In this document: positions 1-64,000 of the stretch, piece after piece
Numbering within the stretch: position 1 is the stretch's first letter
Layout: the number at the start of each line of letters is the position of its first letter
NCBI GenBank assembly: GCA_949287425.1
Contig: CASEGJ010000001.1
Coordinates: 1-64,000 of the forward strand
DNA length: 64,000 nt
Reading direction: 5' to 3'
Source of the DNA: an uncultured Caryophanales bacterium
GTDB taxonomy: Bacteria; Bacillota_I; Bacilli_A; RFN20; CAG-288
Program-made: the position numbers and the translations under genes
The notes under the pieces: model-generated
What the model was told of the DNA's origin: nothing
Seen by the model: only the letters and a program-made list of their open reading frames with translations
Databases searched by the model: none

Positions 1-134
1 AAGGAAAAGAGCTTCTTAAAGAATGGAATCTTCCTACAACATTAAGAGGCGTTGGAGCTCTTGCTCTTGGCTATGCTAATGAAGAACCTAAGAAAGCAGC
101 TCCTAGAAAGAAAGATTATATCCTTAAGGTATAA
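1..134 (+). CDS. Nitroreductase-family protein, C-terminal end (cut by window edge)
   Basis: Only the last 43 residues are present; the frame enters at base 3 and stops at TAA 132-134. The tail contains LRGVGALALGYANEEP followed by a basic stretch ending RKKDYILKV. FMN-dependent nitroreductases typically end with an LGYP-E segment and an R/K-rich tail, so that family is the best guess. The rest of the protein lies outside the window, so cofactor-binding residues cannot be checked. A hairpin terminator follows 32 bases downstream. Confidence 0.55.
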   Translation, partial: GKELLKEWNLPTTLRGVGALALGYANEEPKKAAPRKKDYILKV

Positions 135-165
135 AGCTAATTACAAATTACTTATTTAATCACTT

Positions 166-207
166 AAGCCATCATTCTTAGACTAGTTTGGTGGCTTTTT
201 ATTTTTG
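166..207 (+). terminator. Rho-independent terminator after nitroreductase
   Basis: AAGCCATC (166-173) pairs with GGTGGCTT (190-197), eight pairs with one G-U wobble, followed by a T-rich run. It ends the partial nitroreductase transcript. Confidence 0.75.
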
Positions 208-239
208 TTAGGATTAGTTAAGAAGACAAAGTCTCGAGA

Positions 240-700
240 TTGCAAATGATTAAAGATTACCTAAGTCTTGAAGAGAAGATAAAGTGGTATACAACTAAGA
301 AGACAACAGTCTAGATTCTCATGTTAATGGAGATTAGCTTAGTACCTTAAAGTCTTTTAAGCGGTATACCTTAGAGAAGATTTTATCTAGATTTCAAAAG
401 ACCTTAGAATTACCTTAGAGTGCTTGAAGTCTTTTAAGGAGTATACGTTAGAAGAGATTTCTGTCTAGATTTGGCTCACGTTAGTTTTACCTTAGATACG
501 TTAGATGAGTTCAAGGTAGTACGTTAGAAGTGAATGTTGATGCTACCTTAAATCTAACGTAGGGCAAATTAGGCAAAATAGAGGCTATTATGGGTATAAT
601 TCGACCATATCTTTAGTTAACTTAGCTGCTTAGGAAATCTAACGTATTTTAAGGTGAAGAGAATATTGGCAGAAATTGAGTTACGTTAGCCACTCGTTAG
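240..700. repeat. Degenerate tandem array with TACSTTAGA motifs
   Basis: This stretch has no convincing gene. Three imperfect tandem units of about 76-78 bp are visible, each ending near a TCTAGATT box (about 310-317, 386-393, 464-471). Units two and three share AAGTCTTTTAAG then GTATAC then STTAGA. The short word TACGTTAGA or TACCTTAGA recurs at 367, 411, 444, 488, 497, 520 and 682 on the plus strand, and as TCTAACGTA at 553 and 638. It could be an iteron-like protein binding array, a replication or partition site, or phage control DNA; nothing in the sequence decides. From 700 to 820 I see only AT-rich DNA. Confidence 0.6.
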
Positions 701-827
701 TTTATCTTAGAATTTTTAAGCAGTTTTAAGCAGTAGAGTTAAAAGAAAAAATAGTAGTTAATGAGAAAAAATAAGAGTTAAATGAGACTATCTTAAAGCT
801 GTCAAGGGGTGTAACATTTTAATGTGG

Positions 828-851
828 GGTGTTGGGTAAAGACACCTTTTT
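828..851 (+). terminator. Short hairpin with T-run (possible terminator)
   Basis: GGTGT (828-832) pairs with ACACC (842-846) and is followed by TTTTT. The stem is only five pairs, so this is tentative. It lies between the repeat array and the decayed phage genes. Confidence 0.35.
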
Positions 852-924
852 AAATTTTTATTTATTGGCTCATGGAGAAATCTGTGGGCTTTTTTCATAT
901 TCAAAAAAGAAAGGAGGAAATGAA

Positions 925-1440
925 GTGGTAACTAGAAAAAACAAACGAATTTATACCACTGACGTATGAGAGCAATGGAAGAAAGATGGTAAAACCGAAG
1001 AAGTTCTAGCTTTTATAGCTGACTGTGCTAAGAAGCTAATTTCTCAACATGAGATGTGTAAGTATCTAAAGATTGAAGACCATACTTTTACCAACATGAA
1101 GCACAAGTACCCTCAAATACAAGAAGCGATAGATAAGCCTAGGTATGAGCTTAAAAAGGATCTTGCTAGTGCGATGTATAAGAAAGCGATGGGTTATGAG
1201 TCAGTAGATGAAGACCAGTTAATCGAAGAGAAAGATGACAAACAAATGAAGAAAGTCCATCGTGTGAAAAAGCAAATCGGTCCTGATTATAAAGTCATCA
1301 CTTATTTGCTTACTAAGAAGTTCGGTAAAGAGTATAGCGAGCGTTTTGAAGATCTGCAGCTTATGGAAAAGAAAATCGCAATGCAAAAGGAGGAATGGAG
1401 CAAAGATGATGGTAAAAATGATGATAACAATAACATCTAG
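925..1440 (+). pseudogene. Phage terminase small subunit-like gene with in-frame UGA
   Basis: AAGGAGG at 911-917 sits 7 bases before a GTG at 925, so translation probably began there. The frame reads through codon 15, a TGA at 967-969, into a long open frame (1054 on has an ATG). The product would be about 171 residues: an N-terminal segment ending EQWKKDGKTEEV, a helix-turn-helix region (CKYLKIEDHTFTNMKHKYPQ), then KKAMGYESVDE and a charged C terminus. That layout matches small terminase subunits of tailed phages, which bind packaging-site DNA. The TGA lies where Trp would fit, so it is either a nonsense mutation or a relic of a phage that read UGA as Trp. No large subunit follows. Confidence 0.55.
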
Positions 1441-1458
1441 CTCCTATGGTGAATGATT

Positions 1459-1929
1459 ATGAGTGAACTAAAGATTGAAAACTTAGACATTAATTTCATC
1501 ACTCCTTATGAAAATAATGCTAGGAAACATCAAAAAGAAGATGTCGAGGCGATTAAGAAATCTATTCAGGAGTTTGGAATGAATAATCCTATCGGCATTT
1601 GGGGGATAAGAATATCATAGTTGAGGGTCATGGAAGAATCTTGGCTCTTAAGGAACTCGGCTATCAAAAAGTGTCTTGCATTAGACTTGATTCACTTACT
1701 GATGAGCAAAGAAAAGCCTATGCATTATCATAATAAGACTAGCGAACTTTCTTCTTTGGACTTTGATAAGTTAACTGAGGAATTGAAATCTATCTCTGAT
1801 ATTGATATGACTGAGTTTGGTTTTGAAGAGTTAGAAGCAAGTCTAGATGAAGTAAGTGAAGATAACTTTAATGAAGATGAAGCAGTTCCTGAAGTTCCTT
1901 ATTCAAAGCGTGGAGATATCTCCATTTAA
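1459..1929 (+). pseudogene. ParB-like/DNA-methylase N-terminal fragment, two frameshifts
   Basis: From ATG 1459 the frame encodes MSELKIENLDINFITPYENN and a ParB/Srx-type nuclease domain. A one-base loss in the G5 run near 1605 breaks the frame; VEGHGRILALKELGY then continues in another frame, and a second shift near 1728 returns to HNKTSELSSLDFDKL up to the stop at 1929. The protein ends YSKRGDIS. In phage adenine methylases of this type a YSKRGDIW segment leads into the methyltransferase domain, which is absent here. So the gene is both frameshifted and truncated. It belongs with the terminase remnant upstream as a decayed prophage piece. Confidence 0.65.
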
Positions 1930-1990
1930 GTATCTTTTTACCATTTCAATTTTGAATACTTCTGGATATTTATTGTTTTGCATTTAAAAC

Positions 1991-2016
1991 AGCCTCCTCT
2001 TGAGGCTATTCTCTTC
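1991..2016. terminator. Hairpin terminator after phage remnant
   Basis: AGCCTC (1991-1996) pairs with GAGGCT (2002-2007), a perfect 6-bp stem with a 5-base loop, followed by a pyrimidine-rich tail on the plus strand. It could work in either direction. Confidence 0.55.
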
Positions 2017-2432
2017 TTTATTCCTTTCTTAGTCTAGTAGGGCATACCTTTGACGTTTACCATAATATCATTTAGATGATATAAAGAGAATGTATCAAAG
2101 CCCTCAATTGCTATACCCTTGATGTAATTTTTTAGATTTCCGACAGGACTTGAACTCCAAAAATGACCTAAAATTAGCTTTTTTGCTAGAAATTGCTGGT
2201 TTACCAAAAGCTGAAAAACCCCAGCATGCAAGCGAGCGCTTAGTTAACCACTTCAAGTCTTGTCACCCCATACCTTATTTAGAAATAGGCTCGATATAAA
2301 TTTCTTTACTAAGTAAGTGATGATGAAGCGATTTGATACAAAAACATTACACATATACACGAGCGACACTTTAGTGTTATTATATTTTTGCTACCGTTAT
2401 AAATGTTGTGGGTAGTGAAAGGAAATAATAAT
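2017..2432. other. Gene-free leader before the defence-like module
   Basis: No supported gene. Around 2135-2268 there is a large imperfect inverted repeat whose arms carry TTCAAGTCYTGTC, a word typical of tRNA T-arms, so a degraded tRNA 3' end or attachment site is possible but unproven. A promoter for the downstream module should lie here; I could not choose a convincing one. Confidence 0.35.
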
Positions 2433-5400
2433 ATGCAATGTGCAGTAAAGAAATTTGCCGAAAGCAAAGAAAATGGCCTCTGTCTAATCGACATGCCGAC
2501 AGGTACTGGTAAAACCTATCAAACCAGGTTATTAATTGAAAAGTACTTAAGAGGAGAAGAACTTAACGAAATTGAACTCGTTATTTATCTAACCCCACTT
2601 AAGAAGAATATTGATGATATCTATGACGAGTTACAGGAATCTTTAAAAGACAATCCTGAACTTTTTGATAATAACGTTCTTAGAATTTATTCTAACTATG
2701 AATGTGTTTTAGAACATTTTTTAGATATTGAAAATCAAATCCAACCTTCTCTAAAAAAGAAAGAAAGTTTTAAAAATCTTAAGAATAAAATTATTGCTTA
2801 CAAGTCATTGGAAAATGACGAGAATCTTTCTCGAGAAACCCTTACGACTAACTTAAGAGAAATTAGGACTGCTTATGAACCAAAATTTAGACATGATTTA
2901 GAAGCGGAATTGTTTAAAGATACAAAATCTGAGGCCGAAAGAAGAAAGAAAATTAATCATGACTATTCCTGGGTTAAAGTCCTTTATCCGGCATGTTTAA
3001 CAAAGAATAGAAAAGTATTATTTATGACTATGGATAAGTTCCTTTTTGGCAACGATCCGATCATAAGCAAACAATATAGGTTCCTATCTTACGCAAAGAC
3101 CAAAGGCGCTTTGATTTTCATTGATGAATTTGATGCAACGAAAGATGTTATTTTAAATCAAGAAATTGATAGATGCACTGATTATAAGATTGACATAGCT
3201 AAGCTATTTTCTGGAATAACAAGTGCTTTAAAGAGTGTTCCAACTCCAACTGCGCTCTTTGCTAATTCTAATGATATTGATGATTCAAAGAGTTCAAGAT
3301 CTTCTTTTGAAAAAATGAAGAAAAAGATGTTAGAAGTTGAAGAACAATACCATCTAAATTATTTATTTAAATTAGATAACGCAGATTCAACAGAAAGATA
3401 TTTTCTCTTTGATGATTATCAAATACATACAATTGCTTCTGATGAAAAAGGGACGCATATTGGTTGCAAGAATGATAAAAAGTTGAATCAAAACATTATT
3501 ACAGTTGGACAAAAGAATGATGATGGTTATTTCTATAGAGCCATTTATGCTATGAAAGGTGCTCTTAATTATTTCATTAGATGCTGTGCCATGTTGTCCC
3601 GTAATTATATGCAAAACAAAAACGACGAAGCAGAAGCAAGGCATGCTGATTTAATGGAAATTGAGCAAGCCGTTTCAACCATAATTGATTATTTTAATTT
3701 AGACTCCGACTTAGCCAAGATTCTTTCAACATTAATTGTTGATGACATTTCTCTTCCTAATGAAGCGAGAAAAAGAGATATCTTTTCAACTGATTTCTAT
3801 ATGAATGGGTTTAGATACTATGATTTCAACGATGATATCTCACACGATGTTTCTACAACAATTTCAATGTGTTATCTAAACAACACTCCTGAGAAGTTCA
3901 TTCTTTCTTTAGCCAATAAAGCAAGAGTGGTAGGTTTATCAGCTACTGCCAGCATCAGAAGTGTAACAGGTAACTATAACCTTGATTACATCCAACTTAA
4001 GTTGGGGGACAAGTATTACGAATTGCCTGAACAAGATAAAAACAGAATCAAAACATATGTTGAAGACAATCTAAAAGGCGATTATCCAATCAATGTATAT
4101 AAAATTGGTTTTGAAGATATTAGTCCGGAGTCAGTAGCAAAATCACTCTTTGAAAAAGATAAAAATATCGAAAAGTGCATTGGCATTTTGCAAAAATGTG
4201 TTAGTGCTGATGAAAAGAATCAATTCTATGAAATAGGAAGAATTGGAAAAGTCTTGTTTGCAATAAGAGAATTCCTTAGAAATAAAAATTCACAAGTTAT
4301 GCTTGTGCTTACAAATAAAAACATCAAATTTAATTACTATGATGATCCTTTCTCAGTGGCAATAGTCAACGATATTATTAAAGGATTATCAGAGGAGGCT
4401 GGATTAAAAGATAAACTTCCAAAGACTCACTATTTGTTTGGTGCTGATTTTGAGAAGGAAAGAGAAGCCTACAAAAAGGAAGTTAAGGAAGGACACAAGA
4501 TTATTCTTTTTTCTAGTTATCCTGCAGTAGGTACTGGTCAAAACTTACAATATGATTTGGAAGAAAACAGTGGTGATGATGAATTAAAGAAGAAAAAGGA
4601 TATTGACTCAATTTACGTTGAGCTTCCTACCAACATCATCGTTCATACTGAAAACATAAAAGAAGAAGGCGAACTTAATAAATACATCTACCAAATGGAA
4701 ACGCTTAGAGCTAATGGTGAAATTAGTCCATTTAGTTCTATGTCTAATATCAAGTGTTCATTTAAGAAATACATGAGTCCTGCCTTGTTTGTTAAATTCG
4801 ACATGAAGACTCCATATCAATGCCAATCAACAAATAACCATAGAGTAAAAATTTTGGTTCAAGCTATAGGTAGAATATGCCGTACAAAGGAAAAAGAAAA
4901 CGAAGTCAATATTTATATTGATAATGAAATTTTTGGAAAAGTTGATTTTTCATTGATGAAAGATAGATTGATGAACCCAGAATTTGAAAAAGTGGTTGCC
5001 TTATCTTCGTTAAAACCAGCTCATGATTTAGAGACAATTATTACTTTAAATAAAGCAGCTGATTGTAATATGAGAGTCGAATCTAGAATCAATAACATTC
5101 TTAGCTCCAACAAGGAGTTCTGGAATAAAGATGATATGGTTCAATGGAATTTAATTAGAGAAGTAGTACTCAAATATCCAACTATTTCTAGAGATAAGTT
5201 AAACGAATTAATTAAACAACCTGGATTGGAGTCATTGAAAGATTTCTACTTATTTGAACGTGGAAACAACAAAATGTTCTGTTATTTATTCAACCCAGAT
5301 AATCCATCGAGACCAATAAAGTTTGGAAAAGATTCTGAAACGGGTTGGACATTAATTAATTCAAAGAACTGTAGATTGCTTGAGCTCTTATCTAATTACT

Positions 5401-5876
5401 CGGTAAGAAAACACTTCGAGAAAAACGGATATGCCACAACATTTGAGATGAACGAAGGCATCATCTTACCTGTTGTTTATCAAAACATTTATAAAGGAGC
5501 TCTTGGTGAGGTTGCTGGTAGAGTAATTTTGGAAAGCAATGGTGCAAAGCTCAAAGAAATTACAGACCCTTATAAGTTTGAAAAATATGATTTCTGTTTA
5601 GAACGAGATAACGATGTTTATATTGATTTTAAAAACTGGTCTGAAAACGATAGAGAAGATAGAAGTCAATATATGGCTAAAGCTTATGACAAATTAGGAA
5701 AGATTAATGGCAAGCGTGCATATATCATCAATATGATATCCTCTGAATTAAACATTCACGAATCTGATAATATCACAACAATTTCGACACTTTATGAATG
5801 CGAACATGATGGTAAGTGCTATCCACTAGGATGGGAAATGCATAAACTCATTAAGAGAATCTTGGAGGGCAAATAA
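2433..5876 (+). CDS. SF2 helicase with C-terminal PD-(D/E)XK nuclease (module gene A)
   Basis: An 1147-residue protein. I chose ATG 2433 because AAAGGA (2418-2423) lies 9 bases before it; an ATG at 2403 has no such site. Helicase motifs are clear: Walker A MPTGTGKT (21-28), DEFD box (231-234) after a hydrophobic strand, SAT (503-505), and motif VI QAIGRICR (810-817). The C-terminal region has a restriction-endonuclease-like signature: E1026 in LGEVAG, then YDF (D1053) and YIDFKNW (D1065, K1067). This suggests an ATP-driven nucleic acid translocase that cuts DNA or RNA. It opens a three-gene run with a 1-base gap to the next gene, so they are surely cotranscribed and probably form one complex. 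Helicase-nuclease fusions are common in anti-phage systems; that role is inference. Confidence 0.8.
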   Translation: MQCAVKKFAESKENGLCLIDMPTGTGKTYQTRLLIEKYLRGEELNEIELVIYLTPLKKNIDDIYDELQESLKDNPELFDNNVLRIYSNYECVLEHFLDIENQIQPSLKKKESFKNLKNKIIAYKSLENDENLSRETLTTNLREIRTAYEPKFRHDLEAELFKDTKSEAERRKKINHDYSWVKVLYPACLTKNRKVLFMTMDKFLFGNDPIISKQYRFLSYAKTKGALIFIDEFDATKDVILNQEIDRCTDYKIDIAKLFSGITSALKSVPTPTALFANSNDIDDSKSSRSSFEKMKKKMLEVEEQYHLNYLFKLDNADSTERYFLFDDYQIHTIASDEKGTHIGCKNDKKLNQNIITVGQKNDDGYFYRAIYAMKGALNYFIRCCAMLSRNYMQNKNDEAEARHADLMEIEQAVSTIIDYFNLDSDLAKILSTLIVDDISLPNEARKRDIFSTDFYMNGFRYYDFNDDISHDVSTTISMCYLNNTPEKFILSLANKARVVGLSATASIRSVTGNYNLDYIQLKLGDKYYELPEQDKNRIKTYVEDNLKGDYPINVYKIGFEDISPESVAKSLFEKDKNIEKCIGILQKCVSADEKNQFYEIGRIGKVLFAIREFLRNKNSQVMLVLTNKNIKFNYYDDPFSVAIVNDIIKGLSEEAGLKDKLPKTHYLFGADFEKEREAYKKEVKEGHKIILFSSYPAVGTGQNLQYDLEENSGDDELKKKKDIDSIYVELPTNIIVHTENIKEEGELNKYIYQMETLRANGEISPFSSMSNIKCSFKKYMSPALFVKFDMKTPYQCQSTNNHRVKILVQAIGRICRTKEKENEVNIYIDNEIFGKVDFSLMKDRLMNPEFEKVVALSSLKPAHDLETIITLNKAADCNMRVESRINNILSSNKEFWNKDDMVQWNLIREVVLKYPTISRDKLNELIKQPGLESLKDFYLFERGNNKMFCYLFNPDNPSRPIKFGKDSETGWTLINSKNCRLLELLSNYSVRKHFEKNGYATTFEMNEGIILPVVYQNIYKGALGEVAGRVILESNGAKLKEITDPYKFEKYDFCLERDNDVYIDFKNWSENDREDRSQYMAKAYDKLGKINGKRAYIINMISSELNIHESDNITTISTLYECEHDGKCYPLGWEMHKLIKRILEGK

Positions 5877-5877
5877 T

Positions 5878-7617
5878 ATGGCAATTACCAATAAACTCCA
5901 AGTTAAGTTCAACTACGCAAAAATCGATGATTCTTATGATTTTTATGTTGTTACCACAGTTGATAAATACATCAAGAGCGGAGCGTTTGTTTTAGACAAA
6001 CCTTTAGAATCATTAAGAGCCGATTCTATTGTTTTTGATAACGGACGTTCATTATTTATCATGTTTAAAAAAGGAATGATTAATCGTTTAGAATTGGTTA
6101 GTCAGATAGAAGATGAAAAGCTGTCATTGAAACAAGTTAATTCATATGAATTAAAAGACTACATTTTGTTTAGACTATTTTTGTTTAGTTTGAACAATTA
6201 TGACAGTGATGAAATTAAATTTAACAATATTACAGGGAAGTTTTATATAACAAGTCCTTCTTGGTTAGCGAGAAATAAGAAATCCTTCAAAGCATTAAAC
6301 ATTAATGTAGATCAAAATCTCAACATTACAGTGGAAGCCACAACATTCACCCATCTATCGTTGTTTAATAACACAAATGCTTTATTCGACTATCCAAGGT
6401 ATGTTTTTTCAGATAAAAACTGCTCGCTTAAGCGTGTGTTGAGACCTGAAAACAATGATGTATATATTAGAAAATCATTATATGGTCAAAAGGCAGAGAT
6501 TCCCTTTTTCTCTTTTTATTCAAATAAGGAACTCAGGAATAATAAGGTGTTTTACCTATATGAAACATTAGAGCTGCTGAGCAAGAAATTCTCGAATTTA
6601 TTTGAGTTCTCTTTTGATGAGATTGAGGTTTTAAAAACACTAGGCAAAATAAGAGATAAAGATTTTATCGAAAATGTAAAAGAGATTGTAACGTTCAAAG
6701 ATATCAATGTTATCAATTGGTCCAATAGTAGTGAATACGATGATGAATTCAAATCAATCGTCGAGATGTTTACACTTGGCAAAATGGCACCAGTAACAGT
6801 TTCAAAAAACATTGTTGGTGGGTCATACAATCTTATCTTCTTACACAACAAAGAGTATTATGAACAAAATAAATATAATGATCCGTACAAGAATTTCCCT
6901 ACCAATGAAGTAATTCAACACATTACAATCGAAGATAGTGCTGACAAAATCATAAGTGATAATGAAGCCATTTATGAAACAATACTTAAAGAGTTTTTGA
7001 TTAAAGATGACATTCTTAACAAAAAGTCTATCTCTCTAGATGATTGGTCAGAATTCAATTTTGATAGAGACTATGTTTTTGGAAGGGAAAAAGATGGGGT
7101 TCATTATTTTATTATTGTTAAGCCTAATGGTAGATTTGAATTTTATTCAAAAAAAGATAATCTATCATCATTTGGCAATCCTGTTTTAGATGCCTGCTCA
7201 GATTATCTGACTGACAACAAAGGTAAAGAAAAAACAGTAATTGCGAATAGTAGTGGTGACATTATTGTCATCTCTAGAACACCAAAATATCTTTTGCCTT
7301 CTAACGAAATATTTATGTTAGAAAAAATAGGAAGAGATAAAGAATCTAGAAACAAGTACTTAGAAGGCGTTATTGATATAAATTTATATAACGATTGCTA
7401 TAGTGTTGGAATTAAAGGCAGTGGTATGAACACAAGAATTCCGAAAGCACCTCATCTTTACCAAATTGATGTTATTAATGGTGTGAATTTTATTGAAGAG
7501 CTTTTAGACACAATGGCTGTTACTTTTGTAAAATATAACTACTTCACGGTAATGCCATATCCAATTAAATATTTAAACGAATACATTTTGATGAGCGAGA
7601 CTAAAATGGGCAAATAA
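5878..7617 (+). CDS. Unrecognised protein, possibly PIWI-like C terminus (module gene B)
   Basis: A 579-residue soluble protein starting one base after the helicase stop, with GGAGGG in the end of the upstream gene as ribosome site. I do not recognise the family with confidence. Residues 1-75 look like a small beta-rich domain. The last 70 residues read as strand (CYSVGIKGSGMNTRIPKAPH), helix (EELLDTMAVTFVKY) and strand-helix (TVMPYPIKYLNEYI). That order and spacing resemble the end of Argonaute/PIWI domains, where a GTxxPxxY strand, a helix and a P-x-YxxxL segment close the RNase H-like fold. I cannot see the DEDX catalytic tetrad, so it may be inactive or the resemblance may be chance. Position between two nuclease genes argues for a recognition or scaffold subunit. 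Confidence 0.6.
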   Translation: MAITNKLQVKFNYAKIDDSYDFYVVTTVDKYIKSGAFVLDKPLESLRADSIVFDNGRSLFIMFKKGMINRLELVSQIEDEKLSLKQVNSYELKDYILFRLFLFSLNNYDSDEIKFNNITGKFYITSPSWLARNKKSFKALNINVDQNLNITVEATTFTHLSLFNNTNALFDYPRYVFSDKNCSLKRVLRPENNDVYIRKSLYGQKAEIPFFSFYSNKELRNNKVFYLYETLELLSKKFSNLFEFSFDEIEVLKTLGKIRDKDFIENVKEIVTFKDINVINWSNSSEYDDEFKSIVEMFTLGKMAPVTVSKNIVGGSYNLIFLHNKEYYEQNKYNDPYKNFPTNEVIQHITIEDSADKIISDNEAIYETILKEFLIKDDILNKKSISLDDWSEFNFDRDYVFGREKDGVHYFIIVKPNGRFEFYSKKDNLSSFGNPVLDACSDYLTDNKGKEKTVIANSSGDIIVISRTPKYLLPSNEIFMLEKIGRDKESRNKYLEGVIDINLYNDCYSVGIKGSGMNTRIPKAPHLYQIDVINGVNFIEELLDTMAVTFVKYNYFTVMPYPIKYLNEYILMSETKMGK

Positions 7618-7621
7618 GATT

Positions 7622-9856
7622 ATGGCAAAGAGACAAAAGTTTTCAAAAGATCCAAAGGTTAGTCTTCTTTCATTAGAAGAGTTTTTAAGCATCTATGATT
7701 TCTTTAAAGGAGGTATTCCGAAAAGATATAGATGGTCTACTGACACCGTACCGTCTGATTGTGAGACTTATTTTAAAATTACTGAAGATAGATTTATAGC
7801 AATATGCTATGGAATGACATTTTCAAATTTTGGAATGGATATAAAAGAAAAACTAGAAACAATTCAAATAGCATTCAGAGATGGCAAAACAGAGTACGAA
7901 TTGTATGATGCAGAAATAGAAGCTTTAAAAAAGGAACGTTCTAAGTTTAAAAAGAGTAAAAGATTAGATGATGAGATTGCGGAAACCGAAAAAGCTAAGA
8001 AAAGACTTCCTAAATATCAAAATGCAAAGCAAACTGTTGAACCGAAGAGTTTTAAAGACTATTTAATTGATACTGGATATAAAACCGATACTAGTAAGTA
8101 TAAACATCGATATGTTGTTTTTGATGTTGAAACAAATGGAACTAGAAAGAACAATGATGATTTGCTATCGCTTTCTATTTATGATCCATCAACTGGGATT
8201 TGTTATAATCGTTATTTTCCACTAGATTTACAGCCAGTAATTTTAACTGGATTTATCCATGGTATTACTGATGAAATGATTGCTGGTTCAACACATATAA
8301 CACAAGAGGAGATGGATCATATAATAAATTACTTTGATTTGAAAAATTCTATTCTCCTTTCCTTTAGTGGTGGAAAAGGCACGTTTGATTCTTCATTTGT
8401 AATTAACTATTGCGAAAGGCATGGTGTTCACGGTTTCGAGGACTTGCAGTATAAGAATATCAAGGAATTGATACCAGCAGCTCCATTTGGAACAGAAGGC
8501 CAACTTTCAAAGGATAACCTTTGTAGAATGTTTGGCATTGAAGGAGTGACTGATTTGCACTCAAGTATGAACGACTGTGTTCTAGAATGGAAATTATTTG
8601 AAAAACTAGCTAGACAGCCCGTCTTTTTCATACAAAACCACTTATACAAATATACCAAAGACTATATTATCCCTATTTCCTATATAACAAAACATCCAGA
8701 ACTTCCAAGATTTGCTGGAATAAAAATTCCTTCGGTTTTGGGGTATACCGAGACTATTTTCGAATATGATTTTCCTAAAACGGCTCTCAAATCGATTAAA
8801 AAATTCCCAACAAATATTACCGGCATAACAATTGAAAATGCTATTAATTCATTGCTTGGCGTCGAAGAACAAGATAACTATAAATTCTTAGCTGATAACA
8901 AAAGACATCTAGAATATGTTGGATCATTAGATAGCAGAATTGAGGAAATCCCAATAATAACTGAGAATGACGGAACAATAAAAACAACTGATCCGCAATA
9001 TAACGATTACGTAGCTGAAATTAATAACGTGACAAAAGTGATAATGGAAAACCTTGTTGACACCATTAAGTTTATAAAAACAAATGTTTTTACTGACTCT
9101 AGAATTATGAGCCAAGAAATGGTTATTTCGGAAGACAATAAGATACTTGCACTGTGTGATTTATCTTCTAGCAAAAGTATTATGGAAATTAAAACAATGG
9201 ATATAATGAGAGAAGATGAATATGGATTGCATATCTCTGCTTTAATTTCTAGGCAACTCTATTATCAAAGAAAAGGTAGAGATGTATATGCGTTGTCGAT
9301 TGTATTTGATAAACACTATAAAGAAAAAACATTCGAAGAGGTTGTTGATGGTTTAAGGATTAAAATCTATAAAGTTGACCTAAAAGTAGTTGAAATTATA
9401 CCAAAAGTATATAAACCTGGACTCTTTGCCACCAAAATACTCCAAGAACTAATTAAAGATAATTCTTTAACATATCCGCAACTCGCTAAAAAGACTGGCT
9501 TTAGCGAAAGAACAATACAATCTTATGTTCGAGAACTTAAAGACAATGGATTTATTGTTAGAGAGGGATTGTCTAACCAAAATGGCGTTTGGAGAGTCTT
9601 GAAGGATGAAAATGGCAATCTAGTTCCAGAAGATCAACAAGTTAAGTTTAGAGCTATAGACTATTCTAAAAACTATAAGCAAAAAGTATTGGAAATGACT
9701 GAAGGTAAAATAGTTTGTACAAATTATATAAATAGTCAAACACCGGCTGAGTACGAGTGTATGGTTTGCGGTCATAAATGGTCAACGAGAGCAGAGCATT
9801 TTAAACATAGGCAAAAACACGGATGCCCAAAATGTAAGGCTGGACGAGAAGCATAA
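7622..9856 (+). CDS. DEDDh exonuclease + PD-(D/E)XK + winged helix + zinc ribbon (module gene C)
   Basis: A 744-residue multidomain protein. Residues about 160-330 form a DnaQ-like 3'-5' exonuclease with all five expected residues: D168 and E170 (FDVETNG), D256 (GTFDSSF), H313 and D318 (HSSMNDC), plus HGIT at 213-216. Residues about 499-560 look like a second nuclease fold: D513, E522-x-K524 (IMEIKT) and RQLYYQ (Q545, Y548). A winged helix lies at 601-660 (LTYPQLAKKTGFSERTIQSY). The C terminus is a zinc ribbon with C713, C716, C735 and C738. Start ATG follows the previous stop by 4 bases. An N-terminal charged helix spans about 90-135. The combination of two nucleases and two nucleic acid binding domains suggests end-processing of a target chosen by genes A and B. 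Confidence 0.8.
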   Translation: MAKRQKFSKDPKVSLLSLEEFLSIYDFFKGGIPKRYRWSTDTVPSDCETYFKITEDRFIAICYGMTFSNFGMDIKEKLETIQIAFRDGKTEYELYDAEIEALKKERSKFKKSKRLDDEIAETEKAKKRLPKYQNAKQTVEPKSFKDYLIDTGYKTDTSKYKHRYVVFDVETNGTRKNNDDLLSLSIYDPSTGICYNRYFPLDLQPVILTGFIHGITDEMIAGSTHITQEEMDHIINYFDLKNSILLSFSGGKGTFDSSFVINYCERHGVHGFEDLQYKNIKELIPAAPFGTEGQLSKDNLCRMFGIEGVTDLHSSMNDCVLEWKLFEKLARQPVFFIQNHLYKYTKDYIIPISYITKHPELPRFAGIKIPSVLGYTETIFEYDFPKTALKSIKKFPTNITGITIENAINSLLGVEEQDNYKFLADNKRHLEYVGSLDSRIEEIPIITENDGTIKTTDPQYNDYVAEINNVTKVIMENLVDTIKFIKTNVFTDSRIMSQEMVISEDNKILALCDLSSSKSIMEIKTMDIMREDEYGLHISALISRQLYYQRKGRDVYALSIVFDKHYKEKTFEEVVDGLRIKIYKVDLKVVEIIPKVYKPGLFATKILQELIKDNSLTYPQLAKKTGFSERTIQSYVRELKDNGFIVREGLSNQNGVWRVLKDENGNLVPEDQQVKFRAIDYSKNYKQKVLEMTEGKIVCTNYINSQTPAEYECMVCGHKWSTRAEHFKHRQKHGCPKCKAGREA

Positions 9857-9944
9857 GTAAATGCATTAAAAAGGAAAAAATTGCTGACAACATCTTCAAA
9901 GCGCGGCAGTCTTTAAATATATCTTTACAGAAAGAGAGAGCGCC

Positions 9945-10058
9945 ATGACTGATGAAATTCAATTACGGTGCCAACTCGCATTGGCTATCGTAGACTCGAT
10001 CTGGCTAAAGGGTAAATGTAGAGTAGCAGATTATATAGGGAAGGAATTAGCAAATTAA
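9945..10058 (+). CDS. Small 37-residue protein, SHOCT-like
   Basis: ATG 9945 follows a purine-rich GAGAGAG site. The product begins MTDEIQLRCQLALAIVDSIW and continues with a short basic tail. The amphipathic helix pattern followed by a G-K turn resembles short SHOCT-like proteins often found beside recombinases. It may be a mobile-element leftover. Function unknown. Confidence 0.4.
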   Translation: MTDEIQLRCQLALAIVDSIWLKGKCRVADYIGKELAN

Positions 10059-10069
10059 TTAAAGAAAAA

Positions 10070-10096
10070 GGACATGCAGAATAATAGAGCATGTCC
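10070..10096 (-). terminator. Terminator of the ATPase remnant
   Basis: GGACATGC (10070-10077) pairs perfectly with GCATGTCC (10089-10096). On the minus strand the stem is followed by CCTTTTTCTTT, which fits a terminator for the leftward gene; on the plus strand no T-run follows. Confidence 0.65.
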
Positions 10097-10104
10097 TGAG
10101 AAAA

Positions 10105-10485
10105 TTATATTAGAGCATAATTGAATCGCATCGTCAGCAACTGATGAACTTGATTCATTGAAGCGACAAGTAAAGCGTTAGTCATAATAAGATCAATAAC
10201 TCTAGGTTTACCTTTAGCCGAATCAACAATATAAATCAAAGCTCCCTCATCGAAGATATTTTCAGAGCCACCTGCCGAATATAATTTATTTCTAATATAG
10301 CTTTCAGCTTCAGATTTGCTTAGTCCTTGGAAGGAATAATTAATACCAATTCTTTGCCTTAAAGGTTCATGAAGAATTGAAGAAAGAGTAGAAAGAATAA
10401 AAGGGAGACCAGCGAGGATAACTACGAAGTTATTATAAGAATCCATTTTGAAGTTAAATATCATTTTTAAATCATTAAGGCTCAA
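10105..10485 (-). pseudogene. ExeA/TniB-type AAA ATPase, N-terminal half missing
   Basis: The 126-residue frame starts at a TTG and lacks the Walker A half. What remains, FKMDSYNNFVVILAGLP, LRQRIGINYSFQGLSKSEAE and KGKPRVIDLIMTNAL, matches the sensor-1 to lid part of ExeA/TniB-like ATPases that act as target selectors for transposases. An in-frame TAA sits just upstream on the minus strand, and no partner integrase is present. It is a remnant of an insertion element beside the defence-like module. It keeps its own terminator. Confidence 0.6.
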
Positions 10486-10662
10486 AATGAGCCATACTTA
10501 GCCTTCTTTAAAGCTTACTTAAGGAATGCTCATCTCAAAGGATTTTCTCGGCATAACATATTTTTTTATCCTCATTTAATTTGGAAATTATCAAATGTTA
10601 CTTTTATATATCCTTAATTAATTTGGTAATATCGTCCTCATTTAACTTGCTATTCTACAGTA

Positions 10663-10788
10663 TCACAAGAAGCTTTAGCTAAGTTATGTAATAAGTCGCG
10701 TATCACAATTTCTAGAATTATTAAAAAATCAAATAAAATTAAACGTGTTGGCCCTGATAAAGGTGGTCATTGGGAAATCATAGATTAA
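10663..10788 (+). pseudogene. C-terminal winged-helix remnant of AlbA_2-type ATP-binding protein
   Basis: A 42-codon frame without a start encodes SQEALAKLCNKSRITISR, a helix-turn-helix, then RVGPDKGGHWEIID and a stop at 10788. AlbA_2/divergent-AAA proteins end with this kind of winged helix (K-GYW near the end). The rest of the gene is gone. A different fragment of the same family lies at the right edge of the window (63694 on). Confidence 0.5.
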
Positions 10789-11316
10789 AATATTGATTAA
10801 TAGTTTAATCTAAAAGTTACCGTTGTTGCCGTTGTAAGGGTGTGCATTGTATTAAAAGTGTAGCATGTTGGCACATTGTAAATTATGTATGATGCATTTA
10901 GAGGTATTTAGTTTTTTCTTTTTATGTTGAAATTTAAGACTTTTTAAAATTGTACCTTGTAATAGCAGTCGAATTCACAGATTTTTTTAAAGCAATCATC
11001 ATAAAAAGAAGATTACAAATATAATGTATTCAACAATTACAAGAGATCTTGAACAATCTTAATCTCTACAACATTCAATAAAGCATAGTAGAATTTTATC
11101 TTCAAGTGTCAATAGTTAAAACGCTATTCAAAAATTTCTCTATATTTAGTAGGTATTTATGTCTTGCTATAACGAAAGAAAATAGAGAAGATTTAAAATC
11201 AGTATTTCTACTAAATATTAGTACTCAACCTTTCCTTTTTATCATTTGCTTTTTGGCTTAAACAATTTATTAATCCATTTCTTAAATGTTAAATTTCTAT
11301 ATAATTATTCAATTTA
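10789..11316. other. Gene-free AT-rich stretch
   Basis: About 530 bases with no supported gene, RNA or strong repeat on either strand. Base composition changes here from the less AT-rich left part to the very AT-rich backbone, so it marks the edge of the accessory region. Confidence 0.5.
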
Positions 11317-11360
11317 GTGTTACAAACAGAAAATAATTTTGATTTTGTAACACATTTTTT
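11317..11360. terminator. Strong hairpin near the end of the WYL regulator gene
   Basis: GTGTTACAAA (11317-11326) pairs perfectly with TTTGTAACAC (11344-11353), followed on the plus strand by ATTTTTT. It lies 18 bases past the stop of the leftward regulator and probably insulates it, although the T-run faces right. Confidence 0.55.
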
Positions 11361-11370
11361 AAAAAGTAAT

Positions 11371-12834
11371 TTAAGATTTTAAAACTAACTTTACATTTTC
11401 AATTATATTATCAATATTAGCAGTTTTGTCATTAGATAGAATAATAAAACCTAGTTTTGATAACATATTTATCAATTCTTTATTTAACTGATCATTTTTT
11501 AATTTTGATTTGTTATCTTTAATAAGTTCAAGCTGTTTAATAAATAGATTATATCTGCTTTTTTGATTGTAAAAGTTTTTGGCAAAACATACACAAGTAA
11601 ATATAGACCAATCGATGTTTTTAATTTCTAAGTTCCTATTAGAAATAACTGACCATTCATCGATATCAGTAATAAAGTCAGTTAAAAAATCTTTAGAAAT
11701 TAATGGGGAAATAACATTAATATTTGAATTTAAATAGATATTTTTAATTAGTGAAAAATAAACTAATAAGTTATTAGAAAAGAATTTAAAATTATCTAAA
11801 ATTAAATTTATATTCTCATCAGTGTATTTCTTTTTGAAAACTAAGTATGAAAAAATAACTAAATAAGCGTATTTAATTTGATCTTGAATCAGTTTATCAT
11901 CTTCATCATAAATGGAATTTAATTTATTAATTGATGGTTTTATTTCTTTTAGAAAATCTATGTTATTAAAATCGTCAATTGTAGTTAAATGAGTATATCT
12001 AGAAATATAGTCACAAGCAAAATTAGCGATATAGCTATTTAATTTATCTGCTTCATATGAGTAATATAAATAACCATCTTTAGAATAGATATATATTTTT
12101 TTATCTTCTTCAATTCTATCAGGTAATGACATTATACACGCATCGATAAAAGTGGCACTTTCTCCTTGCAATTGATCTGAAAAGACGCGTTTTTTAATTT
12201 TCGGATAACTATTGTATCTTTCTTCTTCACCTTCTTTATATTCTTTTAAGCTAACTTTCTTAATTTTAGAAAGTAAATAGTTAACTTTTTTAATTTTTCT
12301 ATTTTCTAAAATATCAGCTGCTAATTTTATTTGCTTATCAATAATACCTGAAATATAATTTGGCTTTAATCTAATTACTTGATCATCTATAAGGATAATT
12401 TCGGCTAATTTATTTAATCTAATAATTTCATATAAGTTATTTATGTTACTGACAATATCAACTTTAGCATTGGTGTTAGAAGAATCAATTAAATCGGGAA
12501 ATAGTGATTCTTTTTGATATTTTGAATAGTCTTTAATTATTGAAGTTTTAATTTGATTTTGCACGTTAAAAGATAGTAAATCAGAATTGCCAATTAAATT
12601 TAATAAGATGTTAACTTGACCGATGGAAAATCTTCTTTCTCCTAGATACCAGCCTTTATTGCCATTAGCTTGAATGATATCGATGTTGTAAGTATCTCTT
12701 AAAGTTCTCATATCAGTTAAAACTGTTTTTCTATTGATATTTAACTTTTTGGCAATTTGAGAATGACTTAGAGGGTGATTTTCATCAGTTTGTTCGGTTA
12801 GTAAATTTAATATTTCCAATAATGTGTCTTTCAT
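11371..12834 (-). CDS. HTH/WYL-family transcription regulator
   Basis: A 487-residue protein. Residues 1-60 form a DeoR/HTH_11-type winged helix (SHSQIAKKLNINRKTVLTDM) followed by GWYLGERRFSIGQVNILL, the usual join to a WYL regulatory region (WYL proteins begin there with R-F/L and an alpha helix). The WYL-like domain at about 150-285 is poorly conserved, and the last 200 residues are alpha-helical and unrecognised. It is divergent from the ArsB-like permease gene with 169 bases between, so it may control that transporter. The ligand is unknown. Confidence 0.65.
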   Translation of the reverse strand: MKDTLLEILNLLTEQTDENHPLSHSQIAKKLNINRKTVLTDMRTLRDTYNIDIIQANGNKGWYLGERRFSIGQVNILLNLIGNSDLLSFNVQNQIKTSIIKDYSKYQKESLFPDLIDSSNTNAKVDIVSNINNLYEIIRLNKLAEIILIDDQVIRLKPNYISGIIDKQIKLAADILENRKIKKVNYLLSKIKKVSLKEYKEGEEERYNSYPKIKKRVFSDQLQGESATFIDACIMSLPDRIEEDKKIYIYSKDGYLYYSYEADKLNSYIANFACDYISRYTHLTTIDDFNNIDFLKEIKPSINKLNSIYDEDDKLIQDQIKYAYLVIFSYLVFKKKYTDENINLILDNFKFFSNNLLVYFSLIKNIYLNSNINVISPLISKDFLTDFITDIDEWSVISNRNLEIKNIDWSIFTCVCFAKNFYNQKSRYNLFIKQLELIKDNKSKLKNDQLNKELINMLSKLGFIILSNDKTANIDNIIENVKLVLKS

Positions 12835-13003
12835 ATAATTTAATTTTAATTTAAAGTGATTAAATTATAAATGAAAATTGCGTTGATGTCCTAAAAAATA
12901 CACATGTTATAAATAGGTAATTTTTATCTGTTTAATCTTTTTATTGAATTTTCTATCTTACTAAACTATGATTAGTTGGTAAACTTGTTTTTTTTAAAAA
13001 GTT

Positions 13004-14305
13004 ATGATTGTTATATATGTTATTTCTAGTTTAACTATCCTTACTATGTTTTTATCTTTCTTTTATTTTCCTATTTTAAAAGTTAAAGGTAAAAAAATAG
13101 ATACATATTGGTTAATTACTTTAATAGGAGCAGTTTTAATTTTGTTAACTAATATTTCTAATGATGGAGAAATATTAAAGTTATTTATTGAAAATAATTC
13201 GACTAATCCATTTAAAATTATCGTTTTATTTCTCTCGTTAACTTTTATTTCTAAATTTTTAGATTCAGTTGGATTATTTGAATATCTAGCTACTAGAGTT
13301 GGTCAAATTGGTAAAGGCAATCAGTTTATTTTATTTACTGTTTTTTATTTTTTAATTTCTTTTTTAACTATTTTAACTAATAACGATATTATCATTATTG
13401 TTACTCCAATTATTATTTATTTTGCTAAAGCTTGCAAAGCTAAACCTTTACCATATTTAATTATGGTTTGTTTTGTTTTAAATACTTTATCTATGACTTT
13501 TTTAACAACTAATGTTTCTAATTTATATTTAGGTTCATTTTATGGCATTACTTATTTTGATTATTTTAAAAAGTTAACGCCAATTTCATTAGTGTTGATG
13601 CTTGTTCTATATTTGATTTTAATTTTTGTTTTCAGAAAAGATCTAAAAGTTAAAATAGTTCCTAATATTGAAAAAGCTCAAATTAAAAACAAGTTTTTAT
13701 TAATAGTTGGTTTGTTATCTTTATTAAGCACTACTATTTTATTAATCGTTTCTAATTTGATTGATATTGAAATGTATATCATTACTTTATCTTTTGGCAT
13801 AGTTGATTTAATTGTCGGTGGAATATATGTCTTTGTTAAAAAAGAGGATAAAAGCTATTTAACTAAACCATTAAAAAGTCTACCTTATGAGTTTATTCCG
13901 TTTTTATCAAGTATGTTTGTTATTATTTCAGCTTTAAATCAAACGCCATTACTAGTAAATATAGGTCAACTTATCAGCAATATTAATTCTGAAATTTTAA
14001 GGGTATTTACTTATGGAATAAGTTCTACATTAAGTGCTAATTTAGTAAATAATGTACCTATGTCATTGCTGTTTGCTGATATTTTAAAAGGAGCAAATAG
14101 CGTTAACTTAAATGAAGTATACGCATGTATTCTTTCAAGTAATATCTGTGCATTAATTACACCATGTGGAGCTTTATCTAGTTTGATGTTTATTAGAATA
14201 TGTAAAGAAAATAACTCAGAAATTAGTTATTTAACATATTTAAAGTTTGCACCTATAGGTATAATTTTGCTATTAATAGGCTGTGGTTTAATTCTTATTT
14301 TTTAA
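13004..14305 (+). CDS. ArsB/NhaD-superfamily ion permease
   Basis: A 433-residue integral membrane protein with about 11-12 hydrophobic segments. Key stretches are FLTILTNNDIIIIVTPIIIY and the C-terminal repeat TLSANLVNNVPMSLLF: each half of ArsB/NhaD/CitT-type carriers holds an N-N/D motif in a broken helix, as seen here (TNND, VNNVP). It probably exchanges an inorganic or organic anion, or sodium, against protons; the substrate cannot be read. No clear Shine-Dalgarno precedes ATG 13004. It lies 40 bases before the amidase gene and divergent from a WYL regulator. Confidence 0.75.
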   Translation: MIVIYVISSLTILTMFLSFFYFPILKVKGKKIDTYWLITLIGAVLILLTNISNDGEILKLFIENNSTNPFKIIVLFLSLTFISKFLDSVGLFEYLATRVGQIGKGNQFILFTVFYFLISFLTILTNNDIIIIVTPIIIYFAKACKAKPLPYLIMVCFVLNTLSMTFLTTNVSNLYLGSFYGITYFDYFKKLTPISLVLMLVLYLILIFVFRKDLKVKIVPNIEKAQIKNKFLLIVGLLSLLSTTILLIVSNLIDIEMYIITLSFGIVDLIVGGIYVFVKKEDKSYLTKPLKSLPYEFIPFLSSMFVIISALNQTPLLVNIGQLISNINSEILRVFTYGISSTLSANLVNNVPMSLLFADILKGANSVNLNEVYACILSSNICALITPCGALSSLMFIRICKENNSEISYLTYLKFAPIGIILLLIGCGLILIF

Positions 14306-14345
14306 TTTAGCGGCAGTAGTATAATATTATTAAAGGAGAAATATT

Positions 14346-15278
14346 ATGTGTACTGCAATTAGAATAGGAGATTGTTTTGGTAGAAATCTCGATTTAGATT
14401 ATTCTTTTAATCAAAATGTTATTTTTATCCCAGCTAAATTTAATATTAAATATAACTATGTAACTGATAACATTAGTCCTAATAAAGTCCTTGGTATGGG
14501 TATTGTTATAGATAACTATCCTTTATTATCTGATGGATTCAATCAATTTGGCTTAGCAGGAGCTGGGTTAAATTTTCCAAATAATGCCAAATTTTTCCCT
14601 TATGATAAACACAAGATTAACATTTCGCCATATGAATTACTCCCATATATTTTAAGAAACTTTAAATCTGTCAAAGAAGTTAAATCGTATTTAAATAAGG
14701 TGAATTTTTTAGATAAACCTTTTTCGAATACTTTGCCTTTAGCTCCTTTACACTATATTTTTGCTGATAAAAATGAATCGATAGTTGTTGAATCATCTTA
14801 CAAGGGATTAGTTATTTATGATAATCAATTTGACGTTTTAACTAACAATCCAGATTTTGAATATCATAAAAATAACGCTAATAGATATTTAAATTTAACT
14901 AATCAATATCCAACTAATAAGATTCCTAATCTTAAATTAGAAGCTGATTCAGTTGGTTTTGGTAGTATGGGTCTATTAGGTGATTATTCTTCATCTTCGA
15001 GATTTATTAAAGCTTTCTATTTAGCAAAGTTTGTAAATTTACCAAAAGAAGACTCTAAAAAGATAGCGACGTTTATAAATTGTTTGACGAGTTTAAGTTT
15101 TATTCAAGGGGTCTGTAAATCTGTTAAAGGTGAATTTGAAAGAACTTTGTATTCTTCATGTATGGATTTAACTAATTTAACGTATTCTTATAAAACTGAA
15201 TGCGGATTATCTATTCACAGTATTAATATGGATGAACCTAGTTTAGATGGCTTAAAGATTTACGATCTATTAGATTGA
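14346..15278 (+). CDS. Choloylglycine hydrolase-family amidase (bile salt hydrolase / penicillin V acylase type)
   Basis: A 310-residue N-terminal nucleophile hydrolase. Start ATG 14346 is preceded by AAAGGAG. Cys2 would be exposed after Met removal and act as nucleophile. Other active-site positions of the family are present: R13 and D16 (GRNLDLD), N167/N168 (LTNNPDF) and R219 (SSSRF). Members cleave conjugated bile salts, penicillin V or acyl-homoserine lactones; sequence alone does not separate these. It is cytoplasmic, with no signal peptide. It follows the ArsB-like permease by 40 bases, which suggests one operon. A gut habitat would fit the bile salt activity. Confidence 0.8.
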   Translation: MCTAIRIGDCFGRNLDLDYSFNQNVIFIPAKFNIKYNYVTDNISPNKVLGMGIVIDNYPLLSDGFNQFGLAGAGLNFPNNAKFFPYDKHKINISPYELLPYILRNFKSVKEVKSYLNKVNFLDKPFSNTLPLAPLHYIFADKNESIVVESSYKGLVIYDNQFDVLTNNPDFEYHKNNANRYLNLTNQYPTNKIPNLKLEADSVGFGSMGLLGDYSSSSRFIKAFYLAKFVNLPKEDSKKIATFINCLTSLSFIQGVCKSVKGEFERTLYSSCMDLTNLTYSYKTECGLSIHSINMDEPSLDGLKIYDLLD

Positions 15279-15364
15279 TAAATGAATAAAATTTACATTG
15301 TATTTATTGCAAATTTATGTTTTTTTTACTAATCTAAAAATATGTTTAATAAGGAGATAGGAAA

Positions 15365-16696
15365 ATGACATATATTGAAGAGGTCTTATCAAAGCTTAAT
15401 ACAAAATATTTCTATGAAAAAGAATTCTTACAAGCGAGTAAAGAAGTCTTAGAATCGTTAAAAGATGTCGTTAGTGAACATGAAGACTTTTATAGAAAAA
15501 ATCTCATTTTAGAAAGATTAACTACTCCAGATAGGATTATATCTTTTAAAGTCGTTTGGAAAGATGATAAAAACAATTTTCAAATTAATAATGGATATAG
15601 AGTTCAGTTTAATAATTGTTTAGGTCCTTATAAAGGTGGACTAAGATTCCATCCTTCTGTCAATCAATCGATTTTAAAATTTTTAGGTTTTGAGCAAGTC
15701 TTTAAAAATGCCTTAACTGGGTTACCTTTAGGTGGTGGAAAAGGCGGATCTGATTTTGATCCAAAAGGAAAATCCGACACTGAAATTATGTCATTTTGTC
15801 AGGCTTTTATGTCTGAATTATATAAATATATCGGGCCAGATATCGATGTTCCTGCCGGTGATATAGGCGTTGGCGGAAAAGAAATAGGTTATTTATTTGG
15901 TCAATATAAAAAATTAACTAATTCTTTTCATGGGGTTTTAACTGGTAAAGGAATTTCATATAGTGGTCTTTTAGGAAGAAAACAAGCTACTGGTTATGGT
16001 TTATTATATATAACTAAAGCTTTATTAGAATCTAAAAACATTTCGTTAAAGGGTAAAACTTGCGTTGTTTCTGGTGCGGGAAATGTCGCGATATATGCCA
16101 TTGAAAAAGCTCAACAACTAGGAATGAAAGTTATAACTTGTTCCGATTCTAATGGATATATAGTTGATGAAAATGGCATTGATTTAGATTTAGTTAAAAA
16201 GCTTAAAGAAGTTGAAAGAAAAAGAATATCTGAATATGTTAAATATCATCCTGAAGCTAGTTATTTTTCAGGTAAAGGGGTATTTAAAGTTAAAGCTGAT
16301 ATTGTTTTACCATGTGCATGTCAGAATGAATTTGATTTAGAAGATGCTAAAGCTTGCGTGAACAATAAAGTTATTTGTATTTTAGAAGGAGCTAATATGC
16401 CATTAACTATAGAAGCAATTAACTATATTAAAGAAAATGGCATTATGTATATTCCTGGTAAAGCTAGTAATGCTGGTGGGGTTGCTGCTAGTGGTATTGA
16501 AATGTCACAAAATAGTTATAGACAATCGTTTAGTTTTGAAGATGTTGATAGACAATTAGAAGTTATTATGAGAAATATCTTTAATAATATTTCTTTGACT
16601 GCTAATAAATATAACAAAATAGATGATTATATGTTTGGAGCTAACGTCACTGGATTTTTTAAGGTTGTCGAAGCTTTGATTGAACAAGGAATTTAA
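15365..16696 (+). CDS. gdhA: Glutamate dehydrogenase
   Basis: A 443-residue hexameric-type glutamate dehydrogenase that interconverts 2-oxoglutarate plus ammonia and glutamate. Substrate-binding motifs GPYKGG (K90) and PLGGGKGG (K126) are intact, as are DVPAGDIGVG and the nucleotide-binding VVSGAGNVA near 235. The length and overall pattern fit the NADP-linked small form. AAGGAG at 15351-15356 precedes ATG 15365. It is monocistronic, ended by a clear terminator. Confidence 0.93.
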   Translation: MTYIEEVLSKLNTKYFYEKEFLQASKEVLESLKDVVSEHEDFYRKNLILERLTTPDRIISFKVVWKDDKNNFQINNGYRVQFNNCLGPYKGGLRFHPSVNQSILKFLGFEQVFKNALTGLPLGGGKGGSDFDPKGKSDTEIMSFCQAFMSELYKYIGPDIDVPAGDIGVGGKEIGYLFGQYKKLTNSFHGVLTGKGISYSGLLGRKQATGYGLLYITKALLESKNISLKGKTCVVSGAGNVAIYAIEKAQQLGMKVITCSDSNGYIVDENGIDLDLVKKLKEVERKRISEYVKYHPEASYFSGKGVFKVKADIVLPCACQNEFDLEDAKACVNNKVICILEGANMPLTIEAINYIKENGIMYIPGKASNAGGVAASGIEMSQNSYRQSFSFEDVDRQLEVIMRNIFNNISLTANKYNKIDDYMFGANVTGFFKVVEALIEQGI

Positions 16697-16720
16697 TTTA
16701 AATAGTTATCAATAAAAAAA

Positions 16721-16752
16721 CACGGGTTTAATCGCAATTGCCCGTGCTTTTT
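16721..16752 (+). terminator. gdhA terminator
   Basis: CACGGG (16721-16726) and CCCGTG (16741-16746) form a perfect stem with a 14-base loop, followed by CTTTTT. Confidence 0.85.
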
Positions 16753-16896
16753 AAATCAGGGAATTTTATTGCTAGATTTTTCTTGTTTTCAAGACATAGA
16801 AGTAAGCAATAGCAAGCCTGATTTTACTTGATTAGGGAATTTTATTACTAAATAAAATTGCGTCAATAGAAGTAAGTAATAGTAAGCCTAATCAAG
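16753..16896. repeat. Tandem pair of covarying RNA-like stem-loops
   Basis: Two consecutive units share one secondary structure. Unit 1: AAATCAGG (16753-16760) pairs with CCTGATTT (16817-16824), and inner TTGCTA (16769-16774) with TAGCAA (16810-16815). Unit 2: CTTGATTAGG (16827-16836) pairs with CCTAATCAAG (16887-16896), and inner TTACTA (16845-16850) with TAGTAA (16880-16885). The internal loop GAATTTTA opposite a single G is identical in both. Two base pairs differ by compensatory changes (C-G to T-A; G-C to A-T). The loop end ATAGAAGTAAG is conserved. It lies between two convergent genes. Confidence 0.7.
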
Positions 16897-16908
16897 CACT
16901 AATATATA

Positions 16909-19038
16909 TCAATTGATATTATTAGCCGATAAGAAGAAATTAGTAAGATATTCTAAAGCGTTAATATTTGCTTGGTTATTAATACCTATAATATTATTTG
17001 CCTTAGATATATCATCGACAAATTCAATATGGCCTTTATGAAGTAAGTAGAAATCATATAGATTCATCTTGTTTTTCAAGGTATCATTTAATATGAATTT
17101 GACATTTAGATTAGTAGCTGAAGTTGAATAATAAGAAAAATCAACAGGAGTATCTAACCAAATTAAAGACATGTTTTCGATATCAATAATAAATCCAGCA
17201 ACCATATTAGCACTTTGATGAGTTAAGATCGATTTAATCTTAACTGCTTTAGGATTAAAGATACCTTTAAGTCTATTTTCAGTAAACATTACTCCACAAT
17301 ATGGTTTAACTTCAGCAAAGCTTTGACCAGTATAGATAGTGTTAGTGACAATTAAATATTTCACACCACCTTTTTTGGCTTCTTCCAAATTTAAATCGAC
17401 AAATTCACTGGCGCCATTTTCACCAGGGGCAGTAACTAAATCGCCGCTATGGTAAGCTTCGATAAATTTACCTCCGCTCATATTATGCCAGGCTAAACTA
17501 GTTATATATTTTAAATTGGCATCGAAAATTTCAACTGCTAAATCAACATCGACTCTTTCATTTTTAATGTTGTGCCAATTAGTAAAGATTCTGATAAATT
17601 TTTCAGTTTCTAATTTAATTTGCTGACCATATATGTAATTGTTAAAACTAAATGATGTGTTGCGGTTATTACTTGGAACAGGTAGATATTTTAAATTAGG
17701 ATCTAAATATACCTTATCTAATTTAGGTAAATTGTTAAATGAAGAAGATAGGATTTCTTCAATAGTTGCTAAAACTAGTCTAATAGTTTTTTCATCTAGA
17801 TTAGCTCTGTTATCTTCAATTTCAGTATAGGAAACATATTCGCCTACTATTTTAAATAGTCTAGTAGAAGAAGAATTTCTATTTAAATAGAAGTTATATA
17901 GCTCAACTAGGACTTTATTTGAAACTTGATTACCTATCTTTTTAAAGCTAGCTAAAATATTTTCTTTATTAAAATTAGGATTTCTTAATAACATATCTAA
18001 ATTTCTAGCAAAGACACCAGGTTTAATTGAAAGTAAGTCCAATAATTTTTCTTCGTTATCTTTGTATTTATTAAGTTCAGAATTATATCCGATATTTTTA
18101 TAGTTTCTTAATAAGTTAGCAAAATGATAAATTTTTTTGTATTTAGGATATTCAAATACGTGCAAGTATTCAAAGGCTTTTAACCATAGGAATCTATCTT
18201 TTAAGATATCGTCAATTTGTCTATCAGTCATGATAAGAGAATCTAATTTATTTAAAAATAATCTTCTAGCATATCTAGGTAAGCTAATAAATTTAAATTT
18301 GCTGTTATTAATAAAATAGCTACCTTTTGAAAGAGAAATATAGCATCTTAAAACATCGTGCAAGGTTTTGCAGTATTTAAAATCGTCAAAAGATAGCGAC
18401 TTGTTAGCTAAAGAAGTTTTTAAGCTAGCAAAATATATTTCGATATTTTCCTTAAAAGGAATATCTTTAGGTTCTAACTTAATGTTGTAAGTATTTGAAA
18501 AGCTAATTAAATTAATAGCTAATGGATAGCTAATTGAATTAACAGATTCTAATTGTTTAGTAAAGTAATCTTTTAAAATTAAAAGAGCATCTTCAAATTT
18601 AATTACATCTAAAATGTGAGCTTGACAATCTATTTTATCTTTTCTTTTATTAACTTTAAGCGTGTTATCGATAAAGCCAAAATCTGATTCAGTTGCACTC
18701 ATATAGTGAAGATAGGCTCTAATTATATAATCGGCGTCGCTCATTTTAGCTAAATAAGGGAAATTTTTATAAAAGATATTATGCGAAATATCACAAACGC
18801 TGTTTTTTAGCAATTTAAAGTTAGCATGATAAAAATTAGTTAAAGATAGATCATCTTGGTTAGATAAAATATCAATAGCGTCTTTAGATAAAGAATAGCC
18901 TAAAGATCTAAAGCTATTTAATATTAAAAGGGCATTGTTATTAATAGTAGAAGATTTCTTAGATTCATCTAATACTAAATAATTTAATTTCAATAAGATA
19001 TTTCTTAAATCGCTATTTAAAACTTTAGTTTTCATCAT
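16909..19038 (-). CDS. Large protein with C-terminal TerD-like domain
   Basis: About 709 residues from ATG 19038; a second ATG follows directly, and GGGAGG lies 5 and 8 bases before them. An upstream in-frame start at 19116 lacks a ribosome site. The first 470 residues are helical and unrecognised. The C-terminal part (about 490-640) reads FIRIFTNWHN, DVDLAVEIFD, HSGDLVTAP, GASEFVDLNLEEA and YTGQSFAEV, which resembles the TerD-like region of the MXAN_6230/SCO0854-type bacterial proteins and the calcium-binding beta sandwich of TerD. No RING-like cysteines are seen. A stress or conflict role is possible but unproven. Convergent with gdhA. Confidence 0.6.
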   Translation of the reverse strand: MMKTKVLNSDLRNILLKLNYLVLDESKKSSTINNNALLILNSFRSLGYSLSKDAIDILSNQDDLSLTNFYHANFKLLKNSVCDISHNIFYKNFPYLAKMSDADYIIRAYLHYMSATESDFGFIDNTLKVNKRKDKIDCQAHILDVIKFEDALLILKDYFTKQLESVNSISYPLAINLISFSNTYNIKLEPKDIPFKENIEIYFASLKTSLANKSLSFDDFKYCKTLHDVLRCYISLSKGSYFINNSKFKFISLPRYARRLFLNKLDSLIMTDRQIDDILKDRFLWLKAFEYLHVFEYPKYKKIYHFANLLRNYKNIGYNSELNKYKDNEEKLLDLLSIKPGVFARNLDMLLRNPNFNKENILASFKKIGNQVSNKVLVELYNFYLNRNSSSTRLFKIVGEYVSYTEIEDNRANLDEKTIRLVLATIEEILSSSFNNLPKLDKVYLDPNLKYLPVPSNNRNTSFSFNNYIYGQQIKLETEKFIRIFTNWHNIKNERVDVDLAVEIFDANLKYITSLAWHNMSGGKFIEAYHSGDLVTAPGENGASEFVDLNLEEAKKGGVKYLIVTNTIYTGQSFAEVKPYCGVMFTENRLKGIFNPKAVKIKSILTHQSANMVAGFIIDIENMSLIWLDTPVDFSYYSTSATNLNVKFILNDTLKNKMNLYDFYLLHKGHIEFVDDISKANNIIGINNQANINALEYLTNFFLSANNIN

Positions 19039-19203
19039 ATTAACCTCCCACACTAGTATTTTATTATGAAAACAAAATTGTGTTAAGAACGCAAAATTAA
19101 AAATATTTTTGACCATAACTTATATGTTTAATAAAGTAATTTAACTAATTTTATTATTTAATTTTGACCACTTTTTATGGTAATATTTAATTGGAGATTA
19201 ACC

Positions 19204-20211
19204 ATGTTAGAAAAAATAAAAACAAGTATACCTAGATCAGTTTATGAAATATTAGTTAACGATGCGAAAGATTTTAATATCCTTCATAAAGATAATTCTA
19301 TTAACTTTAATTCTTTTTTAAACATGCTTATAAATAACTATTATTTAAGTTTTTCAAATTCTTTAGAGGCTTTAAATAAGGAACTATTAAAAGCTTTAAA
19401 AGATCTTAAGGAAGAGTTTAGATTAGATGTTTTAAAAAAGATACATAAGATATATAGCGAAGATAGCGATTTTGATAGTAAAAAACAAGAGAGTATAGTT
19501 ATAAGCTTTAAGCCGACTAAATTGACTTTAAGAGCCTGTTTGTATATTGAAAATGTTTTAAAGCAGAATGAATCTTTAGCTTCCTATTATAGGAGGATGT
19601 TAATTAGCTATACTAAAAAGATTAAAAATGAAAGAGAGAAAATTATTTTTAAAGATAATTATAATTTGTTAGTAAAAAGCATAAACGAAAAAGTAAAGGC
19701 TTGTTTAGTTTTAACTAGTCAAGTTAAATATAATCCTGCTAGCATATTTACTATAGCGGCTAATAAAGATGAATTTTATAACTATATTTTATTAGAAGCT
19801 AACAATAATACATATACTATTAGATTATCTAATATAAATGAAGTTATCTTGTTAAATGACAAGGCTGAATTTAATAAAGATAGCCTAACTATTTTTAATA
19901 AGCAAATTAAATATGGTTTGCAATATCCAGTAAGTAAAAAAGAAGATAATCCAGTTGTAGTTAAATTAACTAAAAAAGGAATTAAATTATTTAATAACTT
20001 GTATTTATATCGACCTATTCCAGATAAGATAGAAGAAGATATATATACTTTTAATGCTCCTTATGCGCAAATTCTTCAATATTTTAAAAGATTTGGAGAT
20101 GATGCTTTAATTATTAGTCCAGCTTGTTTAACTAACACAATGGCTAATTTTTACTATTTTGCTAATAAAACATATAAAAAGTTACGTACTAAAGAAAAAA
20201 TTGAGGAGTAA
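19204..20211 (+). CDS. RHH-WYL transcription regulator
   Basis: 335 residues from ATG 19204, chosen because GGAGA lies 7-8 bases upstream; an upstream in-frame start at 19177 has none. The N terminus (TSIPRSVYEILVNDAKDF, then NSFLNMLINNYY) fits a ribbon-helix-helix DNA-binding domain. Residues about 150-240 form a WYL-like beta domain (KYNPASIFTIAANKDEFYNY; ILLEANNNTYTIRLSNINEV), followed by a C-terminal extension ending with FGDDALIISPACLTNTMANF. RHH-WYL fusions are known, including accessory proteins of some type VI CRISPR loci, but no Cas gene is near. The word TTTTGACCA occurs twice in the divergent spacer (19107, 19162), a possible operator. Confidence 0.65.
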   Translation: MLEKIKTSIPRSVYEILVNDAKDFNILHKDNSINFNSFLNMLINNYYLSFSNSLEALNKELLKALKDLKEEFRLDVLKKIHKIYSEDSDFDSKKQESIVISFKPTKLTLRACLYIENVLKQNESLASYYRRMLISYTKKIKNEREKIIFKDNYNLLVKSINEKVKACLVLTSQVKYNPASIFTIAANKDEFYNYILLEANNNTYTIRLSNINEVILLNDKAEFNKDSLTIFNKQIKYGLQYPVSKKEDNPVVVKLTKKGIKLFNNLYLYRPIPDKIEEDIYTFNAPYAQILQYFKRFGDDALIISPACLTNTMANFYYFANKTYKKLRTKEKIEE

Positions 20212-20226
20212 GCAAATTTAAAATAC

Positions 20227-20255
20227 TTGCATTAAAAAAGCATTTTGGTTATCAT
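20227..20255 (+). promoter_or_regulatory. Promoter of small basic protein
   Basis: TTGCAT (20227-20232), a 17-base spacer, and TATCAT (20250-20255). It lies 28 bases before the small gene and gives it independent transcription. Confidence 0.55.
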
Positions 20256-20282
20256 ATGTAAGTAATTTAAAGAGGTGAAATT

Positions 20283-20384
20283 ATGGGAAGAAAAAGATTT
20301 GAAGCTAGAAATTGCGCTAAGCAATGGAGAGAAAGAAGCTTAAAAAAGCAAGAAAGATTATCTAAAGCTAAAAAAGCTAACTAG
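20283..20384 (+). CDS. 33-residue lysine/arginine-rich small protein
   Basis: ATG 20283 follows GAGGTGA with good spacing, behind its own promoter and before a strong terminator (20407-20433). The product, MGRKRFEARNCAKQWRERSL followed by a Lys-rich helix, is very basic and probably helical. Such proteins often bind RNA or the ribosome. I do not recognise the family. The clean expression signals argue that it is real. Confidence 0.65.
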   Translation: MGRKRFEARNCAKQWRERSLKKQERLSKAKKAN

Positions 20385-20406
20385 TTCTTTCTAATATGTT
20401 ACAATT

Positions 20407-20433
20407 AACCCGATTTTCTCGGGTTTTTATTTT
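20407..20433 (+). terminator. Terminator of small basic protein gene
   Basis: AACCCGA (20407-20413) pairs with TCGGGTT (20419-20425), followed by TTTATTTT. Confidence 0.85.
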
Positions 20434-20445
20434 AAGGAGTCAAAA

Positions 20446-21333
20446 ATGAGCGAATATATATTATCTTGTGAATCAACAGTCGATTTAAATCCAGCTATCT
20501 TTAAAGAATACGATTTAAATGTTATATGTTTCCATTATTATTTAGATGGAATTGAACATGTCGATGACTTTGGTCAAAGTTTACCTTTAAGTGAATTTTA
20601 CAATAAGATGGTTCAAGGTGCTATGACTAAAACTAGTCAAATTAATGTTGAAGAATTTATAAACTATTTTGAACCATTTTTAAAACAGGGCAAAGATATT
20701 CTCCATCTATGTTTATCTAGTGGAATTTCAGGAGTGTTAAATTCTGCTAATACCGCTAAACAAATTTTAGAAGATAAATATCCTGATAGAAAAATTATAG
20801 TTGTTGATTCTTTGGCGGCTTCTTCTGGTTTTGGTTTATTAGTTGTTAAGTTAGCTAATTTAAAAAAGCAAGGATATTCTATTGATGAACTTGCAAATTA
20901 TGCTATCAACCATCGCTTAGAAGTAAATCATTGGTTCTTTTCAAGCGATTTAACTTTCTTTGTTAGAGGTGGTAGAATTTCAAAAGCAGCGGGATTTTTT
21001 GGAACAGCTTTGAAAATATGTCCTTTATTAAATGTTTCTAACGAGGGCAAATTAATTCCTCGTGAAAAAATTAGAACCAAGAAAAAAGCTATACAAGCAT
21101 GCGCTAATAAGATGTTTGAATTAGCTAATAATGGTATAAATTACGATGAAGATTGTTATATTTCCCATTCTAATTGTTATGAAGATGCTTATGAAGTTAA
21201 AAAGTTAATAGAAGAGCATTTTCCTAAATTGAAAGATAGGGTTAAAATTTTCGATATTGGAACTACTATTGGTTCTCACACTGGTCCAGGGACAGTCGCT
21301 TTGTTCTTCTTTGGAAAAGCTAGGGAAAATTAA
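20446..21333 (+). CDS. DegV-family fatty-acid-binding protein
   Basis: 295 residues. AAGGAG precedes ATG 20446. The N terminus ILSCESTVDLNP, the TSQIN motif near 62, LSSGISGVLNSA near 91 and VDSLAASSGFG near 126 are the standard DegV marks. DegV (FakB-like) proteins hold one fatty acid chain; with a FakA kinase they feed exogenous fatty acids to phospholipid synthesis. No fakA is seen nearby. Monocistronic, bounded by terminators on both sides. Confidence 0.88.
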   Translation: MSEYILSCESTVDLNPAIFKEYDLNVICFHYYLDGIEHVDDFGQSLPLSEFYNKMVQGAMTKTSQINVEEFINYFEPFLKQGKDILHLCLSSGISGVLNSANTAKQILEDKYPDRKIIVVDSLAASSGFGLLVVKLANLKKQGYSIDELANYAINHRLEVNHWFFSSDLTFFVRGGRISKAAGFFGTALKICPLLNVSNEGKLIPREKIRTKKKAIQACANKMFELANNGINYDEDCYISHSNCYEDAYEVKKLIEEHFPKLKDRVKIFDIGTTIGSHTGPGTVALFFFGKAREN

Positions 21334-21347
21334 TTGTTTAAATAAAT

Positions 21348-21373
21348 ATAGCGTGCTAATTGCACGCTATTTT
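21348..21373. terminator. Bidirectional terminator between degV-like gene and Ig-like protein
   Basis: ATAGCGTGC (21348-21356) pairs perfectly with GCACGCTAT (21362-21370). It serves both convergent genes; the leftward stop lies within it. Confidence 0.8.
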
Positions 21374-23153
21374 AAAATCCTAATTTATTGAAAAAACTTT
21401 TAATAAATTCAATTATTTTATCTAAAAAAGATGGGTTTGATGATTTAAATTTATCGATAACGTTAATTTTTAACTGCAAGTAATTTGTCGTTAGATCGCT
21501 ATTTGTATATTCTAAGATAGCATTATATTCTCCGCTAGTTAATTTGTTAGTTAAATCAATTTCATTAGAAGTTAATTTTGCAGAAATATAGCTGCTATTA
21601 GGAATATAACCAAGTTGAATTAATTGATAGAGTAAATTGTTAGTATCAATTGTTTCGCCTTCAATATATGTTAATTCATCTTTATTGATGTAAAATACTG
21701 GGCCAGATGTATCGTTAACATTGATAGTTACTACTTTTTCTGCAGAATTACCAGAAATATCGATTGCTTTTATTTTTACTGAGTATTTACCAATACTTTT
21801 ACAATTGTTTTGATAGGATGAATCATCGATGTTTATTTTTGTCGAAGCATCTATTTCATCTTTAATTTCAAATTGATCTAAGATATCTTGGCTAGAAAGA
21901 ACTGTTTCTATAGTTGTATTAATTGTATCAGGCCCTTCGATTGTAGGTGGAATATCATCGAGAATTTGAATTTCAGTTTGATAGGTTTCAATGTTATTAG
22001 ATGAATCAGAAACGGTTAATTTAATCGGATAAGTTCCTATTTGATTTATTTTGTCAAATTCTATTCCAGTAATTTCAACGTTTGGTTGATACGAATAATT
22101 ATCTTTGATTTCAAATTGTTGAAGTATATCTTGTTTTGTTAATTTGGTTTTATATGAAAATTTAATTTTTTCTGGAATTTGAGTGATGGTTGGTTTTTCA
22201 ATATCGCGCATGATGATATTAAAAGTGATTTTTGATGAATTACCTAGACTATCTTTAGCTTGAAAAGTAAGAGGCAATTTAGTGTTTAAACTGCGATAAA
22301 ATTCTGTAAAGTTATCTTTATATACTTCGACATCGACATATTGATAATCACCTTTATCAAAGGCGAGTAAGGAAGATTTTAATTGGTTTATTATATTGTT
22401 TGTATCGTTTGTAAAAGGGAATTGTATGTCAATTTGTGAATTGTCTTTATATGGACCGACAATAGAATTAGTTAGTCCATATGGTGCATGGTTATATTCT
22501 GCGTAACCTTTAAAATCTTCCTTAGTTCCTTTATACATCATCTCTTGAGAAATGATACCGCTAGTCTGACTGTTGTTAATTAAGACATCTAATTTATATA
22601 AACGTATACTTTTAACTGAATCTCTTTCATAGATAAAATTTATTTCGACAAAAATTTTTGAATAATCATCAGCGATTGACATTGTAATAGGCTGAAACAT
22701 TTCAATGTTGACATTTTTAAATTCTTTTAATGATTCTGAAGGGCTTTTTTCAAATTTAATTTCTTTAGTGATAATTTGATGCTCAGCTTCACCGGCTGTA
22801 ACATATTGTAAATAATAGCCGTTTTTAGAAACGTTTTTATCGTTTACCAATTCTCGGCCATCTTTTAAAAAAAGCACTAAGGTATATGTAGTATTTTTAT
22901 TGATGTTAACTAAGTTAGTAAAAGATAGTTTTCCAGTTTCTTTTTTATATATATTTGGCGGTAATATATTAGCTTCGTTTTCAATTGAAGATAATGAATA
23001 AGTCGTATTTCCATTAATGGCATTGTAATTTGGATCAGTTAAATGATTTGGAAAGGCATCAGAATTTGGTTGAGCAAAAGAAAGAGTAAATAAACTAGAA
23101 ATTGGCAATATCAATAACGCTAATAAAAATTTAGGGAATTTATTTTTAAACAT
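21372..23153 (-). CDS. Exported protein with Ig-like (HYR/DUF5011-type) domains
   Basis: 593 residues from ATG 23153, 5 bases after AAAGGAG; a start 15 bases upstream is less likely. A signal peptide is evident (MFKNKFPKFLLALLILPISS then SFAQ). After a beta-rich region there are at least two or three tandem Ig-like repeats, each opening with DIEKPTI, DDIPPTI or DTSGPVF and containing GTYPIKLTVSDSSNN or GKYSVKIKAIDISGN. Such repeats are common in cell surface proteins. No LPXTG motif or lipobox is present; the C terminus is a short amphipathic helix (FLDKIIEFIKSFFNKLGF) that may hold it to the membrane. Ligand unknown. Confidence 0.75.
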   Translation of the reverse strand: MFKNKFPKFLLALLILPISSLFTLSFAQPNSDAFPNHLTDPNYNAINGNTTYSLSSIENEANILPPNIYKKETGKLSFTNLVNINKNTTYTLVLFLKDGRELVNDKNVSKNGYYLQYVTAGEAEHQIITKEIKFEKSPSESLKEFKNVNIEMFQPITMSIADDYSKIFVEINFIYERDSVKSIRLYKLDVLINNSQTSGIISQEMMYKGTKEDFKGYAEYNHAPYGLTNSIVGPYKDNSQIDIQFPFTNDTNNIINQLKSSLLAFDKGDYQYVDVEVYKDNFTEFYRSLNTKLPLTFQAKDSLGNSSKITFNIIMRDIEKPTITQIPEKIKFSYKTKLTKQDILQQFEIKDNYSYQPNVEITGIEFDKINQIGTYPIKLTVSDSSNNIETYQTEIQILDDIPPTIEGPDTINTTIETVLSSQDILDQFEIKDEIDASTKINIDDSSYQNNCKSIGKYSVKIKAIDISGNSAEKVVTINVNDTSGPVFYINKDELTYIEGETIDTNNLLYQLIQLGYIPNSSYISAKLTSNEIDLTNKLTSGEYNAILEYTNSDLTTNYLQLKINVIDKFKSSNPSFLDKIIEFIKSFFNKLGF

Positions 23154-23244
23154 ACTAGCTCCTTTCATTAGAATATAGCTAAAATTGCAATTAGAATTTG
23201 AAAGAAATTTTTAAAAATGAATTTCTAGTGTATAATTAATTTAC

Positions 23245-23320
23245 GCTCCTATAGCTCAGCGGATAGAGCGACCGCCTCCTAAGCGGTAGGTCAGTAGTTC
23301 AATTCTACCTAGGAGCGCCA
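23245..23320 (+). tRNA. tRNA-Arg (CCU)
   Basis: Acceptor arm GCTCCTA/TAGGAGC, D-arm GCTC/GAGC, anticodon stem ACCGC/GCGGT with loop CTCCTAA giving anticodon CCU, T-loop TTCAATT and encoded CCA. A TATAAT box at 23231-23236 lies 8 bases upstream. Confidence 0.93.
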
Positions 23321-23394
23321 TTTTTAATAAGTGCATGTAATGTGCAATTATTATATAAATTTTGTTAAATTTATGTAGAAGGAAAAAATAAATT

Positions 23395-23784
23395 ATGTTA
23401 GATCAATTAGATTATGAATTAATTGAATTAGCTAAAAATATCATTAAGGATAATTATGATGGAAAAACATTCAATCATACTGTTGGTTCAGCTTTAAGAT
23501 GTAAAAGTGGAAAGATATATTTAGGAGTAAACGTTTATTCTGTACATGGAATTTGTGCTGAACAAGTCGCATTAGGAGCTGCTATTACTAATGGTGAAAG
23601 GGAATTTGAAACGATAGTTGCTATTAATGGAGAAAATAACAAAGTTATCTCTCCATGTGGGAATTGTCGTCAAATGCTAGTTGATTATATGCCGATGTGC
23701 AATGTTATTATTGAAGATAACAATCAGTTAATAAAAGTTAGAGCTAAGGATTTAATTCCTTATGCTTATCATACTCAATATTGA
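23395..23784 (+). CDS. cdd: Cytidine deaminase
   Basis: 129 residues, the usual size of tetrameric cytidine deaminase. Zinc ligands C54, C88 and C91 lie in HGICAEQ and PCGNC; E56 is the catalytic proton carrier. It converts cytidine/deoxycytidine to uridine forms in pyrimidine salvage. The stop overlaps or closely adjoins the next gene, so cdd and ogt are probably cotranscribed. A blasticidin-deaminase-like specificity cannot be excluded. Confidence 0.88.
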   Translation: MLDQLDYELIELAKNIIKDNYDGKTFNHTVGSALRCKSGKIYLGVNVYSVHGICAEQVALGAAITNGEREFETIVAINGENNKVISPCGNCRQMLVDYMPMCNVIIEDNNQLIKVRAKDLIPYAYHTQY

Positions 23785-23798
23785 TTTTTAAAATTATT

Positions 23799-24299
23799 AT
23801 GTTATATGCAAGTGATTATATTTCACCTTGTGGGAAGTTACTAATTGTCGTAGATAACTTTTCTTTAAAAGGAGTTTGGTTTTACAATCAAAAATATTTT
23901 AAAGCTAATATAGATGATGAACTTATTTTTAAAGATAATAAGAAATCTATTCAAACTAAAAATTGGCTAAATAGATATTTTAATAATGAAAAACCCATAG
24001 TTGATATTAATTTAAAGCCTAATGGAACACATTTTCAAAAGGAAGTTTGGAAGCTGTTAAGTAAAATTCCATATGGACAAGTAACTAGTTATGCTGATAT
24101 TGCTAATAAAATTGCTAAACTACATAGTATAAATAAGATGTCAGCTCAAGCTATTGGTAATGCTGTAAGTAAAAATCCAATTTCAATAATTATTCCTTGT
24201 CATAGAGTTATTGGAAGCAATAATAAATTAGTTGGTTATGCTGCAGGACTAGAAATTAAAAAGAAACTGTTAGATTTTGAAAGAGATGGTTATATATAA
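23799..24299 (+). CDS. ogt: Methylated-DNA--protein-cysteine methyltransferase
   Basis: 166 residues from ATG 23799; a TTG at 23781 overlapping the cdd stop (TTGA) is an alternative coupled start. The acceptor motif PCHRVIG carries C134, preceded by the helix-turn-helix region IPYGQVTSYADIA with IGNAVSKNP. It repairs O6-alkylguanine in a single suicide transfer. Cytoplasmic. Probably coexpressed with cdd. Confidence 0.9.
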   Translation: MLYASDYISPCGKLLIVVDNFSLKGVWFYNQKYFKANIDDELIFKDNKKSIQTKNWLNRYFNNEKPIVDINLKPNGTHFQKEVWKLLSKIPYGQVTSYADIANKIAKLHSINKMSAQAIGNAVSKNPISIIIPCHRVIGSNNKLVGYAAGLEIKKKLLDFERDGYI

Positions 24300-24347
24300 A
24301 AATATAGATATATCTAAATTTTTTTACTATACTTTATTTGTTTATAT

Positions 24348-24423
24348 GTGTCTGTAGCTCAGTGAATAGAGCACAGCCCTCCGAAGGCTGGGGCCGAAAG
24401 TTTAATTCTTTCCAGACACACCA
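24348..24423 (+). tRNA. tRNA-Arg (CCG)
   Basis: Acceptor GTGTCTG/CAGACAC, D-arm GCTC/GAGC, anticodon stem CAGCC/GGCTG with loop CTCCGAA giving CCG, T-arm GAAAG-TTTAATT-CTTTC, encoded CCA at 24421-24423. The thiN start codon is only 10 bases downstream. Confidence 0.92.
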
Positions 24424-24433
24424 AAAATTTGTT

Positions 24434-25057
24434 ATGGAAGCTTTAATTGTTTTAGATAAAAATATCACTTTATCAAATTATGATTTAAAAGGTAAATTTG
24501 TTATCGGTGTTGAAAAAGGAGCTTTATTGCTTTTACAACATGGTATAACAGATTTTATCGCTTTAGGTGATTTTGATTCTGTACCACCTAATCAATTTTT
24601 AGAAATTGAAAAAAGGGCTAAAAAAGTTATTAAGTTAAATTCAGTTAAAGATGATACAGATACTTTTGATGCATATAAACTGAGTTCCTCATGTTCTAAA
24701 ATTACTATTTTAGGTGGAATACAAGGTAAAAGAATAGAGCATTTTATTGCAAATATCAATTTGATAAAACAGGATAAAAGAGTCGAGTTAATCGATGATA
24801 ATTCTCATATATATTCTTTAGATAGTTTAGATTCTACTAAGTATGAATTTGATAATTCTAAATATAAATTCGTTTCATTTTTTGCTATTGATGAAGCGAT
24901 ACTTTCTTTAATTAAATTTAAATATGAATTGACTGATTACATATTAAAAGTAGATGATTCACTTTGCATTTCAAATGAGATTGACTCTAAATATCAAAAA
25001 GCATATTTAGAAATAAAAAAAGGTAGAGTATTAGTCGTTCAATCTAAAAAAGATTAA
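24434..25057 (+). CDS. thiN: Thiamine pyrophosphokinase
   Basis: 207 residues from ATG 24434; longer frames run into the tRNA and are not credible. Motifs GDFDSVPP, KDDTDTFDAY and LGGIQGKRIEHFIANINL are those of thiamine pyrophosphokinase, which makes TPP from thiamine and ATP. There is no ribosome binding site between the tRNA CCA and the ATG, so the mRNA may be leaderless after tRNA 3' processing or translated weakly. It precedes the TPP-controlled thiamine transporter, giving a salvage pair. Confidence 0.88.
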   Translation: MEALIVLDKNITLSNYDLKGKFVIGVEKGALLLLQHGITDFIALGDFDSVPPNQFLEIEKRAKKVIKLNSVKDDTDTFDAYKLSSSCSKITILGGIQGKRIEHFIANINLIKQDKRVELIDDNSHIYSLDSLDSTKYEFDNSKYKFVSFFAIDEAILSLIKFKYELTDYILKVDDSLCISNEIDSKYQKAYLEIKKGRVLVVQSKKD

Positions 25058-25090
25058 CCTGTAATTTCAACTTTTCTTTTTAAAATTAAC

Positions 25091-25119
25091 TTGTTAGTAA
25101 AAAAAAGTAGTGCTATTAT
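25091..25119 (+). promoter_or_regulatory. Promoter of riboswitch-thiT unit
   Basis: TTGTTA (25091-25096), a 17-base spacer and extended -10 TGCTATTAT (25111-25119). Transcription would start about 6-7 bases later, just before the riboswitch. Confidence 0.65.
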
Positions 25120-25131
25120 AGATGTGTCAAT

Positions 25132-25208
25132 TAAGGGGAGCTATTTGCTGAGAGGTTATTAAGTTAACGACCCTAAACCTGATCTAGGTAATGCTAGCGT
25201 AGGGAAAT
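25132..25208 (+). promoter_or_regulatory. TPP riboswitch (THI element)
   Basis: The conserved cores are intact: GGGGAGC, then GCTGAGA (25147-25153), ACCC, then ACCTGATCTAGGTAATGC and AGCGTAGGGAA. It senses thiamine pyrophosphate and controls thiT. The terminator downstream shows that control is by premature transcription stop when TPP is bound. Confidence 0.95.
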
Positions 25209-25237
25209 CTTTTTCTTATTTATATTGAAGATTTTAC

Positions 25238-25269
25238 TTGTAGTATTACCCTGCTACGAGTTTTTTATT
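25238..25269 (+). terminator. Riboswitch-controlled terminator
   Basis: CTTGTAG (25239-25245) pairs with CTACGAG (25254-25260), followed by TTTTTT. The CCCTGCTACG part could alternatively pair with CGTAGGG of the aptamer, which would give the antiterminated state. Confidence 0.8.
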
Positions 25270-25284
25270 TTTAGGAGGTAAAAT

Positions 25285-25932
25285 ATGAAAAAAAGCTCAA
25301 TTTTATCAACTAAGGCAATGGCGGAAATCGGCATTTTTGCTGCATTAGGCTATGTCTTAGATTTTTTAGCAGGGACTTATTCTAAAGGTCTATTTGTCAA
25401 TGGCGGTTCGATAGGTATCGCTTTAATTTGCGTCTATATTATTAGTTTTAGACGTGGAATTATCGCAGGGACTATCACTGGATTAATTATGGGATTATTA
25501 GATATCGCTGATGGTTTTTATTCGATAGCTGATAATTGGAATGTCGTTTTAGCCCAAGTGTTACTCGATTATGTCGTCGCTTATCCTGCTGCTGGATTTG
25601 GTGCTGGTTTATTTAGAAAATTAGTTGTTTCTTCTAAAAACAAGTCTCAATTAATTAGCTATGCTAGTTTAGGCTGTGTTTTTGGTGGACTTTTAAAATT
25701 GTTGATGCATTTCCTTTCTGGATATTTATTTTGGGGTGAATATCCTGCGTGGGAAGAATTTATCAATCAACCGGCTTTATATTCATTTTTGTATAATGGG
25801 GCTTATATGTTACCATGTATTGTTTTATCGACGATTGTTATTGATTTAGTAGGTGCCTATCAGCCTCAGTTATTAATCGATTATAATTCTTCATTTTTTA
25901 GAAAGAACAATTCTAATAAGGAGGCTAATTAA
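25285..25932 (+). CDS. thiT: Thiamine transporter substrate-binding subunit (ECF S component)
   Basis: 215 residues, six hydrophobic helices. The N-terminal region MAEIGIFAALGYVLDFL, the GGSIGIALICVYIISFRRG segment and the aromatic-rich DGFYSIADNW and FWGEYPAWEEF stretches match ThiT (YuaJ), the thiamine-specific S component that works with a shared energy-coupling module encoded elsewhere. AGGAGG precedes ATG 25285, directly after a TPP riboswitch, which confirms the substrate. Confidence 0.92.
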   Translation: MKKSSILSTKAMAEIGIFAALGYVLDFLAGTYSKGLFVNGGSIGIALICVYIISFRRGIIAGTITGLIMGLLDIADGFYSIADNWNVVLAQVLLDYVVAYPAAGFGAGLFRKLVVSSKNKSQLISYASLGCVFGGLLKLLMHFLSGYLFWGEYPAWEEFINQPALYSFLYNGAYMLPCIVLSTIVIDLVGAYQPQLLIDYNSSFFRKNNSNKEAN

Positions 25933-25934
25933 AA

Positions 25935-26369
25935 ATGAAAGAAAGTTTAGTTATTAAAACAAAAATCGGTTGTTCATTATTGATATATCTAGTTTTATTA
26001 GCCGCTAGTTTAACAAAGTTTATTTTGTCATTTGAATATTATTCTGATGAATATGGTACTGATATTTCTTTTTCTAAAGGTAGTTTATTCTTCATAGTAA
26101 TTTCAATTATTGGGATTGGATTTTCAATTTATTTATTAGTTAATTCTTTAAAAGATAAAAAAGTAGATTTAAACTTAATTAAAGTATCCTGTTTTATAAA
26201 TCTATTAATTGCGACATTTTATTATTTAGGCCAAGTAATTGATTTAGGAACAGATGGATTAGAATATACAAATCAAATAATTATCTTCTTTATTTTAGTT
26301 AGCTTTTTAATCTATGTTGGCTTTGAAGTTTATCTAGCGTATTTTAATAAAAGTGAAAGTAAAAAATAA
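25935..26369 (+). CDS. Four-helix membrane protein, unknown
   Basis: 144 residues with four hydrophobic segments and a short charged loop (DEYGTDISFSKG). It starts 2 bases after thiT stops, with AAGGAGG in the end of thiT, so it is in the TPP-controlled operon. I do not recognise the family; coexpression suggests a role linked to thiamine uptake, but this is inference. Confidence 0.7.
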   Translation: MKESLVIKTKIGCSLLIYLVLLAASLTKFILSFEYYSDEYGTDISFSKGSLFFIVISIIGIGFSIYLLVNSLKDKKVDLNLIKVSCFINLLIATFYYLGQVIDLGTDGLEYTNQIIIFFILVSFLIYVGFEVYLAYFNKSESKK

Positions 26370-26378
26370 AACTCTCAA

Positions 26379-26413
26379 TGGTGGAAAAATGTATTTCCAT
26401 CATTTTTATTTTT
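26379..26413 (+). terminator. Terminator of the thiT operon
   Basis: TGGTGGAAA (26379-26387) pairs with TTTCCATCA (26394-26402), one G-U wobble, followed by TTTTTATTTTT. Confidence 0.8.
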
Positions 26414-26440
26414 AGTAAATTAACTTATTTTATTACGGTG

Positions 26441-26460
26441 TTTTTATTATATAATAAAAA
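26441..26460 (+). promoter_or_regulatory. 20-bp palindrome overlapping a TATAAT box
   Basis: TTTTTATTATATAATAAAAA is a perfect palindrome 18 bases before the reductase gene and contains TATAAT at 26450-26455. It could be only an AT-rich promoter, or also a repressor site. Confidence 0.4.
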
Positions 26461-26478
26461 TACAAAGGAGATTTATAT

Positions 26479-27426
26479 ATGTTAGATATAGTTATTATCG
26501 GTGCTGGCCCAGTTGGATTATATGCTGCTCATCTTGCTAATTTACATAACCTCAATGGTGTTTTGTTAGAAGCTAGAGATAATTTAGGCGGTCAACTTAC
26601 TAATCTTTATCCAGAAAAAGATATTGTTGATTTAGCTGGTTTTCCTAGAATTACCGCCAAAGGTTTTATTGATAAATTAATAGAACAAGTTAATTCACGT
26701 CCTAACCATCTTCCAATTCACACTATGGAATCTGTTCAAGATTTTGAAAAGATTGAAGGTGGATATAAAGTTACTACTACTTTAGATACTTATGAAACTA
26801 AAACAATTTTAGTAATTTCTGGAATGGGTACATTTACTCCTAGAAAGATTGGCTTACCTAATGAAGGTCAGTTTAAAAATATCGCCTATGCTATTAAAGA
26901 TAAATCTATCTATAAAGATAAGAAAGTAGTCGTTTTAGGTGGTGGAGATTCAGCTGTCGATTTAACATTAATGTTAGAGCTAATTACTAAAGAAATTTCT
27001 ATCGTTCATAGAAGAGATGAATTTAGAGCTGCTAGCGCTACTGTTGATGAATTAAAGGCTTCAAAAGCTCATATTTATACTCCTTATACTTGCACTAAAT
27101 TAAATGGTGAAGGTGATAGGTTAACTTCAATTGAAATAACTGATGTTAATACTAAAGAAACTAAAGTTGTTGAATGTGATAATTTGGTAGTTAATTATGG
27201 TTTAATTCCAGGTGTCAATAAATTTAATTTAGAGAAAAAAGGACCATTAATTGTTACAAAAGAATATCATATGACATCTTTAGAAAATGTCTTTGCTATT
27301 GGAAACTGCGCTACATATGAAGGCAAAGTTAAAAATATTACTTGCGGCTTAGGTGAAGCGGTTGTAGCAGTTACTAAAATAGATCAGATTATCAATCCTA
27401 ATAAAAATATTCCTGTTCACTTTTAA
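26479..27426 (+). CDS. Ferredoxin--NADP(+) reductase, thioredoxin-reductase-like (YumC type)
   Basis: 315 residues with FAD motif IGAGPVGLYAA at the N terminus and NAD(P) motif VLGGGDSAVDL near 157-167. The redox CxxC of thioredoxin reductase is absent in the second domain, which is the mark of the YumC-type ferredoxin/flavodoxin reductases. The C-terminal YEGKVKNITCGLGEAVVAV segment is typical. AAGGAG precedes ATG 26479. It passes electrons between NADPH and ferredoxin or flavodoxin in the cytoplasm. Single-gene unit. Confidence 0.85.
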   Translation: MLDIVIIGAGPVGLYAAHLANLHNLNGVLLEARDNLGGQLTNLYPEKDIVDLAGFPRITAKGFIDKLIEQVNSRPNHLPIHTMESVQDFEKIEGGYKVTTTLDTYETKTILVISGMGTFTPRKIGLPNEGQFKNIAYAIKDKSIYKDKKVVVLGGGDSAVDLTLMLELITKEISIVHRRDEFRAASATVDELKASKAHIYTPYTCTKLNGEGDRLTSIEITDVNTKETKVVECDNLVVNYGLIPGVNKFNLEKKGPLIVTKEYHMTSLENVFAIGNCATYEGKVKNITCGLGEAVVAVTKIDQIINPNKNIPVHF

Positions 27427-27455
27427 TCTTGTAAAACAATATAAAATCTAGTAAA

Positions 27456-27490
27456 ATTTCAGTTGTGTTAATTCACAGCTGAGATTTTTT
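27456..27490 (+). terminator. Terminator of ferredoxin reductase gene
   Basis: ATTTCAGTTGTG (27456-27467) pairs with CACAGCTGAGAT (27474-27485), with wobbles, followed by TTTTT. It ends 2-3 bases before the tRNA-Leu. Confidence 0.75.
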
Positions 27491-27492
27491 AT

Positions 27493-27577
27493 GCGAGTAT
27501 GGCGGAAATGGTAGACGCGCATGACTTAGGATCATGTAGGGTAACCTGTGCAAGTTCAAGTCTTGTTACTCGCACCA
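27493..27577 (+). tRNA. tRNA-Leu (UAG)
   Basis: Acceptor GCGAGTA/TACTCGC, anticodon stem CATGA/TCATG with loop CTTAGGA giving anticodon UAG, a long variable arm (GTAGGGTAACCTGT), T-loop TTCAAGT, encoded CCA. Confidence 0.93.
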
Positions 27578-27888
27578 GTGAAAAATAGCCTTAGTAAAGG
27601 AACTTTTTATTGAATTTAAAAATTGTATAAATAAATATATATTGTTTATATACTAGTATAATTAGTATATATAAATATTAAATATATTTAAAAATAGAGT
27701 AACTAAAAAGCTGATTGTTTAAGAAGTTTAATTTGATTTTTAAACTTCTTAATTCAGTAGTAAGAATAGTTAAGTTATTAATATCTACTTCAGATAGGGA
27801 AGAATCATTTTTTAAGATAGAACGCATCTTTTTAAATCTATCAGCTAAAGATATGTTTGTAGTTACTAACTCTTGTTTTGACTCTTTG

Positions 27889-27916
27889 TTGATTTTTACT
27901 AATTGTTTGGTAGAAT
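27889..27916 (+). promoter_or_regulatory. Promoter of structured small RNA
   Basis: TTGATT (27889-27894), 16-base spacer and extended -10 TGGTAGAAT (27908-27916). Transcription would start near 27923, exactly at the first base of the closing stem of the RNA. Confidence 0.6.
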
Positions 27917-27922
27917 ATAGAT

Positions 27923-28035
27923 ACAAGCTGGTTCTTGTTTGACCGCATCATGTAAGTTAATTACATTATGCGAGGCTCTTAGAAATAAGAGATGAAGTAA
28001 GCTAATCACGCTTATCGGCCAGCTTGTTTTTTTGT
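27923..28035 (+). ncRNA. Independent structured small RNA, unknown family
   Basis: A closing stem of nine perfect pairs, ACAAGCTGG (27923-27931) with CCAGCTTGT (28019-28027), is followed by TTTTTTT, forming a terminator. Inside it are three hairpins: CGCATCATGTAA/TTACATTATGCG (27944-27955/27961-27972, one mismatch), CTCTTA-GAAA-TAAGAG (27976-27991, GNRA loop) and GTAAGC/GCTTAT (27997-28002/28010-28015). A good promoter ends just upstream and no gene follows on this strand, so it is a stand-alone RNA rather than a leader. I do not recognise the class. Short open frames crossing it on both strands lack ribosome sites. Confidence 0.65.
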
Positions 28036-28144
28036 TTATTCATGTTGATTTTTAAGAGTTTATATTTGTAAGGTGGTATATTTTGTTCTAAAAGTAAGTT
28101 ATATTGTGATATGGCACCTAGATTTTTTAATTTTAATAATAAAA

Positions 28145-28193
28145 CTCGTTAGAGATGTAGTTTCTTACAATCTAACGGGATTAGTTTTTATAA
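28145..28193 (-). terminator. Terminator of the leftward 110-residue protein
   Basis: On the minus strand CCGTTAGA pairs with TCTAACGA, followed by GTTTTATTATT. The loop is long (about 17 bases). Confidence 0.5.
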
Positions 28194-28197
28194 ATAT

Positions 28198-28530
28198 TTA
28201 TAAATCTATATTAGGGTTTCTAACAAACGGATATTTTTTAATATATTTGATAGTTTCTTTTCTTTGTTCTTCAGTTTGTTTTTGATAACAATCTAACTTT
28301 TTATACATATCTATAAGTATTTCAGATAGTTTATTTTTATCTTCTAAAACTGAAAATGAATATATGCCATATCTATCAATATTACTTTCTAATGTAAATC
28401 CAAGATAGTCTCTTATACATTCAGGTTTACAATTTGGTTTTGGTAATATTTCTAATGGATTGTATTTTGTCTCTTCAACTCTTTCAAATTCTTTTTCGTG
28501 TTGAGATTGAAAGAAATAATATAAATACAT
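28198..28530 (-). CDS. Hypothetical 110-residue protein (paralogue of the pseudogene at 28666)
   Basis: AAAGGAG lies 7 bases before the ATG at 28530. The protein begins MYLYYFFQSQHEKEFERVEE, has NCKPECIRDYLGFTLES in the middle and a helical C terminus (DMYKKLDCYQKQTEEQRKET). No known family recognised. A decayed second copy lies directly upstream, so the pair arose by duplication and this copy is the one kept. It has its own terminator. Confidence 0.65.
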   Translation of the reverse strand: MYLYYFFQSQHEKEFERVEETKYNPLEILPKPNCKPECIRDYLGFTLESNIDRYGIYSFSVLEDKNKLSEILIDMYKKLDCYQKQTEEQRKETIKYIKKYPFVRNPNIDL

Positions 28531-28665
28531 TTTTTAACTCCTTTCTTTATTTTTCAATATTATTTTGTTTATGTATTTTTCTAATTTAAGCTTTTTTAGA
28601 TAATTAATTTATTCATTGGTAATGAATATAAAGCTTAACTTCTTAATAAATGCTAGCAGTTGATA

Positions 28666-29001
28666 CTAGAAATCTATAAATGGGATTTCGACTAGAGGAT
28701 CATTTTGAATATATTTGACTGTTTTATTTCTTTGTTGGTCAGTCTGAAGTTTATAACAATCTAGTTCTTTATACATTTCAATCAATTTACTGGCTAATCT
28801 TTTTTATCGTAAAATATATCGTTATCATTAAAAGAATCATCGAAACGCGAAATAGCACTATATGTAAATTTAAGATAATCTCTAATTCCTTTTTTTAGAA
28901 CAGTTAGCTTTTGGAATTAATCCAGTTGGATTACTATCTGTCTTTTCAACTTTTTTATATTGATTCATGTTTTCTAGATAGAAGAAATGAAACATATACA
29001 T
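28666..29001 (-). pseudogene. Decayed paralogue of the 110-residue protein
   Basis: The minus strand from ATG 29001 (GAAAGGAAG upstream) encodes MYMFHFFYLENMNQYKKVEK, then IPKANCSK; an extra A in a run of seven near 28895 shifts the frame to RDYLKFT, and a second break near 28805 is needed to reach LIEMYKELDCYKLQTDQQRN and the end. Alignment by eye with the intact neighbour is continuous across all three segments. Recently inactivated duplicate. Confidence 0.7.
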
Positions 29002-29431
29002 CTTATACTTCCTTTCTAATTTACTTTGCAATAATATTATTGCTAAGTATTTAAATAAAAACTAATTTATTTAGTTACTTGTCCAAAAAATTACACTGCT
29101 AATTTAATTAGTAATATTTGAGTTGATTTAATTATATAGCTTATTGATAGATTCAATTTAAAAGTGTCAATTTATTTTAAGTAATTAATGATAATTTTAA
29201 CTAAGGTATAGAATAAACTTGTTACTAATAAATAGGCATTATATAGTCTTTAATATAAATAATTTTATTTTTTTGATAGAACATACTAATGGAAAAATAA
29301 ATATATATAAACTATTTGAAAAATCAATTTGACTAACTAAATTTATAAAAAAGGAAATAATAGGCAATAATTTATTAAAGATAGTATAAGTTTTGTTTAT
29401 TTGATAAAATTAGCTAAGGAGATATTTATAT
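29002..29431. other. Gene-free AT-rich stretch
   Basis: No gene, RNA structure or repeat that I can support. The last 20 bases carry the AAGGAG site of the following small gene. Confidence 0.4.
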
Positions 29432-29686
29432 ATGTATAAGTTATCAGATAATTCAATCAATTTAATCAAACAGATGAAAGATGATTTAAAAATGGAAAAA
29501 TTTACTAAAGAAAACTTCCAGGAATTTTTAATGGTCGTTTCTTTTATGAAATCAGTTGCCAAGTTTGCTAAAAAAAAAGATGTCAACCAAAAAGGATTTG
29601 AACAAGTAAACGATTTTCTTAAAGAAGTTGAGCTTCATCATAAAGAAGGAATCGATATCGATTATATAAATGAAAAAGTTTTTTAG
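29432..29686 (+). CDS. Hypothetical 84-residue protein
   Basis: AAGGAG lies about 10 bases before ATG 29432. The product is charged and helical (NLIKQMKDDLKMEKFTKENF at the start, HHKEGIDIDYINEKVF at the end). No family recognised and no signal peptide. Short hydrophilic proteins of this sort are hard to assign. A weak hairpin follows at about 29709-29753; 29760-29960 holds only the control region of the surface operon. Confidence 0.55.
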   Translation: MYKLSDNSINLIKQMKDDLKMEKFTKENFQEFLMVVSFMKSVAKFAKKKDVNQKGFEQVNDFLKEVELHHKEGIDIDYINEKVF

Positions 29687-29862
29687 AATTTGATATTTAA
29701 TAAGAAAAAAGCAACAACTTCTTACAATTAAATTGTATCTTGTGCCTTTTACTTTCAATTAGCTTGTATTAATGTAAAAATATAGTCATCTAACTATATT
29801 AAATATATGCAAACAAGTTAATTGATTTTTTTAATTAAGCTATAGTTAGCGACTTTTGGTGT

Positions 29863-29877
29863 ATATGACAAAATTTA
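29863..29877 (+). promoter_or_regulatory. 15-base element shared with the lipoprotein control region
   Basis: ATATGACAAAATTTA occurs here and again, in the same orientation relative to the gene, upstream of the collagen-like lipoprotein (42156-42170, minus strand). Both lie 90-140 bases before the homopolymer tract. It may be the site of a shared regulator. Confidence 0.4.
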
Positions 29878-29961
29878 CCCCAATAGTTTAAATTTCAACT
29901 ATTTTTAGACAAAAGTATATGTATTTGTTCAAAAAAACATAAAAAAATTTCATTTGATTAA

Positions 29962-29988
29962 TTGACAAGAGACTGGGGGGGGTAGAAT
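29962..29988 (+). promoter_or_regulatory. Promoter with poly-G spacer (surface operon)
   Basis: TTGACA (29962-29967) and TAGAAT (29983-29988) are separated by only 15 bases, the last eight of which are an unbroken G tract (29975-29982). Two more G would give the optimal 17. Slippage in the tract would switch promoter strength, as known for Neisseria porA and opc. The first gene starts 42 bases downstream. Confidence 0.75.
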
Positions 29989-30030
29989 TTAAACGTAAAA
30001 ATGTAAATGCATTGTAAAAGGGAGGTTTGT

Positions 30031-30675
30031 ATGCATAAAAAATTCTTTACATTCGCTATACCTGTTGTAGGCGCTTTAGCTCTTGCTGGTTCTGGTTTTG
30101 CTGCTTGGACATTTACTAATGGAGCAAGTACTGATACTTTAACTGGTACTATTGGTGTTACTGATATTCTTGATGGATTTAAAGTTGAAGTTTTACAAAA
30201 AGATACTACTGATGCTTTAGAAGAATTCACTTTAACTTTAGATCAAGGTGGTCCTGATAACGATGATGTTACTGTAGGTGCTACTTCTAATCATACTGCT
30301 TATGATTTAAAGCTTTCATTTGAAACTGAAACTGGTAACGCTTTAGAATCAATTTTAGCTACTCATAAATTAAGTTTCACTTATACAGTTGCTGTTACTG
30401 ACTTTGATTCAACTGGTTCTTCAGAAACCTTTACTAATTATGTTGACTTAACTGATGATTCTAAAGGTAATTCAACAGCCACTGAACTTGATGATATTAG
30501 TGATTTTACAACTGATGGAACTAATCATTATTATTTAGTTGAAGATGTACCTTTAGAATGGAAATATATTAATAAGCCTGCAAATAAAAATGACTATGAT
30601 GCTATGAAAGCTGCTTTAAATGGTAAAAAATTCACCATTACTGTTACAGTTACTCCTACTTGGGTTGAAAAATAA
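30031..30675 (+). CDS. TasA/camelysin-like secreted protein
   Basis: 214 residues from ATG 30031, just after GGGAGG. The signal region MHKKFFTFAIPVVGALALAG leads into SGFAAWTFTNGAS, the pattern seen in SipW-dependent precursors such as TasA and CalY. The mature part is beta-rich and threonine/aspartate-rich, compatible with a fibre-forming TasA-like fold. It heads a cluster of three such precursors followed by a SipW-like signal peptidase. Likely role: extracellular matrix or biofilm fibre. Assignment rests on the signal motif and context. Confidence 0.75.
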   Translation: MHKKFFTFAIPVVGALALAGSGFAAWTFTNGASTDTLTGTIGVTDILDGFKVEVLQKDTTDALEEFTLTLDQGGPDNDDVTVGATSNHTAYDLKLSFETETGNALESILATHKLSFTYTVAVTDFDSTGSSETFTNYVDLTDDSKGNSTATELDDISDFTTDGTNHYYLVEDVPLEWKYINKPANKNDYDAMKAALNGKKFTITVTVTPTWVEK

Positions 30676-30704
30676 TTTGTTTTGTTAATTATTATTTATA
30701 AATT

Positions 30705-31391
30705 ATGGTATTACGTGGTATAAAAAGTTTCTTTATTCCATTAATATGTTTTACTTGTATGGTATCAACTGGGTTTGCTAGTTGGGTCTTTATGGAACAA
30801 CAAACCTATGTTGCTGATTTCTCTTCTTTACCAATATATATCACCGATATGAAATCAAATATCGGTGATATAGTTGTTAATAATGTAAAAAATTATGAAA
30901 AGCCATATGAGTTAATTTTTGAAATTGGGGATGGAGAAGCTCTTGAAGATATCAATCAAGGAATTAGTCTATCTAACGATATTGAATATAAGTTTTATAA
31001 TTTTTACTATCCAGAAGATGGATATGCTTATTATTTAAGCTATGCTATAAACTATGTTACTGATGGTTTTTATAGTCAATATGTTAGATTAGCTTCTAGT
31101 TTTAGTATTGGTCAATATGAGCAAGATTCTCCTAATTATGGAAAGTCATATCAACTTTCTAATGAAGTGTTGTTAGATCCTAATTTATTTAAAGATAGCT
31201 CAATAAAAGATCCTGATGGAATTAGCTATTATGAATATAACGATAGTTTAGATATTCAATTTGTTTGGGTAGAAGGAAGTAAACCTATTACTGCTTCTAG
31301 CTATTCTGATTTTTTATCTAAGCTAAATACTCAATATTCAAATGAAAGCATTCAAATTGTTATTAATATTGAATATAAAAAGATAGTTTAG
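30705..31391 (+). CDS. SipW-type secreted protein, TasA-like
   Basis: 228 residues. The N terminus MVLRGIKSFFIPLICFTCMV then STGFASWVF repeats the signal motif of the previous gene. The C terminus (KPITASSYSDFLSKL then QIVINIEYKK) parallels KPANKNDYDAMKAAL and TITVTVTP of the 214-residue protein, so the two share one fold. Twenty-nine bases separate the genes. No strong Shine-Dalgarno is seen before ATG 30705, hinting at translational coupling or lower expression. Probably a minor fibre component or adaptor, like TapA in role; that is inference. Confidence 0.65.
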   Translation: MVLRGIKSFFIPLICFTCMVSTGFASWVFMEQQTYVADFSSLPIYITDMKSNIGDIVVNNVKNYEKPYELIFEIGDGEALEDINQGISLSNDIEYKFYNFYYPEDGYAYYLSYAINYVTDGFYSQYVRLASSFSIGQYEQDSPNYGKSYQLSNEVLLDPNLFKDSSIKDPDGISYYEYNDSLDIQFVWVEGSKPITASSYSDFLSKLNTQYSNESIQIVINIEYKKIV

Positions 31392-31417
31392 CAATTAATA
31401 AAGAAAGGAAGATGGAA

Positions 31418-33700
31418 ATGAGGAAGTTATTTACAAGTTCTAAATTGTTTCTTAGCATCCTAGTTTTCATGTTTGTTTTTTTATCTTGCCTTACTTCTTT
31501 TGGCTTTTCTATGTGGGTGTTTGATACTAAAACTAGTAAGGAAGTTGAATCTAATTTAGTTGCTGATCCAATTAGAGAAAACGCTACGTTTAACGATGGC
31601 TTTGATATGGTTCAAAGAGGAACTAAATATTACGATGTCTATTTTATGGCTCAATCAGTTCCTGATAGCACTTTATTTAATGGTAATTCAATAAAACAAC
31701 CTTATTTTAATCAAGATATATCTTTTGGTTATTTTGCTAATTATGAAGGAGTTACAAATACTTCTATAAGTAAAAATCAATATTTTATAAAGTATGAAAG
31801 TGTCGCTGAAATTTCTACAAGTCAATATGATGAAGCTACTAATAATATTTCTAATTATTTAGCTGATGATATTAGTAATAAAGACGAAATTTTCCAATTG
31901 GAATTTTTATGTTGGAGTTTAACTCCTTCTCCTATATATGGAATAGATGGAAATCAGTGGCCAACTAGTTTTGAAACTATTCCTTATAATGGTACTAATT
32001 ACAAACAAGTGCAAGGTTGGTATCCTTATTCAAGTGATTTTACTGTCTTTTATATGAATACTTTGCTTAGTTATTATGAAAATGTTAATGATAATAATAT
32101 AAATTATTTTAAAGATATAAATGGTAGAAAAAGTTTATTTTTATATCCTGTTTTTACTATTGGTAAGAATTATTACGATTATAGAGCTGGTAGAAGAGGA
32201 AATGAAATTAAAGATAGTATTGAAATTCATAATGATGGAAAAAGTCAATTTGCTACTTATGATGGTTTAACTACTTCTGAGTTAAATATGACTAATGTAG
32301 AAGTATATAGATTTGATAACTATTTAATTGAATCTAATAATGAAATTACTATTACTAATGATATGAATAGAAAGAGTCAATCTTCTGCTTGGAATGGTAG
32401 TGAGCCATTTAAACATACTATTAGAAGTAATTCAGATCTCAATCAGAACTTAAATATTAATGTTTCTACTGGTAGATTTAATATTTATTTGATTGTAAAA
32501 GAATATAATGAAGAACATTTGGTAATATATGGTGAATATGATCAATCTGATTATAATAAACATGCGTTTAGTACCGCTGAGATAAATCTGATTGATTCTA
32601 AATTTGAAGAATTAAATATTGGTAAATATTATTCGTTGGAAAGTTCAGCCTATGGAGCATCAGTTCAAAAAGGTGGTTTGTTATCTAATTATTGTTGCGA
32701 TGTCCGTGACTATTACATTTATTTTGAAAGAATATATGAACCTAGAATTATAGGTGGAGCTAGTAATGAAATTAATTATTCTAGTCAATATTCATTAGAA
32801 AATCAGTTTGTAAGACAGGGAACTGATGATGAGTTAAAAGATAGATATGAAATTACAAATGTAACTTTAGATGGTTCTAACATGATTGAATATGTTCTTT
32901 CTAATGGATATAAGCTTGTATTTCCTAATTATTATTTTGCTATCATGTTAAATCCTGAAATTGATTTTAACACTTATAGTTTTAATTTCTTAGATGATAC
33001 TACTCCTGAATATAACAATTATGAGGAAAGTAAAGTTCCTACTATCACTTTTGTTAATAGTGGAGAAGAAATTACTACACCATTTAAATCCAGTTCTATT
33101 TTTAGACAATATGATTACGATTTAGATGATGACGTTTATTTTGAAGATGCTTTAGGAAATAAATCTAGCCTTCAAGAAGCTGTTGAATCAAATAAATATG
33201 ATTATCAAACTCATCCATTTATTTTAATTAAACCTATCAGTGAAGATTCTAATTTAGATGGTGGTGTTTTTACTATCACTATTGATATTAAGTATCAGAC
33301 AAATGAAAATGGTATTAAAGTTCCTAATTTAATTGATATCTATGGATTTAAGTTATCTAATATTTTTATTAACATTTGTGAAACTGTCTCTTATGGGTTA
33401 GAAATTGATGGTAATTCTAATAATAATTATGTAAATACCGGCTCATATTCATATAGAAAAGATGATTATTCTCAATTAGATTATCTTTCTTTAGATGATG
33501 AATATACTGATAGTGGAGATCGTGTTACCAAAACATTAGGGGAAATTTTAAAAGATTTAGAAAGCCAAGGTAAATGTTTAAAAGAAATAGTTACTTCTAG
33601 ATATATTACTTACTCTAATTTAGATCCATCTTCTAATGAATATTTTCCATTTAGAGTTATGAAAAACTATGTTTTTGAAATAGTCAATTTACCTAATTAA
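31418..33700 (+). CDS. Large SipW-type secreted protein (760 residues)
   Basis: Start ATG 31418, 8 bases after AGGA; an ATG 6 bases earlier overlaps the ribosome site. Signal region FLSILVFMFVFLSCLTS then FGFSMWVFDTK carries the same G-F-x-x-W-x-F-D signature as the two upstream proteins. The rest is rich in Asn, Tyr and Asp with many short beta-like stretches; no enzyme motif, no LPXTG and no lipobox. A region about 130-230 contains WGF-like and GWYPY segments. Probably a large matrix or adhesin component of the same fibre. No family recognised. Confidence 0.65.
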   Translation: MRKLFTSSKLFLSILVFMFVFLSCLTSFGFSMWVFDTKTSKEVESNLVADPIRENATFNDGFDMVQRGTKYYDVYFMAQSVPDSTLFNGNSIKQPYFNQDISFGYFANYEGVTNTSISKNQYFIKYESVAEISTSQYDEATNNISNYLADDISNKDEIFQLEFLCWSLTPSPIYGIDGNQWPTSFETIPYNGTNYKQVQGWYPYSSDFTVFYMNTLLSYYENVNDNNINYFKDINGRKSLFLYPVFTIGKNYYDYRAGRRGNEIKDSIEIHNDGKSQFATYDGLTTSELNMTNVEVYRFDNYLIESNNEITITNDMNRKSQSSAWNGSEPFKHTIRSNSDLNQNLNINVSTGRFNIYLIVKEYNEEHLVIYGEYDQSDYNKHAFSTAEINLIDSKFEELNIGKYYSLESSAYGASVQKGGLLSNYCCDVRDYYIYFERIYEPRIIGGASNEINYSSQYSLENQFVRQGTDDELKDRYEITNVTLDGSNMIEYVLSNGYKLVFPNYYFAIMLNPEIDFNTYSFNFLDDTTPEYNNYEESKVPTITFVNSGEEITTPFKSSSIFRQYDYDLDDDVYFEDALGNKSSLQEAVESNKYDYQTHPFILIKPISEDSNLDGGVFTITIDIKYQTNENGIKVPNLIDIYGFKLSNIFINICETVSYGLEIDGNSNNNYVNTGSYSYRKDDYSQLDYLSLDDEYTDSGDRVTKTLGEILKDLESQGKCLKEIVTSRYITYSNLDPSSNEYFPFRVMKNYVFEIVNLPN

Positions 33701-33710
33701 GGAGGTTAGT

Positions 33711-35231
33711 ATGAACATTGTTTTAGCTAGTGCTCAAAAAATTGAAAATCTATCCCTAGCTATTAGTATTACTACTATTGTTTTGCTATTTATATTTTTA
33801 GCTTCTTGTTTGTTTTTATATTATCGTTATTATAGAAAATGTATCGATAACTATCTTGAAGATAGTTATATCAAAAATGAAATTAAAGGTGAAAATAAGA
33901 AGTTTTTTAAAAAGTTTGAAACCTTAAAAGAAAATCAGGAACTTACTATCAATCAAAAATTAGATGAATATAATAAAGAGACTTTAGTAGAATATATCGA
34001 AAAAAGAACTATTAAGAAAAATACCGCAAAAGTGATATCAAATATCGTTCTAGTTATATTTTATTTAGTTTTAGCTGCTGTTATTGGTTTTGCAATAGCT
34101 ATGCGTGCTTCTAACGATAAAATTAATATTGGTAATTCTTATTATGTTGTAATTTTAACTGGTTCTATGGAAGAAAAAGAGGAATCTAATTCTTATTTAA
34201 CAAGTCACAATTTAAACAATCAAATTGAAACTTATTCATTAATTGGTTTAGATAATATTACTGATGATACTAGTTTAGAACTTTATGATATTGTCGCTTA
34301 TTACAATTCAGATGATCAATTAATTGTTCATAGAATTGTCGAAATTACTTATTCAGATACTAATCAAGCATTATATACTTTACGTGGAGATGCTAATCCA
34401 TTTTCTAGTGAAGAAGAATCAAATTTAACAAGAAGTCAAATAGTTGGGAAATACAATGGATTTCACAATTTTGGATTAGGAATTACAATTAACTATCTTA
34501 AATCTAATTTAGGTATTATTGCAGTTTCTTTCGGTTTACTATTAATTATGATCTTTGATTATTTTGATATTTATTTAGGTAAAAGAATCCTTCTTAGAAA
34601 GAAAGATATATATCCTATTTTAGATGAGGAAAATATTCAATTATTAAAAGATACTCCTTCATCAATTTTACTTATTACAAATCAAGAAGATGATATTAGT
34701 AATGAAGTTAATTCTTCATTAGAAGATAGTTTAGAATTAGAAGAAGAAAAAACTAATCAAGAAGATGAACTTGATGAAGAAGATGATGAAGATAGCTTAG
34801 ATTCTGAATTAGAAACTAGTCAATCTACTCCTACTTTTGAAAGATTTAAACGTAAGAGAAGAAAGAAAATGGTTCCATTAACTACTAGATTAAAACGCTG
34901 TGATTTAGATTTGAAAAATAAATATGATCAAATAAGTAATTACGCTTTAAGTTACGGCTTACATCAAAGAATATCTACTCTAAACGATACTTATCGTTTG
35001 CATAAGGTTAGATATATCGTAATTACTTTACGTGGAAAAGCCTTGGTAATTCACTTTAAATTAGATGCTAAAGATTATATTTATACTACTATTCCAGTTA
35101 GACATGATGATAAGCTTAAATATCAAGATGTTCCTACTGAATTTAAAGTGAAATCCGAACTTTCATTAAAGCGTGCCTTTAAATTAATTGATGATACTAT
35201 GAAATTACTAACATTAAAAGAAAAGATATAG
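33711..35231 (+). CDS. sipW: SipW-like signal peptidase I with long cytoplasmic extension
   Basis: 506 residues, about twice the normal SipW length. AAGGAGG precedes ATG 33711. Hydrophobic helices lie at about 16-38 and 109-131; the catalytic region has GSM (S152) and IVHRIVEI (H207), giving the Ser-His pair of ER/archaeal-type (S26B) peptidases rather than Ser-Lys, and RGDANP at 225-230. A third helix spans about 267-285. Then follow a strongly acidic stretch (about 325-375), a basic RKRRKK patch and a domain (about 400-500) with ALVIHFKLDAKDYIY that resembles an undefined domain of other Firmicutes proteins. It should process the three upstream precursors. Confidence 0.8.
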   Translation: MNIVLASAQKIENLSLAISITTIVLLFIFLASCLFLYYRYYRKCIDNYLEDSYIKNEIKGENKKFFKKFETLKENQELTINQKLDEYNKETLVEYIEKRTIKKNTAKVISNIVLVIFYLVLAAVIGFAIAMRASNDKINIGNSYYVVILTGSMEEKEESNSYLTSHNLNNQIETYSLIGLDNITDDTSLELYDIVAYYNSDDQLIVHRIVEITYSDTNQALYTLRGDANPFSSEEESNLTRSQIVGKYNGFHNFGLGITINYLKSNLGIIAVSFGLLLIMIFDYFDIYLGKRILLRKKDIYPILDEENIQLLKDTPSSILLITNQEDDISNEVNSSLEDSLELEEEKTNQEDELDEEDDEDSLDSELETSQSTPTFERFKRKRRKKMVPLTTRLKRCDLDLKNKYDQISNYALSYGLHQRISTLNDTYRLHKVRYIVITLRGKALVIHFKLDAKDYIYTTIPVRHDDKLKYQDVPTEFKVKSELSLKRAFKLIDDTMKLLTLKEKI

Positions 35232-35374
35232 ATAAGTAAAATAATAAATAATTTTAAATATTATTTAAGTTAGTTAATTTAAGAATGTAATATTATTAGT
35301 AATACTAGATTGATATTCTTAAAAATATATTTATAAGATGGTAAAATCATATTTGAAAAGAAAGGATTAATTAT

Positions 35375-35848
35375 ATGATATTTTTAATTTTATTTACTAC
35401 AATTATTCCTGAAATCTTAGGAATAATTGATATAGCATTTATAGTTTTTGGTATTCATTATACAGTTACTAGACAAGAAATTATTCCTATAATATGTAGA
35501 TTTACCGATTGGCTAGATAGCTCAAGTTGGGAAGGAACACCTATTGTTGGATTAGTTATAATGTTAGTAATTTTAATTTATGTTGTAGTAGCTGGATTAG
35601 TTAATTTATCAAATTTAATAATGGTTGTTGGTGAACCGGAAAATTCGTACATTGAATTTTCGGTAAGAGAACTTTATTCAGGTAAATATTCAGTTTCTGC
35701 CAGTGAAGGTAGTGAATATTCTATTCTTCAAATCTTTAAATTGCTTTGGAATTATGTTTTGTTACCTATTTTAGCTTTAGTTATTATTTTGGCATTTGGC
35801 TGGTTAACATTTATAATTCAAACTGTAATTTATTATAAGAATAATTAA
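35375..35848 (+). CDS. Membrane protein of unknown function
   Basis: 157 residues with about three to four hydrophobic segments (start, about 55-80, and about 125-150). AAAGGA precedes ATG 35375. It follows the signal peptidase by 143 bases in the same direction and ends at a strong terminator, so it may belong to the surface cluster or have its own promoter. No family recognised. Confidence 0.55.
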   Translation: MIFLILFTTIIPEILGIIDIAFIVFGIHYTVTRQEIIPIICRFTDWLDSSSWEGTPIVGLVIMLVILIYVVVAGLVNLSNLIMVVGEPENSYIEFSVRELYSGKYSVSASEGSEYSILQIFKLLWNYVLLPILALVIILAFGWLTFIIQTVIYYKNN

Positions 35849-35897
35849 ATTAATATATAAAATACTATTAGATTGATAGAAACTATATCAAAACAAA

Positions 35898-35943
35898 AAA
35901 TTCCTTCTATTAAATTAATTATTATCGATAGAAGGAATTTTAT
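35898..35943. terminator. Bidirectional terminator
   Basis: AAATTCCTTCTAT (35898-35910) pairs perfectly with ATAGAAGGAATTT (35928-35940). It separates the convergent membrane-protein gene and the 333-residue protein gene. Confidence 0.85.
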
Positions 35944-35986
35944 ATTGATTTAAATTACTTAGATTAGATTTTAATTTGTATGTCTA

Positions 35987-36988
35987 TTAATTGGTAGTTT
36001 TAGTTAAGATATTAAATCTTTCTACTGCTAATTTACCAAAGGAAATTTGAATTATTTCATCATCGAGTTTTTCAACAAAACAGAAGGAATTTCGGTTTGG
36101 TAGATATTTTTTATCAACACCTTTTAAATTAGCTTTTGAAAAATCGCAACTAGGAACTTGAATCACTTCTTCATTATCTAAATTAGCGTTGTTAAACATC
36201 ATAAGTAGGTTAGTTATATCACACCATGCATAATCTAAATTTTTAAATAATCTTTCATAGACTTTCTGATAGTCAGTTGTAATTTGCTTAGGATTAGAAA
36301 TTCTATCAGGCATATAGATGTTTCTAGATTTAATGGAGTTTTCTAGCTTAATTTTGATATAGCCATTTAAGAAAGTTCTTTCAATATAAGGAATAGCCCA
36401 AACTAGTTGAGGGCTTCTTTTTAATTTGATATCTACAATTTCACTAGGCTCAATTTCAATTTGATCAATGTTTGAAAAATCTAAAATTAAGTTAGCGATA
36501 TTTTCTTTACTAATATAGGGTAAATTAGTGTAAAAATATTTGCTATCTGTCGGTAGAGATTCACTATTTGAATATGTTAAATAAACATAGCCATCTTTAT
36601 ATGTCAATTTAGTTTCACCTAGAAGATATCTTTCAATTCCATATTTATCTACAAATGAGATAAAAAATATCTTTCTTTGAGTAGTAGGAAGTTCTTTTTC
36701 AAGATAGTCTTTTCTATTTTCAATAAAATTAATATCTTCACATGAAGAGACATCGTTATCTTTTATATTATCTAATATCTTTAATTTTATATATCCATTA
36801 TAGATAAGTGGGGATAATCTATTTATCCCATATGAAATTAGCTGGTCGGCAAATTTAATTTCGATATCGACTACTTCTTTTTTATAAATTTGAATAAATT
36901 CAAATTCATTGAAGTAGAGTTCAATATGGTCGTAGTTAACTGATTTTGGATTGAATTTTTTTAATATGTATTTTTGAAATTTTTGCAT
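35987..36988 (-). CDS. Hypothetical protein with internal duplication
   Basis: 333 residues, soluble. Two copies of a beta-rich unit are visible: KKEVVDIEIKFADQLISYGI then YNGYIKLKILDNI near 35-75, and PSEIVDIKLKRSPQLVWAIP then LNGYIKIKLENSI near 180-220. The region YGIERYLLGETKLTYKDGYV follows the first. The layout suggests two tandem PH- or YcxB-like beta domains, but I do not recognise a named family. Single gene on the minus strand between terminators. Confidence 0.6.
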   Translation of the reverse strand: MQKFQKYILKKFNPKSVNYDHIELYFNEFEFIQIYKKEVVDIEIKFADQLISYGINRLSPLIYNGYIKLKILDNIKDNDVSSCEDINFIENRKDYLEKELPTTQRKIFFISFVDKYGIERYLLGETKLTYKDGYVYLTYSNSESLPTDSKYFYTNLPYISKENIANLILDFSNIDQIEIEPSEIVDIKLKRSPQLVWAIPYIERTFLNGYIKIKLENSIKSRNIYMPDRISNPKQITTDYQKVYERLFKNLDYAWCDITNLLMMFNNANLDNEEVIQVPSCDFSKANLKGVDKKYLPNRNSFCFVEKLDDEIIQISFGKLAVERFNILTKTTN

Positions 36989-37167
36989 GTTATTTAATTA
37001 CCTTTATATCTAAGGCTATTTTAGAATAATAAGATAAAAAAATAAACAGATTATGCTAATAATATAGCTTTTTGATAGATTTTAGGTAAAAAATTGAGAA
37101 TTAAACAAGCGTATTGATATTTTGATATAAAAATATTAGTTATAATGAATTGAAAGGAAGAAAAAAT

Positions 37168-38811
37168 ATGAAATATATAATAGTAGGTGGAGTAGCTAGT
37201 GGGGCGAGTTTTGCATGTCGATTGAGAAGATTAGATGAGTTTTCTAGTATTACAATTTATGAAAAAACTAACTTTGTTTCATATGCTAACTGCGGTTTAC
37301 CTTATTATGTTTCATCTACTATTCCTAATAAAGATGATTTGTGTTTACAAACTCCTTTAAGTTTAAAAAATAGATTTAACATTGAAGTTAAAGTTAATAG
37401 TGAAGTGATTTCTATTAATCCAAGTAAAAAGGAAATAGAAATAAAAGATCTTATTCATAACAAAACATATATTGATAGCTATGATAAGTTAATTTTAGCT
37501 ACTGGTGGGAAAGCTATTAAACTAGTAAATAATACTGAAAATATCTTTGAATTAAAAACTGTTGAAGATTCTTTAAGATTGAAAGATTACATTTATAATA
37601 ACAATGTTAAATCCGCTATAGTTATCGGTGGCGGTTTTATTGGTTTAGAAATATTAGAAAATCTAAAAAAAGCTAATATTGATGTAAGATTAGTAGAAGC
37701 TAATAATCACATATTAAATAACTTTGATAAAGATATGGCTAGTTTTATTAATCAGGAATTAAAAAGAAACAATGTTAAGTTAAATTTAGATACCTTAGTT
37801 AATAAAATAGAAAAAGTTAATAATAAAGTAAAAGTTTATACATCTAAAGGGGAATTTATTTCTGATATTTTAATTCAAGCTATAGGAGTTAAACCTAATT
37901 CAGAATTAGCTAAAAAAGCTAATCTTGAATTAGATATTAAAGAAAGTGTTAAAGTCGATAATAATTATTTAACTTCACATAATGATATTTATGCATTAGG
38001 AGATTTAATATTAATTAAATCTAATATTGATGACAGTTTAAATTATATTCCATTAGCTGGGTTTGCTAATAAACAAGGAAGACAACTTGCTAATTATTTA
38101 GTAAATAATACTTCTAAGCAAATTAAAGGAAATGGAACTTCTATTTTAAAGGTATTTGATATAGTTGCAAGTTCAACTGGATATAATGAAACTCAATTGA
38201 AAAGTAAAAATATCGCTTATGACAAGATATATTTATCTCCAAATAACCACGCTTCATATTATCCTAACTTTTCTAGTTTATATATGAAAATATTATTTAG
38301 GAAAGATAACTATGAACTTTTAGGAGCTCAAATTGTTGGTCAAGATGGAGTAGATAAAAGAATAGATATTCTTTCTATCGCTATTCAAACCCATTTAAAA
38401 GGTTATCAATTAGCTGATTTAGAGCTTAGTTATGCTCCACCATTTTCTTCCGCAAAAGATCCAATTAACATGGCTGGATTTATGATAGAGAATTTAAAAA
38501 ACAAGTTAGTAGAACAATTTTATATAGAAGATGTTGAAGAATATATTTCTAGTTCTAAATATCAATTGATTGATGTTAGAACAAAGCAAGAATATGAGCT
38601 GGGTCATATTAAAAATAGCATCAATATTCCTATAGATGAATTAAGAGATAATCTAGATAAATTAGATAAATCTAAATGTATATGTTTAATATGTCAATCC
38701 GCTATTAGAAGTTATATTGGATGTAGAATATTATCTCAACATGGTTATTTATGTAAGCATCTTTCAGGTGGGTATAAATTTTATAAAACATGTATAGAAG
38801 ATAATAATTAG
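37168..38811 (+). CDS. cdr: CoA-disulfide reductase with C-terminal rhodanese domain
   Basis: 547 residues from ATG 37168, placed after AAAGGAAG (37153-37160); a TTG upstream overlaps that site. FAD motif IIVGGVASGASFA, redox Cys C42 in YANCGLPYY, NAD motif VIGGGFIGLEIL and the dimer domain with ASTGYNE-like IVASSTGYNETQL. The last 100 residues form a rhodanese domain (IDVRTKQEYELGHI, then CLICQSAIRS with the active-site loop Cys). CoADR-rhodanese fusions reduce CoA disulfide or persulfides using NAD(P)H and help sulfur and redox balance. Single gene with its own terminator. Confidence 0.88.
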   Translation: MKYIIVGGVASGASFACRLRRLDEFSSITIYEKTNFVSYANCGLPYYVSSTIPNKDDLCLQTPLSLKNRFNIEVKVNSEVISINPSKKEIEIKDLIHNKTYIDSYDKLILATGGKAIKLVNNTENIFELKTVEDSLRLKDYIYNNNVKSAIVIGGGFIGLEILENLKKANIDVRLVEANNHILNNFDKDMASFINQELKRNNVKLNLDTLVNKIEKVNNKVKVYTSKGEFISDILIQAIGVKPNSELAKKANLELDIKESVKVDNNYLTSHNDIYALGDLILIKSNIDDSLNYIPLAGFANKQGRQLANYLVNNTSKQIKGNGTSILKVFDIVASSTGYNETQLKSKNIAYDKIYLSPNNHASYYPNFSSLYMKILFRKDNYELLGAQIVGQDGVDKRIDILSIAIQTHLKGYQLADLELSYAPPFSSAKDPINMAGFMIENLKNKLVEQFYIEDVEEYISSSKYQLIDVRTKQEYELGHIKNSINIPIDELRDNLDKLDKSKCICLICQSAIRSYIGCRILSQHGYLCKHLSGGYKFYKTCIEDNN

Positions 38812-38851
38812 TATCTTAAAGTAAAATTATAAAATCTAAATCAATAAGAAA

Positions 38852-38882
38852 AAGCCTCAGTTAAGATTACTGAGACTTTTTT
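38852..38882 (+). terminator. Terminator of CoA-disulfide reductase gene
   Basis: AAGCCTCAGT (38852-38861) pairs with ACTGAGACTT (38869-38878), one mismatch, followed by TTTT. Confidence 0.75.
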
Positions 38883-38914
38883 AGGAAGGGAAATAACAAT
38901 ATTATTAGTATTGA

Positions 38915-41900
38915 TTATTTAGCATCGCTGATAGCTGCATTAGCAAAAATGGATTTAATATTTACTCTAGTTTTAGCTGTGGTAGTTTCAATTAAGACAG
39001 CATATCTAGCTTTTTCACCATTTTCATTACTAGCAAGTATAGTTTTAGTTTTTGCAGTCGAATCAGTAGTAGCTGTTGAATCAACAATTGACCAAGTAGT
39101 TCCACCATCAGTTGATTTTAATATTTTAGGAGTAACTTTGCTTCCTTCACCATTATCAGTGTTGATTATTATGCCGAATTCTTTAGCTTTGACATCAAAC
39201 TGCATTTCTAGTGATAAGTAGTATTTGTTATCAATATGATTAGCATCAACGTCAGTGTCGACCCCAGCACCTTTCAAAACAGCAGCATGAACAATAGTAC
39301 TAGTAGTATATTTATCGCCACCATTAGCTCCTAATACAACACCACTATTCCAGGAACTTGTTGCTTCAGCTGAACAAGAGAAATAAATATTACCATGTTC
39401 AGTAATAGCAGTGCGCTGAGCATAGCCAGTACCCATGTTAGGGTTCCAAGTTAAATCAAGTAAGTTATAATTGAATTCGGTAGGAGTGGTATCAACACTA
39501 GATTCAACAAATGTAGCTTCAATAGTAATTACAGTACAGAAGTTGTTGTTTTTGTAAGTTAATTTGTTTTCTACAACTTGGCTAGTAACATTTGTACCAT
39601 TAATTAATAAGGAAGAAAGTTTATATCCATCATCAGGAGTAATAGTAAATTCAATATCATCACCATATTTAGTTTTGTTATCAGTTAAATTACTAGTAAC
39701 ACTACCATTACTCATTTCACCATATTGAACTACAACATCATAGCTTTGAGAATCGACAATGGTATCGACATAACCCATGAATTCAGAAGTGCCATTATAA
39801 TCGACAATAATACCAGTTAGAGTTACCATATCACCAGCGTTTAATTTATCATCAAGAGTAGTTCCAAAGTTTCTAGGATTGTCAAATTTATATTCACCTT
39901 CAGTTTGACCAGCTACTAAAGAGGTATAGTTAGCAGCATTTGTTAAACCATAAACTAGTAAAGTTTCACCTGTAGTTTTATCAGCAATATTACCATTACC
40001 ATAGTAATCATTTGTTGTTCCTGTCCAAATACCAGTAACAGTATAGATTTTGCTATAATTTTTATCTAAACCAGTTAGTTTATTCGCGTCAGGAATGCTA
40101 ATTTTTTCTCCGTTTAATCTAGGATCATTTTCATCATAAGCAGTTTCATCAACGTTAATATGTGATTCATAATCTCCTAGATAGATTCTATAACGTTGTT
40201 CAAATAATTTATTCCAGCTATCTTTATCGATATTAATTGTAGCTTTAGTTGAATTAGTAGTATCCCCATTAACATAGAGGAAGTATGGGACTACACTACT
40301 TGAAGTAGTAACTGGGGTGTCTTCTGTTTTATCAATTTCACCTTTAATAATTTCAACACCATCCATATTTAAGCTAGCATCGAAACCATAAGCAGTATTT
40401 TGATTATCACCAACAACTATAGCAGCATAGGCAACTTCATTTCCTGAAGTCCATTTATCGTTATAGTGGAAGCTAGTTCCAGTATATTCTTCAGTGTAAT
40501 ATAAATTGGAATTAGTTAAATTAACATTACCACTTCTAACGATTAAAGCTTGTCTATCGGCTTGGATATTGGTGTTAGTAATATTAACATCAGCAGCGAT
40601 ATTAATTAAAACACCAGTGTTATCTTTACTTGAATGAGTAGCTTTAATAGTGGAATTTTCAATATCGATTTTTACACTCTTGATATTGTCCCAGTTAGAA
40701 GCGTTAGTAGAAAATCCATAATAGCCACCAACGATAGTTGAATTAGTGATTTTTACTTGAGTAGCATCATCAAAAACAGCAACTGGGGTACCATTAGAAT
40801 CTAAATTAACTTTATCTAAAGTTAAGCTACCGCCTTTATTAACAGCAAAAGCAGTATTAGCTCCAGCTAAACCATTATAAGAAATATTACCATTAGAGAT
40901 ATTAACTACTTGATTTTTGTTAATTTCACTTGTAGAAGTATTAGATGAACTATTACCGATAGATAAGGTCTTTCCATTTAAATCGATAGTAGTATTAGGA
41001 TTTTTAGTATTGAAAGTTAATCCAGCATTAGTATCAACAGTAATATCGTTATTTAATTTGATAGCTTCGATACTTTCATGATCTAAGTAACTTAAATCAT
41101 CGCTAGAATCAATAACGATAGGATCTTCTAAACTACCACTACCACCGACAAATTGATGGGCACCTTCAACAAGGACTTTATCAGAAATTACATTTCCAAA
41201 TGGATCGACAATTGAAGAATATAATTTACCATCTTCATAATATTGGCTAGAAGCATTATCAAAGTTAGCTTTAACAACAAAACCATGTTCAACCATGTTA
41301 GTTGTATAAGTATAAGTACCATTTTCACTATTTCTAGTAATACCTTCACTAACTTCTTGACCATTTAGAGTTAGACTAGCTAGATAGTAGTTATGATCTG
41401 GATACATAGTAAAGGTAACTTCTTCACCGACAGTGGCACTTCCTAAATTAACACTGACATATCCATTTTCACTTGGAAGAATAGTATTTGACCAAGCGGT
41501 TAAACCATCTTCACCTTGATCACCTTTTTCTCCAGTGTCACCTTTATCACCTTTAGCACCATCAGTACCTTCAGCTTTGATAGTAGTTACTTTACCATCA
41601 ATAACCCAGTAACCATCATCGTTAATAGAAACTGTTGGGGTATGGCCATCATCCCCAGGAATACCTTGGATACCTTGTTCACCTTTTTGGCCATCTTGAC
41701 CATCTTTACCGTTAGTTACAGTAAAAGTAGAAGTGGTGTTATCAGTATATGTGATAGTGTAAGTATCGACATTTCCTGAAGTAGAGGTTTTTTCAATTTT
41801 AACAATACCTCTTCCATCTTCACCATCCTGACCATCTTTTCCATTAGTAACAGAAGGTAAAGAAGTTTGACTGACATTTGGAGTACAAGAGGTAACTCCT

Positions 41901-41947
41901 AATGACAAAACTCCTAAGACTGCTAATAGACATAACTTCTTTTTCAT
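38915..41947 (-). CDS. Collagen-like and beta-helix surface lipoprotein
   Basis: 1010 residues from ATG 41947; an ATG 21 bases upstream contains the AAAGGAG site itself. Lipobox LGVTSC puts the lipidated Cys at 21. G-x-y collagen-like stretches follow (GKDGQDGEDGRG, then GDDGHTP and GAKGDKGDTGEKGDQGEDG). Two copies of an InlB-repeat-like module are seen (GEEVTFTMYPDHNYYLASL and GDDIEFTITPDDGYKLSSL). Between them a parallel beta-helix (ITVDTNAGLTFNTKNPNTTI and similar turns) and an OB-like region occur. The C terminus is a beta domain. It is anchored outside the membrane and probably adhesive. A poly-C tract lies in its promoter. Confidence 0.8.
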   Translation of the reverse strand: MKKKLCLLAVLGVLSLGVTSCTPNVSQTSLPSVTNGKDGQDGEDGRGIVKIEKTSTSGNVDTYTITYTDNTTSTFTVTNGKDGQDGQKGEQGIQGIPGDDGHTPTVSINDDGYWVIDGKVTTIKAEGTDGAKGDKGDTGEKGDQGEDGLTAWSNTILPSENGYVSVNLGSATVGEEVTFTMYPDHNYYLASLTLNGQEVSEGITRNSENGTYTYTTNMVEHGFVVKANFDNASSQYYEDGKLYSSIVDPFGNVISDKVLVEGAHQFVGGSGSLEDPIVIDSSDDLSYLDHESIEAIKLNNDITVDTNAGLTFNTKNPNTTIDLNGKTLSIGNSSSNTSTSEINKNQVVNISNGNISYNGLAGANTAFAVNKGGSLTLDKVNLDSNGTPVAVFDDATQVKITNSTIVGGYYGFSTNASNWDNIKSVKIDIENSTIKATHSSKDNTGVLINIAADVNITNTNIQADRQALIVRSGNVNLTNSNLYYTEEYTGTSFHYNDKWTSGNEVAYAAIVVGDNQNTAYGFDASLNMDGVEIIKGEIDKTEDTPVTTSSSVVPYFLYVNGDTTNSTKATINIDKDSWNKLFEQRYRIYLGDYESHINVDETAYDENDPRLNGEKISIPDANKLTGLDKNYSKIYTVTGIWTGTTNDYYGNGNIADKTTGETLLVYGLTNAANYTSLVAGQTEGEYKFDNPRNFGTTLDDKLNAGDMVTLTGIIVDYNGTSEFMGYVDTIVDSQSYDVVVQYGEMSNGSVTSNLTDNKTKYGDDIEFTITPDDGYKLSSLLINGTNVTSQVVENKLTYKNNNFCTVITIEATFVESSVDTTPTEFNYNLLDLTWNPNMGTGYAQRTAITEHGNIYFSCSAEATSSWNSGVVLGANGGDKYTTSTIVHAAVLKGAGVDTDVDANHIDNKYYLSLEMQFDVKAKEFGIIINTDNGEGSKVTPKILKSTDGGTTWSIVDSTATTDSTAKTKTILASNENGEKARYAVLIETTTAKTRVNIKSIFANAAISDAK

Positions 41948-41999
41948 GTGATTAGTTTCTCCTTTCATTCACATTGATACGTCTTTTATCAATTTAAGT

Positions 42000-42025
42000 C
42001 TATTACAAAACTGGGGGGGGGTCAA
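42000..42025 (-). promoter_or_regulatory. Promoter region with poly-C tract (lipoprotein gene)
   Basis: On the minus strand TTGAC (42025-42021) runs directly into nine C (42021-42013) and is followed by AGTTTTG and the -10-like TGTAAT (42007-42002) or TAATAG (42005-42000). The spacer is 12 to 14 bases, too short for strong use, and would change by slippage of the tract. The plus-strand word ACTGGGGGGGG matches that at the surface operon promoter. Confidence 0.6.
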
Positions 42026-42155
42026 TATCTAATACTTGTCGTAGTATAAAATAAAAAAAGCCATAAGTAAGCTAGAAATATAAAAGCGAAAGATAAAGTA
42101 TGTATAAAAATTTACATTTTTTATTAGAGTATGTCCGAAATTACACCCATATAAT

Positions 42156-42170
42156 TAAATTTTGTCATAT
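42156..42170 (-). promoter_or_regulatory. Second copy of the shared 15-base element
   Basis: Minus strand reads ATATGACAAAATTTA, identical to 29863-29877. It lies 135 bases before the poly-C tract, but also 84 bases before a divergent small gene, so it could serve either. Confidence 0.4.
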
Positions 42171-42253
42171 CTTTTTTAAAAAATAGTCAAATTTTTAGAT
42201 ATTATGATAAGATAAAAGTGTTAAAAAAATATTAAAGAATGTAAGGTAAAGGT

Positions 42254-42439
42254 ATGAAATACGAATATAAAGTAATAGAAATATTTGAAAATATAAACAA
42301 TCAAAATGAAATTCAAAATAAGTGCGATAAGATGGGAGAAGATGGCTGGGAATTAGTTAGCTTCCAATCTTATATTTTGTTTGGGACTACTTCTGGATTC
42401 GTATTGATATTTAAAAGGGAAAAGAAGGAAGAAAAATAG
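42254..42439 (+). CDS. DUF4177-like small protein
   Basis: 61 residues: MKYEYKVIEI, a spacer, then EDGWELVSFQSYI and VLIFKREKK. The KYEYKVI plus GWELVS pattern is the hallmark of the DUF4177 family, whose function is unknown. It lies 25 bases before the MazG-like gene and may be part of that operon. A second DUF4177-like gene occurs at 45815. Confidence 0.7.
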   Translation: MKYEYKVIEIFENINNQNEIQNKCDKMGEDGWELVSFQSYILFGTTSGFVLIFKREKKEEK

Positions 42440-42464
42440 TGACGATTGATACTAGGAGGTTAAC

Positions 42465-42779
42465 ATGCTTAGTGGTGTTACAATTGAAAAAATAAGAAAG
42501 TTTAATGAAGATAGAAAATGGGATGAATATCATAATGGAAAAGACTTAGCTATTTCATTATGTTTAGAAGCTGCCGAATTATTGGAAATTTATCAGTGGA
42601 GTAAAGATGATTTGGATTGTAATAATAAAATCGATAAAATAAAAGAAGAATTAGCTGATGTTTTTATATATGCGATTCAAATTGCACAAAAGTACAATTT
42701 AAATATTGACGAAATTGTTAATAATAAAATTCAGCGAAATGCTCAAAAATATCCATTGGATAGGGAGAATAAATTTTAA
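42465..42779 (+). CDS. MazG-like nucleotide pyrophosphohydrolase
   Basis: 104 residues, all-alpha. Metal-binding acidic motifs are visible: LCLEAAELLEIYQW near 31-45 and EELADVFIYAI near 62-72. MazG/RS21-C6-like enzymes hydrolyse (d)NTPs to monophosphates; some act in anti-phage responses. AGGAGG precedes ATG 42465. Its stop codon overlaps the start of the next gene (TAATG), so the two are translationally coupled and likely act together. Confidence 0.82.
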   Translation: MLSGVTIEKIRKFNEDRKWDEYHNGKDLAISLCLEAAELLEIYQWSKDDLDCNNKIDKIKEELADVFIYAIQIAQKYNLNIDEIVNNKIQRNAQKYPLDRENKF

Positions 42780-44680
42780 TGATTGTTTATTCAAATACAA
42801 AGGGAAATTTTATTAGTGATGTTCATAATGGACTGATTGCTGATTTAATTGAAAAAGAATTTAAAGAACATCACTTACCTCATAACAATAATAATGAACA
42901 TAGAGCGTGGGTAAATTCAATGCAATTCATGAGTTCGGTTTTGCGTGATGAAGCTATTGATGATGATTGTTCACTAGCAATTGAATATCAAGTACCATTA
43001 ACTTCTAAAAGGGTTGATTTTATAATTGCCGGAAAAAGTTGTGATGACAAAAATAATGTTGTTATTATTGAACTAAAGCAATGGGAAGATAGTAAAATTA
43101 CTGCAAGACCTGATGTTGTATATACATATGTTGGTGGTGCTAATAGATATGTTTGTCATCCATCTTATCAAGCGTATTCATATGCCAAAATCATTGAGAA
43201 TTTTAATGATTCTATTAATAAATATGATATTCATTTAATTCCATGTGCATATCTACACAACTATAGAGAAGCAAATAGAAGTCACATAGAAAATAAATTT
43301 TATAAAGACGCAATTGGTGCAGCTCCATTATTTTTACAAAGAGATGCAGATAAATTGACAAATTTTATAAAAAAATATGTTAGAAAAAAAGATGGAATTG
43401 ATATTTTATTTAAAATTGATAATGGCAAATTAAAGCCAAGTAAATCATTGCAGGATTCTATTGTTAGTATGCTAAAAGGCAATAAAGAATTTTATTTAAT
43501 TGACGAGCAAAAAATTGTTTATGAATTAATTAAAGAAAAAGTATATAATTCGTTAGAAAATTCAAAAGATTTTAGCAATAAATACGGAAAATATACAATA
43601 ATTATTAAAGGTGGTCCTGGAACTGGAAAAAGCGTTATTGCTATACAATTGTTAGCTGATTTGCTAATAAAACAGTTTAGCGCTTGTTATGTAACAAAAA
43701 ATGCTGCTCCAAGAAATGTGTATTTTAAAAAATTAGAAAATAATGATTATAAAAAAGCATATATAAAGTCATTATTTTTAAGTAGTGGATCGTTTATTAA
43801 TGCAAAAAACAATCAATTTGATTGTATTTTATGTGATGAAGCACATAGATTAAATGCTAAAAGTGGTCTTTTTCAAAATCAAGGTGAAAATCAGATTAAA
43901 GAAATTATTCATGCTTCAAGAGTATCAGTGTTTTTTATAGATGAAGATCAGCAAGTTTCCGCTAAAGATATTGGGACTATTGATGAAATTAAACATTGGG
44001 CTGTGATTGAAAATAGCAAATTGATATATGATCATAATTGTGATTTAGTAAGTCAATTTCGTTGCAATGGTTCTGATGGATATCTTTCATTTTTAGATAA
44101 TTTGCTGGAAATTAGAGAAACAGCTAATTATACTTTTGATTTTGATTATGATTTAAGACTTTTTAGTAATCCAAAAGCAATGATGGAAGAACTTAGAAAA
44201 AAGAATATTAATAACAAAGCTAGAATGCTGGCTGGATATTGTTATGAATGGAAAACAAAAAAAGAAACAGAAAAAGGTCTAGATAATCCTGATTCATTTG
44301 ATATAAAAATAGATGATTTTAAGGCAAAATGGAATTTTGCGAATACAGATACATGGGCCATTGATTCTAATAGTTTTGATCAAGTTGGATGTATTCACAC
44401 TTGTCAAGGACTAGAATTTGATTATGTAGGGGTAATAATTGGAAAAGATTTATCATTCAAGAATGGTCATGTCGTTACTGATATGAAAGCGAGAGCCTCA
44501 TCTGATAAATCATTAGTTGGAATTAAGAAAAAAGTAGATTGGCAGAAAAAAGCTGATAGTATAATTAGAAATACATATAAGGTTTTGTTATCACGTGGGC
44601 AAAAAGGTTGTTATATTTATTGCCAAGATAGTAATTTATTAAAACATATTTCCGAAATGACTGGGATTAATATTGAGTGA
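42779..44680 (+). CDS. DUF2075 P-loop ATPase with N-terminal PD-(D/E)XK nuclease
   Basis: 633 residues. The N-terminal third looks like a restriction-type nuclease: E69, D80 in RVDFIIAG and E98-L-K100 in VVIIELKQW. The ATPase follows: Walker A GGPGTGKS near 279-286, ILCDEAHRLN (Walker B) near 355, FFIDEDQQVS, and C-terminal SFDQVGCIHTCQGLEFDYVG with VLLSRGQKGCYIY, the DUF2075 (superfamily 1-like) pattern. Start overlaps the MazG-like stop. Such ATPase-nucleases are widespread in defence islands. Substrate unknown. Confidence 0.82.
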   Translation: MIVYSNTKGNFISDVHNGLIADLIEKEFKEHHLPHNNNNEHRAWVNSMQFMSSVLRDEAIDDDCSLAIEYQVPLTSKRVDFIIAGKSCDDKNNVVIIELKQWEDSKITARPDVVYTYVGGANRYVCHPSYQAYSYAKIIENFNDSINKYDIHLIPCAYLHNYREANRSHIENKFYKDAIGAAPLFLQRDADKLTNFIKKYVRKKDGIDILFKIDNGKLKPSKSLQDSIVSMLKGNKEFYLIDEQKIVYELIKEKVYNSLENSKDFSNKYGKYTIIIKGGPGTGKSVIAIQLLADLLIKQFSACYVTKNAAPRNVYFKKLENNDYKKAYIKSLFLSSGSFINAKNNQFDCILCDEAHRLNAKSGLFQNQGENQIKEIIHASRVSVFFIDEDQQVSAKDIGTIDEIKHWAVIENSKLIYDHNCDLVSQFRCNGSDGYLSFLDNLLEIRETANYTFDFDYDLRLFSNPKAMMEELRKKNINNKARMLAGYCYEWKTKKETEKGLDNPDSFDIKIDDFKAKWNFANTDTWAIDSNSFDQVGCIHTCQGLEFDYVGVIIGKDLSFKNGHVVTDMKARASSDKSLVGIKKKVDWQKKADSIIRNTYKVLLSRGQKGCYIYCQDSNLLKHISEMTGINIE

Positions 44681-44764
44681 GTTCGAATATAAGCATCAAC
44701 TTGTATAAGTTAAATTTTAAGACGTTATAAAATTTAGATATTTATTTAGTTAGGAGTAAATTAT

Positions 44765-45454
44765 ATGAAAAATTCACAAGGTGTAATCTACATACTTACC
44801 AATCCATCATTTCCAGACTATGTAAAAATAGGCTATGCAGATGATGTAAAAAAAAGACTAAAGGAACTTAATAGAAGTGAATGCATTCCTTTTGCTTTTA
44901 GACTTTATGCTTATTATGAAGTTCCTAAAAGATTAACTGACATGAAACTTCATCAGATGATTGATAAGTTAAATCCTAATTTAAGAAGTATCGAAGAGTT
45001 TGATGGTAAAACTAGAAAGCGTGAATTTTACAATATGAGTGCTGCTGATGCTTATTCCATTCTTGAAACCATCGCTCAAATAAATGGATTAGAAGATCAT
45101 TTGTTTTTAGTTGAACCTTCAGCTAAACAAATTAAAGATGAAGAAGAAGCAGAAGAGATAAGAACTAAAAGAAGTTATACATCTCTTCCTAAATTAGATT
45201 GGATGATTAAACAGGGCATTATTAAAATTGGAGATAAAATTTGTGTTATTTCTCATCCAAGTGAAGTAGCAACTATAGTAGATGCTAATTATGTTGAATA
45301 TAAAGGTGAATTGATGGCTGCTCATAAATTTGGTTGTTTAGTAACAGGTTGGAAAGCCATTCAAATATATGCAACTATGAGATTAGTTGATAACAAGAAA
45401 ACTCTAGGTGAACTTAGAGAAGGAAAAATGAAAGAACTAGGAATGATTAAATAA
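44765..45454 (+). CDS. GIY-YIG nuclease (T5orf172/Mug113 type)
   Basis: 229 residues. GVIYILTNPSFPDYVKIGYA followed by DDVKKRLKELN is a GIY-YIG domain of the T5orf172/Mug113 kind; R32-region and a later E (REFYNM) complete the usual pattern. The C-terminal part (about 130-225) ends GWKAIQIYATMRLVDNKKTL then ELRE, like DUF4357-type domains that accompany restriction enzymes. It lies 84 bases after the DUF2075 gene on the same strand. DUF2075 and GIY-YIG domains are often fused or adjacent, which supports a functional link. Confidence 0.78.
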   Translation: MKNSQGVIYILTNPSFPDYVKIGYADDVKKRLKELNRSECIPFAFRLYAYYEVPKRLTDMKLHQMIDKLNPNLRSIEEFDGKTRKREFYNMSAADAYSILETIAQINGLEDHLFLVEPSAKQIKDEEEAEEIRTKRSYTSLPKLDWMIKQGIIKIGDKICVISHPSEVATIVDANYVEYKGELMAAHKFGCLVTGWKAIQIYATMRLVDNKKTLGELREGKMKELGMIK

Positions 45455-45799
45455 ATGGACTTAGATAGATTTAATAAGCTTCTAGAAAATCAAAAGGATA
45501 TAGAGGATAATTCACCTTCTTTTTTAGAAGTGATAGGAAGATACTATGATGAAAATATTATCTCTAGATATCTTTTATATATCTTATCTTTAGGTACTAA
45601 GCTAGTTTCAAAAAGATATATGAATATTTTTAAAGTCTTTGAACGAGTAAAGATAGATTCTTCTTATCAAGTTTTATCCAAAGATTGGAAACAAGATTTA
45701 TTTACTAAAGTAGAAGAAGGATTAGAAAAACTATCTATCCATCAACAAGAAGAAGTAGAAAGGTATTCTAGATTTAAAGAAAGTATAAATCAAGATTAA
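45455..45799 (+). CDS. PDDEXK_4-like N-terminal fragment
   Basis: 114 residues starting directly after the GIY-YIG stop (TAA ATG). The start SPSFLEVIGRYYDENIISRY resembles the N-terminal signature of PDDEXK_4 nucleases, where a buried E-x-x-x-S/R-x-x-L helix precedes the active site. The remainder lacks any D...ExK and ends early. It is either a truncated nuclease or a small stand-alone partner of the GIY-YIG protein. Confidence 0.45.
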   Translation: MDLDRFNKLLENQKDIEDNSPSFLEVIGRYYDENIISRYLLYILSLGTKLVSKRYMNIFKVFERVKIDSSYQVLSKDWKQDLFTKVEEGLEKLSIHQQEEVERYSRFKESINQD

Positions 45800-45814
45800 A
45801 AAGGAAATAAGTAT

Positions 45815-46000
45815 ATGAAGAAATATCAATATGAAACAGTTACCTTAGGTTATTTTTTAAGTAGGAAATCATTAACAAATAGACTTCAAAAGACATTACA
45901 AGAAAAAGCCAATGAAGGATGGCGGTTAGTAAAATTTGACTTTACGGACCATTTAAGTGCCTGTGTAATTGTCTTTGAAAAAGAGGTAGATGATTTCTAA
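45815..46000 (+). CDS. DUF4177-like small protein
   Basis: 61 residues: MKKYQYETVTLGYFLS, then EKANEGWRLVKFDF and ACVIVFEKE. The Y-Y-E-T-V and EGWRLV elements fit DUF4177. AAAGGA is placed about 13 bases before ATG 45815. Same length as the copy at 42254 but diverged. Confidence 0.6.
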   Translation: MKKYQYETVTLGYFLSRKSLTNRLQKTLQEKANEGWRLVKFDFTDHLSACVIVFEKEVDDF

Positions 46001-46065
46001 ATTAAGTTCTAATTTAAATAGATAATAAGTGTAAATAGATACAATTAGAAATGGAAGAATAAATA

Positions 46066-46214
46066 ATGCTAGATTTTGAATTACAGACTAAATTAGAAGA
46101 GTGTCTTAAAAAAGTGGCTTTGAATATGAAGGGAAGATTGTTAATTATAAAAGAATAAATGGTGAGGATAGATTAAATAAAGAACATCATTTTACTTTAA
46201 TAATAGGAGAATAA
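46066..46214 (+). pseudogene. C-terminal GNAT acetyltransferase remnant with frameshift
   Basis: MLDFELQTKLEECLKK runs into a shift in an A6 run near 46112; the next frame gives SGFEYEGKIVNYKRINGEDR and ends ...HHFTLIIGE at 46214. RimJ/RimL-like acetyltransferases end with L-x-K-x-GF-x-YEG and a short beta strand, as here. The acetyl-CoA site is missing, so only the tail remains. Confidence 0.5.
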
Positions 46215-46218
46215 CAAT

Positions 46219-47358
46219 ATGGAATTTAAAGATGCTGTTAATTTATTAAATAAGTCAATGATATATTGTATGTCATTAGCTTCAAAAGAACTGTTTCATT
46301 CTAATTTGTGGGCATATCTTATTGAAAATGACCATCAATTTATTAAAACTTTTATACCAGAATTCAATTTTGATAATTATATTGATGAAAAAATAACGGT
46401 TTACCGCGAAAAATTACATAGAGATATCGCTATTTTCTTAAAAAGAAAAGATGGATTAGATGAACATATTGTAATTGAAAATAAAATTAAAAGTTTACCT
46501 AGTGCTAATCAATTAGAAGAATATACTACTATATTAGAAAAACATGCTTTTTATAAAGGAATTTTAACTGGTATTGGAAATAATATCTTAGATTTTACTA
46601 AAAGTGAAAAATTAAATGGGAAATGGATATATAGAAACTATGAAGCAATATCAGAAAGTATTAGATTACTTGCAAGTAAAAGTCAAAGTGAAAACATTAT
46701 TAGAAATCTTCAATTAATAAATGAATATTGCGATGTTTTAGAAGCTATTAATTGCTGCTTAAATTATTATTTATCTAGTTCTTTAGGCAGATTAGATTAT
46801 AGTTGTAAAGAATTATATAATCTAAGAATCGCTGATGTATATAAAAAATTAAAAGGTTCTGATTTTTTATCTTTTGTAAGAAAAGAGCAAGGATATTTTG
46901 AATCTATTTGTTCTAAAGAATATTTTTCATCGGGAAATATTTCACAAAATTTTCACAATGGGAAAGCTACTTTAGATGTTCGCTTTTCAAATTGGAAAGA
47001 TGAAAATACTCCATATAAACTGATAGGTGTTCAATTAGAAGATAATCAGTTTAGAATAGTAGTAGAAAGAAACTTAAGATTCGAAAAAGGTAAAGATGCT
47101 GATTATCTTTATAATTTATATAAAGATGTTTGGTTTGATGATTCATATAATAGCAAAGTAAAAGAAAGAACGATTTTAGGTTATACAACTACTATGAAAG
47201 CAAGAAAAGGTAAAAAATACGATTCATACTTAACAGATAACTATTGCTTTGTATATCAATATTTCGATATTTGTGAAGAAAATAACACTTATGAAAATCT
47301 ATTAGAATTAATAAAGCATTTCATGAAAAAAGCTTCTTTACTATTAGAGAAAATTTAA
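46219..47358 (+). CDS. PDDEXK_4-family nuclease
   Basis: 379 residues; AGGAG lies 9 bases before ATG 46219. The N-terminal KELFHSNLWAYLIE helix, D69 in REKLHRDIAIFLK, E87-N-K89 in HIVIENKIKSLP and Q98 in NQLEEY give a complete PD-(D/E)XK active site of the PDDEXK_4 family. The rest is helical with no known domain. Members occur in defence islands and near restriction systems; DNA cleavage has not been defined for most. It closes the island that begins at 42254. Confidence 0.75.
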   Translation: MEFKDAVNLLNKSMIYCMSLASKELFHSNLWAYLIENDHQFIKTFIPEFNFDNYIDEKITVYREKLHRDIAIFLKRKDGLDEHIVIENKIKSLPSANQLEEYTTILEKHAFYKGILTGIGNNILDFTKSEKLNGKWIYRNYEAISESIRLLASKSQSENIIRNLQLINEYCDVLEAINCCLNYYLSSSLGRLDYSCKELYNLRIADVYKKLKGSDFLSFVRKEQGYFESICSKEYFSSGNISQNFHNGKATLDVRFSNWKDENTPYKLIGVQLEDNQFRIVVERNLRFEKGKDADYLYNLYKDVWFDDSYNSKVKERTILGYTTTMKARKGKKYDSYLTDNYCFVYQYFDICEENNTYENLLELIKHFMKKASLLLEKI

Positions 47359-47518
47359 ATATTTTAACAGTTGTAAATTAAATATAAATTTATTTAATTT
47401 CACATTTAAAATGCCTTTTATTTGCTTTATCTATCTAAAAGAACGATAATAGAAGTAGGAATTAAAGATATATCGATTTTATCTATATCTAATTAATTGC
47501 TAGAAAGGGAAAGTCAAT

Positions 47519-48427
47519 ATGGTACGTTTAGCTTATGCCTATTTAATTGTAATACTAGCAATGTTTATTTTTGGTTGTATGGTAGGCTATCTTTTTGAAG
47601 TGATTTACAGGAGGTTCTTTTCTGCTAAAAAGTGGGTTAATCCTGGTTTTATGAAAGGGCCTTGGCTTCCTTTATATGGGTTTGGAATAGTAGTAATGTT
47701 TGTAATTTCTGCTACTATTATTCAAAACTTTCCTTCTAGTATGGTTTTATATAATCCAACAGGTAAGTTATTTACTAATACTATTCAATCTGGACCGACT
47801 ATTTATGATTTAATTCCAATATCTATTATTTTTATCTGTTTAATCTTACTTGAATTTATAGCAGGTATTATCTTTATTAAAGGCTTTAAAGTAAGACTAT
47901 GGGACTATTCTAATTTAAAAGGAAATATACTTGGTGTAATTTGTCCTCAGTTTTCATTAATCTGGTTAGTTGTAGATTTAATCTATTATTATGGGTTAAG
48001 TCCATATATCTATAATATGTTTACTTACTTATTTAAATTCATCTTTGAAGGTGGAGAAACTGGAACGATGGTAAATGTTATCTTTATCTTGCTTTTAGGA
48101 GTAATTTACGGCGTATTTATCTATGATTTTGTCTCTTCATTAAATATCTTTACTAAGTTAACTAAACTTGCTAAACAATCAGAAGGTTTAAAACACTATG
48201 AAAGATTTAGAGAAGCTCAAAAAGCTAATTTATATTTAGCTAAGGCTAAATTATTAGAAAAGATTCCAGAAAGTGTAAAAGCTAAATATGAAGATAACAA
48301 AAAGAAAGTAGAAGAAAGAAATAGTAAGCTTACTAAGTTTATTGATAAGCTAGTCTATATAGATCCAAGTAAGAAAAACACTAAGGATAATTATGATAGT
48401 CAAGGTCGACCTATAAAAGAAGAATAA
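47519..48427 (+). CDS. Putative ABC-transporter permease, CmpB-like membrane protein
   Basis: 302 residues with about six hydrophobic helices. The segment CMVGYLFEVIYRRFFSAKKW then VNPGFMKGPWLPLYGFG matches the ABC_trans_CmpB family (VNRGFLxGPxxPIYGFG). The C-terminal 80 residues are charged and cytoplasmic. The role of this family is unclear despite the name; it has no partner ATPase fused. It precedes an ABC-2 pair by 60 bases. Confidence 0.72.
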   Translation: MVRLAYAYLIVILAMFIFGCMVGYLFEVIYRRFFSAKKWVNPGFMKGPWLPLYGFGIVVMFVISATIIQNFPSSMVLYNPTGKLFTNTIQSGPTIYDLIPISIIFICLILLEFIAGIIFIKGFKVRLWDYSNLKGNILGVICPQFSLIWLVVDLIYYYGLSPYIYNMFTYLFKFIFEGGETGTMVNVIFILLLGVIYGVFIYDFVSSLNIFTKLTKLAKQSEGLKHYERFREAQKANLYLAKAKLLEKIPESVKAKYEDNKKKVEERNSKLTKFIDKLVYIDPSKKNTKDNYDSQGRPIKEE

Positions 48428-48494
48428 TATATTAATATATAGTATTTAATATTAATTTACATTTTAACTTTACATAATTTGCTAGAATTTGATT

Positions 48495-49406
48495 GTGGAA
48501 AAGATAATTCAAATTCAGCATTTATGTAAATCATTTTCTAATATTAAAGCTGTTAACGATATTTCTTTTGAAGTAAGAAAAGGCGAATTGTTTGCGTTTT
48601 TAGGAGTTAATGGTGCTGGTAAATCTACTACTATTAATATCTTAGTAGGTATATTAGAAAAAGATAGTGGTGAAATAGAAATAGATGGTTACAATTTAAA
48701 TCAAATAGATAAGATACTTCCAAATATTGGAATAGTTTTTCAATCTTCAATTTTAGATAGTAAATTAACTGTTTATGACAATTTAAAATATAGAGCTTTG
48801 CTTTACGATTTAACTAAGGAGGAATTTGAAGTAAATCTCAAATATCTTGCTGATAAATTAGAATTTTCTAACTTGTTAAAAAGGAGTATAAATCAACTTT
48901 CAGGTGGTCAAAAAAGAAAGATAGATATCGCAAGAGGCTTAATTCATTCACCTAAAATATTGATTCTAGATGAACCGACAACTGGATTAGATCCTCAAAC
49001 GCGTAAATTAGTATGGTCGTTAGTTGAAGAGAAGATTCAAAAAGAAAAATTAACAGTTATTTTAACTACTCACTATATGGAAGAAGCTAACATAGCTAAT
49101 TATGTAGTAATAATAGATAAAGGGCATATTGTTGCTAAAGGTACACCTATAGAATTAAAAAATCATTATGCTTATGACTATTTAAAAATATACGATTATA
49201 AAAAAGAGTTAATAGAAATTTTAAATAGAGAAAAAATGACATATGAAATTAAATCTAACTATATTGAAATCAGATTTAAAGATACTTATTTAGCTAAACA
49301 ATTTATTGTTAAAAACGAAAGGTATATTTCAGATTTAGAAATAATTAAAGGCAGTATGGATGATGTCTTTTTAAATGTGACAGGAAAGCAATTAGAAAAG
49401 CTATGA
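48495..49406 (+). CDS. ABC-2 type transporter ATP-binding protein
   Basis: 303 residues from GTG 48495; a TTG at 48489 is possible and neither has a clear ribosome site. Walker A GVNGAGKST, Q-loop FQSSILD, signature LSGGQKRKIDIA, Walker B ILILDEPTTGLDP and H-loop TTHYMEEA are all intact, with the DrrA-type C-terminal tail. Its last four bases overlap the start of the permease. It powers export by the partner; the cargo (drug, lipid or polysaccharide) is not evident. Confidence 0.88.
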   Translation: MEKIIQIQHLCKSFSNIKAVNDISFEVRKGELFAFLGVNGAGKSTTINILVGILEKDSGEIEIDGYNLNQIDKILPNIGIVFQSSILDSKLTVYDNLKYRALLYDLTKEEFEVNLKYLADKLEFSNLLKRSINQLSGGQKRKIDIARGLIHSPKILILDEPTTGLDPQTRKLVWSLVEEKIQKEKLTVILTTHYMEEANIANYVVIIDKGHIVAKGTPIELKNHYAYDYLKIYDYKKELIEILNREKMTYEIKSNYIEIRFKDTYLAKQFIVKNERYISDLEIIKGSMDDVFLNVTGKQLEKL

Positions 49407-50302
49407 CAAGGCAATTAAAACAGTTTAAGTATTTAACTATTAGAAATTTCAAACTTTATTTTAAAGATAAGATGACGTTTTTAATCTCTTTAATTACGCC
49501 TTTAATACTTCTTGTTTTATTTATAGCTTTCTTAAAAAAGTCATATGAAGAAAGTGTATTAGCCATGTTAAATGGTTTGGAAATTTCTACTAATCTATTA
49601 AATTCATTTTCTGGTGCTTGGTTATTTTCTTCTGTATTATCTACATCGTGTGTTACTGTAGCATTTTGTTCAGGAACAATGATAATAGATAAGATAAATA
49701 AATCTGATATTGATTTTTTAGTTAGTCCAGTTAAAAAGTCATTAATAAAATTCAGTTATGTTTTTTCCAATTTGCTTTCTACAATGATAGTTTGTTTAAT
49801 TCTATTAGTTATAGGATTAATCTATTTAGCAATAGTTGGTTTTTACATGAGTTTTACTGATGTGATATTAACAATTATCAATATATTTATCAGTTCTTTA
49901 TTTGCCACATTGTTAGCTAACATTATCTGGTCATTTACTTCTTCTCAAGGAATTATGAGTGGGATTTGTACATTAGTTTCCGCTTTATATGGCTTTATTT
50001 GTGGAGCATATATGCCTATAAATACTATGGGGAAAACAATGCAGGTATTTACTTCCTTTTTACCTATGACATATTCAACCACAATATTTAGACAGACATT
50101 CTTAAATGGAACGATTGAAAAAATGAAAGAAAGTATACCTGAGATAATAGTAAATAACATTGCCAAATCATTCGATGTTGAATATTATTTTTTCGATTAT
50201 AAAGTAGATATTTCAATAATGTTTATTATTATAATTAGCTTTTGTTTAATCCTGTTAATACTGTTGATTTTAATATCTAAACTAAGATTAAAAAAGAAAT
50301 GA
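49403..50302 (+). CDS. ABC-2 type transporter permease
   Basis: 299 residues with six hydrophobic segments, starting in the ATGA overlap with the ATPase gene. The layout of a long first external loop (LAMLNGLEISTNLLNSF) and AYMPINTMG before the fifth helix fits DrrB/YadH-like ABC-2 permeases. It forms the membrane channel for the preceding ATPase. Confidence 0.85.
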   Translation: MTRQLKQFKYLTIRNFKLYFKDKMTFLISLITPLILLVLFIAFLKKSYEESVLAMLNGLEISTNLLNSFSGAWLFSSVLSTSCVTVAFCSGTMIIDKINKSDIDFLVSPVKKSLIKFSYVFSNLLSTMIVCLILLVIGLIYLAIVGFYMSFTDVILTIINIFISSLFATLLANIIWSFTSSQGIMSGICTLVSALYGFICGAYMPINTMGKTMQVFTSFLPMTYSTTIFRQTFLNGTIEKMKESIPEIIVNNIAKSFDVEYYFFDYKVDISIMFIIIISFCLILLILLILISKLRLKKK

Positions 50303-50393
50303 TAGATAAATTTGTCAAATTAAAAAAGATTGACAATTTAGAATAATTTAATCTATATTAACAAGGTGTTTTTAAAAGGGGAGATAGTTTAAT

Positions 50394-51425
50394 ATGGATA
50401 GTGTTATTCAAGAAAATAAAAAGAAAAAGAAACGCAAGATTATTCTTATTGTAAGTTTAAGTGTCGTTGTTATTTTAATATTAGCGATAATAGGAGCTTT
50501 ATTTGGCGTTGCTAATTACTTAGTAGATTTCGCCATTAAAAGAACTGATAATTTTAATACTAACTTAGATCCATCAAACGATGGTTCTGCTCCTGATGAA
50601 AACGATTTAATTATTACTGAAAATTCCAATAAATTTAAAGAGTATAAAGAAGAATGGTTAAAAAATGTCAAAGTTGAAGCTGTTGAAGTTACTAGCGATG
50701 ACAATTTAAATCTAAAAGGGAATATCTATTATACTTCCACATCATCTCATAATTACGCATTATTAATTCACGGATATCGTTCTAATGCCGATTCAATGTT
50801 AAACTTTGCCGCTATTTACAATCAAGAAATGAACTTTAATTGTTTAGTTCCTTCCTTAAGAGGATGTGGAGAATCTGATGGTGAATATCTAGGTATGGGT
50901 TATCTAGATAGTTACGACATGTTAAAATGGTTAGATTTAATTATAAGTAAAGATCCTAAAGCTAATATCTTTATTAGTGGAGTATCAATGGGTGGAGCTA
51001 CTTCAATGATGGTATCTGGATTAGATTTACCTAGTAATGTTAAATGCATTATAGAAGATTGTGGTTACACTTCAGTTTGGGATATCTTTGCTCATGAACT
51101 TGATTTTTTATATTATCTTCCTACTTTCCCAATATTAGATATTGCTAGTGCCTTATCATCTTGGAAAGCAAACTATTCATTTAAAGAAGCTAGTTCATTA
51201 ACTAGCTTAGCTAAATCAGAAGTTCCAATGTTATTTATCCATGGTGAAGAAGATAGCTTTGTACCATTTAATATGTTAGATGAAGTATATAATGCTAAAG
51301 TAAATGGCTATAAAGAAAAACTAGTAGTAAAAGGAGCTGGACATGCTAATTCATATCTACGTGAACCTGAAACTTACTTTACTACTGCTAAAAATTTCTT
51401 ATCTAAATATTTTGAACTTAATTAG
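50394..51425 (+). CDS. Membrane-anchored alpha/beta hydrolase
   Basis: 343 residues. One hydrophobic helix near 16-38 anchors it, with the catalytic domain outside. LIHGYRSNADSM gives the oxyanion strand, the nucleophile elbow is GVSMGG (S198), and HGEEDSFVPF and GAGHANSY supply the acid and His. Family: extracytoplasmic alpha/beta hydrolases (YqkD-like) with serine esterase or peptidase activity. GGGGAG lies upstream of ATG 50394. Single gene with terminator. Confidence 0.85.
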   Translation: MDSVIQENKKKKKRKIILIVSLSVVVILILAIIGALFGVANYLVDFAIKRTDNFNTNLDPSNDGSAPDENDLIITENSNKFKEYKEEWLKNVKVEAVEVTSDDNLNLKGNIYYTSTSSHNYALLIHGYRSNADSMLNFAAIYNQEMNFNCLVPSLRGCGESDGEYLGMGYLDSYDMLKWLDLIISKDPKANIFISGVSMGGATSMMVSGLDLPSNVKCIIEDCGYTSVWDIFAHELDFLYYLPTFPILDIASALSSWKANYSFKEASSLTSLAKSEVPMLFIHGEEDSFVPFNMLDEVYNAKVNGYKEKLVVKGAGHANSYLREPETYFTTAKNFLSKYFELN

Positions 51426-51460
51426 TTATATTTTATTTAAGATTTATATATCCAAAGTTA

Positions 51461-51485
51461 AGGTGAGAGAAATCTCATCTTTTTG
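51461..51485 (+). terminator. Terminator of hydrolase gene
   Basis: AGGTGAGA (51461-51468) pairs with TCTCATCT (51473-51480), GAAA loop, followed by TTTTG. Confidence 0.8.
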
Positions 51486-51549
51486 TTTATTTAAAAATCT
51501 TATAAATTAATATTTGAAATATTAATCTATAAATTGGAGGTAGATAAAT

Positions 51550-51732
51550 ATGGAACCAATATATGAACTATTTTATGAACTTATTTTAAAACCGTATTTA
51601 GACGATCTTTATTTTGCTTCAAAAGAAGATGAGGAGAAAAAGATTTTTACTGATTTTCGAGGAAATAAGATTTATGTTAGTGATGATGGTTATATTGAAA
51701 TAATAGAGAATGTAAATTCAAATAAGAAGTAA
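51550..51732 (+). CDS. Hypothetical 60-residue acidic protein
   Basis: GGAGG lies 10 bases before ATG 51550. MEPIYELFYELILKPYLDDL begins an acidic small protein with KIFTDFRGNKIYVSDDGYIE. No family recognised; the strong ribosome site supports its reality. Confidence 0.55.
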   Translation: MEPIYELFYELILKPYLDDLYFASKEDEEKKIFTDFRGNKIYVSDDGYIEIIENVNSNKK

Positions 51733-51856
51733 ACTTTAAATTTGAATTATAAAAGACAAAAATATCGATAGATAAAAAAATAGATGTCAATTATTATCTT
51801 TTTATGTTGCTGCTTTAATAATAATAAAAGTGTATAATTTTTATGGAGGTCAATTT

Positions 51857-52480
51857 ATGAAAAAATATTCTATCTCATCTATTATCATTTTTTCTGTTAG
51901 TGTCTTTATTGTCTTTTTAACTTTTATAGGACTTTGTATTCCTTATTTAAGTGTTTCAAGTGGAGATGTTAGTGAGAGTATCTACTATTTTCAAGCTTTT
52001 AACGGCATATCTAGTAGTGGAGAATCAACCCTTAGTTTTAGTATCGTTGGTATCTTAGCGGCTTTTGTTGGGTTAGTTTCACCTATACTATTTAACCTTA
52101 AAAATAAGACAGCTAGAGTTGTTGCTTATAGTTTAGCTTTAACTAGTATTGCCTTTAATTTCTTCTTATTTGCAACAGTTCAAACCACTTTAGATCAAGT
52201 TCCTGAAACCGCTAGAAATTTCTTGCATACTCCAGGTCATACTTTAATTTTAACTACAAACATCTTCTTTTTAATCTTTGTTATCTGTATGGTAGTTTAT
52301 GACTTTGCTTCTAGTATGATTATCGATTTAATTAAGAAGATGAAAGCATCAAGTAAATCTACTTCTATCGATTACAAAGAAAAACTTACTAAATTAGATG
52401 AATTACATAATGATAAACTTATTTCTGATGAAGAATATCAAGCTAAAAGAAAGGAAATTTTAGATGAAATCGCTAAATAA
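51857..52480 (+). CDS. Four-helix membrane protein with C-terminal SHOCT domain
   Basis: 207 residues from ATG 51857, 7 bases after GGAGG. Four hydrophobic segments fill the first 160 residues; the last 35 (KLTKLDELHNDKLISDEEYQ then KRKEIL) are a SHOCT motif, a short helical hairpin seen in oligomeric or phage-related proteins. It overlaps the next gene by 17 bases, so they are translated together. Function unknown. Confidence 0.72.
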   Translation: MKKYSISSIIIFSVSVFIVFLTFIGLCIPYLSVSSGDVSESIYYFQAFNGISSSGESTLSFSIVGILAAFVGLVSPILFNLKNKTARVVAYSLALTSIAFNFFLFATVQTTLDQVPETARNFLHTPGHTLILTTNIFFLIFVICMVVYDFASSMIIDLIKKMKASSKSTSIDYKEKLTKLDELHNDKLISDEEYQAKRKEILDEIAK

Positions 52481-52937
52481 AATCTATAATCTAATTTCAA
52501 TATTGATAGTTGTTGTCGCTAGTATTTTACTAATTGTTGGAATTAGTTTACCATTAGGTAAAAATGGCAATGATGTTGAATTCTACTTTCAAGAATATGT
52601 TAGTTCATCTTTAGTTTTATATTTGTTAATCTTTGGCTTAGTTGGTGGATCTATTCTTGCTAATTATTCTTTAAATAAAGCTTTATCAAGTGTTGGGTTT
52701 ACTTTTAACTTAGTTAGTTTAGCTTATGTAATTGTTATCTTAATTATCAATTGCTTTCAACCTTTCTTTGATGCAGTTAAACATCAAACTTCCTTTGATA
52801 TTTATTTTGGAAGTATCTTGTTATTAATTAGTGGAATTATTTTATTTGTCATTTCGCTAATTGGATTTATTAAAACTATCTTAGTAAATAAAAAAGAAGT
52901 TGATGAAGATAAAGATAATCAAGAAATAAAAGAATAA
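52464..52937 (+). CDS. Four-helix membrane protein, partner of SHOCT protein
   Basis: 157 residues with four hydrophobic segments matching the arrangement of the upstream protein without its SHOCT tail; the C terminus is acidic (VDEDKDNQEIKE). AAAGGA inside the end of the upstream gene serves as ribosome site. Probably a duplicated partner in one membrane complex. Confidence 0.65.
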   Translation: MKSLNKIYNLISILIVVVASILLIVGISLPLGKNGNDVEFYFQEYVSSSLVLYLLIFGLVGGSILANYSLNKALSSVGFTFNLVSLAYVIVILIINCFQPFFDAVKHQTSFDIYFGSILLLISGIILFVISLIGFIKTILVNKKEVDEDKDNQEIKE

Positions 52938-52962
52938 TATTAAAAATATAAGTGTATCAATA

Positions 52963-52993
52963 AATAGGCTAGTTAATATCTAGTCTATTTTTT
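52963..52993 (+). terminator. Terminator
   Basis: AATAGGCTAG (52963-52972) pairs with CTAGTCTATT (52980-52989), one mismatch, followed by TTTT. Confidence 0.75.
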
Positions 52994-53125
52994 GTTAGAT
53001 AATTTCATTTAATAAAAATGCGTATATACGCAAAAATTTTAAATAATATATATATTAAATACACTTATTTTTCTATTTTAGAATTAAGTAATCATATATA
53101 ATTAAAACGTCAAAGGAAAATCAAT

Positions 53126-54130
53126 ATGCAAGAAAACAATTTAGTAACTATAGTTGTACCTTATTATCACAATAAAGATACTTTGGAAAAAGCTATTCAA
53201 TCTATCTTAAATCAATCATATCAAAACTTTGAAATTGTTTTAGTAAATAACAATGCCGATAGTCAAACTGATCAAATAGCTAAGCAATATCAAAATAAAG
53301 ATTCTAGAATTAAAATATGCTATCAGGAAAAACAAGGTGTAACTTACGCCGTTAGTCTAGGTGTAAGAAATGCTAGTGGTAAATATCTTTGCTTTTTAGA
53401 TGCAGATGATTATCTAGATAGCAATTTTATTAAGATACTACTTCCATATATGGATAAAGTAGATTTAATTTCTACTTCTTATTATAAAGTTCTAGAAAAT
53501 GGAACTAAAAAGGAAATGAATTTAGAAGCTAATCTATATCAAGTTAAAGATAGCTTTTCAAAGATATTTTATAACAATAATTCCATTGCTACTTTTCAAT
53601 ATATTCCAGTATTTCGCTGGGGGAAAATGTATAAAACATCTATTGCTAAATCGATAATTGATGAATATGAAAGCTATGGATTTTATATGTATGAAGATAT
53701 GGCCTTTAACCTTCTTTATTTAGAAAAATCCACCTCTTTTAGAAATATAAATTACTTAGGTGTTTATTATATTCAATATGAAGTATCGATGACTAAAATA
53801 AATAAAGTTAACTATCAAGATGTAATTAATTTAAGAAGCAAAGTTAAAAATTTCTTACATGTTGTTTATTCAAGAAACTCTACTCCTGATTCTAGTTTTG
53901 AAACCTGTGATTTTGATATTACTAAATACTATCTTTCTCGAGTAATTAAATCATCTAATTATTCTACTTCTAAAGAGTTTTTTAAAATGATGAATCAAGA
54001 TGAAGAATATCTTTCTTCATTAAAAAAGGTCACTAGTTATAAAGCCTCAAAAGGATATAAATTATATTTATTCTTCTTACAAAAGAAGATGTTTAATTCT
54101 ATTTATCTTGCTTATAAATATCTTCTTTAA
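53126..54130 (+). CDS. Family 2 glycosyltransferase
   Basis: 334 residues. VTIVVPYYHNKDTLEKAIQS and FLDADDYLD (DXD-type metal site) are standard GT2 motifs; MYEDMAFNLLYL carries the ED of the catalytic base region. It transfers a sugar from a nucleotide donor in the cytoplasm, probably for capsule, teichoic acid or glycolipid. AAAGGA precedes ATG 53126. Its 3' end overlaps the convergent glycosyltransferase gene by 32 bases. Confidence 0.88.
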   Translation: MQENNLVTIVVPYYHNKDTLEKAIQSILNQSYQNFEIVLVNNNADSQTDQIAKQYQNKDSRIKICYQEKQGVTYAVSLGVRNASGKYLCFLDADDYLDSNFIKILLPYMDKVDLISTSYYKVLENGTKKEMNLEANLYQVKDSFSKIFYNNNSIATFQYIPVFRWGKMYKTSIAKSIIDEYESYGFYMYEDMAFNLLYLEKSTSFRNINYLGVYYIQYEVSMTKINKVNYQDVINLRSKVKNFLHVVYSRNSTPDSSFETCDFDITKYYLSRVIKSSNYSTSKEFFKMMNQDEEYLSSLKKVTSYKASKGYKLYLFFLQKKMFNSIYLAYKYLL

Positions 54131-55040
54131 TTTCTAAGATATATTTTCCTAAGATAGTATCCTTATTTAGATTATCAATATCGATTCTCCAGATTAATTT
54201 CTGGGGAATTTTAAATTTTTCTTCGAGATTAGTAAATTCATTAACTAACTTATTTCTATTGTTAAAAACAAAGAAGACATCTTCATCTTTACTAGGTATT
54301 TTGTTAAGTAAAGAGTTATCTAATTTATTGATTTTCGCTATCATTAAAAACATATCAATTAGAAAATAAGGGTAATAGTGATATTTATTAATATAAAACA
54401 AAAACATATTGTAAATATAATAGGCCAAGTTGTTACCTTTTTTACCATAGATAAAAAAGCCAGTCCAGTTAGTTAGATATTTTTTATATGTAAAAACATC
54501 CTTATTGTTAATTAAATTGTTAGTAGTATTAAAATATGAATCTATAAATTTAGTTAAATCGAAAGACTTATCATGAAGCATAATAGTAGCATCTAACCAA
54601 ATCCCACCATATTCATAAATAAGTTTAAATCTAAGAATATCTGAAAGCATCTGAACAGAAATCTTATTTTTCTTAAATTTATCAATTAAGGAAGAATCTA
54701 TTTTAGAAATTGCCTCTAGGTTAGTTTTATCAATTTGCACGATAAGAAAAATTTTACTGTATTTATCAACTAAGCTTTGATAGCAGAGTTGAACAATACT
54801 TGGAGCAAGAATAAATCCATCATACCAAAAGACAAAAATCTTAGGCTTTTTATTATCTTGAATAGTAGAGGAAAATTTATCTTGCTTAAAAACATCTTGC
54901 AAGTAAGAAGATTTTTCAATTCTTCTTTTAACTTTTTCAAATTTGGTTTTAAGATCTTTATTGCGCCTATATTTAATTAATTCAAATTTTAAAGTCTTTG
55001 TTTTAATAGCGTATTTTAATCTAGATAAGTATTTATTCAT
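54099..55040 (-). CDS. Capsular-polysaccharide-type glycosyltransferase (GT32-like)
   Basis: 313 residues. KIFVFWYDGFILAPSIVQLC, SDILRFKLIYEYGGIWLDAT (DXD-equivalent in the GG-W-D loop) and the preceding helix are the Caps_synth/Gly_transf_sug pattern. It likely adds a hexose to a surface glycan. Convergent with, and overlapping, the GT2 gene, so the two are coordinated only by position, not by operon. Confidence 0.82.
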   Translation of the reverse strand: MNKYLSRLKYAIKTKTLKFELIKYRRNKDLKTKFEKVKRRIEKSSYLQDVFKQDKFSSTIQDNKKPKIFVFWYDGFILAPSIVQLCYQSLVDKYSKIFLIVQIDKTNLEAISKIDSSLIDKFKKNKISVQMLSDILRFKLIYEYGGIWLDATIMLHDKSFDLTKFIDSYFNTTNNLINNKDVFTYKKYLTNWTGFFIYGKKGNNLAYYIYNMFLFYINKYHYYPYFLIDMFLMIAKINKLDNSLLNKIPSKDEDVFFVFNNRNKLVNEFTNLEEKFKIPQKLIWRIDIDNLNKDTILGKYILEIKEDIYKQDK

Positions 55041-55120
55041 ATTTGTTACTATTTAATCATATTAAAGAAAGTAAAGATATTCAATTAAATTAGTTTATAA
55101 ATAACTATTTTAAAAATGAG

Positions 55121-55174
55121 AATAATAAAAAGACTATTAAAAGTCTAAAATGTATTTAGATATCTAATAGCCTT
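55121..55174 (-). terminator. Terminator of diaminopentanoate dehydrogenase-like gene
   Basis: On the minus strand AAGGCTATTA pairs with TAATAGTCTT (plus coordinates 55165-55174 and 55130-55139; one wobble), followed by TTTATTATT. Confidence 0.65.
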
Positions 55175-55195
55175 TAATCTATAATGCTTTAATTG

Positions 55196-56227
55196 CTAGT
55201 TTAAATAAGTTTCCATTGGATAAACTAAATATCTTAGTTCATCTAATTGATCGCAGCTAACAAATCCACATGGAGCTAATAATAAGCTAGGAATTCTATT
55301 GACGATAGTAGCGCAAGTATGTCTAACAGTATCAGGTTTAGTTACATGGAATTCTAAGTTAGGTTCACCTTCGATCTTCCAATCGCACATATCGCCATCA
55401 TCTTTACCATAAACTTTACCGATAGTTTGTTCTTCAATAGTGATACCTTGATAAGTTTCAATAGTAACAACAGCTGACATACCTATACATCTTCCAGCCT
55501 TAATAGTTTTACCTAAGGTTTCAGAATAGATATCTTTATCGATAGTGTATGGAACATTTTTCTGAGTGATAGATTTAATAGTTAAGCCTAGTTTAGATAC
55601 CATAGCTTCAGAAGCATTCCAGGCATAAGAAGGAACGATTTGAGTAGGGTGAGCTAAAGTTTTTTCAAATTCTTTAACAGTTAAATCACAACCATGAGCT
55701 TTAGCTAAGGCCAAACCATAATCTTCGACGTTATATGAATAAGCACCAGTTATTTTAGTAACTTTATTGCATCCAGAAATAGCAGAAGCAACCATGTTAA
55801 TCCAATAGATATCTTGCATGCCGCTACCAGTAATAGTGCATTTAGTTGCCTTAGCAAGTTTATCTAAGTAATTTATTTTTTCAGCAGAAGTATTCCAAGG
55901 ATAAATAGCCTCTTCACAAGTAGTAATGACACTTATACCTCTTGAAACGCATTTTTCCATAGCTTCAAAAATATCATCGACAAAGCTAAATAGGGTAATA
56001 ATAGCGACATCAGCATCAGTTTCATCTAAAACTCTATCGGCATCGGAAGAAATTTTAACTCCTAGATTAACACCTAGTTCAGCAAATTCACCGACATCTT
56101 TACCTACGATATCTTTATTGATATCGATAGCTCCGACAATCTGAGCATTATGCTCATAAAGATACTTTAAGATGTATTTGGACATCTTACCACATCCATA
56201 TTGGACTACTTTAATTCTTTGGTTCAT
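55196..56227 (-). CDS. 2,4-diaminopentanoate dehydrogenase-like oxidoreductase (DapB fold)
   Basis: 343 residues; AGGAGG lies just before the ATG at 56227. N-terminal Rossmann motif [17 protein letters not shown], then [10 protein letters not shown] and [15 protein letters not shown] fit the dihydrodipicolinate-reductase-like family that contains 2,4-diaminopentanoate dehydrogenase of ornithine fermentation. The usual neighbours of that pathway (OrAB, Ort) are not in the window, so the substrate is uncertain. It is downstream of the LysR gene on the same strand (108 bases) and might be its target. Confidence 0.72.
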
Positions 56228-56335
56228 ACTTGACCTCCTAAGAATAATTATAGCTCAAAAAAGAAATTTTTGATACATAAATTAAAAATAGAATAAAAAT
56301 AGTTAAACGTTAAAGTATTGCTAGCAAGCTAAGTA

Positions 56336-57226
56336 TTATTTGACGATGGAATTATAGATAGAAACTATTTCACTAGCGACATTTTTATGTTCGAAATCTT
56401 TTAAAAAGACTAGGTTAATTTGTCTAACCATATTGAAGTTTTCAATAGGCCTAATTGCTAAAATAGAATGCTTAATTTCATGGTAACAGGCGCTTTTAGG
56501 AAGAATAGATACACCTCTATTTCTTTCAATAAGATCTTTAATAGTAGCGATATTATCTAATTCGAGAATAACGTTAAAATCGTTTATGGACATGTTTTCT
56601 TGTTCTAAGGCTGAATCAAGAAGCTCTCTAGTTTGGCTGGAAGAAGTTCTTAAAATGAGATTTTCAGTTTTCAAATCGTTAATATTTATAGTCTTATTTT
56701 TACTAAGTGGATTTTCATTAGGCATAACTGCTACTAAACTATCAGTATCTAGCAAGATAGAATTGTACTTTTTAGAAACGACATTACCTTCGACAATGGC
56801 TAAATCAATTTCATATGAAGAGAGCTTATCATAAAGATTTTTTATACTATCAGCAATAATTTTTATTCTTGAACCCTTGTTTTTAGAACAATATAAAGCT
56901 AAAACTTCCGCAATTAAATTAGATTCAGAAGTGTGAGTGATTCCTACTATCATAGATTTAGTTAGGTTTTTTTCATCGCCGAGTTTAATATTTAAATCTT
57001 TGTAGATTGATTGAATTCTCCTTGCGTATTTTAATAGTATTTTTCCTTCATTAGTAAGCTTGATTTCTTTGTTTATCCTATTGAATATTTTTATGTTCAA
57101 TTCGCTTTCTAAGCCTTTAATATGTTGGCTAACTGCCGGTTGAGTTAGATTTAATTGATTGGCAGCTAAAGTGAAGTTTTTCACTTCGCATATTTTCAAA
57201 AAAGTTTCTAATTTAGGATCAATCAT
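56336..57226 (-). CDS. LysR-family transcription regulator
   Basis: 296 residues, the usual LysR size. The N-terminal helix-turn-helix reads FLKICEVKNFTLAANQLNLT then QPAVSQHIKGLE; the effector domain follows (GVSILPKSACYHEI near 245). It is divergent from the CPA2 antiporter gene (111 bases between) and upstream of the dehydrogenase-like gene, the common arrangement for LysR control of a neighbour. Confidence 0.9.
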   Translation of the reverse strand: MIDPKLETFLKICEVKNFTLAANQLNLTQPAVSQHIKGLESELNIKIFNRINKEIKLTNEGKILLKYARRIQSIYKDLNIKLGDEKNLTKSMIVGITHTSESNLIAEVLALYCSKNKGSRIKIIADSIKNLYDKLSSYEIDLAIVEGNVVSKKYNSILLDTDSLVAVMPNENPLSKNKTININDLKTENLILRTSSSQTRELLDSALEQENMSINDFNVILELDNIATIKDLIERNRGVSILPKSACYHEIKHSILAIRPIENFNMVRQINLVFLKDFEHKNVASEIVSIYNSIVK

Positions 57227-57337
57227 ATTGCCTCCATTATAACAAAAATTTATAGTTTGATAAATTATTATTAGTTTTATTAATTTATCTTACGGCTAGA
57301 ATATAACATAGAAAGGACAGTAAGTAAAGTTAAGAAA

Positions 57338-58639
57338 ATGGATTTACAAATTTATAAATATTACGATGGTAACGGCGGGGCAACAATATTAATTTCACTA
57401 GCTATAATTTTATTTGCAGGTTTTGCATTTTCAAAAATAGCTAAACTATTAAAGCTACCTAATGTTACTGGTTATATAATTGCTGGAATAATAATTGGTC
57501 CTTATGTTTTAGACTTAGTTCCACATAATATTATTTCAAACATGTCTTTTTTAAGTGATTTAGCTTTGGGATTTATCGCTTTTGGAGTAGGTAAATCATT
57601 TAAAAAAGAAGTTATTAAAGCTTCAGGAATGAAAGTAATTATTATTACTTTATTAGAAGCTTTACTAGCTGGTGTGCTAGTTAGCATTTCAATATATATA
57701 ATCTTTCCAAATATGGGGCTTAGTTTTGCATTGTTACTTGGTGGAATTGCAACTGCAACAGCTCCAGCATCAACAATGATGACAATTAAGCAATATAAAG
57801 CTAAAGGGGAATTTGTCGATATATTGTTACAAGTAGTCGCTTTAGACGATGTTGTTTGCTTATTAGCTTTTTCAATAATTACTGCAGTAATTGAAGCTAC
57901 TAATCAAGGTAATTTAAACGTGTTAGAAATTGTATTACCTATTATTTACAATCTCGGATTTATGTTAATTGGCTTAATTAGTGGGTTAATTTTACCATAT
58001 TTAATTAAAAACAGATCATCGAATTCTAAAATGATAATGTGCGTGTGTTTTATTTGTTTAATTTCTGGTTGTGCTAGTTTATTAGATGTTTCACCATTGT
58101 TATCATGTATGATATTTGGTGCAAGTTATATAAATAAAACTAAGGACAAAGAATTATTTAATCAAATAGATGATTTTGATCCACCAATCATGTTAGCTTT
58201 CTTTGTAATTTCAGGAATGAATATGGATCTTTCAAGTTTTTTAACTATAGGAATGATTGGTTTAGTTTACTTTATTATCAGAATTTTAGGTAAATATTTA
58301 GGTGCTTATTTAGGTTGTAAGATAGTAAAAGTCGAAAAGAAAACTACTAGGTATCTTGGCTTTGGCTTAATTCCACAAGCTGGAGTAGCAATTGGGCTAG
58401 CCTTTTTAGGTCAAAGAATGCTTCCAAATTCAATTGGTGATACCTTTTTATCAGTAATATTATGCTCATCAGTCTTATATGAAATGATTGGTCCAGTTAG
58501 TTCTAAATTTGCTTTGATTAAATCAGGAGCTATCGATTTAGAAAGTGTTAAATTAGCTAATGTTAAAGAAGTTGAAAACAAGCAAAAACAATCTGACAAA
58601 TTAGAACAAGTTCAAGTAAGCGAAAACAAGATTAATTAA
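57338..58639 (+). CDS. CPA2-family cation/proton antiporter
   Basis: 433 residues with about 12 hydrophobic segments. The N-terminal LLKLPNVTGYIIAGIIIGP, the ATAPASTMM stretch and VVALDDVVCLLAF (DD-type ion site) are KefB/NapA-like motifs. It exchanges Na+ or K+ for protons across the membrane. The C-terminal tail is short, with no TrkA-N domain, so KefC-type gating is unlikely. Its last 8 bases overlap the end of the convergent giant helicase gene. Confidence 0.87.
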   Translation: MDLQIYKYYDGNGGATILISLAIILFAGFAFSKIAKLLKLPNVTGYIIAGIIIGPYVLDLVPHNIISNMSFLSDLALGFIAFGVGKSFKKEVIKASGMKVIIITLLEALLAGVLVSISIYIIFPNMGLSFALLLGGIATATAPASTMMTIKQYKAKGEFVDILLQVVALDDVVCLLAFSIITAVIEATNQGNLNVLEIVLPIIYNLGFMLIGLISGLILPYLIKNRSSNSKMIMCVCFICLISGCASLLDVSPLLSCMIFGASYINKTKDKELFNQIDDFDPPIMLAFFVISGMNMDLSSFLTIGMIGLVYFIIRILGKYLGAYLGCKIVKVEKKTTRYLGFGLIPQAGVAIGLAFLGQRMLPNSIGDTFLSVILCSSVLYEMIGPVSSKFALIKSGAIDLESVKLANVKEVENKQKQSDKLEQVQVSENKIN

Positions 58640-61600
58640 TAGAATAAGTATCGTTAACAAAATTCAATTTGTTATCTTTAACTAGACTATCAATAATAGA
58701 TAAAATGCAATTTTTATCTACTAAGCTAGGATAACTAATATTAACTAATTTATAGACTTTTTCAATTAAATTATCTTTATTAATATTTTTAGCTTGTTTA
58801 ACTAACTGATAGATACATTCTTCTAATTCGATAGTAGGAATTTCATCGAGTTTTCTATTTGAATTGATTCTAAACTTAATTTTACTTTCATCAAATAAAT
58901 AGGCATCTTTGATCTTTTTAAGATTATATTTATTTTCTAAGATTCTAATACTATAAAAGATATAGCTAGAATAAGTAGAAGTGATTCTATTTAACTTTAA
59001 ATAATCTTTTAATCTTTTTTCTAAGAATTTCTGATTGATAGGTTGTTCTATTTTGATAATGTTATTGATAGCAGTTAAAACATCTTGACCTTGATTGTTA
59101 GTGGATTTAAATTTTATCGGGTTAGCAAAAATATAACTTTGGAAATTATAATCGCTATTATCTTTAGAATTAGAAATAGAATTATCATCAAAATAATCTT
59201 CAAAAAGATTAACTTGTTCCTGTTTAGTTTTCTTAGTATCTAATTTATCAAATTCTAAATTAGATTTAGAATTAACTAAGTTATTATCATCTTTTTTAAC
59301 TTGTAAAGGAGTTTTATTCGCTTCGATTACATTTTTAGATTTCGATTCATTTAAAACATCTGATTTATTAGATATATTAGAAGTTGATTTAATTTCTTCA
59401 ATCTTGTTAGAAGCTAAACTAGATGATCTTTTATTAGAATTATTATCAATTGAAGAAAGTAACTTTTCAATTAATTTAACTAAGTTATCTTTTTCCTTTT
59501 TGGTATTGTATAACCAGTCGACTTCCCAAAGATGATAGATATTCCAACCTTTGGATTTTAATATTTGTGGGCGAAGATGATCTCTATCAGTAGCTGTTAA
59601 ATTGTTTTTATATGTTAGTCCATCTGATTCAATTCCCAAGATATATTTATTGTTATTATCTTTGATAGCTAAATCTAATTTATATGATGAACAGCCTAAT
59701 TTAGTATCAACTTTGTAATTATTGGCGGTTAAAAAATTATAGACGTCTTCTTCGTAATCTGAATCAAAAGTCGGTTTATTCGAATATTGATAATTAGTAG
59801 TATTGCTATTTTGAGCATATTCAAGATAAGCCTTTAATAATTTTGGACCATTTTTAGTATTGTTAGTTATTTTAATATCATTAGAAAGGATAGATGAAAC
59901 AACTTGGATATTAATTTTAGCTCTAGTAATAGCGACATTTAATCTTCTTTCACCGCCATCGCGATTTAATGGGCCAAAAGAATTATAAAATTTATCGTTT
60001 TCATCTTTACCATAGCCGATTGATAAAATGATAGTATCTCTTTCATCACCTTGGCTAGTTTCGAGATTTTTAATAAAGAAAGGTTCAAATCTATCTTTAC
60101 TAAAGAAAGATTGATATTTTTGATTAGCTAATAATCTCTCTTCAAGGATATCGTTAATTAATTCTTGTTGATTGATATTAAAAGCTATGACACCTAACGA
60201 ACGATTATGGTATCTTTCAATATTTTCAAAAATTAAATCGACAACTTTGTTAGCTTCAAGATAGTTAATCCCTTTACCTCTAGTATAAGTGGCGTTTTTA
60301 ACATAGATAAAATCTATTCCATAGCCATCTTGTTTAGAATGGGAAGAAGGGAAACTAATTAATTTATTATCGTAAAAATGCCTGTTAGAAAATTGAATGA
60401 GGTCTTCACTTAAGGAACGATAATGCCATAAAAGATATCTTTGAGGCAAGATAGAACAATAATCTAAGATAGATTCAAAATCGCTAGCGTAGACTTCACT
60501 ATCATTTTCATCGTAATTAGTTTCACTAATAAAGAAGGAGGTTGGTGGCATTTGCTTAGGATCACCAACAACTATTGCTTGTTTGCCTCTATAGATACTT
60601 GTTAAAGCATCCCAAGGGAAAATTTGGCTGGCCTCATCAAAAATAACAGTATCAAATTTAATTTTAGCATCTAAAAAAGAAGAGACAGTAAGTGGAGACA
60701 TCATCAAACACGGCTTAATATCAAAAATGATATCTTTATATTGATCAATTATCTTTCTAACAGATAGGGAATTTCTCTTTCTATTAGATTCTTGAATAAG
60801 TTGATTTGCCAATTGAGAATTGGAATTTAAAATCTTAGTAAGTAACTTATCTTTAATTTCTTCTTGATTAGCTTTTAAGTTTAATTGATCTTCTTTTTGG
60901 AAAGAAGAAATAATATTTTCATGAGCAATTCTATTTAAAGAATTAAAAATAGGAGTATCGCGTTTTAATTTATCAGCCCACTGAGTGAAAAAGATTTTCT
61001 TAAAAGTGTTAACTATCTGTTTTTTATCGATCTTAGATTTAAAAAATAAATTGATATAGTTTAAATAACCATCCTTATTAGCTTGGTTAAGATAATTAGC
61101 CATATTGATGTAATATTCAATGTTAGTTAAAGAAGAACTAATTGAACTTAATATACTATTTAACTTAGTAAATTCAATAGTATATAAGCTAGAAGCTTCT
61201 TCAAAATAAGACGCTAACTTAGAAAGATCTTTTAACTCTTTTTCATAGTTAAATAGATTGTTAAAAATTTGCTTTTGATGAGTTAATAAATCATCATAGT
61301 TCCAGTTAAAACCTTTCGGTGGAATAAGATCAATATCACTAAGAAGTTTAATTCCATATTCACAATAAGATTTGTAATTTTGTTTAGTTAAACTTTTAGA
61401 TGGGTAAACTAAGTTAGATATTTGATTAAAAACATCATCAAACTTTACTTTAGAAAGATAGAGTTTAGCTAAAAGAAGAGAGTCTTTTTTAGCGATTTCA
61501 AGATTATATTTATCCTTTCCAACATAGTGAGATTTTAAAAATTTGTAATCTTTATGATAATTGGATTTAAAATGACGAGCAAAACCAGAATAAGTCTGCA

Positions 61601-63407
61601 TCCTTTTTGAAATGTCTTCTAGTTTATCAATTAAAACATCTGAAGTATAGTTAATTAAAGTTGAAGAAGTTATTTCATCAATGTTATTTCCATATTCATT
61701 TAGATAAGTTAAAAGGGCAACTAGGTTATTAGCGCTGTTAGTTAAAAAGAAACTATGTTCATATAAAGGGAGATCTTTTAAAGTATCTAGATAAGTTAAA
61801 ATATTGAAGATGTTTTTATAATTTACGTGTTTATAGCCAAAATTTTCATATAGGAGTTTTTGTAACTTGGCTAAGTTTTTAGAAATAGATAAGCATTTAT
61901 TAACACTCAAAGTAAGTTCAGTAAGTTTTTCATAAGAGTGATTTTGATATTTGTATCCATATAAAGGAGATTTAGAAAGATCGTAATTAACTATAGAATT
62001 AGTAGAAAGGATCTTTTCAAGATTGACACTAGCTTTTTCAAGATAGTCTTGACCTTTATTAGAAATATCATCAAAAGCAAAACCTAAATTGCTAAATTGT
62101 TTATAATAGATGGCTTTAGCAAAAATTTCATAGCTAGATAGATTAATGATAGGTTGAATTTGATGTAAGCTATTAACATATTCATTAAGCTTATTTTTAT
62201 CCTCATCGAGTTTGTTAGTTCTATTTAAATCAACTAGATTTCTTGAAATTTGTAAACAGTTAACTAAATCAGTTAAAACAAGCTGCTTATTAGAATTTAG
62301 CCCGTGGAGTTTTAAACAAAAATCACCTAAGCCATTTTCTTTTAACTTAGTATAAACAACATCTAAAGCAGAGATCTTTTCTGAGACAAATAAAACCTTT
62401 TTACCTTGGTAAATTAATTCAGCAATGATATTTGTAATAGTCTGAGATTTACCAGTTCCAGGTGGGCCAATTAAGACAAATGAATTGCCGTTTTTAGCAT
62501 CCAAAATTGCTTTCATTTGTGAAGAGTCAGCGCTAACTATATTGTGAAGTTGATTTTGTTTATCTTCTAAATTGATATTATCGATTAAATTGTTCTGCTT
62601 TAATTTTTCTTCACCAAACAAAGTGTTAATTAAACTAGAAGATAAGACGATATCTTCATGTTCTTTTAAATCGTTATATATATCTATTTTAGAAAAGGTA
62701 AATAGGCCTATATAACTAGAATAGATTATAGACCAATCATCTTGTTTAGAAATTTCTTTTTTAAGCTTTTTAAAATACTTTTCTAAATTATCATTTGGTT
62801 TATAAGTAGGGAAATTAATATTATATTCGTGTTTCAATTTATAACAGAGAGTAGAATTTAAACTCGCTTCATCTAAATTTGGGTTTAAATAAGTTTCAAA
62901 TTTACCTTCGTAGCTAAATTGACATGGAATTAAAATGATAGGAGCTTGATAGAAAGAGTTAGAATCGCTATCTTTATATCTAAGTAAGCCAAAGCAGATA
63001 TATAGTAAGTTAATTCCGCGTTCATTAATAGCATCTAAATTAGTATTATCTATGTTTTTGATAGCTTTTTTTAAACTTGTAGAAAATGAATCAGTCATTA
63101 TTAAAAGCTCGTTATCAGATAAAGAAATTTTATCAATCAGCGATTTTCTAAATTGAATTTGAGAAGAAGAAAAACTGTTAGTCTCTAAAAAATCTTTCTT
63201 TTTGTTTTGATTAGGCGAAAATAGTTCAGAAAACTTATCAAAATCAAAAATAGAAACCTTTTTGTTAGAACAAACTATCTGATAGCTAGAAAAGATAGTA
63301 GGAGAATAAATTTTTAAATATCTATCACTAATAGTAAAGTTAATTAACTTGTTTGATTTACCTAGATCGAGGAGTTTTTCTTCAGCTTTTTGTAACTTTA
63401 AATTCAT
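58632..63407 (-). CDS. DUF4011-type helicase with Vsr/DUF559-like nuclease domain
   Basis: 1591 residues. The start EEKLLDLGKSNKLINFTISD is the DUF4011 signature. A superfamily 1 helicase follows: Walker A IGPPGTGKSQT near 313, VIFDEASQIFPWDAL near 922, VGDPKQMPPTSFF, DERDTIILSIGYG and LNVAITRAK. The region about 1215-1310 looks like a Vsr/DUF559 nuclease (ESDGLTY, DRDHLRPQILKSKGW, LWEVDWL). The C terminus has a second helical domain (DUF3320-like). Such giant proteins are common in defence islands and some have been shown to protect from phage. A single gene of its own, on the minus strand. Confidence 0.82.
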   Translation of the reverse strand: MNLKLQKAEEKLLDLGKSNKLINFTISDRYLKIYSPTIFSSYQIVCSNKKVSIFDFDKFSELFSPNQNKKKDFLETNSFSSSQIQFRKSLIDKISLSDNELLIMTDSFSTSLKKAIKNIDNTNLDAINERGINLLYICFGLLRYKDSDSNSFYQAPIILIPCQFSYEGKFETYLNPNLDEASLNSTLCYKLKHEYNINFPTYKPNDNLEKYFKKLKKEISKQDDWSIIYSSYIGLFTFSKIDIYNDLKEHEDIVLSSSLINTLFGEEKLKQNNLIDNINLEDKQNQLHNIVSADSSQMKAILDAKNGNSFVLIGPPGTGKSQTITNIIAELIYQGKKVLFVSEKISALDVVYTKLKENGLGDFCLKLHGLNSNKQLVLTDLVNCLQISRNLVDLNRTNKLDEDKNKLNEYVNSLHQIQPIINLSSYEIFAKAIYYKQFSNLGFAFDDISNKGQDYLEKASVNLEKILSTNSIVNYDLSKSPLYGYKYQNHSYEKLTELTLSVNKCLSISKNLAKLQKLLYENFGYKHVNYKNIFNILTYLDTLKDLPLYEHSFFLTNSANNLVALLTYLNEYGNNIDEITSSTLINYTSDVLIDKLEDISKRMQTYSGFARHFKSNYHKDYKFLKSHYVGKDKYNLEIAKKDSLLLAKLYLSKVKFDDVFNQISNLVYPSKSLTKQNYKSYCEYGIKLLSDIDLIPPKGFNWNYDDLLTHQKQIFNNLFNYEKELKDLSKLASYFEEASSLYTIEFTKLNSILSSISSSLTNIEYYINMANYLNQANKDGYLNYINLFFKSKIDKKQIVNTFKKIFFTQWADKLKRDTPIFNSLNRIAHENIISSFQKEDQLNLKANQEEIKDKLLTKILNSNSQLANQLIQESNRKRNSLSVRKIIDQYKDIIFDIKPCLMMSPLTVSSFLDAKIKFDTVIFDEASQIFPWDALTSIYRGKQAIVVGDPKQMPPTSFFISETNYDENDSEVYASDFESILDYCSILPQRYLLWHYRSLSEDLIQFSNRHFYDNKLISFPSSHSKQDGYGIDFIYVKNATYTRGKGINYLEANKVVDLIFENIERYHNRSLGVIAFNINQQELINDILEERLLANQKYQSFFSKDRFEPFFIKNLETSQGDERDTIILSIGYGKDENDKFYNSFGPLNRDGGERRLNVAITRAKINIQVVSSILSNDIKITNNTKNGPKLLKAYLEYAQNSNTTNYQYSNKPTFDSDYEEDVYNFLTANNYKVDTKLGCSSYKLDLAIKDNNNKYILGIESDGLTYKNNLTATDRDHLRPQILKSKGWNIYHLWEVDWLYNTKKEKDNLVKLIEKLLSSIDNNSNKRSSSLASNKIEEIKSTSNISNKSDVLNESKSKNVIEANKTPLQVKKDDNNLVNSKSNLEFDKLDTKKTKQEQVNLFEDYFDDNSISNSKDNSDYNFQSYIFANPIKFKSTNNQGQDVLTAINNIIKIEQPINQKFLEKRLKDYLKLNRITSTYSSYIFYSIRILENKYNLKKIKDAYLFDESKIKFRINSNRKLDEIPTIELEECIYQLVKQAKNINKDNLIEKVYKLVNISYPSLVDKNCILSIIDSLVKDNKLNFVNDTYSIN

Positions 63408-63693
63408 ATAAATATTATAGATTACAACTAAGAGAGTTTCAATTTAAAACTAGAAGAAAACAACAATTGTTTTATAAGAAAATTTACATGTTGTTTAAAT
63501 GATTTTGAATGTTTTTAGATGGACTAAAATTCTCGATAAAACATGGATTTTTTAAGATAATTAATTGTGAGTAATAAATTTATTGTTGCTATTAAAAATA
63601 TCAAATAAAAAGTAAAAAAATAACAATTATTTAGCTGATTAATGTAAAAGAATTTATTTCTTTAATTACTCAATATGCATAGGAAGAAAAATT

Positions 63694-64000
63694 ATGAAAT
63701 ATGAAGAAAGCGATAGAGTAGAACTTAAGCGAGAAATGGTAAATGATTTAAATAAAGAAATTATTTCTTTTTTGAATGTTGAAGTTGGAAATAACAGCCC
63801 TTGGTGAAATCTATCGATATAGCATTGATGATATTTTGCTCGGTGTTCATTCTTTTAGAAATCCAAAATTGATAGCTGTACTACATAAGTTTGAATTTAT
63901 AGAGAATTATGGCACTGGTATTAAAAAAATTAGAGAAGCTTATCCTAACTATGATATCAGAAAGCTTCTAATTAACCATCGTCTATGGTTTAGAGTTGCT
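63694..64000 (+). pseudogene. Broken AlbA_2-type ATP-binding protein gene
   Basis: ATG 63694 begins MKYEESDRVELKREMVNDLN, the AlbA_2 start, but the frame ends after 38 codons. Directly after, another frame gives SIDDILLGVHSFRNPKLIAV and IENYGTGIKKIREAYPN, the C-terminal part of the same family, with the 250-300 residues between missing. So an internal deletion with a frameshift has removed the core. It continues past the window edge. Confidence 0.7.

What the first reader, a model, noticed from the sequence alone, without database searches (positions are those of the whole stretch)
2433..9856. Three-gene helicase-nuclease / unknown / dual-nuclease module, candidate undescribed defence system
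Three genes with gaps of 1 and 4 bases encode an SF2 helicase with C-terminal PD-(D/E)XK, an unrecognised 579-residue protein and a DEDDh exonuclease fused to PD-(D/E)XK, winged helix and zinc ribbon. Motifs are read directly. The set differs from Hachiman, Gabija, Zorya, Dnd, DISARM and BREX as I know them. It sits between decayed phage genes and a transposon ATPase remnant, a typical defence context. The nearest concept known to me is the pPIWI_RE three-gene island (PIWI protein, helicase, REase), but the proteins here are not the standard members. Defence function is inference.
Basis: partly seen in the sequence, partly recalled or inferred. Interest (0 to 1): 0.85.

Follow-up and report, generated by a model that had tools for sequence, protein, structure and literature searches.

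The report
DdmDE plasmid defence plus nuclease neighbour
The first two genes are a divergent copy of DdmDE, a known bacterial system that uses a DNA-guided Argonaute and a helicase-nuclease to destroy plasmids; the third gene is an unnamed double-nuclease that elsewhere lives on its own and happens, or has been recruited, to sit directly behind it.

Summary
The interpretation 'undescribed three-gene system' does not hold. ORF1 is DdmD and the 'unrecognised' ORF2 is DdmE, the Argonaute-like guide protein. ORF1 matches PADLOC DdmD (E 2.4e-41) and solved DdmD chains (E 4e-48). A family profile of ORF2 matches DdmE structures over its whole length (E 1e-37), and its predicted fold hits DdmE first. 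Helicase and nuclease motif residues of DdmD are kept. So genes 1-2 are a new, divergent member of the known plasmid-elimination system DdmDE. ORF3 (N-terminal domain, DEDDh exonuclease, PD-(D/E)XK-like fold, winged helix, treble-clef zinc finger) is not part of known DdmDE. None of eight intact DdmDE loci elsewhere has it. All 17 relatives found in other genomes, mostly gut Bacillota MAGs, lack ddmDE beside them, and their genomes have none. A functional link in this strain (guide trimming, or finishing off cut DNA) stays possible: the genes abut and share atypical GC3. It is unproven and not a conserved module.

The parts
2433..5876 (+). ddmD: SF2 helicase with C-terminal PD-(D/E)XK nuclease (1147 aa)
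   Evidence: PADLOC DdmD E 2.4e-41; PDB L. casei DdmD 9ix4 E 4e-48 and V. cholerae DdmD 8u0u E 7e-41; catalytic motifs kept
5878..7617 (+). ddmE: Argonaute-like DNA-guided sensor (579 aa, shorter than the ~690-715 aa solved DdmE)
   Evidence: PADLOC DdmE E 3.5e-9; profile of 9 homologues vs PDB DdmE 9iw3 E 1.1e-37 over profile positions 2-592; Foldseek of predicted model: top six hits are DdmE chains, then eukaryotic Argonaute/Piwi
7622..9856 (+). ORF3: N-terminal domain (about 1-150), DEDDh exonuclease (about 164-330), PD-(D/E)XK-like fold (about 430-566), winged helix (about 603-660), treble-clef zinc finger (about 697-740); association with ddmDE uncertain
   Evidence: PADLOC Cas-associated DEDDh model E 4.4e-11; HTH_24 E 2e-9; AlphaFold pLDDT 82, Foldseek best hit is the DnaQ domain of S. 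thermophilus 8h2f, E 1.5e-6; invariant catalytic residues
5867..5876 (+). GGGCAAATAA at the ddmD stop; the same 10-mer ends ddmE at 7608-7617
   Evidence: only two copies in the window, both ending in the stop codon of their gene
1054..1440 (+). left flank: phage terminase small-subunit remnant
   Evidence: phrog_309 E 2.1e-15
10105..10485 (-). right flank: fragment of ExeA/PEP-CTERM-type transposition ATPase
   Evidence: TIGR03015 E 5.5e-15, profile positions 140-255 of 269

Best explanation
Genes 1 and 2 are a DdmDE plasmid-elimination system. Inferred mechanism, taken from the characterised Vibrio and Lactobacillus systems: DdmE, a catalytically inactive Argonaute-like protein, carries a short DNA guide, pairs with plasmid DNA and recruits DdmD. 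DdmD leaves its autoinhibited dimer, loads on the displaced strand, translocates and cleaves with its PD-(D/E)XK nuclease. ORF3 is a member of a separate, normally stand-alone DEDDh/PD-(D/E)XK nuclease family that was placed behind ddmE in this lineage. It is most likely an independently acting nuclease travelling in the same acquired island, not an obligate part of DdmDE. Shown here: homology, intact motifs, gene order, and lack of conservation of the third gene. Inferred: activity, target and mechanism.
For: DdmD and DdmE homology by three routes. ddmD-ddmE order and abutment are conserved in eight other loci from Bacilli, Nostoc, Lactobacillus, Cetobacterium and Persicobacter. Within the same 395-genome class sample, DdmD is in 8 and ORF3 in 3, with only this genome in both. 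17 ORF3 relatives all lack ddmDE beside them, and their genomes have no DdmD while the positive controls ring. Genomes with ddmDE have no full-length ORF3, again with positive controls. DdmDE mechanism: review PMC12409362.
Against: No activity was tested. ORF2 is about 110-135 aa shorter than the solved DdmE proteins and its own model is weak (pLDDT 63). ORF3 sits 4 bases behind ddmE, and all three genes have GC3 of 0.25-0.29 against 0.12-0.21 for 17 other genes of the window, which fits joint acquisition and perhaps joint function. Several ORF3 relatives lie on short contigs.
Confidence: 0.7

Rival explanations
1. ORF3 is a recruited accessory of this DdmDE: its DEDDh and/or PD-(D/E)XK nuclease makes or trims the short DNA guides for DdmE, or degrades the plasmid strand that DdmD opens. 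(The DdmDE identity of genes 1-2 is common to this and the best explanation.)
For: Same strand, 4-nt gap, shared atypical GC3. Best fold match is a CRISPR DnaQ domain; a Cas2-fused DEDDh trims captured DNA to a set length (PMC10284694). Guide acquisition for pAgos is largely unknown, and one pAgo uses a co-encoded nuclease (PMC12904381). Whether extra nucleases finish the plasmid is unresolved (PMC12409362).
Against: ORF3 is absent from all other ddmDE loci seen and its relatives are solo in genomes without DdmD. DdmDE of Vibrio works as two genes (PMC12409362).
Confidence: 0.2
2. The three genes form one new, conserved defence system that differs from DdmDE.
For: Compact same-strand layout with mobile-element remnants on both sides.
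Against: Genes 1-2 match DdmD/DdmE full length; the third gene does not co-occur.
Confidence: 0.03
3. The locus is inactive: a decaying island whose neighbours are already pseudogenes.
For: Flanking phage and transposon genes are truncated; related DdmD copies in G131 (split, stop inside) and G173 (no ddmE beside it) look decayed.
Against: All three window ORFs are full length with every motif residue intact, so any decay has not reached them.
Confidence: 0.07

Closest known systems
DdmDE of Vibrio cholerae (VPI-2)
   Same: helicase-nuclease DdmD followed directly by Argonaute-like DdmE; same motifs; full-length profile match
   Different: low sequence identity, DdmE about 110 aa shorter, different host class (Bacilli); an extra nuclease gene lies downstream here
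DdmDE of Lactobacillus casei (PDB 9ix4, 9iw3, 9ixm)
   Same: best PDB sequence match for both proteins
   Different: DdmE 715 aa against 579 aa; no homologue of ORF3 among solved structures by sequence
Cas-associated DEDDh / Cas2-DEDDh trimmer
   Same: DEDDh exonuclease domain; best PADLOC model and best fold hit for ORF3
   Different: no Cas1/Cas2 here; ORF3 adds a PD-(D/E)XK-like domain, winged helix and zinc finger
phrog_192 phage 'DNA polymerase exonuclease subunit'
   Same: matches ORF3 residues 80-450 (E 3e-15)
   Different: covers only part of ORF3; no relative of the whole protein found in the phage, plasmid or IMG/VR collections

Membership tests
DdmDE | DdmD: SF2 helicase with C-terminal PD-(D/E)XK nuclease, homologous to known DdmD | tested here: met
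DdmDE | DdmE: Argonaute-like protein homologous to known DdmE | tested here: met
DdmDE | ddmD and ddmE adjacent in one operon | tested here: met
   1-nt gap with GGAGG ahead of the ddmE start; same order and abutment in eight relatives; transcription itself not tested
DdmDE | DNA-guided plasmid elimination | not testable with these tools
   needs guide sequencing and plasmid stability assay
DdmDE | ORF3 as a conserved third component (would be needed to call the triplet one system) | tested here: not met
   0 of 8 other intact loci; 0 of 17 ORF3 genomes carry DdmD
DEDDh (DnaQ-like) exonuclease, for ORF3 | five catalytic residues D-E-D-H-D on the DnaQ fold | tested here: met
   invariant in 17 of 17; Foldseek 8h2f E 1.5e-6
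PD-(D/E)XK superfamily, for ORF3 second nuclease domain | alpha-beta-beta-beta-alpha-beta core with E...D...ExK | tested here: inconclusive
   predicted topology 479-566 and residues E499/D513/E522/K524 fit, but no Pfam PD-(D/E)XK model hits and hhalign to the DdmD nuclease fails
pPIWI_RE island | pPIWI_RE protein family with its own helicase and REase | not tested
   not searched with a dedicated model; ORF2 matches DdmE instead

The most novel reading that the evidence does not exclude
A three-protein DdmDE variant in which ORF3, carrying the two nuclease types that CRISPR adaptation uses on captured DNA (DEDDh and a Cas4-like PD-(D/E)XK), makes or trims the guide DNAs for DdmE.
Probability: 0.1. 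Interest if true: 0.75.

Novelty: new member of a known kind. Interest (0 to 1): 0.3.

Why it matters
It extends DdmDE to an uncultured, small-genome Bacilli lineage with a shortened DdmE, useful for defining the minimal guide protein. ORF3 exposes an unnamed family of dual nucleases with exchangeable C-terminal DNA-binding modules. If ORF3 does act on DdmE guides, it would make testable the open question of where pAgo guides come from.

Tried and rejected
Three-gene conserved module: rejected by co-occurrence. Carriage of ORF3 or DdmD by phages or viral contigs: nothing found. ORF3 on plasmids: nothing found. PADLOC DdmD model run over the 17 ORF3 genomes: uninformative because no control rang, replaced by a homologue profile with positive controls (two weak hits there at E about 7e-6 cover only the Walker A region of other helicases). 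hhalign of the ORF3 PD-(D/E)XK-like part with the DdmD nuclease: no match. A literature search for DEDDh exonucleases linked to prokaryotic Argonautes found no paper. The primary DdmDE structure papers are not held in the library, so the mechanism is cited from reviews. Looking for an empty site in same-genus genomes with the flanking transporter gave only distant homologues at 33-38% identity. Cetobacterium third gene behind ddmE (231 aa): no Pfam family, no match to the ORF3 query.

Full report
Observation. The three ORFs are present at the stated coordinates, on one strand, with gaps of 1 and 4 bases. A GGAGG precedes ddmE; no comparable ribosome site precedes ORF3. The flanks hold a terminase small-subunit remnant, a truncated methyltransferase/ParB-like piece and a fragment of an ExeA/PEP-CTERM-type ATPase.

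Identity of genes 1 and 2. PADLOC calls ORF1 DdmD (E 2.4e-41) and ORF2 DdmE (E 3.5e-9, C-terminal part). ORF1 matches the solved L. casei (E 4e-48) and V. cholerae (E 7e-41) DdmD proteins. ORF2 alone matches DdmE only weakly in the PDB (E 2e-4), but a profile of nine homologues matches DdmE over its whole length (E 1e-37). A Foldseek search of the predicted model, although the model is of modest quality (pLDDT 63), gives six DdmE chains first and then eukaryotic Argonautes. The 'unrecognised 579-residue protein' is therefore DdmE. The Argonaute catalytic site was not tested here; DdmE is described as a catalytically inactive pAgo (PMC12409362).

Mechanism. From the literature (PMC12409362): DdmE binds DNA guides, finds plasmid DNA and recruits DdmD, whose dimer opens; DdmD loads on the non-target strand, moves and cleaves. 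The helicase and nuclease motif residues of DdmD are intact here. Whether further nucleases complete plasmid loss is stated there to be unclear. That this locus works so is inference from homology.

Gene 3. ORF3 has an N-terminal domain, a DEDDh exonuclease, a second nuclease-like domain with PD-(D/E)XK layout, a winged helix and a treble-clef zinc finger. The DEDDh assignment is firm. The PD-(D/E)XK assignment rests on topology and conserved residues; no family model confirms it. Across the family the core (DEDDh plus second domain) is constant, the N-terminal domain occurs in five of 17 aligned members, and the C-terminal end varies (winged helix, treble clef, HTH_3).

Co-occurrence. In 395 genomes of the class, DdmD is found in 8 and ORF3 in 3; only this genome has both. 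Eight other intact ddmDE loci, from Bacilli, Nostoc, Lactobacillus, Cetobacterium and Persicobacter, lack ORF3. Seventeen ORF3 relatives from GTDB genomes, mostly gut Bacillota MAGs, have no ddmDE nearby; several lie near serine recombinases or in what look like conjugative elements, judged from the ORF sequences. Their 17 genomes have no DdmD, with three positive controls ringing. One close relative (L047) begins 178 bases into a 3-kb contig, but the DNA before it reads like the tail of a tRNA gene, not ddmE (my reading of the ORF, not a tRNA search). ORF3 is thus not a conserved DdmDE component.

What remains open. All three genes have GC3 of 0.25-0.29, above the 0.12-0.21 of 17 other genes of the window, so they may have arrived together. 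The 10-mer GGGCAAATAA occurs twice in the window, exactly at the stops of ddmD and ddmE, where 0.14 copies are expected (the 10-mer was chosen after seeing it). The last residues of ddmE (MGK) differ from its relatives. This may mark the joint at which ORF3 was attached, or be chance. A functional role for ORF3 in guide making is attractive given the CRISPR DEDDh precedent (PMC10284694) and the poor understanding of pAgo guide acquisition (PMC12904381), but nothing here demonstrates it.

Confidence. That genes 1-2 are DdmDE: about 0.97. That ORF3 is an independent neighbour rather than a recruited accessory: about 0.7 to 0.2, which is what the scores of the best explanation and the first rival express.

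Verdict. New member of a known kind (DdmDE) with an uncertain nuclease neighbour.

Noticed in passing
window 58632-63407 (-): 1591-aa DUF4011 / SF1 helicase / MTES_1575 REase protein, near full-length match to the PADLOC candidate defence family PDC-S37 (1130 bits).
   Followed up: partly
window 42779-45454 (+): Schlafen group 3 helicase-domain protein followed by a PDC-S57 candidate defence protein (E 1.9e-76): a further possible defence gene cluster.
   Followed up: partly
window 5867-5876 and 7608-7617: Same 10-mer GGGCAAATAA ends both ddmD and ddmE, followed within 1-4 bases by ATGGCAA at the next gene; only two copies in the window.
   Followed up: partly
L047-L063, ORF3 homologues: Unnamed DEDDh + PD-(D/E)XK-like nuclease family of gut Bacillota with swapped C-terminal DNA-binding modules, often near recombinases or in apparent conjugative elements.
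   Followed up: partly
L041 (G173) and L040 (G131): DdmD copies that look decayed: one with no ddmE beside it, one split with a stop inside.
   Followed up: no
L045 12000-12695: Cetobacterium plasmid ddmDE has its own third gene (231 aa, no Pfam family) 1 base behind ddmE, unrelated to ORF3 by the search used.
   Followed up: partly
window 25124-25222 (+): TPP riboswitch.
   Followed up: no
window 10017-10065 and 10611-10659: Imperfect 49-nt inverted repeat (78%) around the ATPase fragment, possible transposon ends.
   Followed up: no

Follow-up and report, generated by a model that had tools for sequence, protein, structure and literature searches.

A run of eight G lies between consensus-like -35 and -10 hexamers directly upstream of an operon for exported proteins in the window (the whole 64,000-nt stretch of DNA analysed here). 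It probably acts as a hypermutable spacer within the vegetative promoter of this surface-protein operon, being one of a genome set of tracts that would support multi-locus, poly-G promoter-spacer phase variation of surface proteins. In the proposed mechanism, replication slippage would add G residues to the tract or remove them, and each gain or loss would shift the distance between -35 and -10, which is now 15 nt. As a consequence of the changed spacing, single cells could switch expression of the operon reversibly. The switch set of the genome would comprise promoter-spacer tracts before lipoprotein and SipW-type genes and, within signal-peptide sequence, one frame-shifting tract or more, and the promoter-spacer design would be used across the order. 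That the tract slips in living populations, and that transcription changes as a result, is what we infer from the sequence; the evidence on which this reading is built is presented below.

The promoter and the operon it precedes

The preliminary description placed TTGACA and TAGAAT 15 bases apart, held by a spacer ending in eight G, and direct reading of the sequence bears this out (Table 1). A homopolymer of at least eight stands between recognisable -35 and -10 elements, 11 of whose 12 bases agree with the consensus, and the ATG at 30031 is found 42 nt downstream of TAGAAT. A promoter scan allowing only spacers of 16-18 nt misses this promoter. For a G8 placed randomly in the intergenic DNA of the window, a loose promoter pattern would be met at a frequency of 0.5% per strand. 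The usual spacing of sigma-A-type promoters is 17 nt. The assembled G8 state is probably a weak promoter because its 15-nt spacing falls two below that value, and a tract of ten G, for which the proposed 17-base spacing is arithmetically right, would probably make a strong one.

The operon had been labelled a TasA/SipW cluster, and the two halves of this label fared differently. The SipW part is represented by SipW-type signal peptides and by a putative SipW-like peptidase whose family matches lie below the curated cut-offs (61 bits versus 190 for NF046067, with the TIGR02228 match likewise below); relatives of this 506-aa protein are 44-46% identical to it. The TasA part found no support. When the protein encoded at 30031 was compared with TasA/camelysin family models, there was no Pfam match to E 0.1 and no NCBIfam match to E 1. 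Its structure model is a low-confidence beta-sandwich (pLDDT 67), with which Foldseek gave no match at E 0.001 or better. The best VIA match of the model was FimA (Z 5.0), which led the list together with other pilin-type beta-sandwiches (Z of 5 or less), TasA chains being absent among the matches listed. The TasA identity thus has no backing from family models or fold, leaving only the type of signal peptide and the low-confidence beta-sandwich.

The gene order of the operon recurs at locus L023, where the homologous operon is preceded by TTGACA-CGGC-G9. Tracts were also found before genes of the same type as the 30031 gene in two other genomes (G10 in G013 and G8 in G014). In the 110 nt upstream of that gene's closest homologue (G052, 47% identity) G runs of at least 5 are absent, which counts against the phase-variation reading.

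Table 1. Features of the G8 promoter, its operon and the other long tracts of the source genome (positions are those of the window unless a contig is given).
Feature	Position	Strand	Remarks
-35 hexamer TTGACA	29962..29967	+	read from sequence; 6/6 consensus
15-nt spacer AGAGACT+GGGGGGGG (AGAGACT-G8)	29968..29982	+	read from sequence
Poly-G tract G8, proposed slippage site	29975..29982	+	adjoins -10; one of eight genome tracts of at least 8
-10 hexamer TAGAAT	29983..29988	+	read from sequence; 5/6 consensus
Expected transcription start, ~7 nt past -10	29993..29997	+	inferred from spacing only
Shine-Dalgarno-like AGGGAGG	30019..30025	+	read from sequence
Exported protein, 214 aa, SipW-type signal peptide (GSGFAAW), predicted beta-sandwich	30031..30675	+	earlier label TasA; no Pfam/NCBIfam TasA match
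Second SipW-type exported protein, 228 aa	30705..31391	+	homologue at same place in L023
Large exported protein, 762 aa	31412..33700	+	similar large proteins at same place in L023, L024, L025 (by position and length, unaligned)
SipW-like signal peptidase, 506 aa	33711..35231	+	NF046067 E 1e-16; TIGR02228 E 6e-12
Lipoprotein with collagen-like G-x-y repeats, starts 41947	38915..41947	-	downstream of C9 tract
Second window tract, G9 (C9 for minus-strand gene)	42013..42021	-	possible spacer of TTGACC-17-TAGACT (42025-42020, 42002-41997)
Tract	C1:76684		clean TTGACA-17-TAGAAT before 455-aa lipoprotein
Tract, as C9	C3:105608		217 nt upstream of 678-aa collagen-like lipoprotein
Tract, G9	C4:280363		inside signal peptide of SipW-type protein
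Tract, G9	C4:316961		just before lipoprotein-like frame without normal start codon at expected place
Two tracts	C7:53598 and 53675		before ~263-aa frame, then 1698-aa lipoprotein

Long tracts of the source genome

The statement that such a G run is very unlikely by chance in this DNA holds for the genome as a whole. In its 1,341,638 bases (1.34 Mb), about 0.59 G/C runs of at least 8 and 0.09 of at least 9 would be expected on both strands, as computed from base and GG frequencies in the window, and 8 and 7, respectively, were observed (Poisson P ~2e-7 and 1e-11). The exact lengths are bimodal genome-wide, with nine G6 runs, all isolated, no G7, one G8, six G9 and one G11. At six of the seven loci carrying the long tracts, the tract is directly followed by, or enters, a gene for an exported protein; in the comparison set formed by the window ORFs, 5 of 33 encode exported proteins, two of these five being tract-borne themselves. 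The genome presents, in other words, several above-chance long tracts at surface genes, as expected of multi-locus contingency (a phasome). Among the other seven tracts, only the one at C1:76684 lies in a further clean TTGACA-TAGAAT promoter, and the hexamers flanking the second window tract are weak and fail the strict promoter pattern defined below.

Tracts within coding sequence bear on translational (frame-shift) phase variation, and here both frame states were encountered. The signal-peptide tract at C4:280363 is in frame in the source genome. G016 has a homologue, matching the source protein at E 4e-4, with G8 at the same place of the signal peptide; it runs out of frame after 48 codons, its mature frame remaining open for 207 codons. 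In G014 the tract of a gene of this type is G10, again out of frame; its protein resembles the source protein only weakly (E 0.009 in one BLASTP comparison) and is matched by type only. In-frame and out-of-frame 5' tracts are found in different species, not as alleles of one.

Since full-length MutS is kept in the source genome, slippage there would not be raised by MutS loss, and loss of mismatch repair as the cause of the tracts is ruled out for mutS1. As a separate observation, mutS1 was over the cut-off in none of 11 genomes examined from family f5 (weak mutS2-like matches or none), and promoter tracts are not obviously commoner in that family despite the missing mutS1 matches.

Three other features of these loci deserve mention. 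Behind the G9 at C4:316961 (L021 6962-7000, source genome G000), the lipoprotein-like frame has ATT where its start codon would naturally lie and stops immediately before it; the gene may be off or may use a rare start. Collagen-like G-x-y repeats follow a lipobox in three genes (window 38915-41947, L019 4356-6392 and L018 1064-3985), two of which lie behind a poly-G/C tract. Finally, a conserved leader element is shared by L022 6570-6690 (G000 C7) and L071 ~2470-2575 (G001 C5), in which TAATAATACCTTGCCTCTCTC is followed by a G tract (G11 in G000, G8 in G001), a terminator-like hairpin and a second G9 tract adjoining the ATG. For this second G9, pairing with a CCUC further upstream is conceivable (fold -21 kcal/mol, z -3.4). 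The sole Rfam match for the C7 element was a tRNA in L071.

Recurrence of the arrangement and behaviour of its spacer

A strict pattern made of TTGAC, a spacer with at least seven G and TANNNT (TTGACN{2,10}GGGGGGGN{0,4}TANNNT) was matched at 123 places, spread over 54 of the order's 279 genomes, and is missing from the remaining 225; two tracts were counted twice, so that these places correspond to 121 distinct tracts. The reversed control pattern was found at no place among the same 279 genomes. The 225 genomes without the pattern speak against the reading, as do the four other genomes of the genus, which gave no strict-pattern match and have at most one G8 each. In the family, G runs of at least 9 are present in 12 of 23 genomes. 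In the wider class, strict-pattern matches were found in 54 of 395 genomes (18 of 55 within the order and 36 of 340 outside), against 9 control matches in 8 genomes. Family f17 (G371, G389, G495, G513, G554, G611) displays TTGAC-x-G8/G9-TA in many copies per genome, the spacing often being only ~8-12 nt; these copies are probably a different repeated element.

Flanks were analysed at 116 distinct sites, after exclusion of five of the 121 tracts (G045:C22, G031:C3, G257, G264, G035). From the 105 of these with spacers of 14-20 nt, 96 target genes were obtained, nine sites being dropped for want of an acceptable gene start, with the starts picked by a simple rule. Among the control ORFs, 53 of 115 have a hydrophobic N-terminus, a feature shared by 71 of 96 targets (P = 3e-5); a lipobox was modestly enriched among the targets (22/96 versus 12/115, P = 0.012). 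SipW-type signal peptides were not enriched (10/96 versus 16/115), in a comparison biased by controls that come partly from SipW-rich loci. Three of the 96 targets are prepilin-like. Others resemble acyltransferase, polysaccharide-export and zinc-ribbon proteins, as an impression from sequence.

The earlier assignment of this promoter to the architecture of phase-variable promoters gained support from several sides: the bimodal tract set, the contrast with the reversed pattern and a spacing that is not fixed. At the 116 sites the tracts measure 7-15 nt, mostly 8-10, and the spacers 14-20 nt in 105 cases, where the commonest values are 15 and 18-19. Were the spacing fixed, the length of the tract would vary against that of the rest of the spacer with a slope of -1. 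The values obtained were a slope of 0.02 and r = 0.03, between genomes and not within one population, meaning that tract length alters the spacing without compensation. This is how a slipping tract should behave, and how a fixed operator should not. Ordinary TTGACA-N-TATAAT promoters in the analysed loci amounted to six sites and are uninformative on spacing preference.

The uncompensated spacing is also an argument against a first alternative, in which the tract would be a fixed operator or structural element (a regulator site, a special sigma or RNA-polymerase preference, a G-quadruplex or an R-loop) and not a length switch. What speaks for such an element is the strong orientation bias, since the poly-C version of the pattern was found in the order at only 8 places in 6 genomes (with 3 control matches), versus the 123 places in 54 genomes for poly-G on the coding strand. 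In addition, of the 116 sites 72 have the tract adjoining the -10 and 83 have a C before it, an arrangement in which Gs at -14/-15 may aid promoter contact, and in the source genome the G of all eight tracts lies on the contig's + strand, which is the G-richer one in those regions. Genes on + and - differ there in GC3 skew (means 0.03 and -0.39), a measure too noisy for single target genes in other genomes, and leading-strand bias as the whole cause of the G/C asymmetry is no more than a possibility. A fixed element would leave the out-of-frame coding tracts of two species unexplained, and we consider it unlikely.

The hypermutable-spacer reading could be extended to an order-wide class of switch promoters with one letter and one orientation, in which the coding-strand poly-G adjoining the -10 would be at the same time slipping element and part of the promoter contact. 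Each genome would then hold a modest repertoire of surface genes that switch independently of one another, in bacteria for which no pathogenic role is known. This extension is put forward tentatively, and we hold it to be rather doubtful. If true, the 123-to-8 preference for G would imply that slippage or promoter function depends on the G-carrying strand.

A second alternative, static promoter tuning, supposes that tract length sets promoter strength over evolution and hardly varies within a population. It bears on eight pairs of promoters with similar flanks, five of which keep the same tract length, as static tuning would have it, and the presence of MutS points in the same direction. The other three pairs, which include the two closest, differ by one base; the three comprise, among others, paralogues of a single genome (L139/L140, G9 versus G8) and the promoters that precede one SipW-type gene in G005 and in G012 (L062/L078, G9/G8, with spacings of 18 and 17 nt). 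These one-base differences, like the out-of-frame signal-peptide relatives, lend further support to phase variation. As a sign of slippage they are suggestive only, because flank indels are not rare across the eight pairs (21 gap columns in 801) and tract indels not clearly commoner. Bimodal lengths lacking G7 and out-of-frame coding tracts look rather like fast-switching loci, and static tuning appears somewhat less probable still than a fixed element. Mutational drift or assembly artefact, by which G runs would expand or be mis-called without any function, draws on assemblies of unknown read type, many of them fragmented, and on a few tracts at contig ends (G009:C2:81, G020:C111:23), but it would not put runs between TTGAC and TANNNT and not in the reversed pattern, nor account for an arrangement shared by five families whose flanks differ, and is very improbable.

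Relation to known systems

The tapA-sipW-tasA operon of Bacillus subtilis clusters the SipW peptidase with SipW-type exported proteins. The operon described here joins such proteins with a putative SipW-like peptidase, and differs in having the peptidase gene last and no TasA family match. To our knowledge, no poly-G promoter is known at the B. subtilis operon.

As regards the promoter itself, Neisseria porA and fetA have a homopolymer between -35 and -10 whose length alters the spacing and the transcription of surface proteins, the fetA tract being poly-C and the porA repeat being written (T)nC(G)n (PMC5320596). The likeness includes the location in the promoter spacer and, for porA, also the C before the Gs. 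The Neisseria systems belong to a different phylum and were proven by experiment, in contrast to the present one, which is known from sequence; moreover, a single letter in a single orientation prevails over the whole order here, with lipoproteins, SipW-type proteins and further exported proteins as targets.

By lineage, the closest known systems are vlp and vmm of Mycoplasma. In M. hyorhinis vlp (poly-A) and M. mycoides vmm (a dinucleotide), slippage of a repeat in the promoter region or spacer toggles transcription of surface lipoproteins (PMC10502178). The position of the repeat in the promoter region of surface lipoproteins is shared, with on/off switching predicted in our case. The differences lie in the repeat, poly-A or a dinucleotide in wall-less parasites versus poly-G in very AT-rich genomes here.

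Streptococcus pyogenes offers a case among Gram-positive members of the Bacilli. One-base indels in the intergenic homopolymer of Spy1336/R28-Spy1337 alter transcript levels (PMC7098570). This is a single locus, with a T tract between divergent genes. In Campylobacter and Helicobacter the tracts lie mostly within coding sequence, unlike those of the order studied here, which are mostly in promoter spacers. Their phasomes are reported to comprise many G/C tracts in AT-rich genomes, with surface structures among the targets (PMC8355987, PMC6321876, PMC2823697).

A search of the open-access literature gave no description of such phase variation in gut Bacilli. According to a 2025 review, multi-locus repeat-driven phase variation has been described mainly in pathogens, possibly through database bias, and wider surveys are awaited (PMC11868660). 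The present case adds a promoter design, found by one pattern search, that recurs across an order of uncultured Bacilli for which no pathogenic role is known. It yields a list of tracts whose lengths could be read from metagenome data that already exist, and a clear-cut way to ask why the tracts are poly-G and so seldom poly-C. The mechanism is already known from Neisseria porA/fetA and Mycoplasma vlp/vmm; as far as the literature searched shows, the novelty lies in the lineage, in the scale and in the orientation bias.
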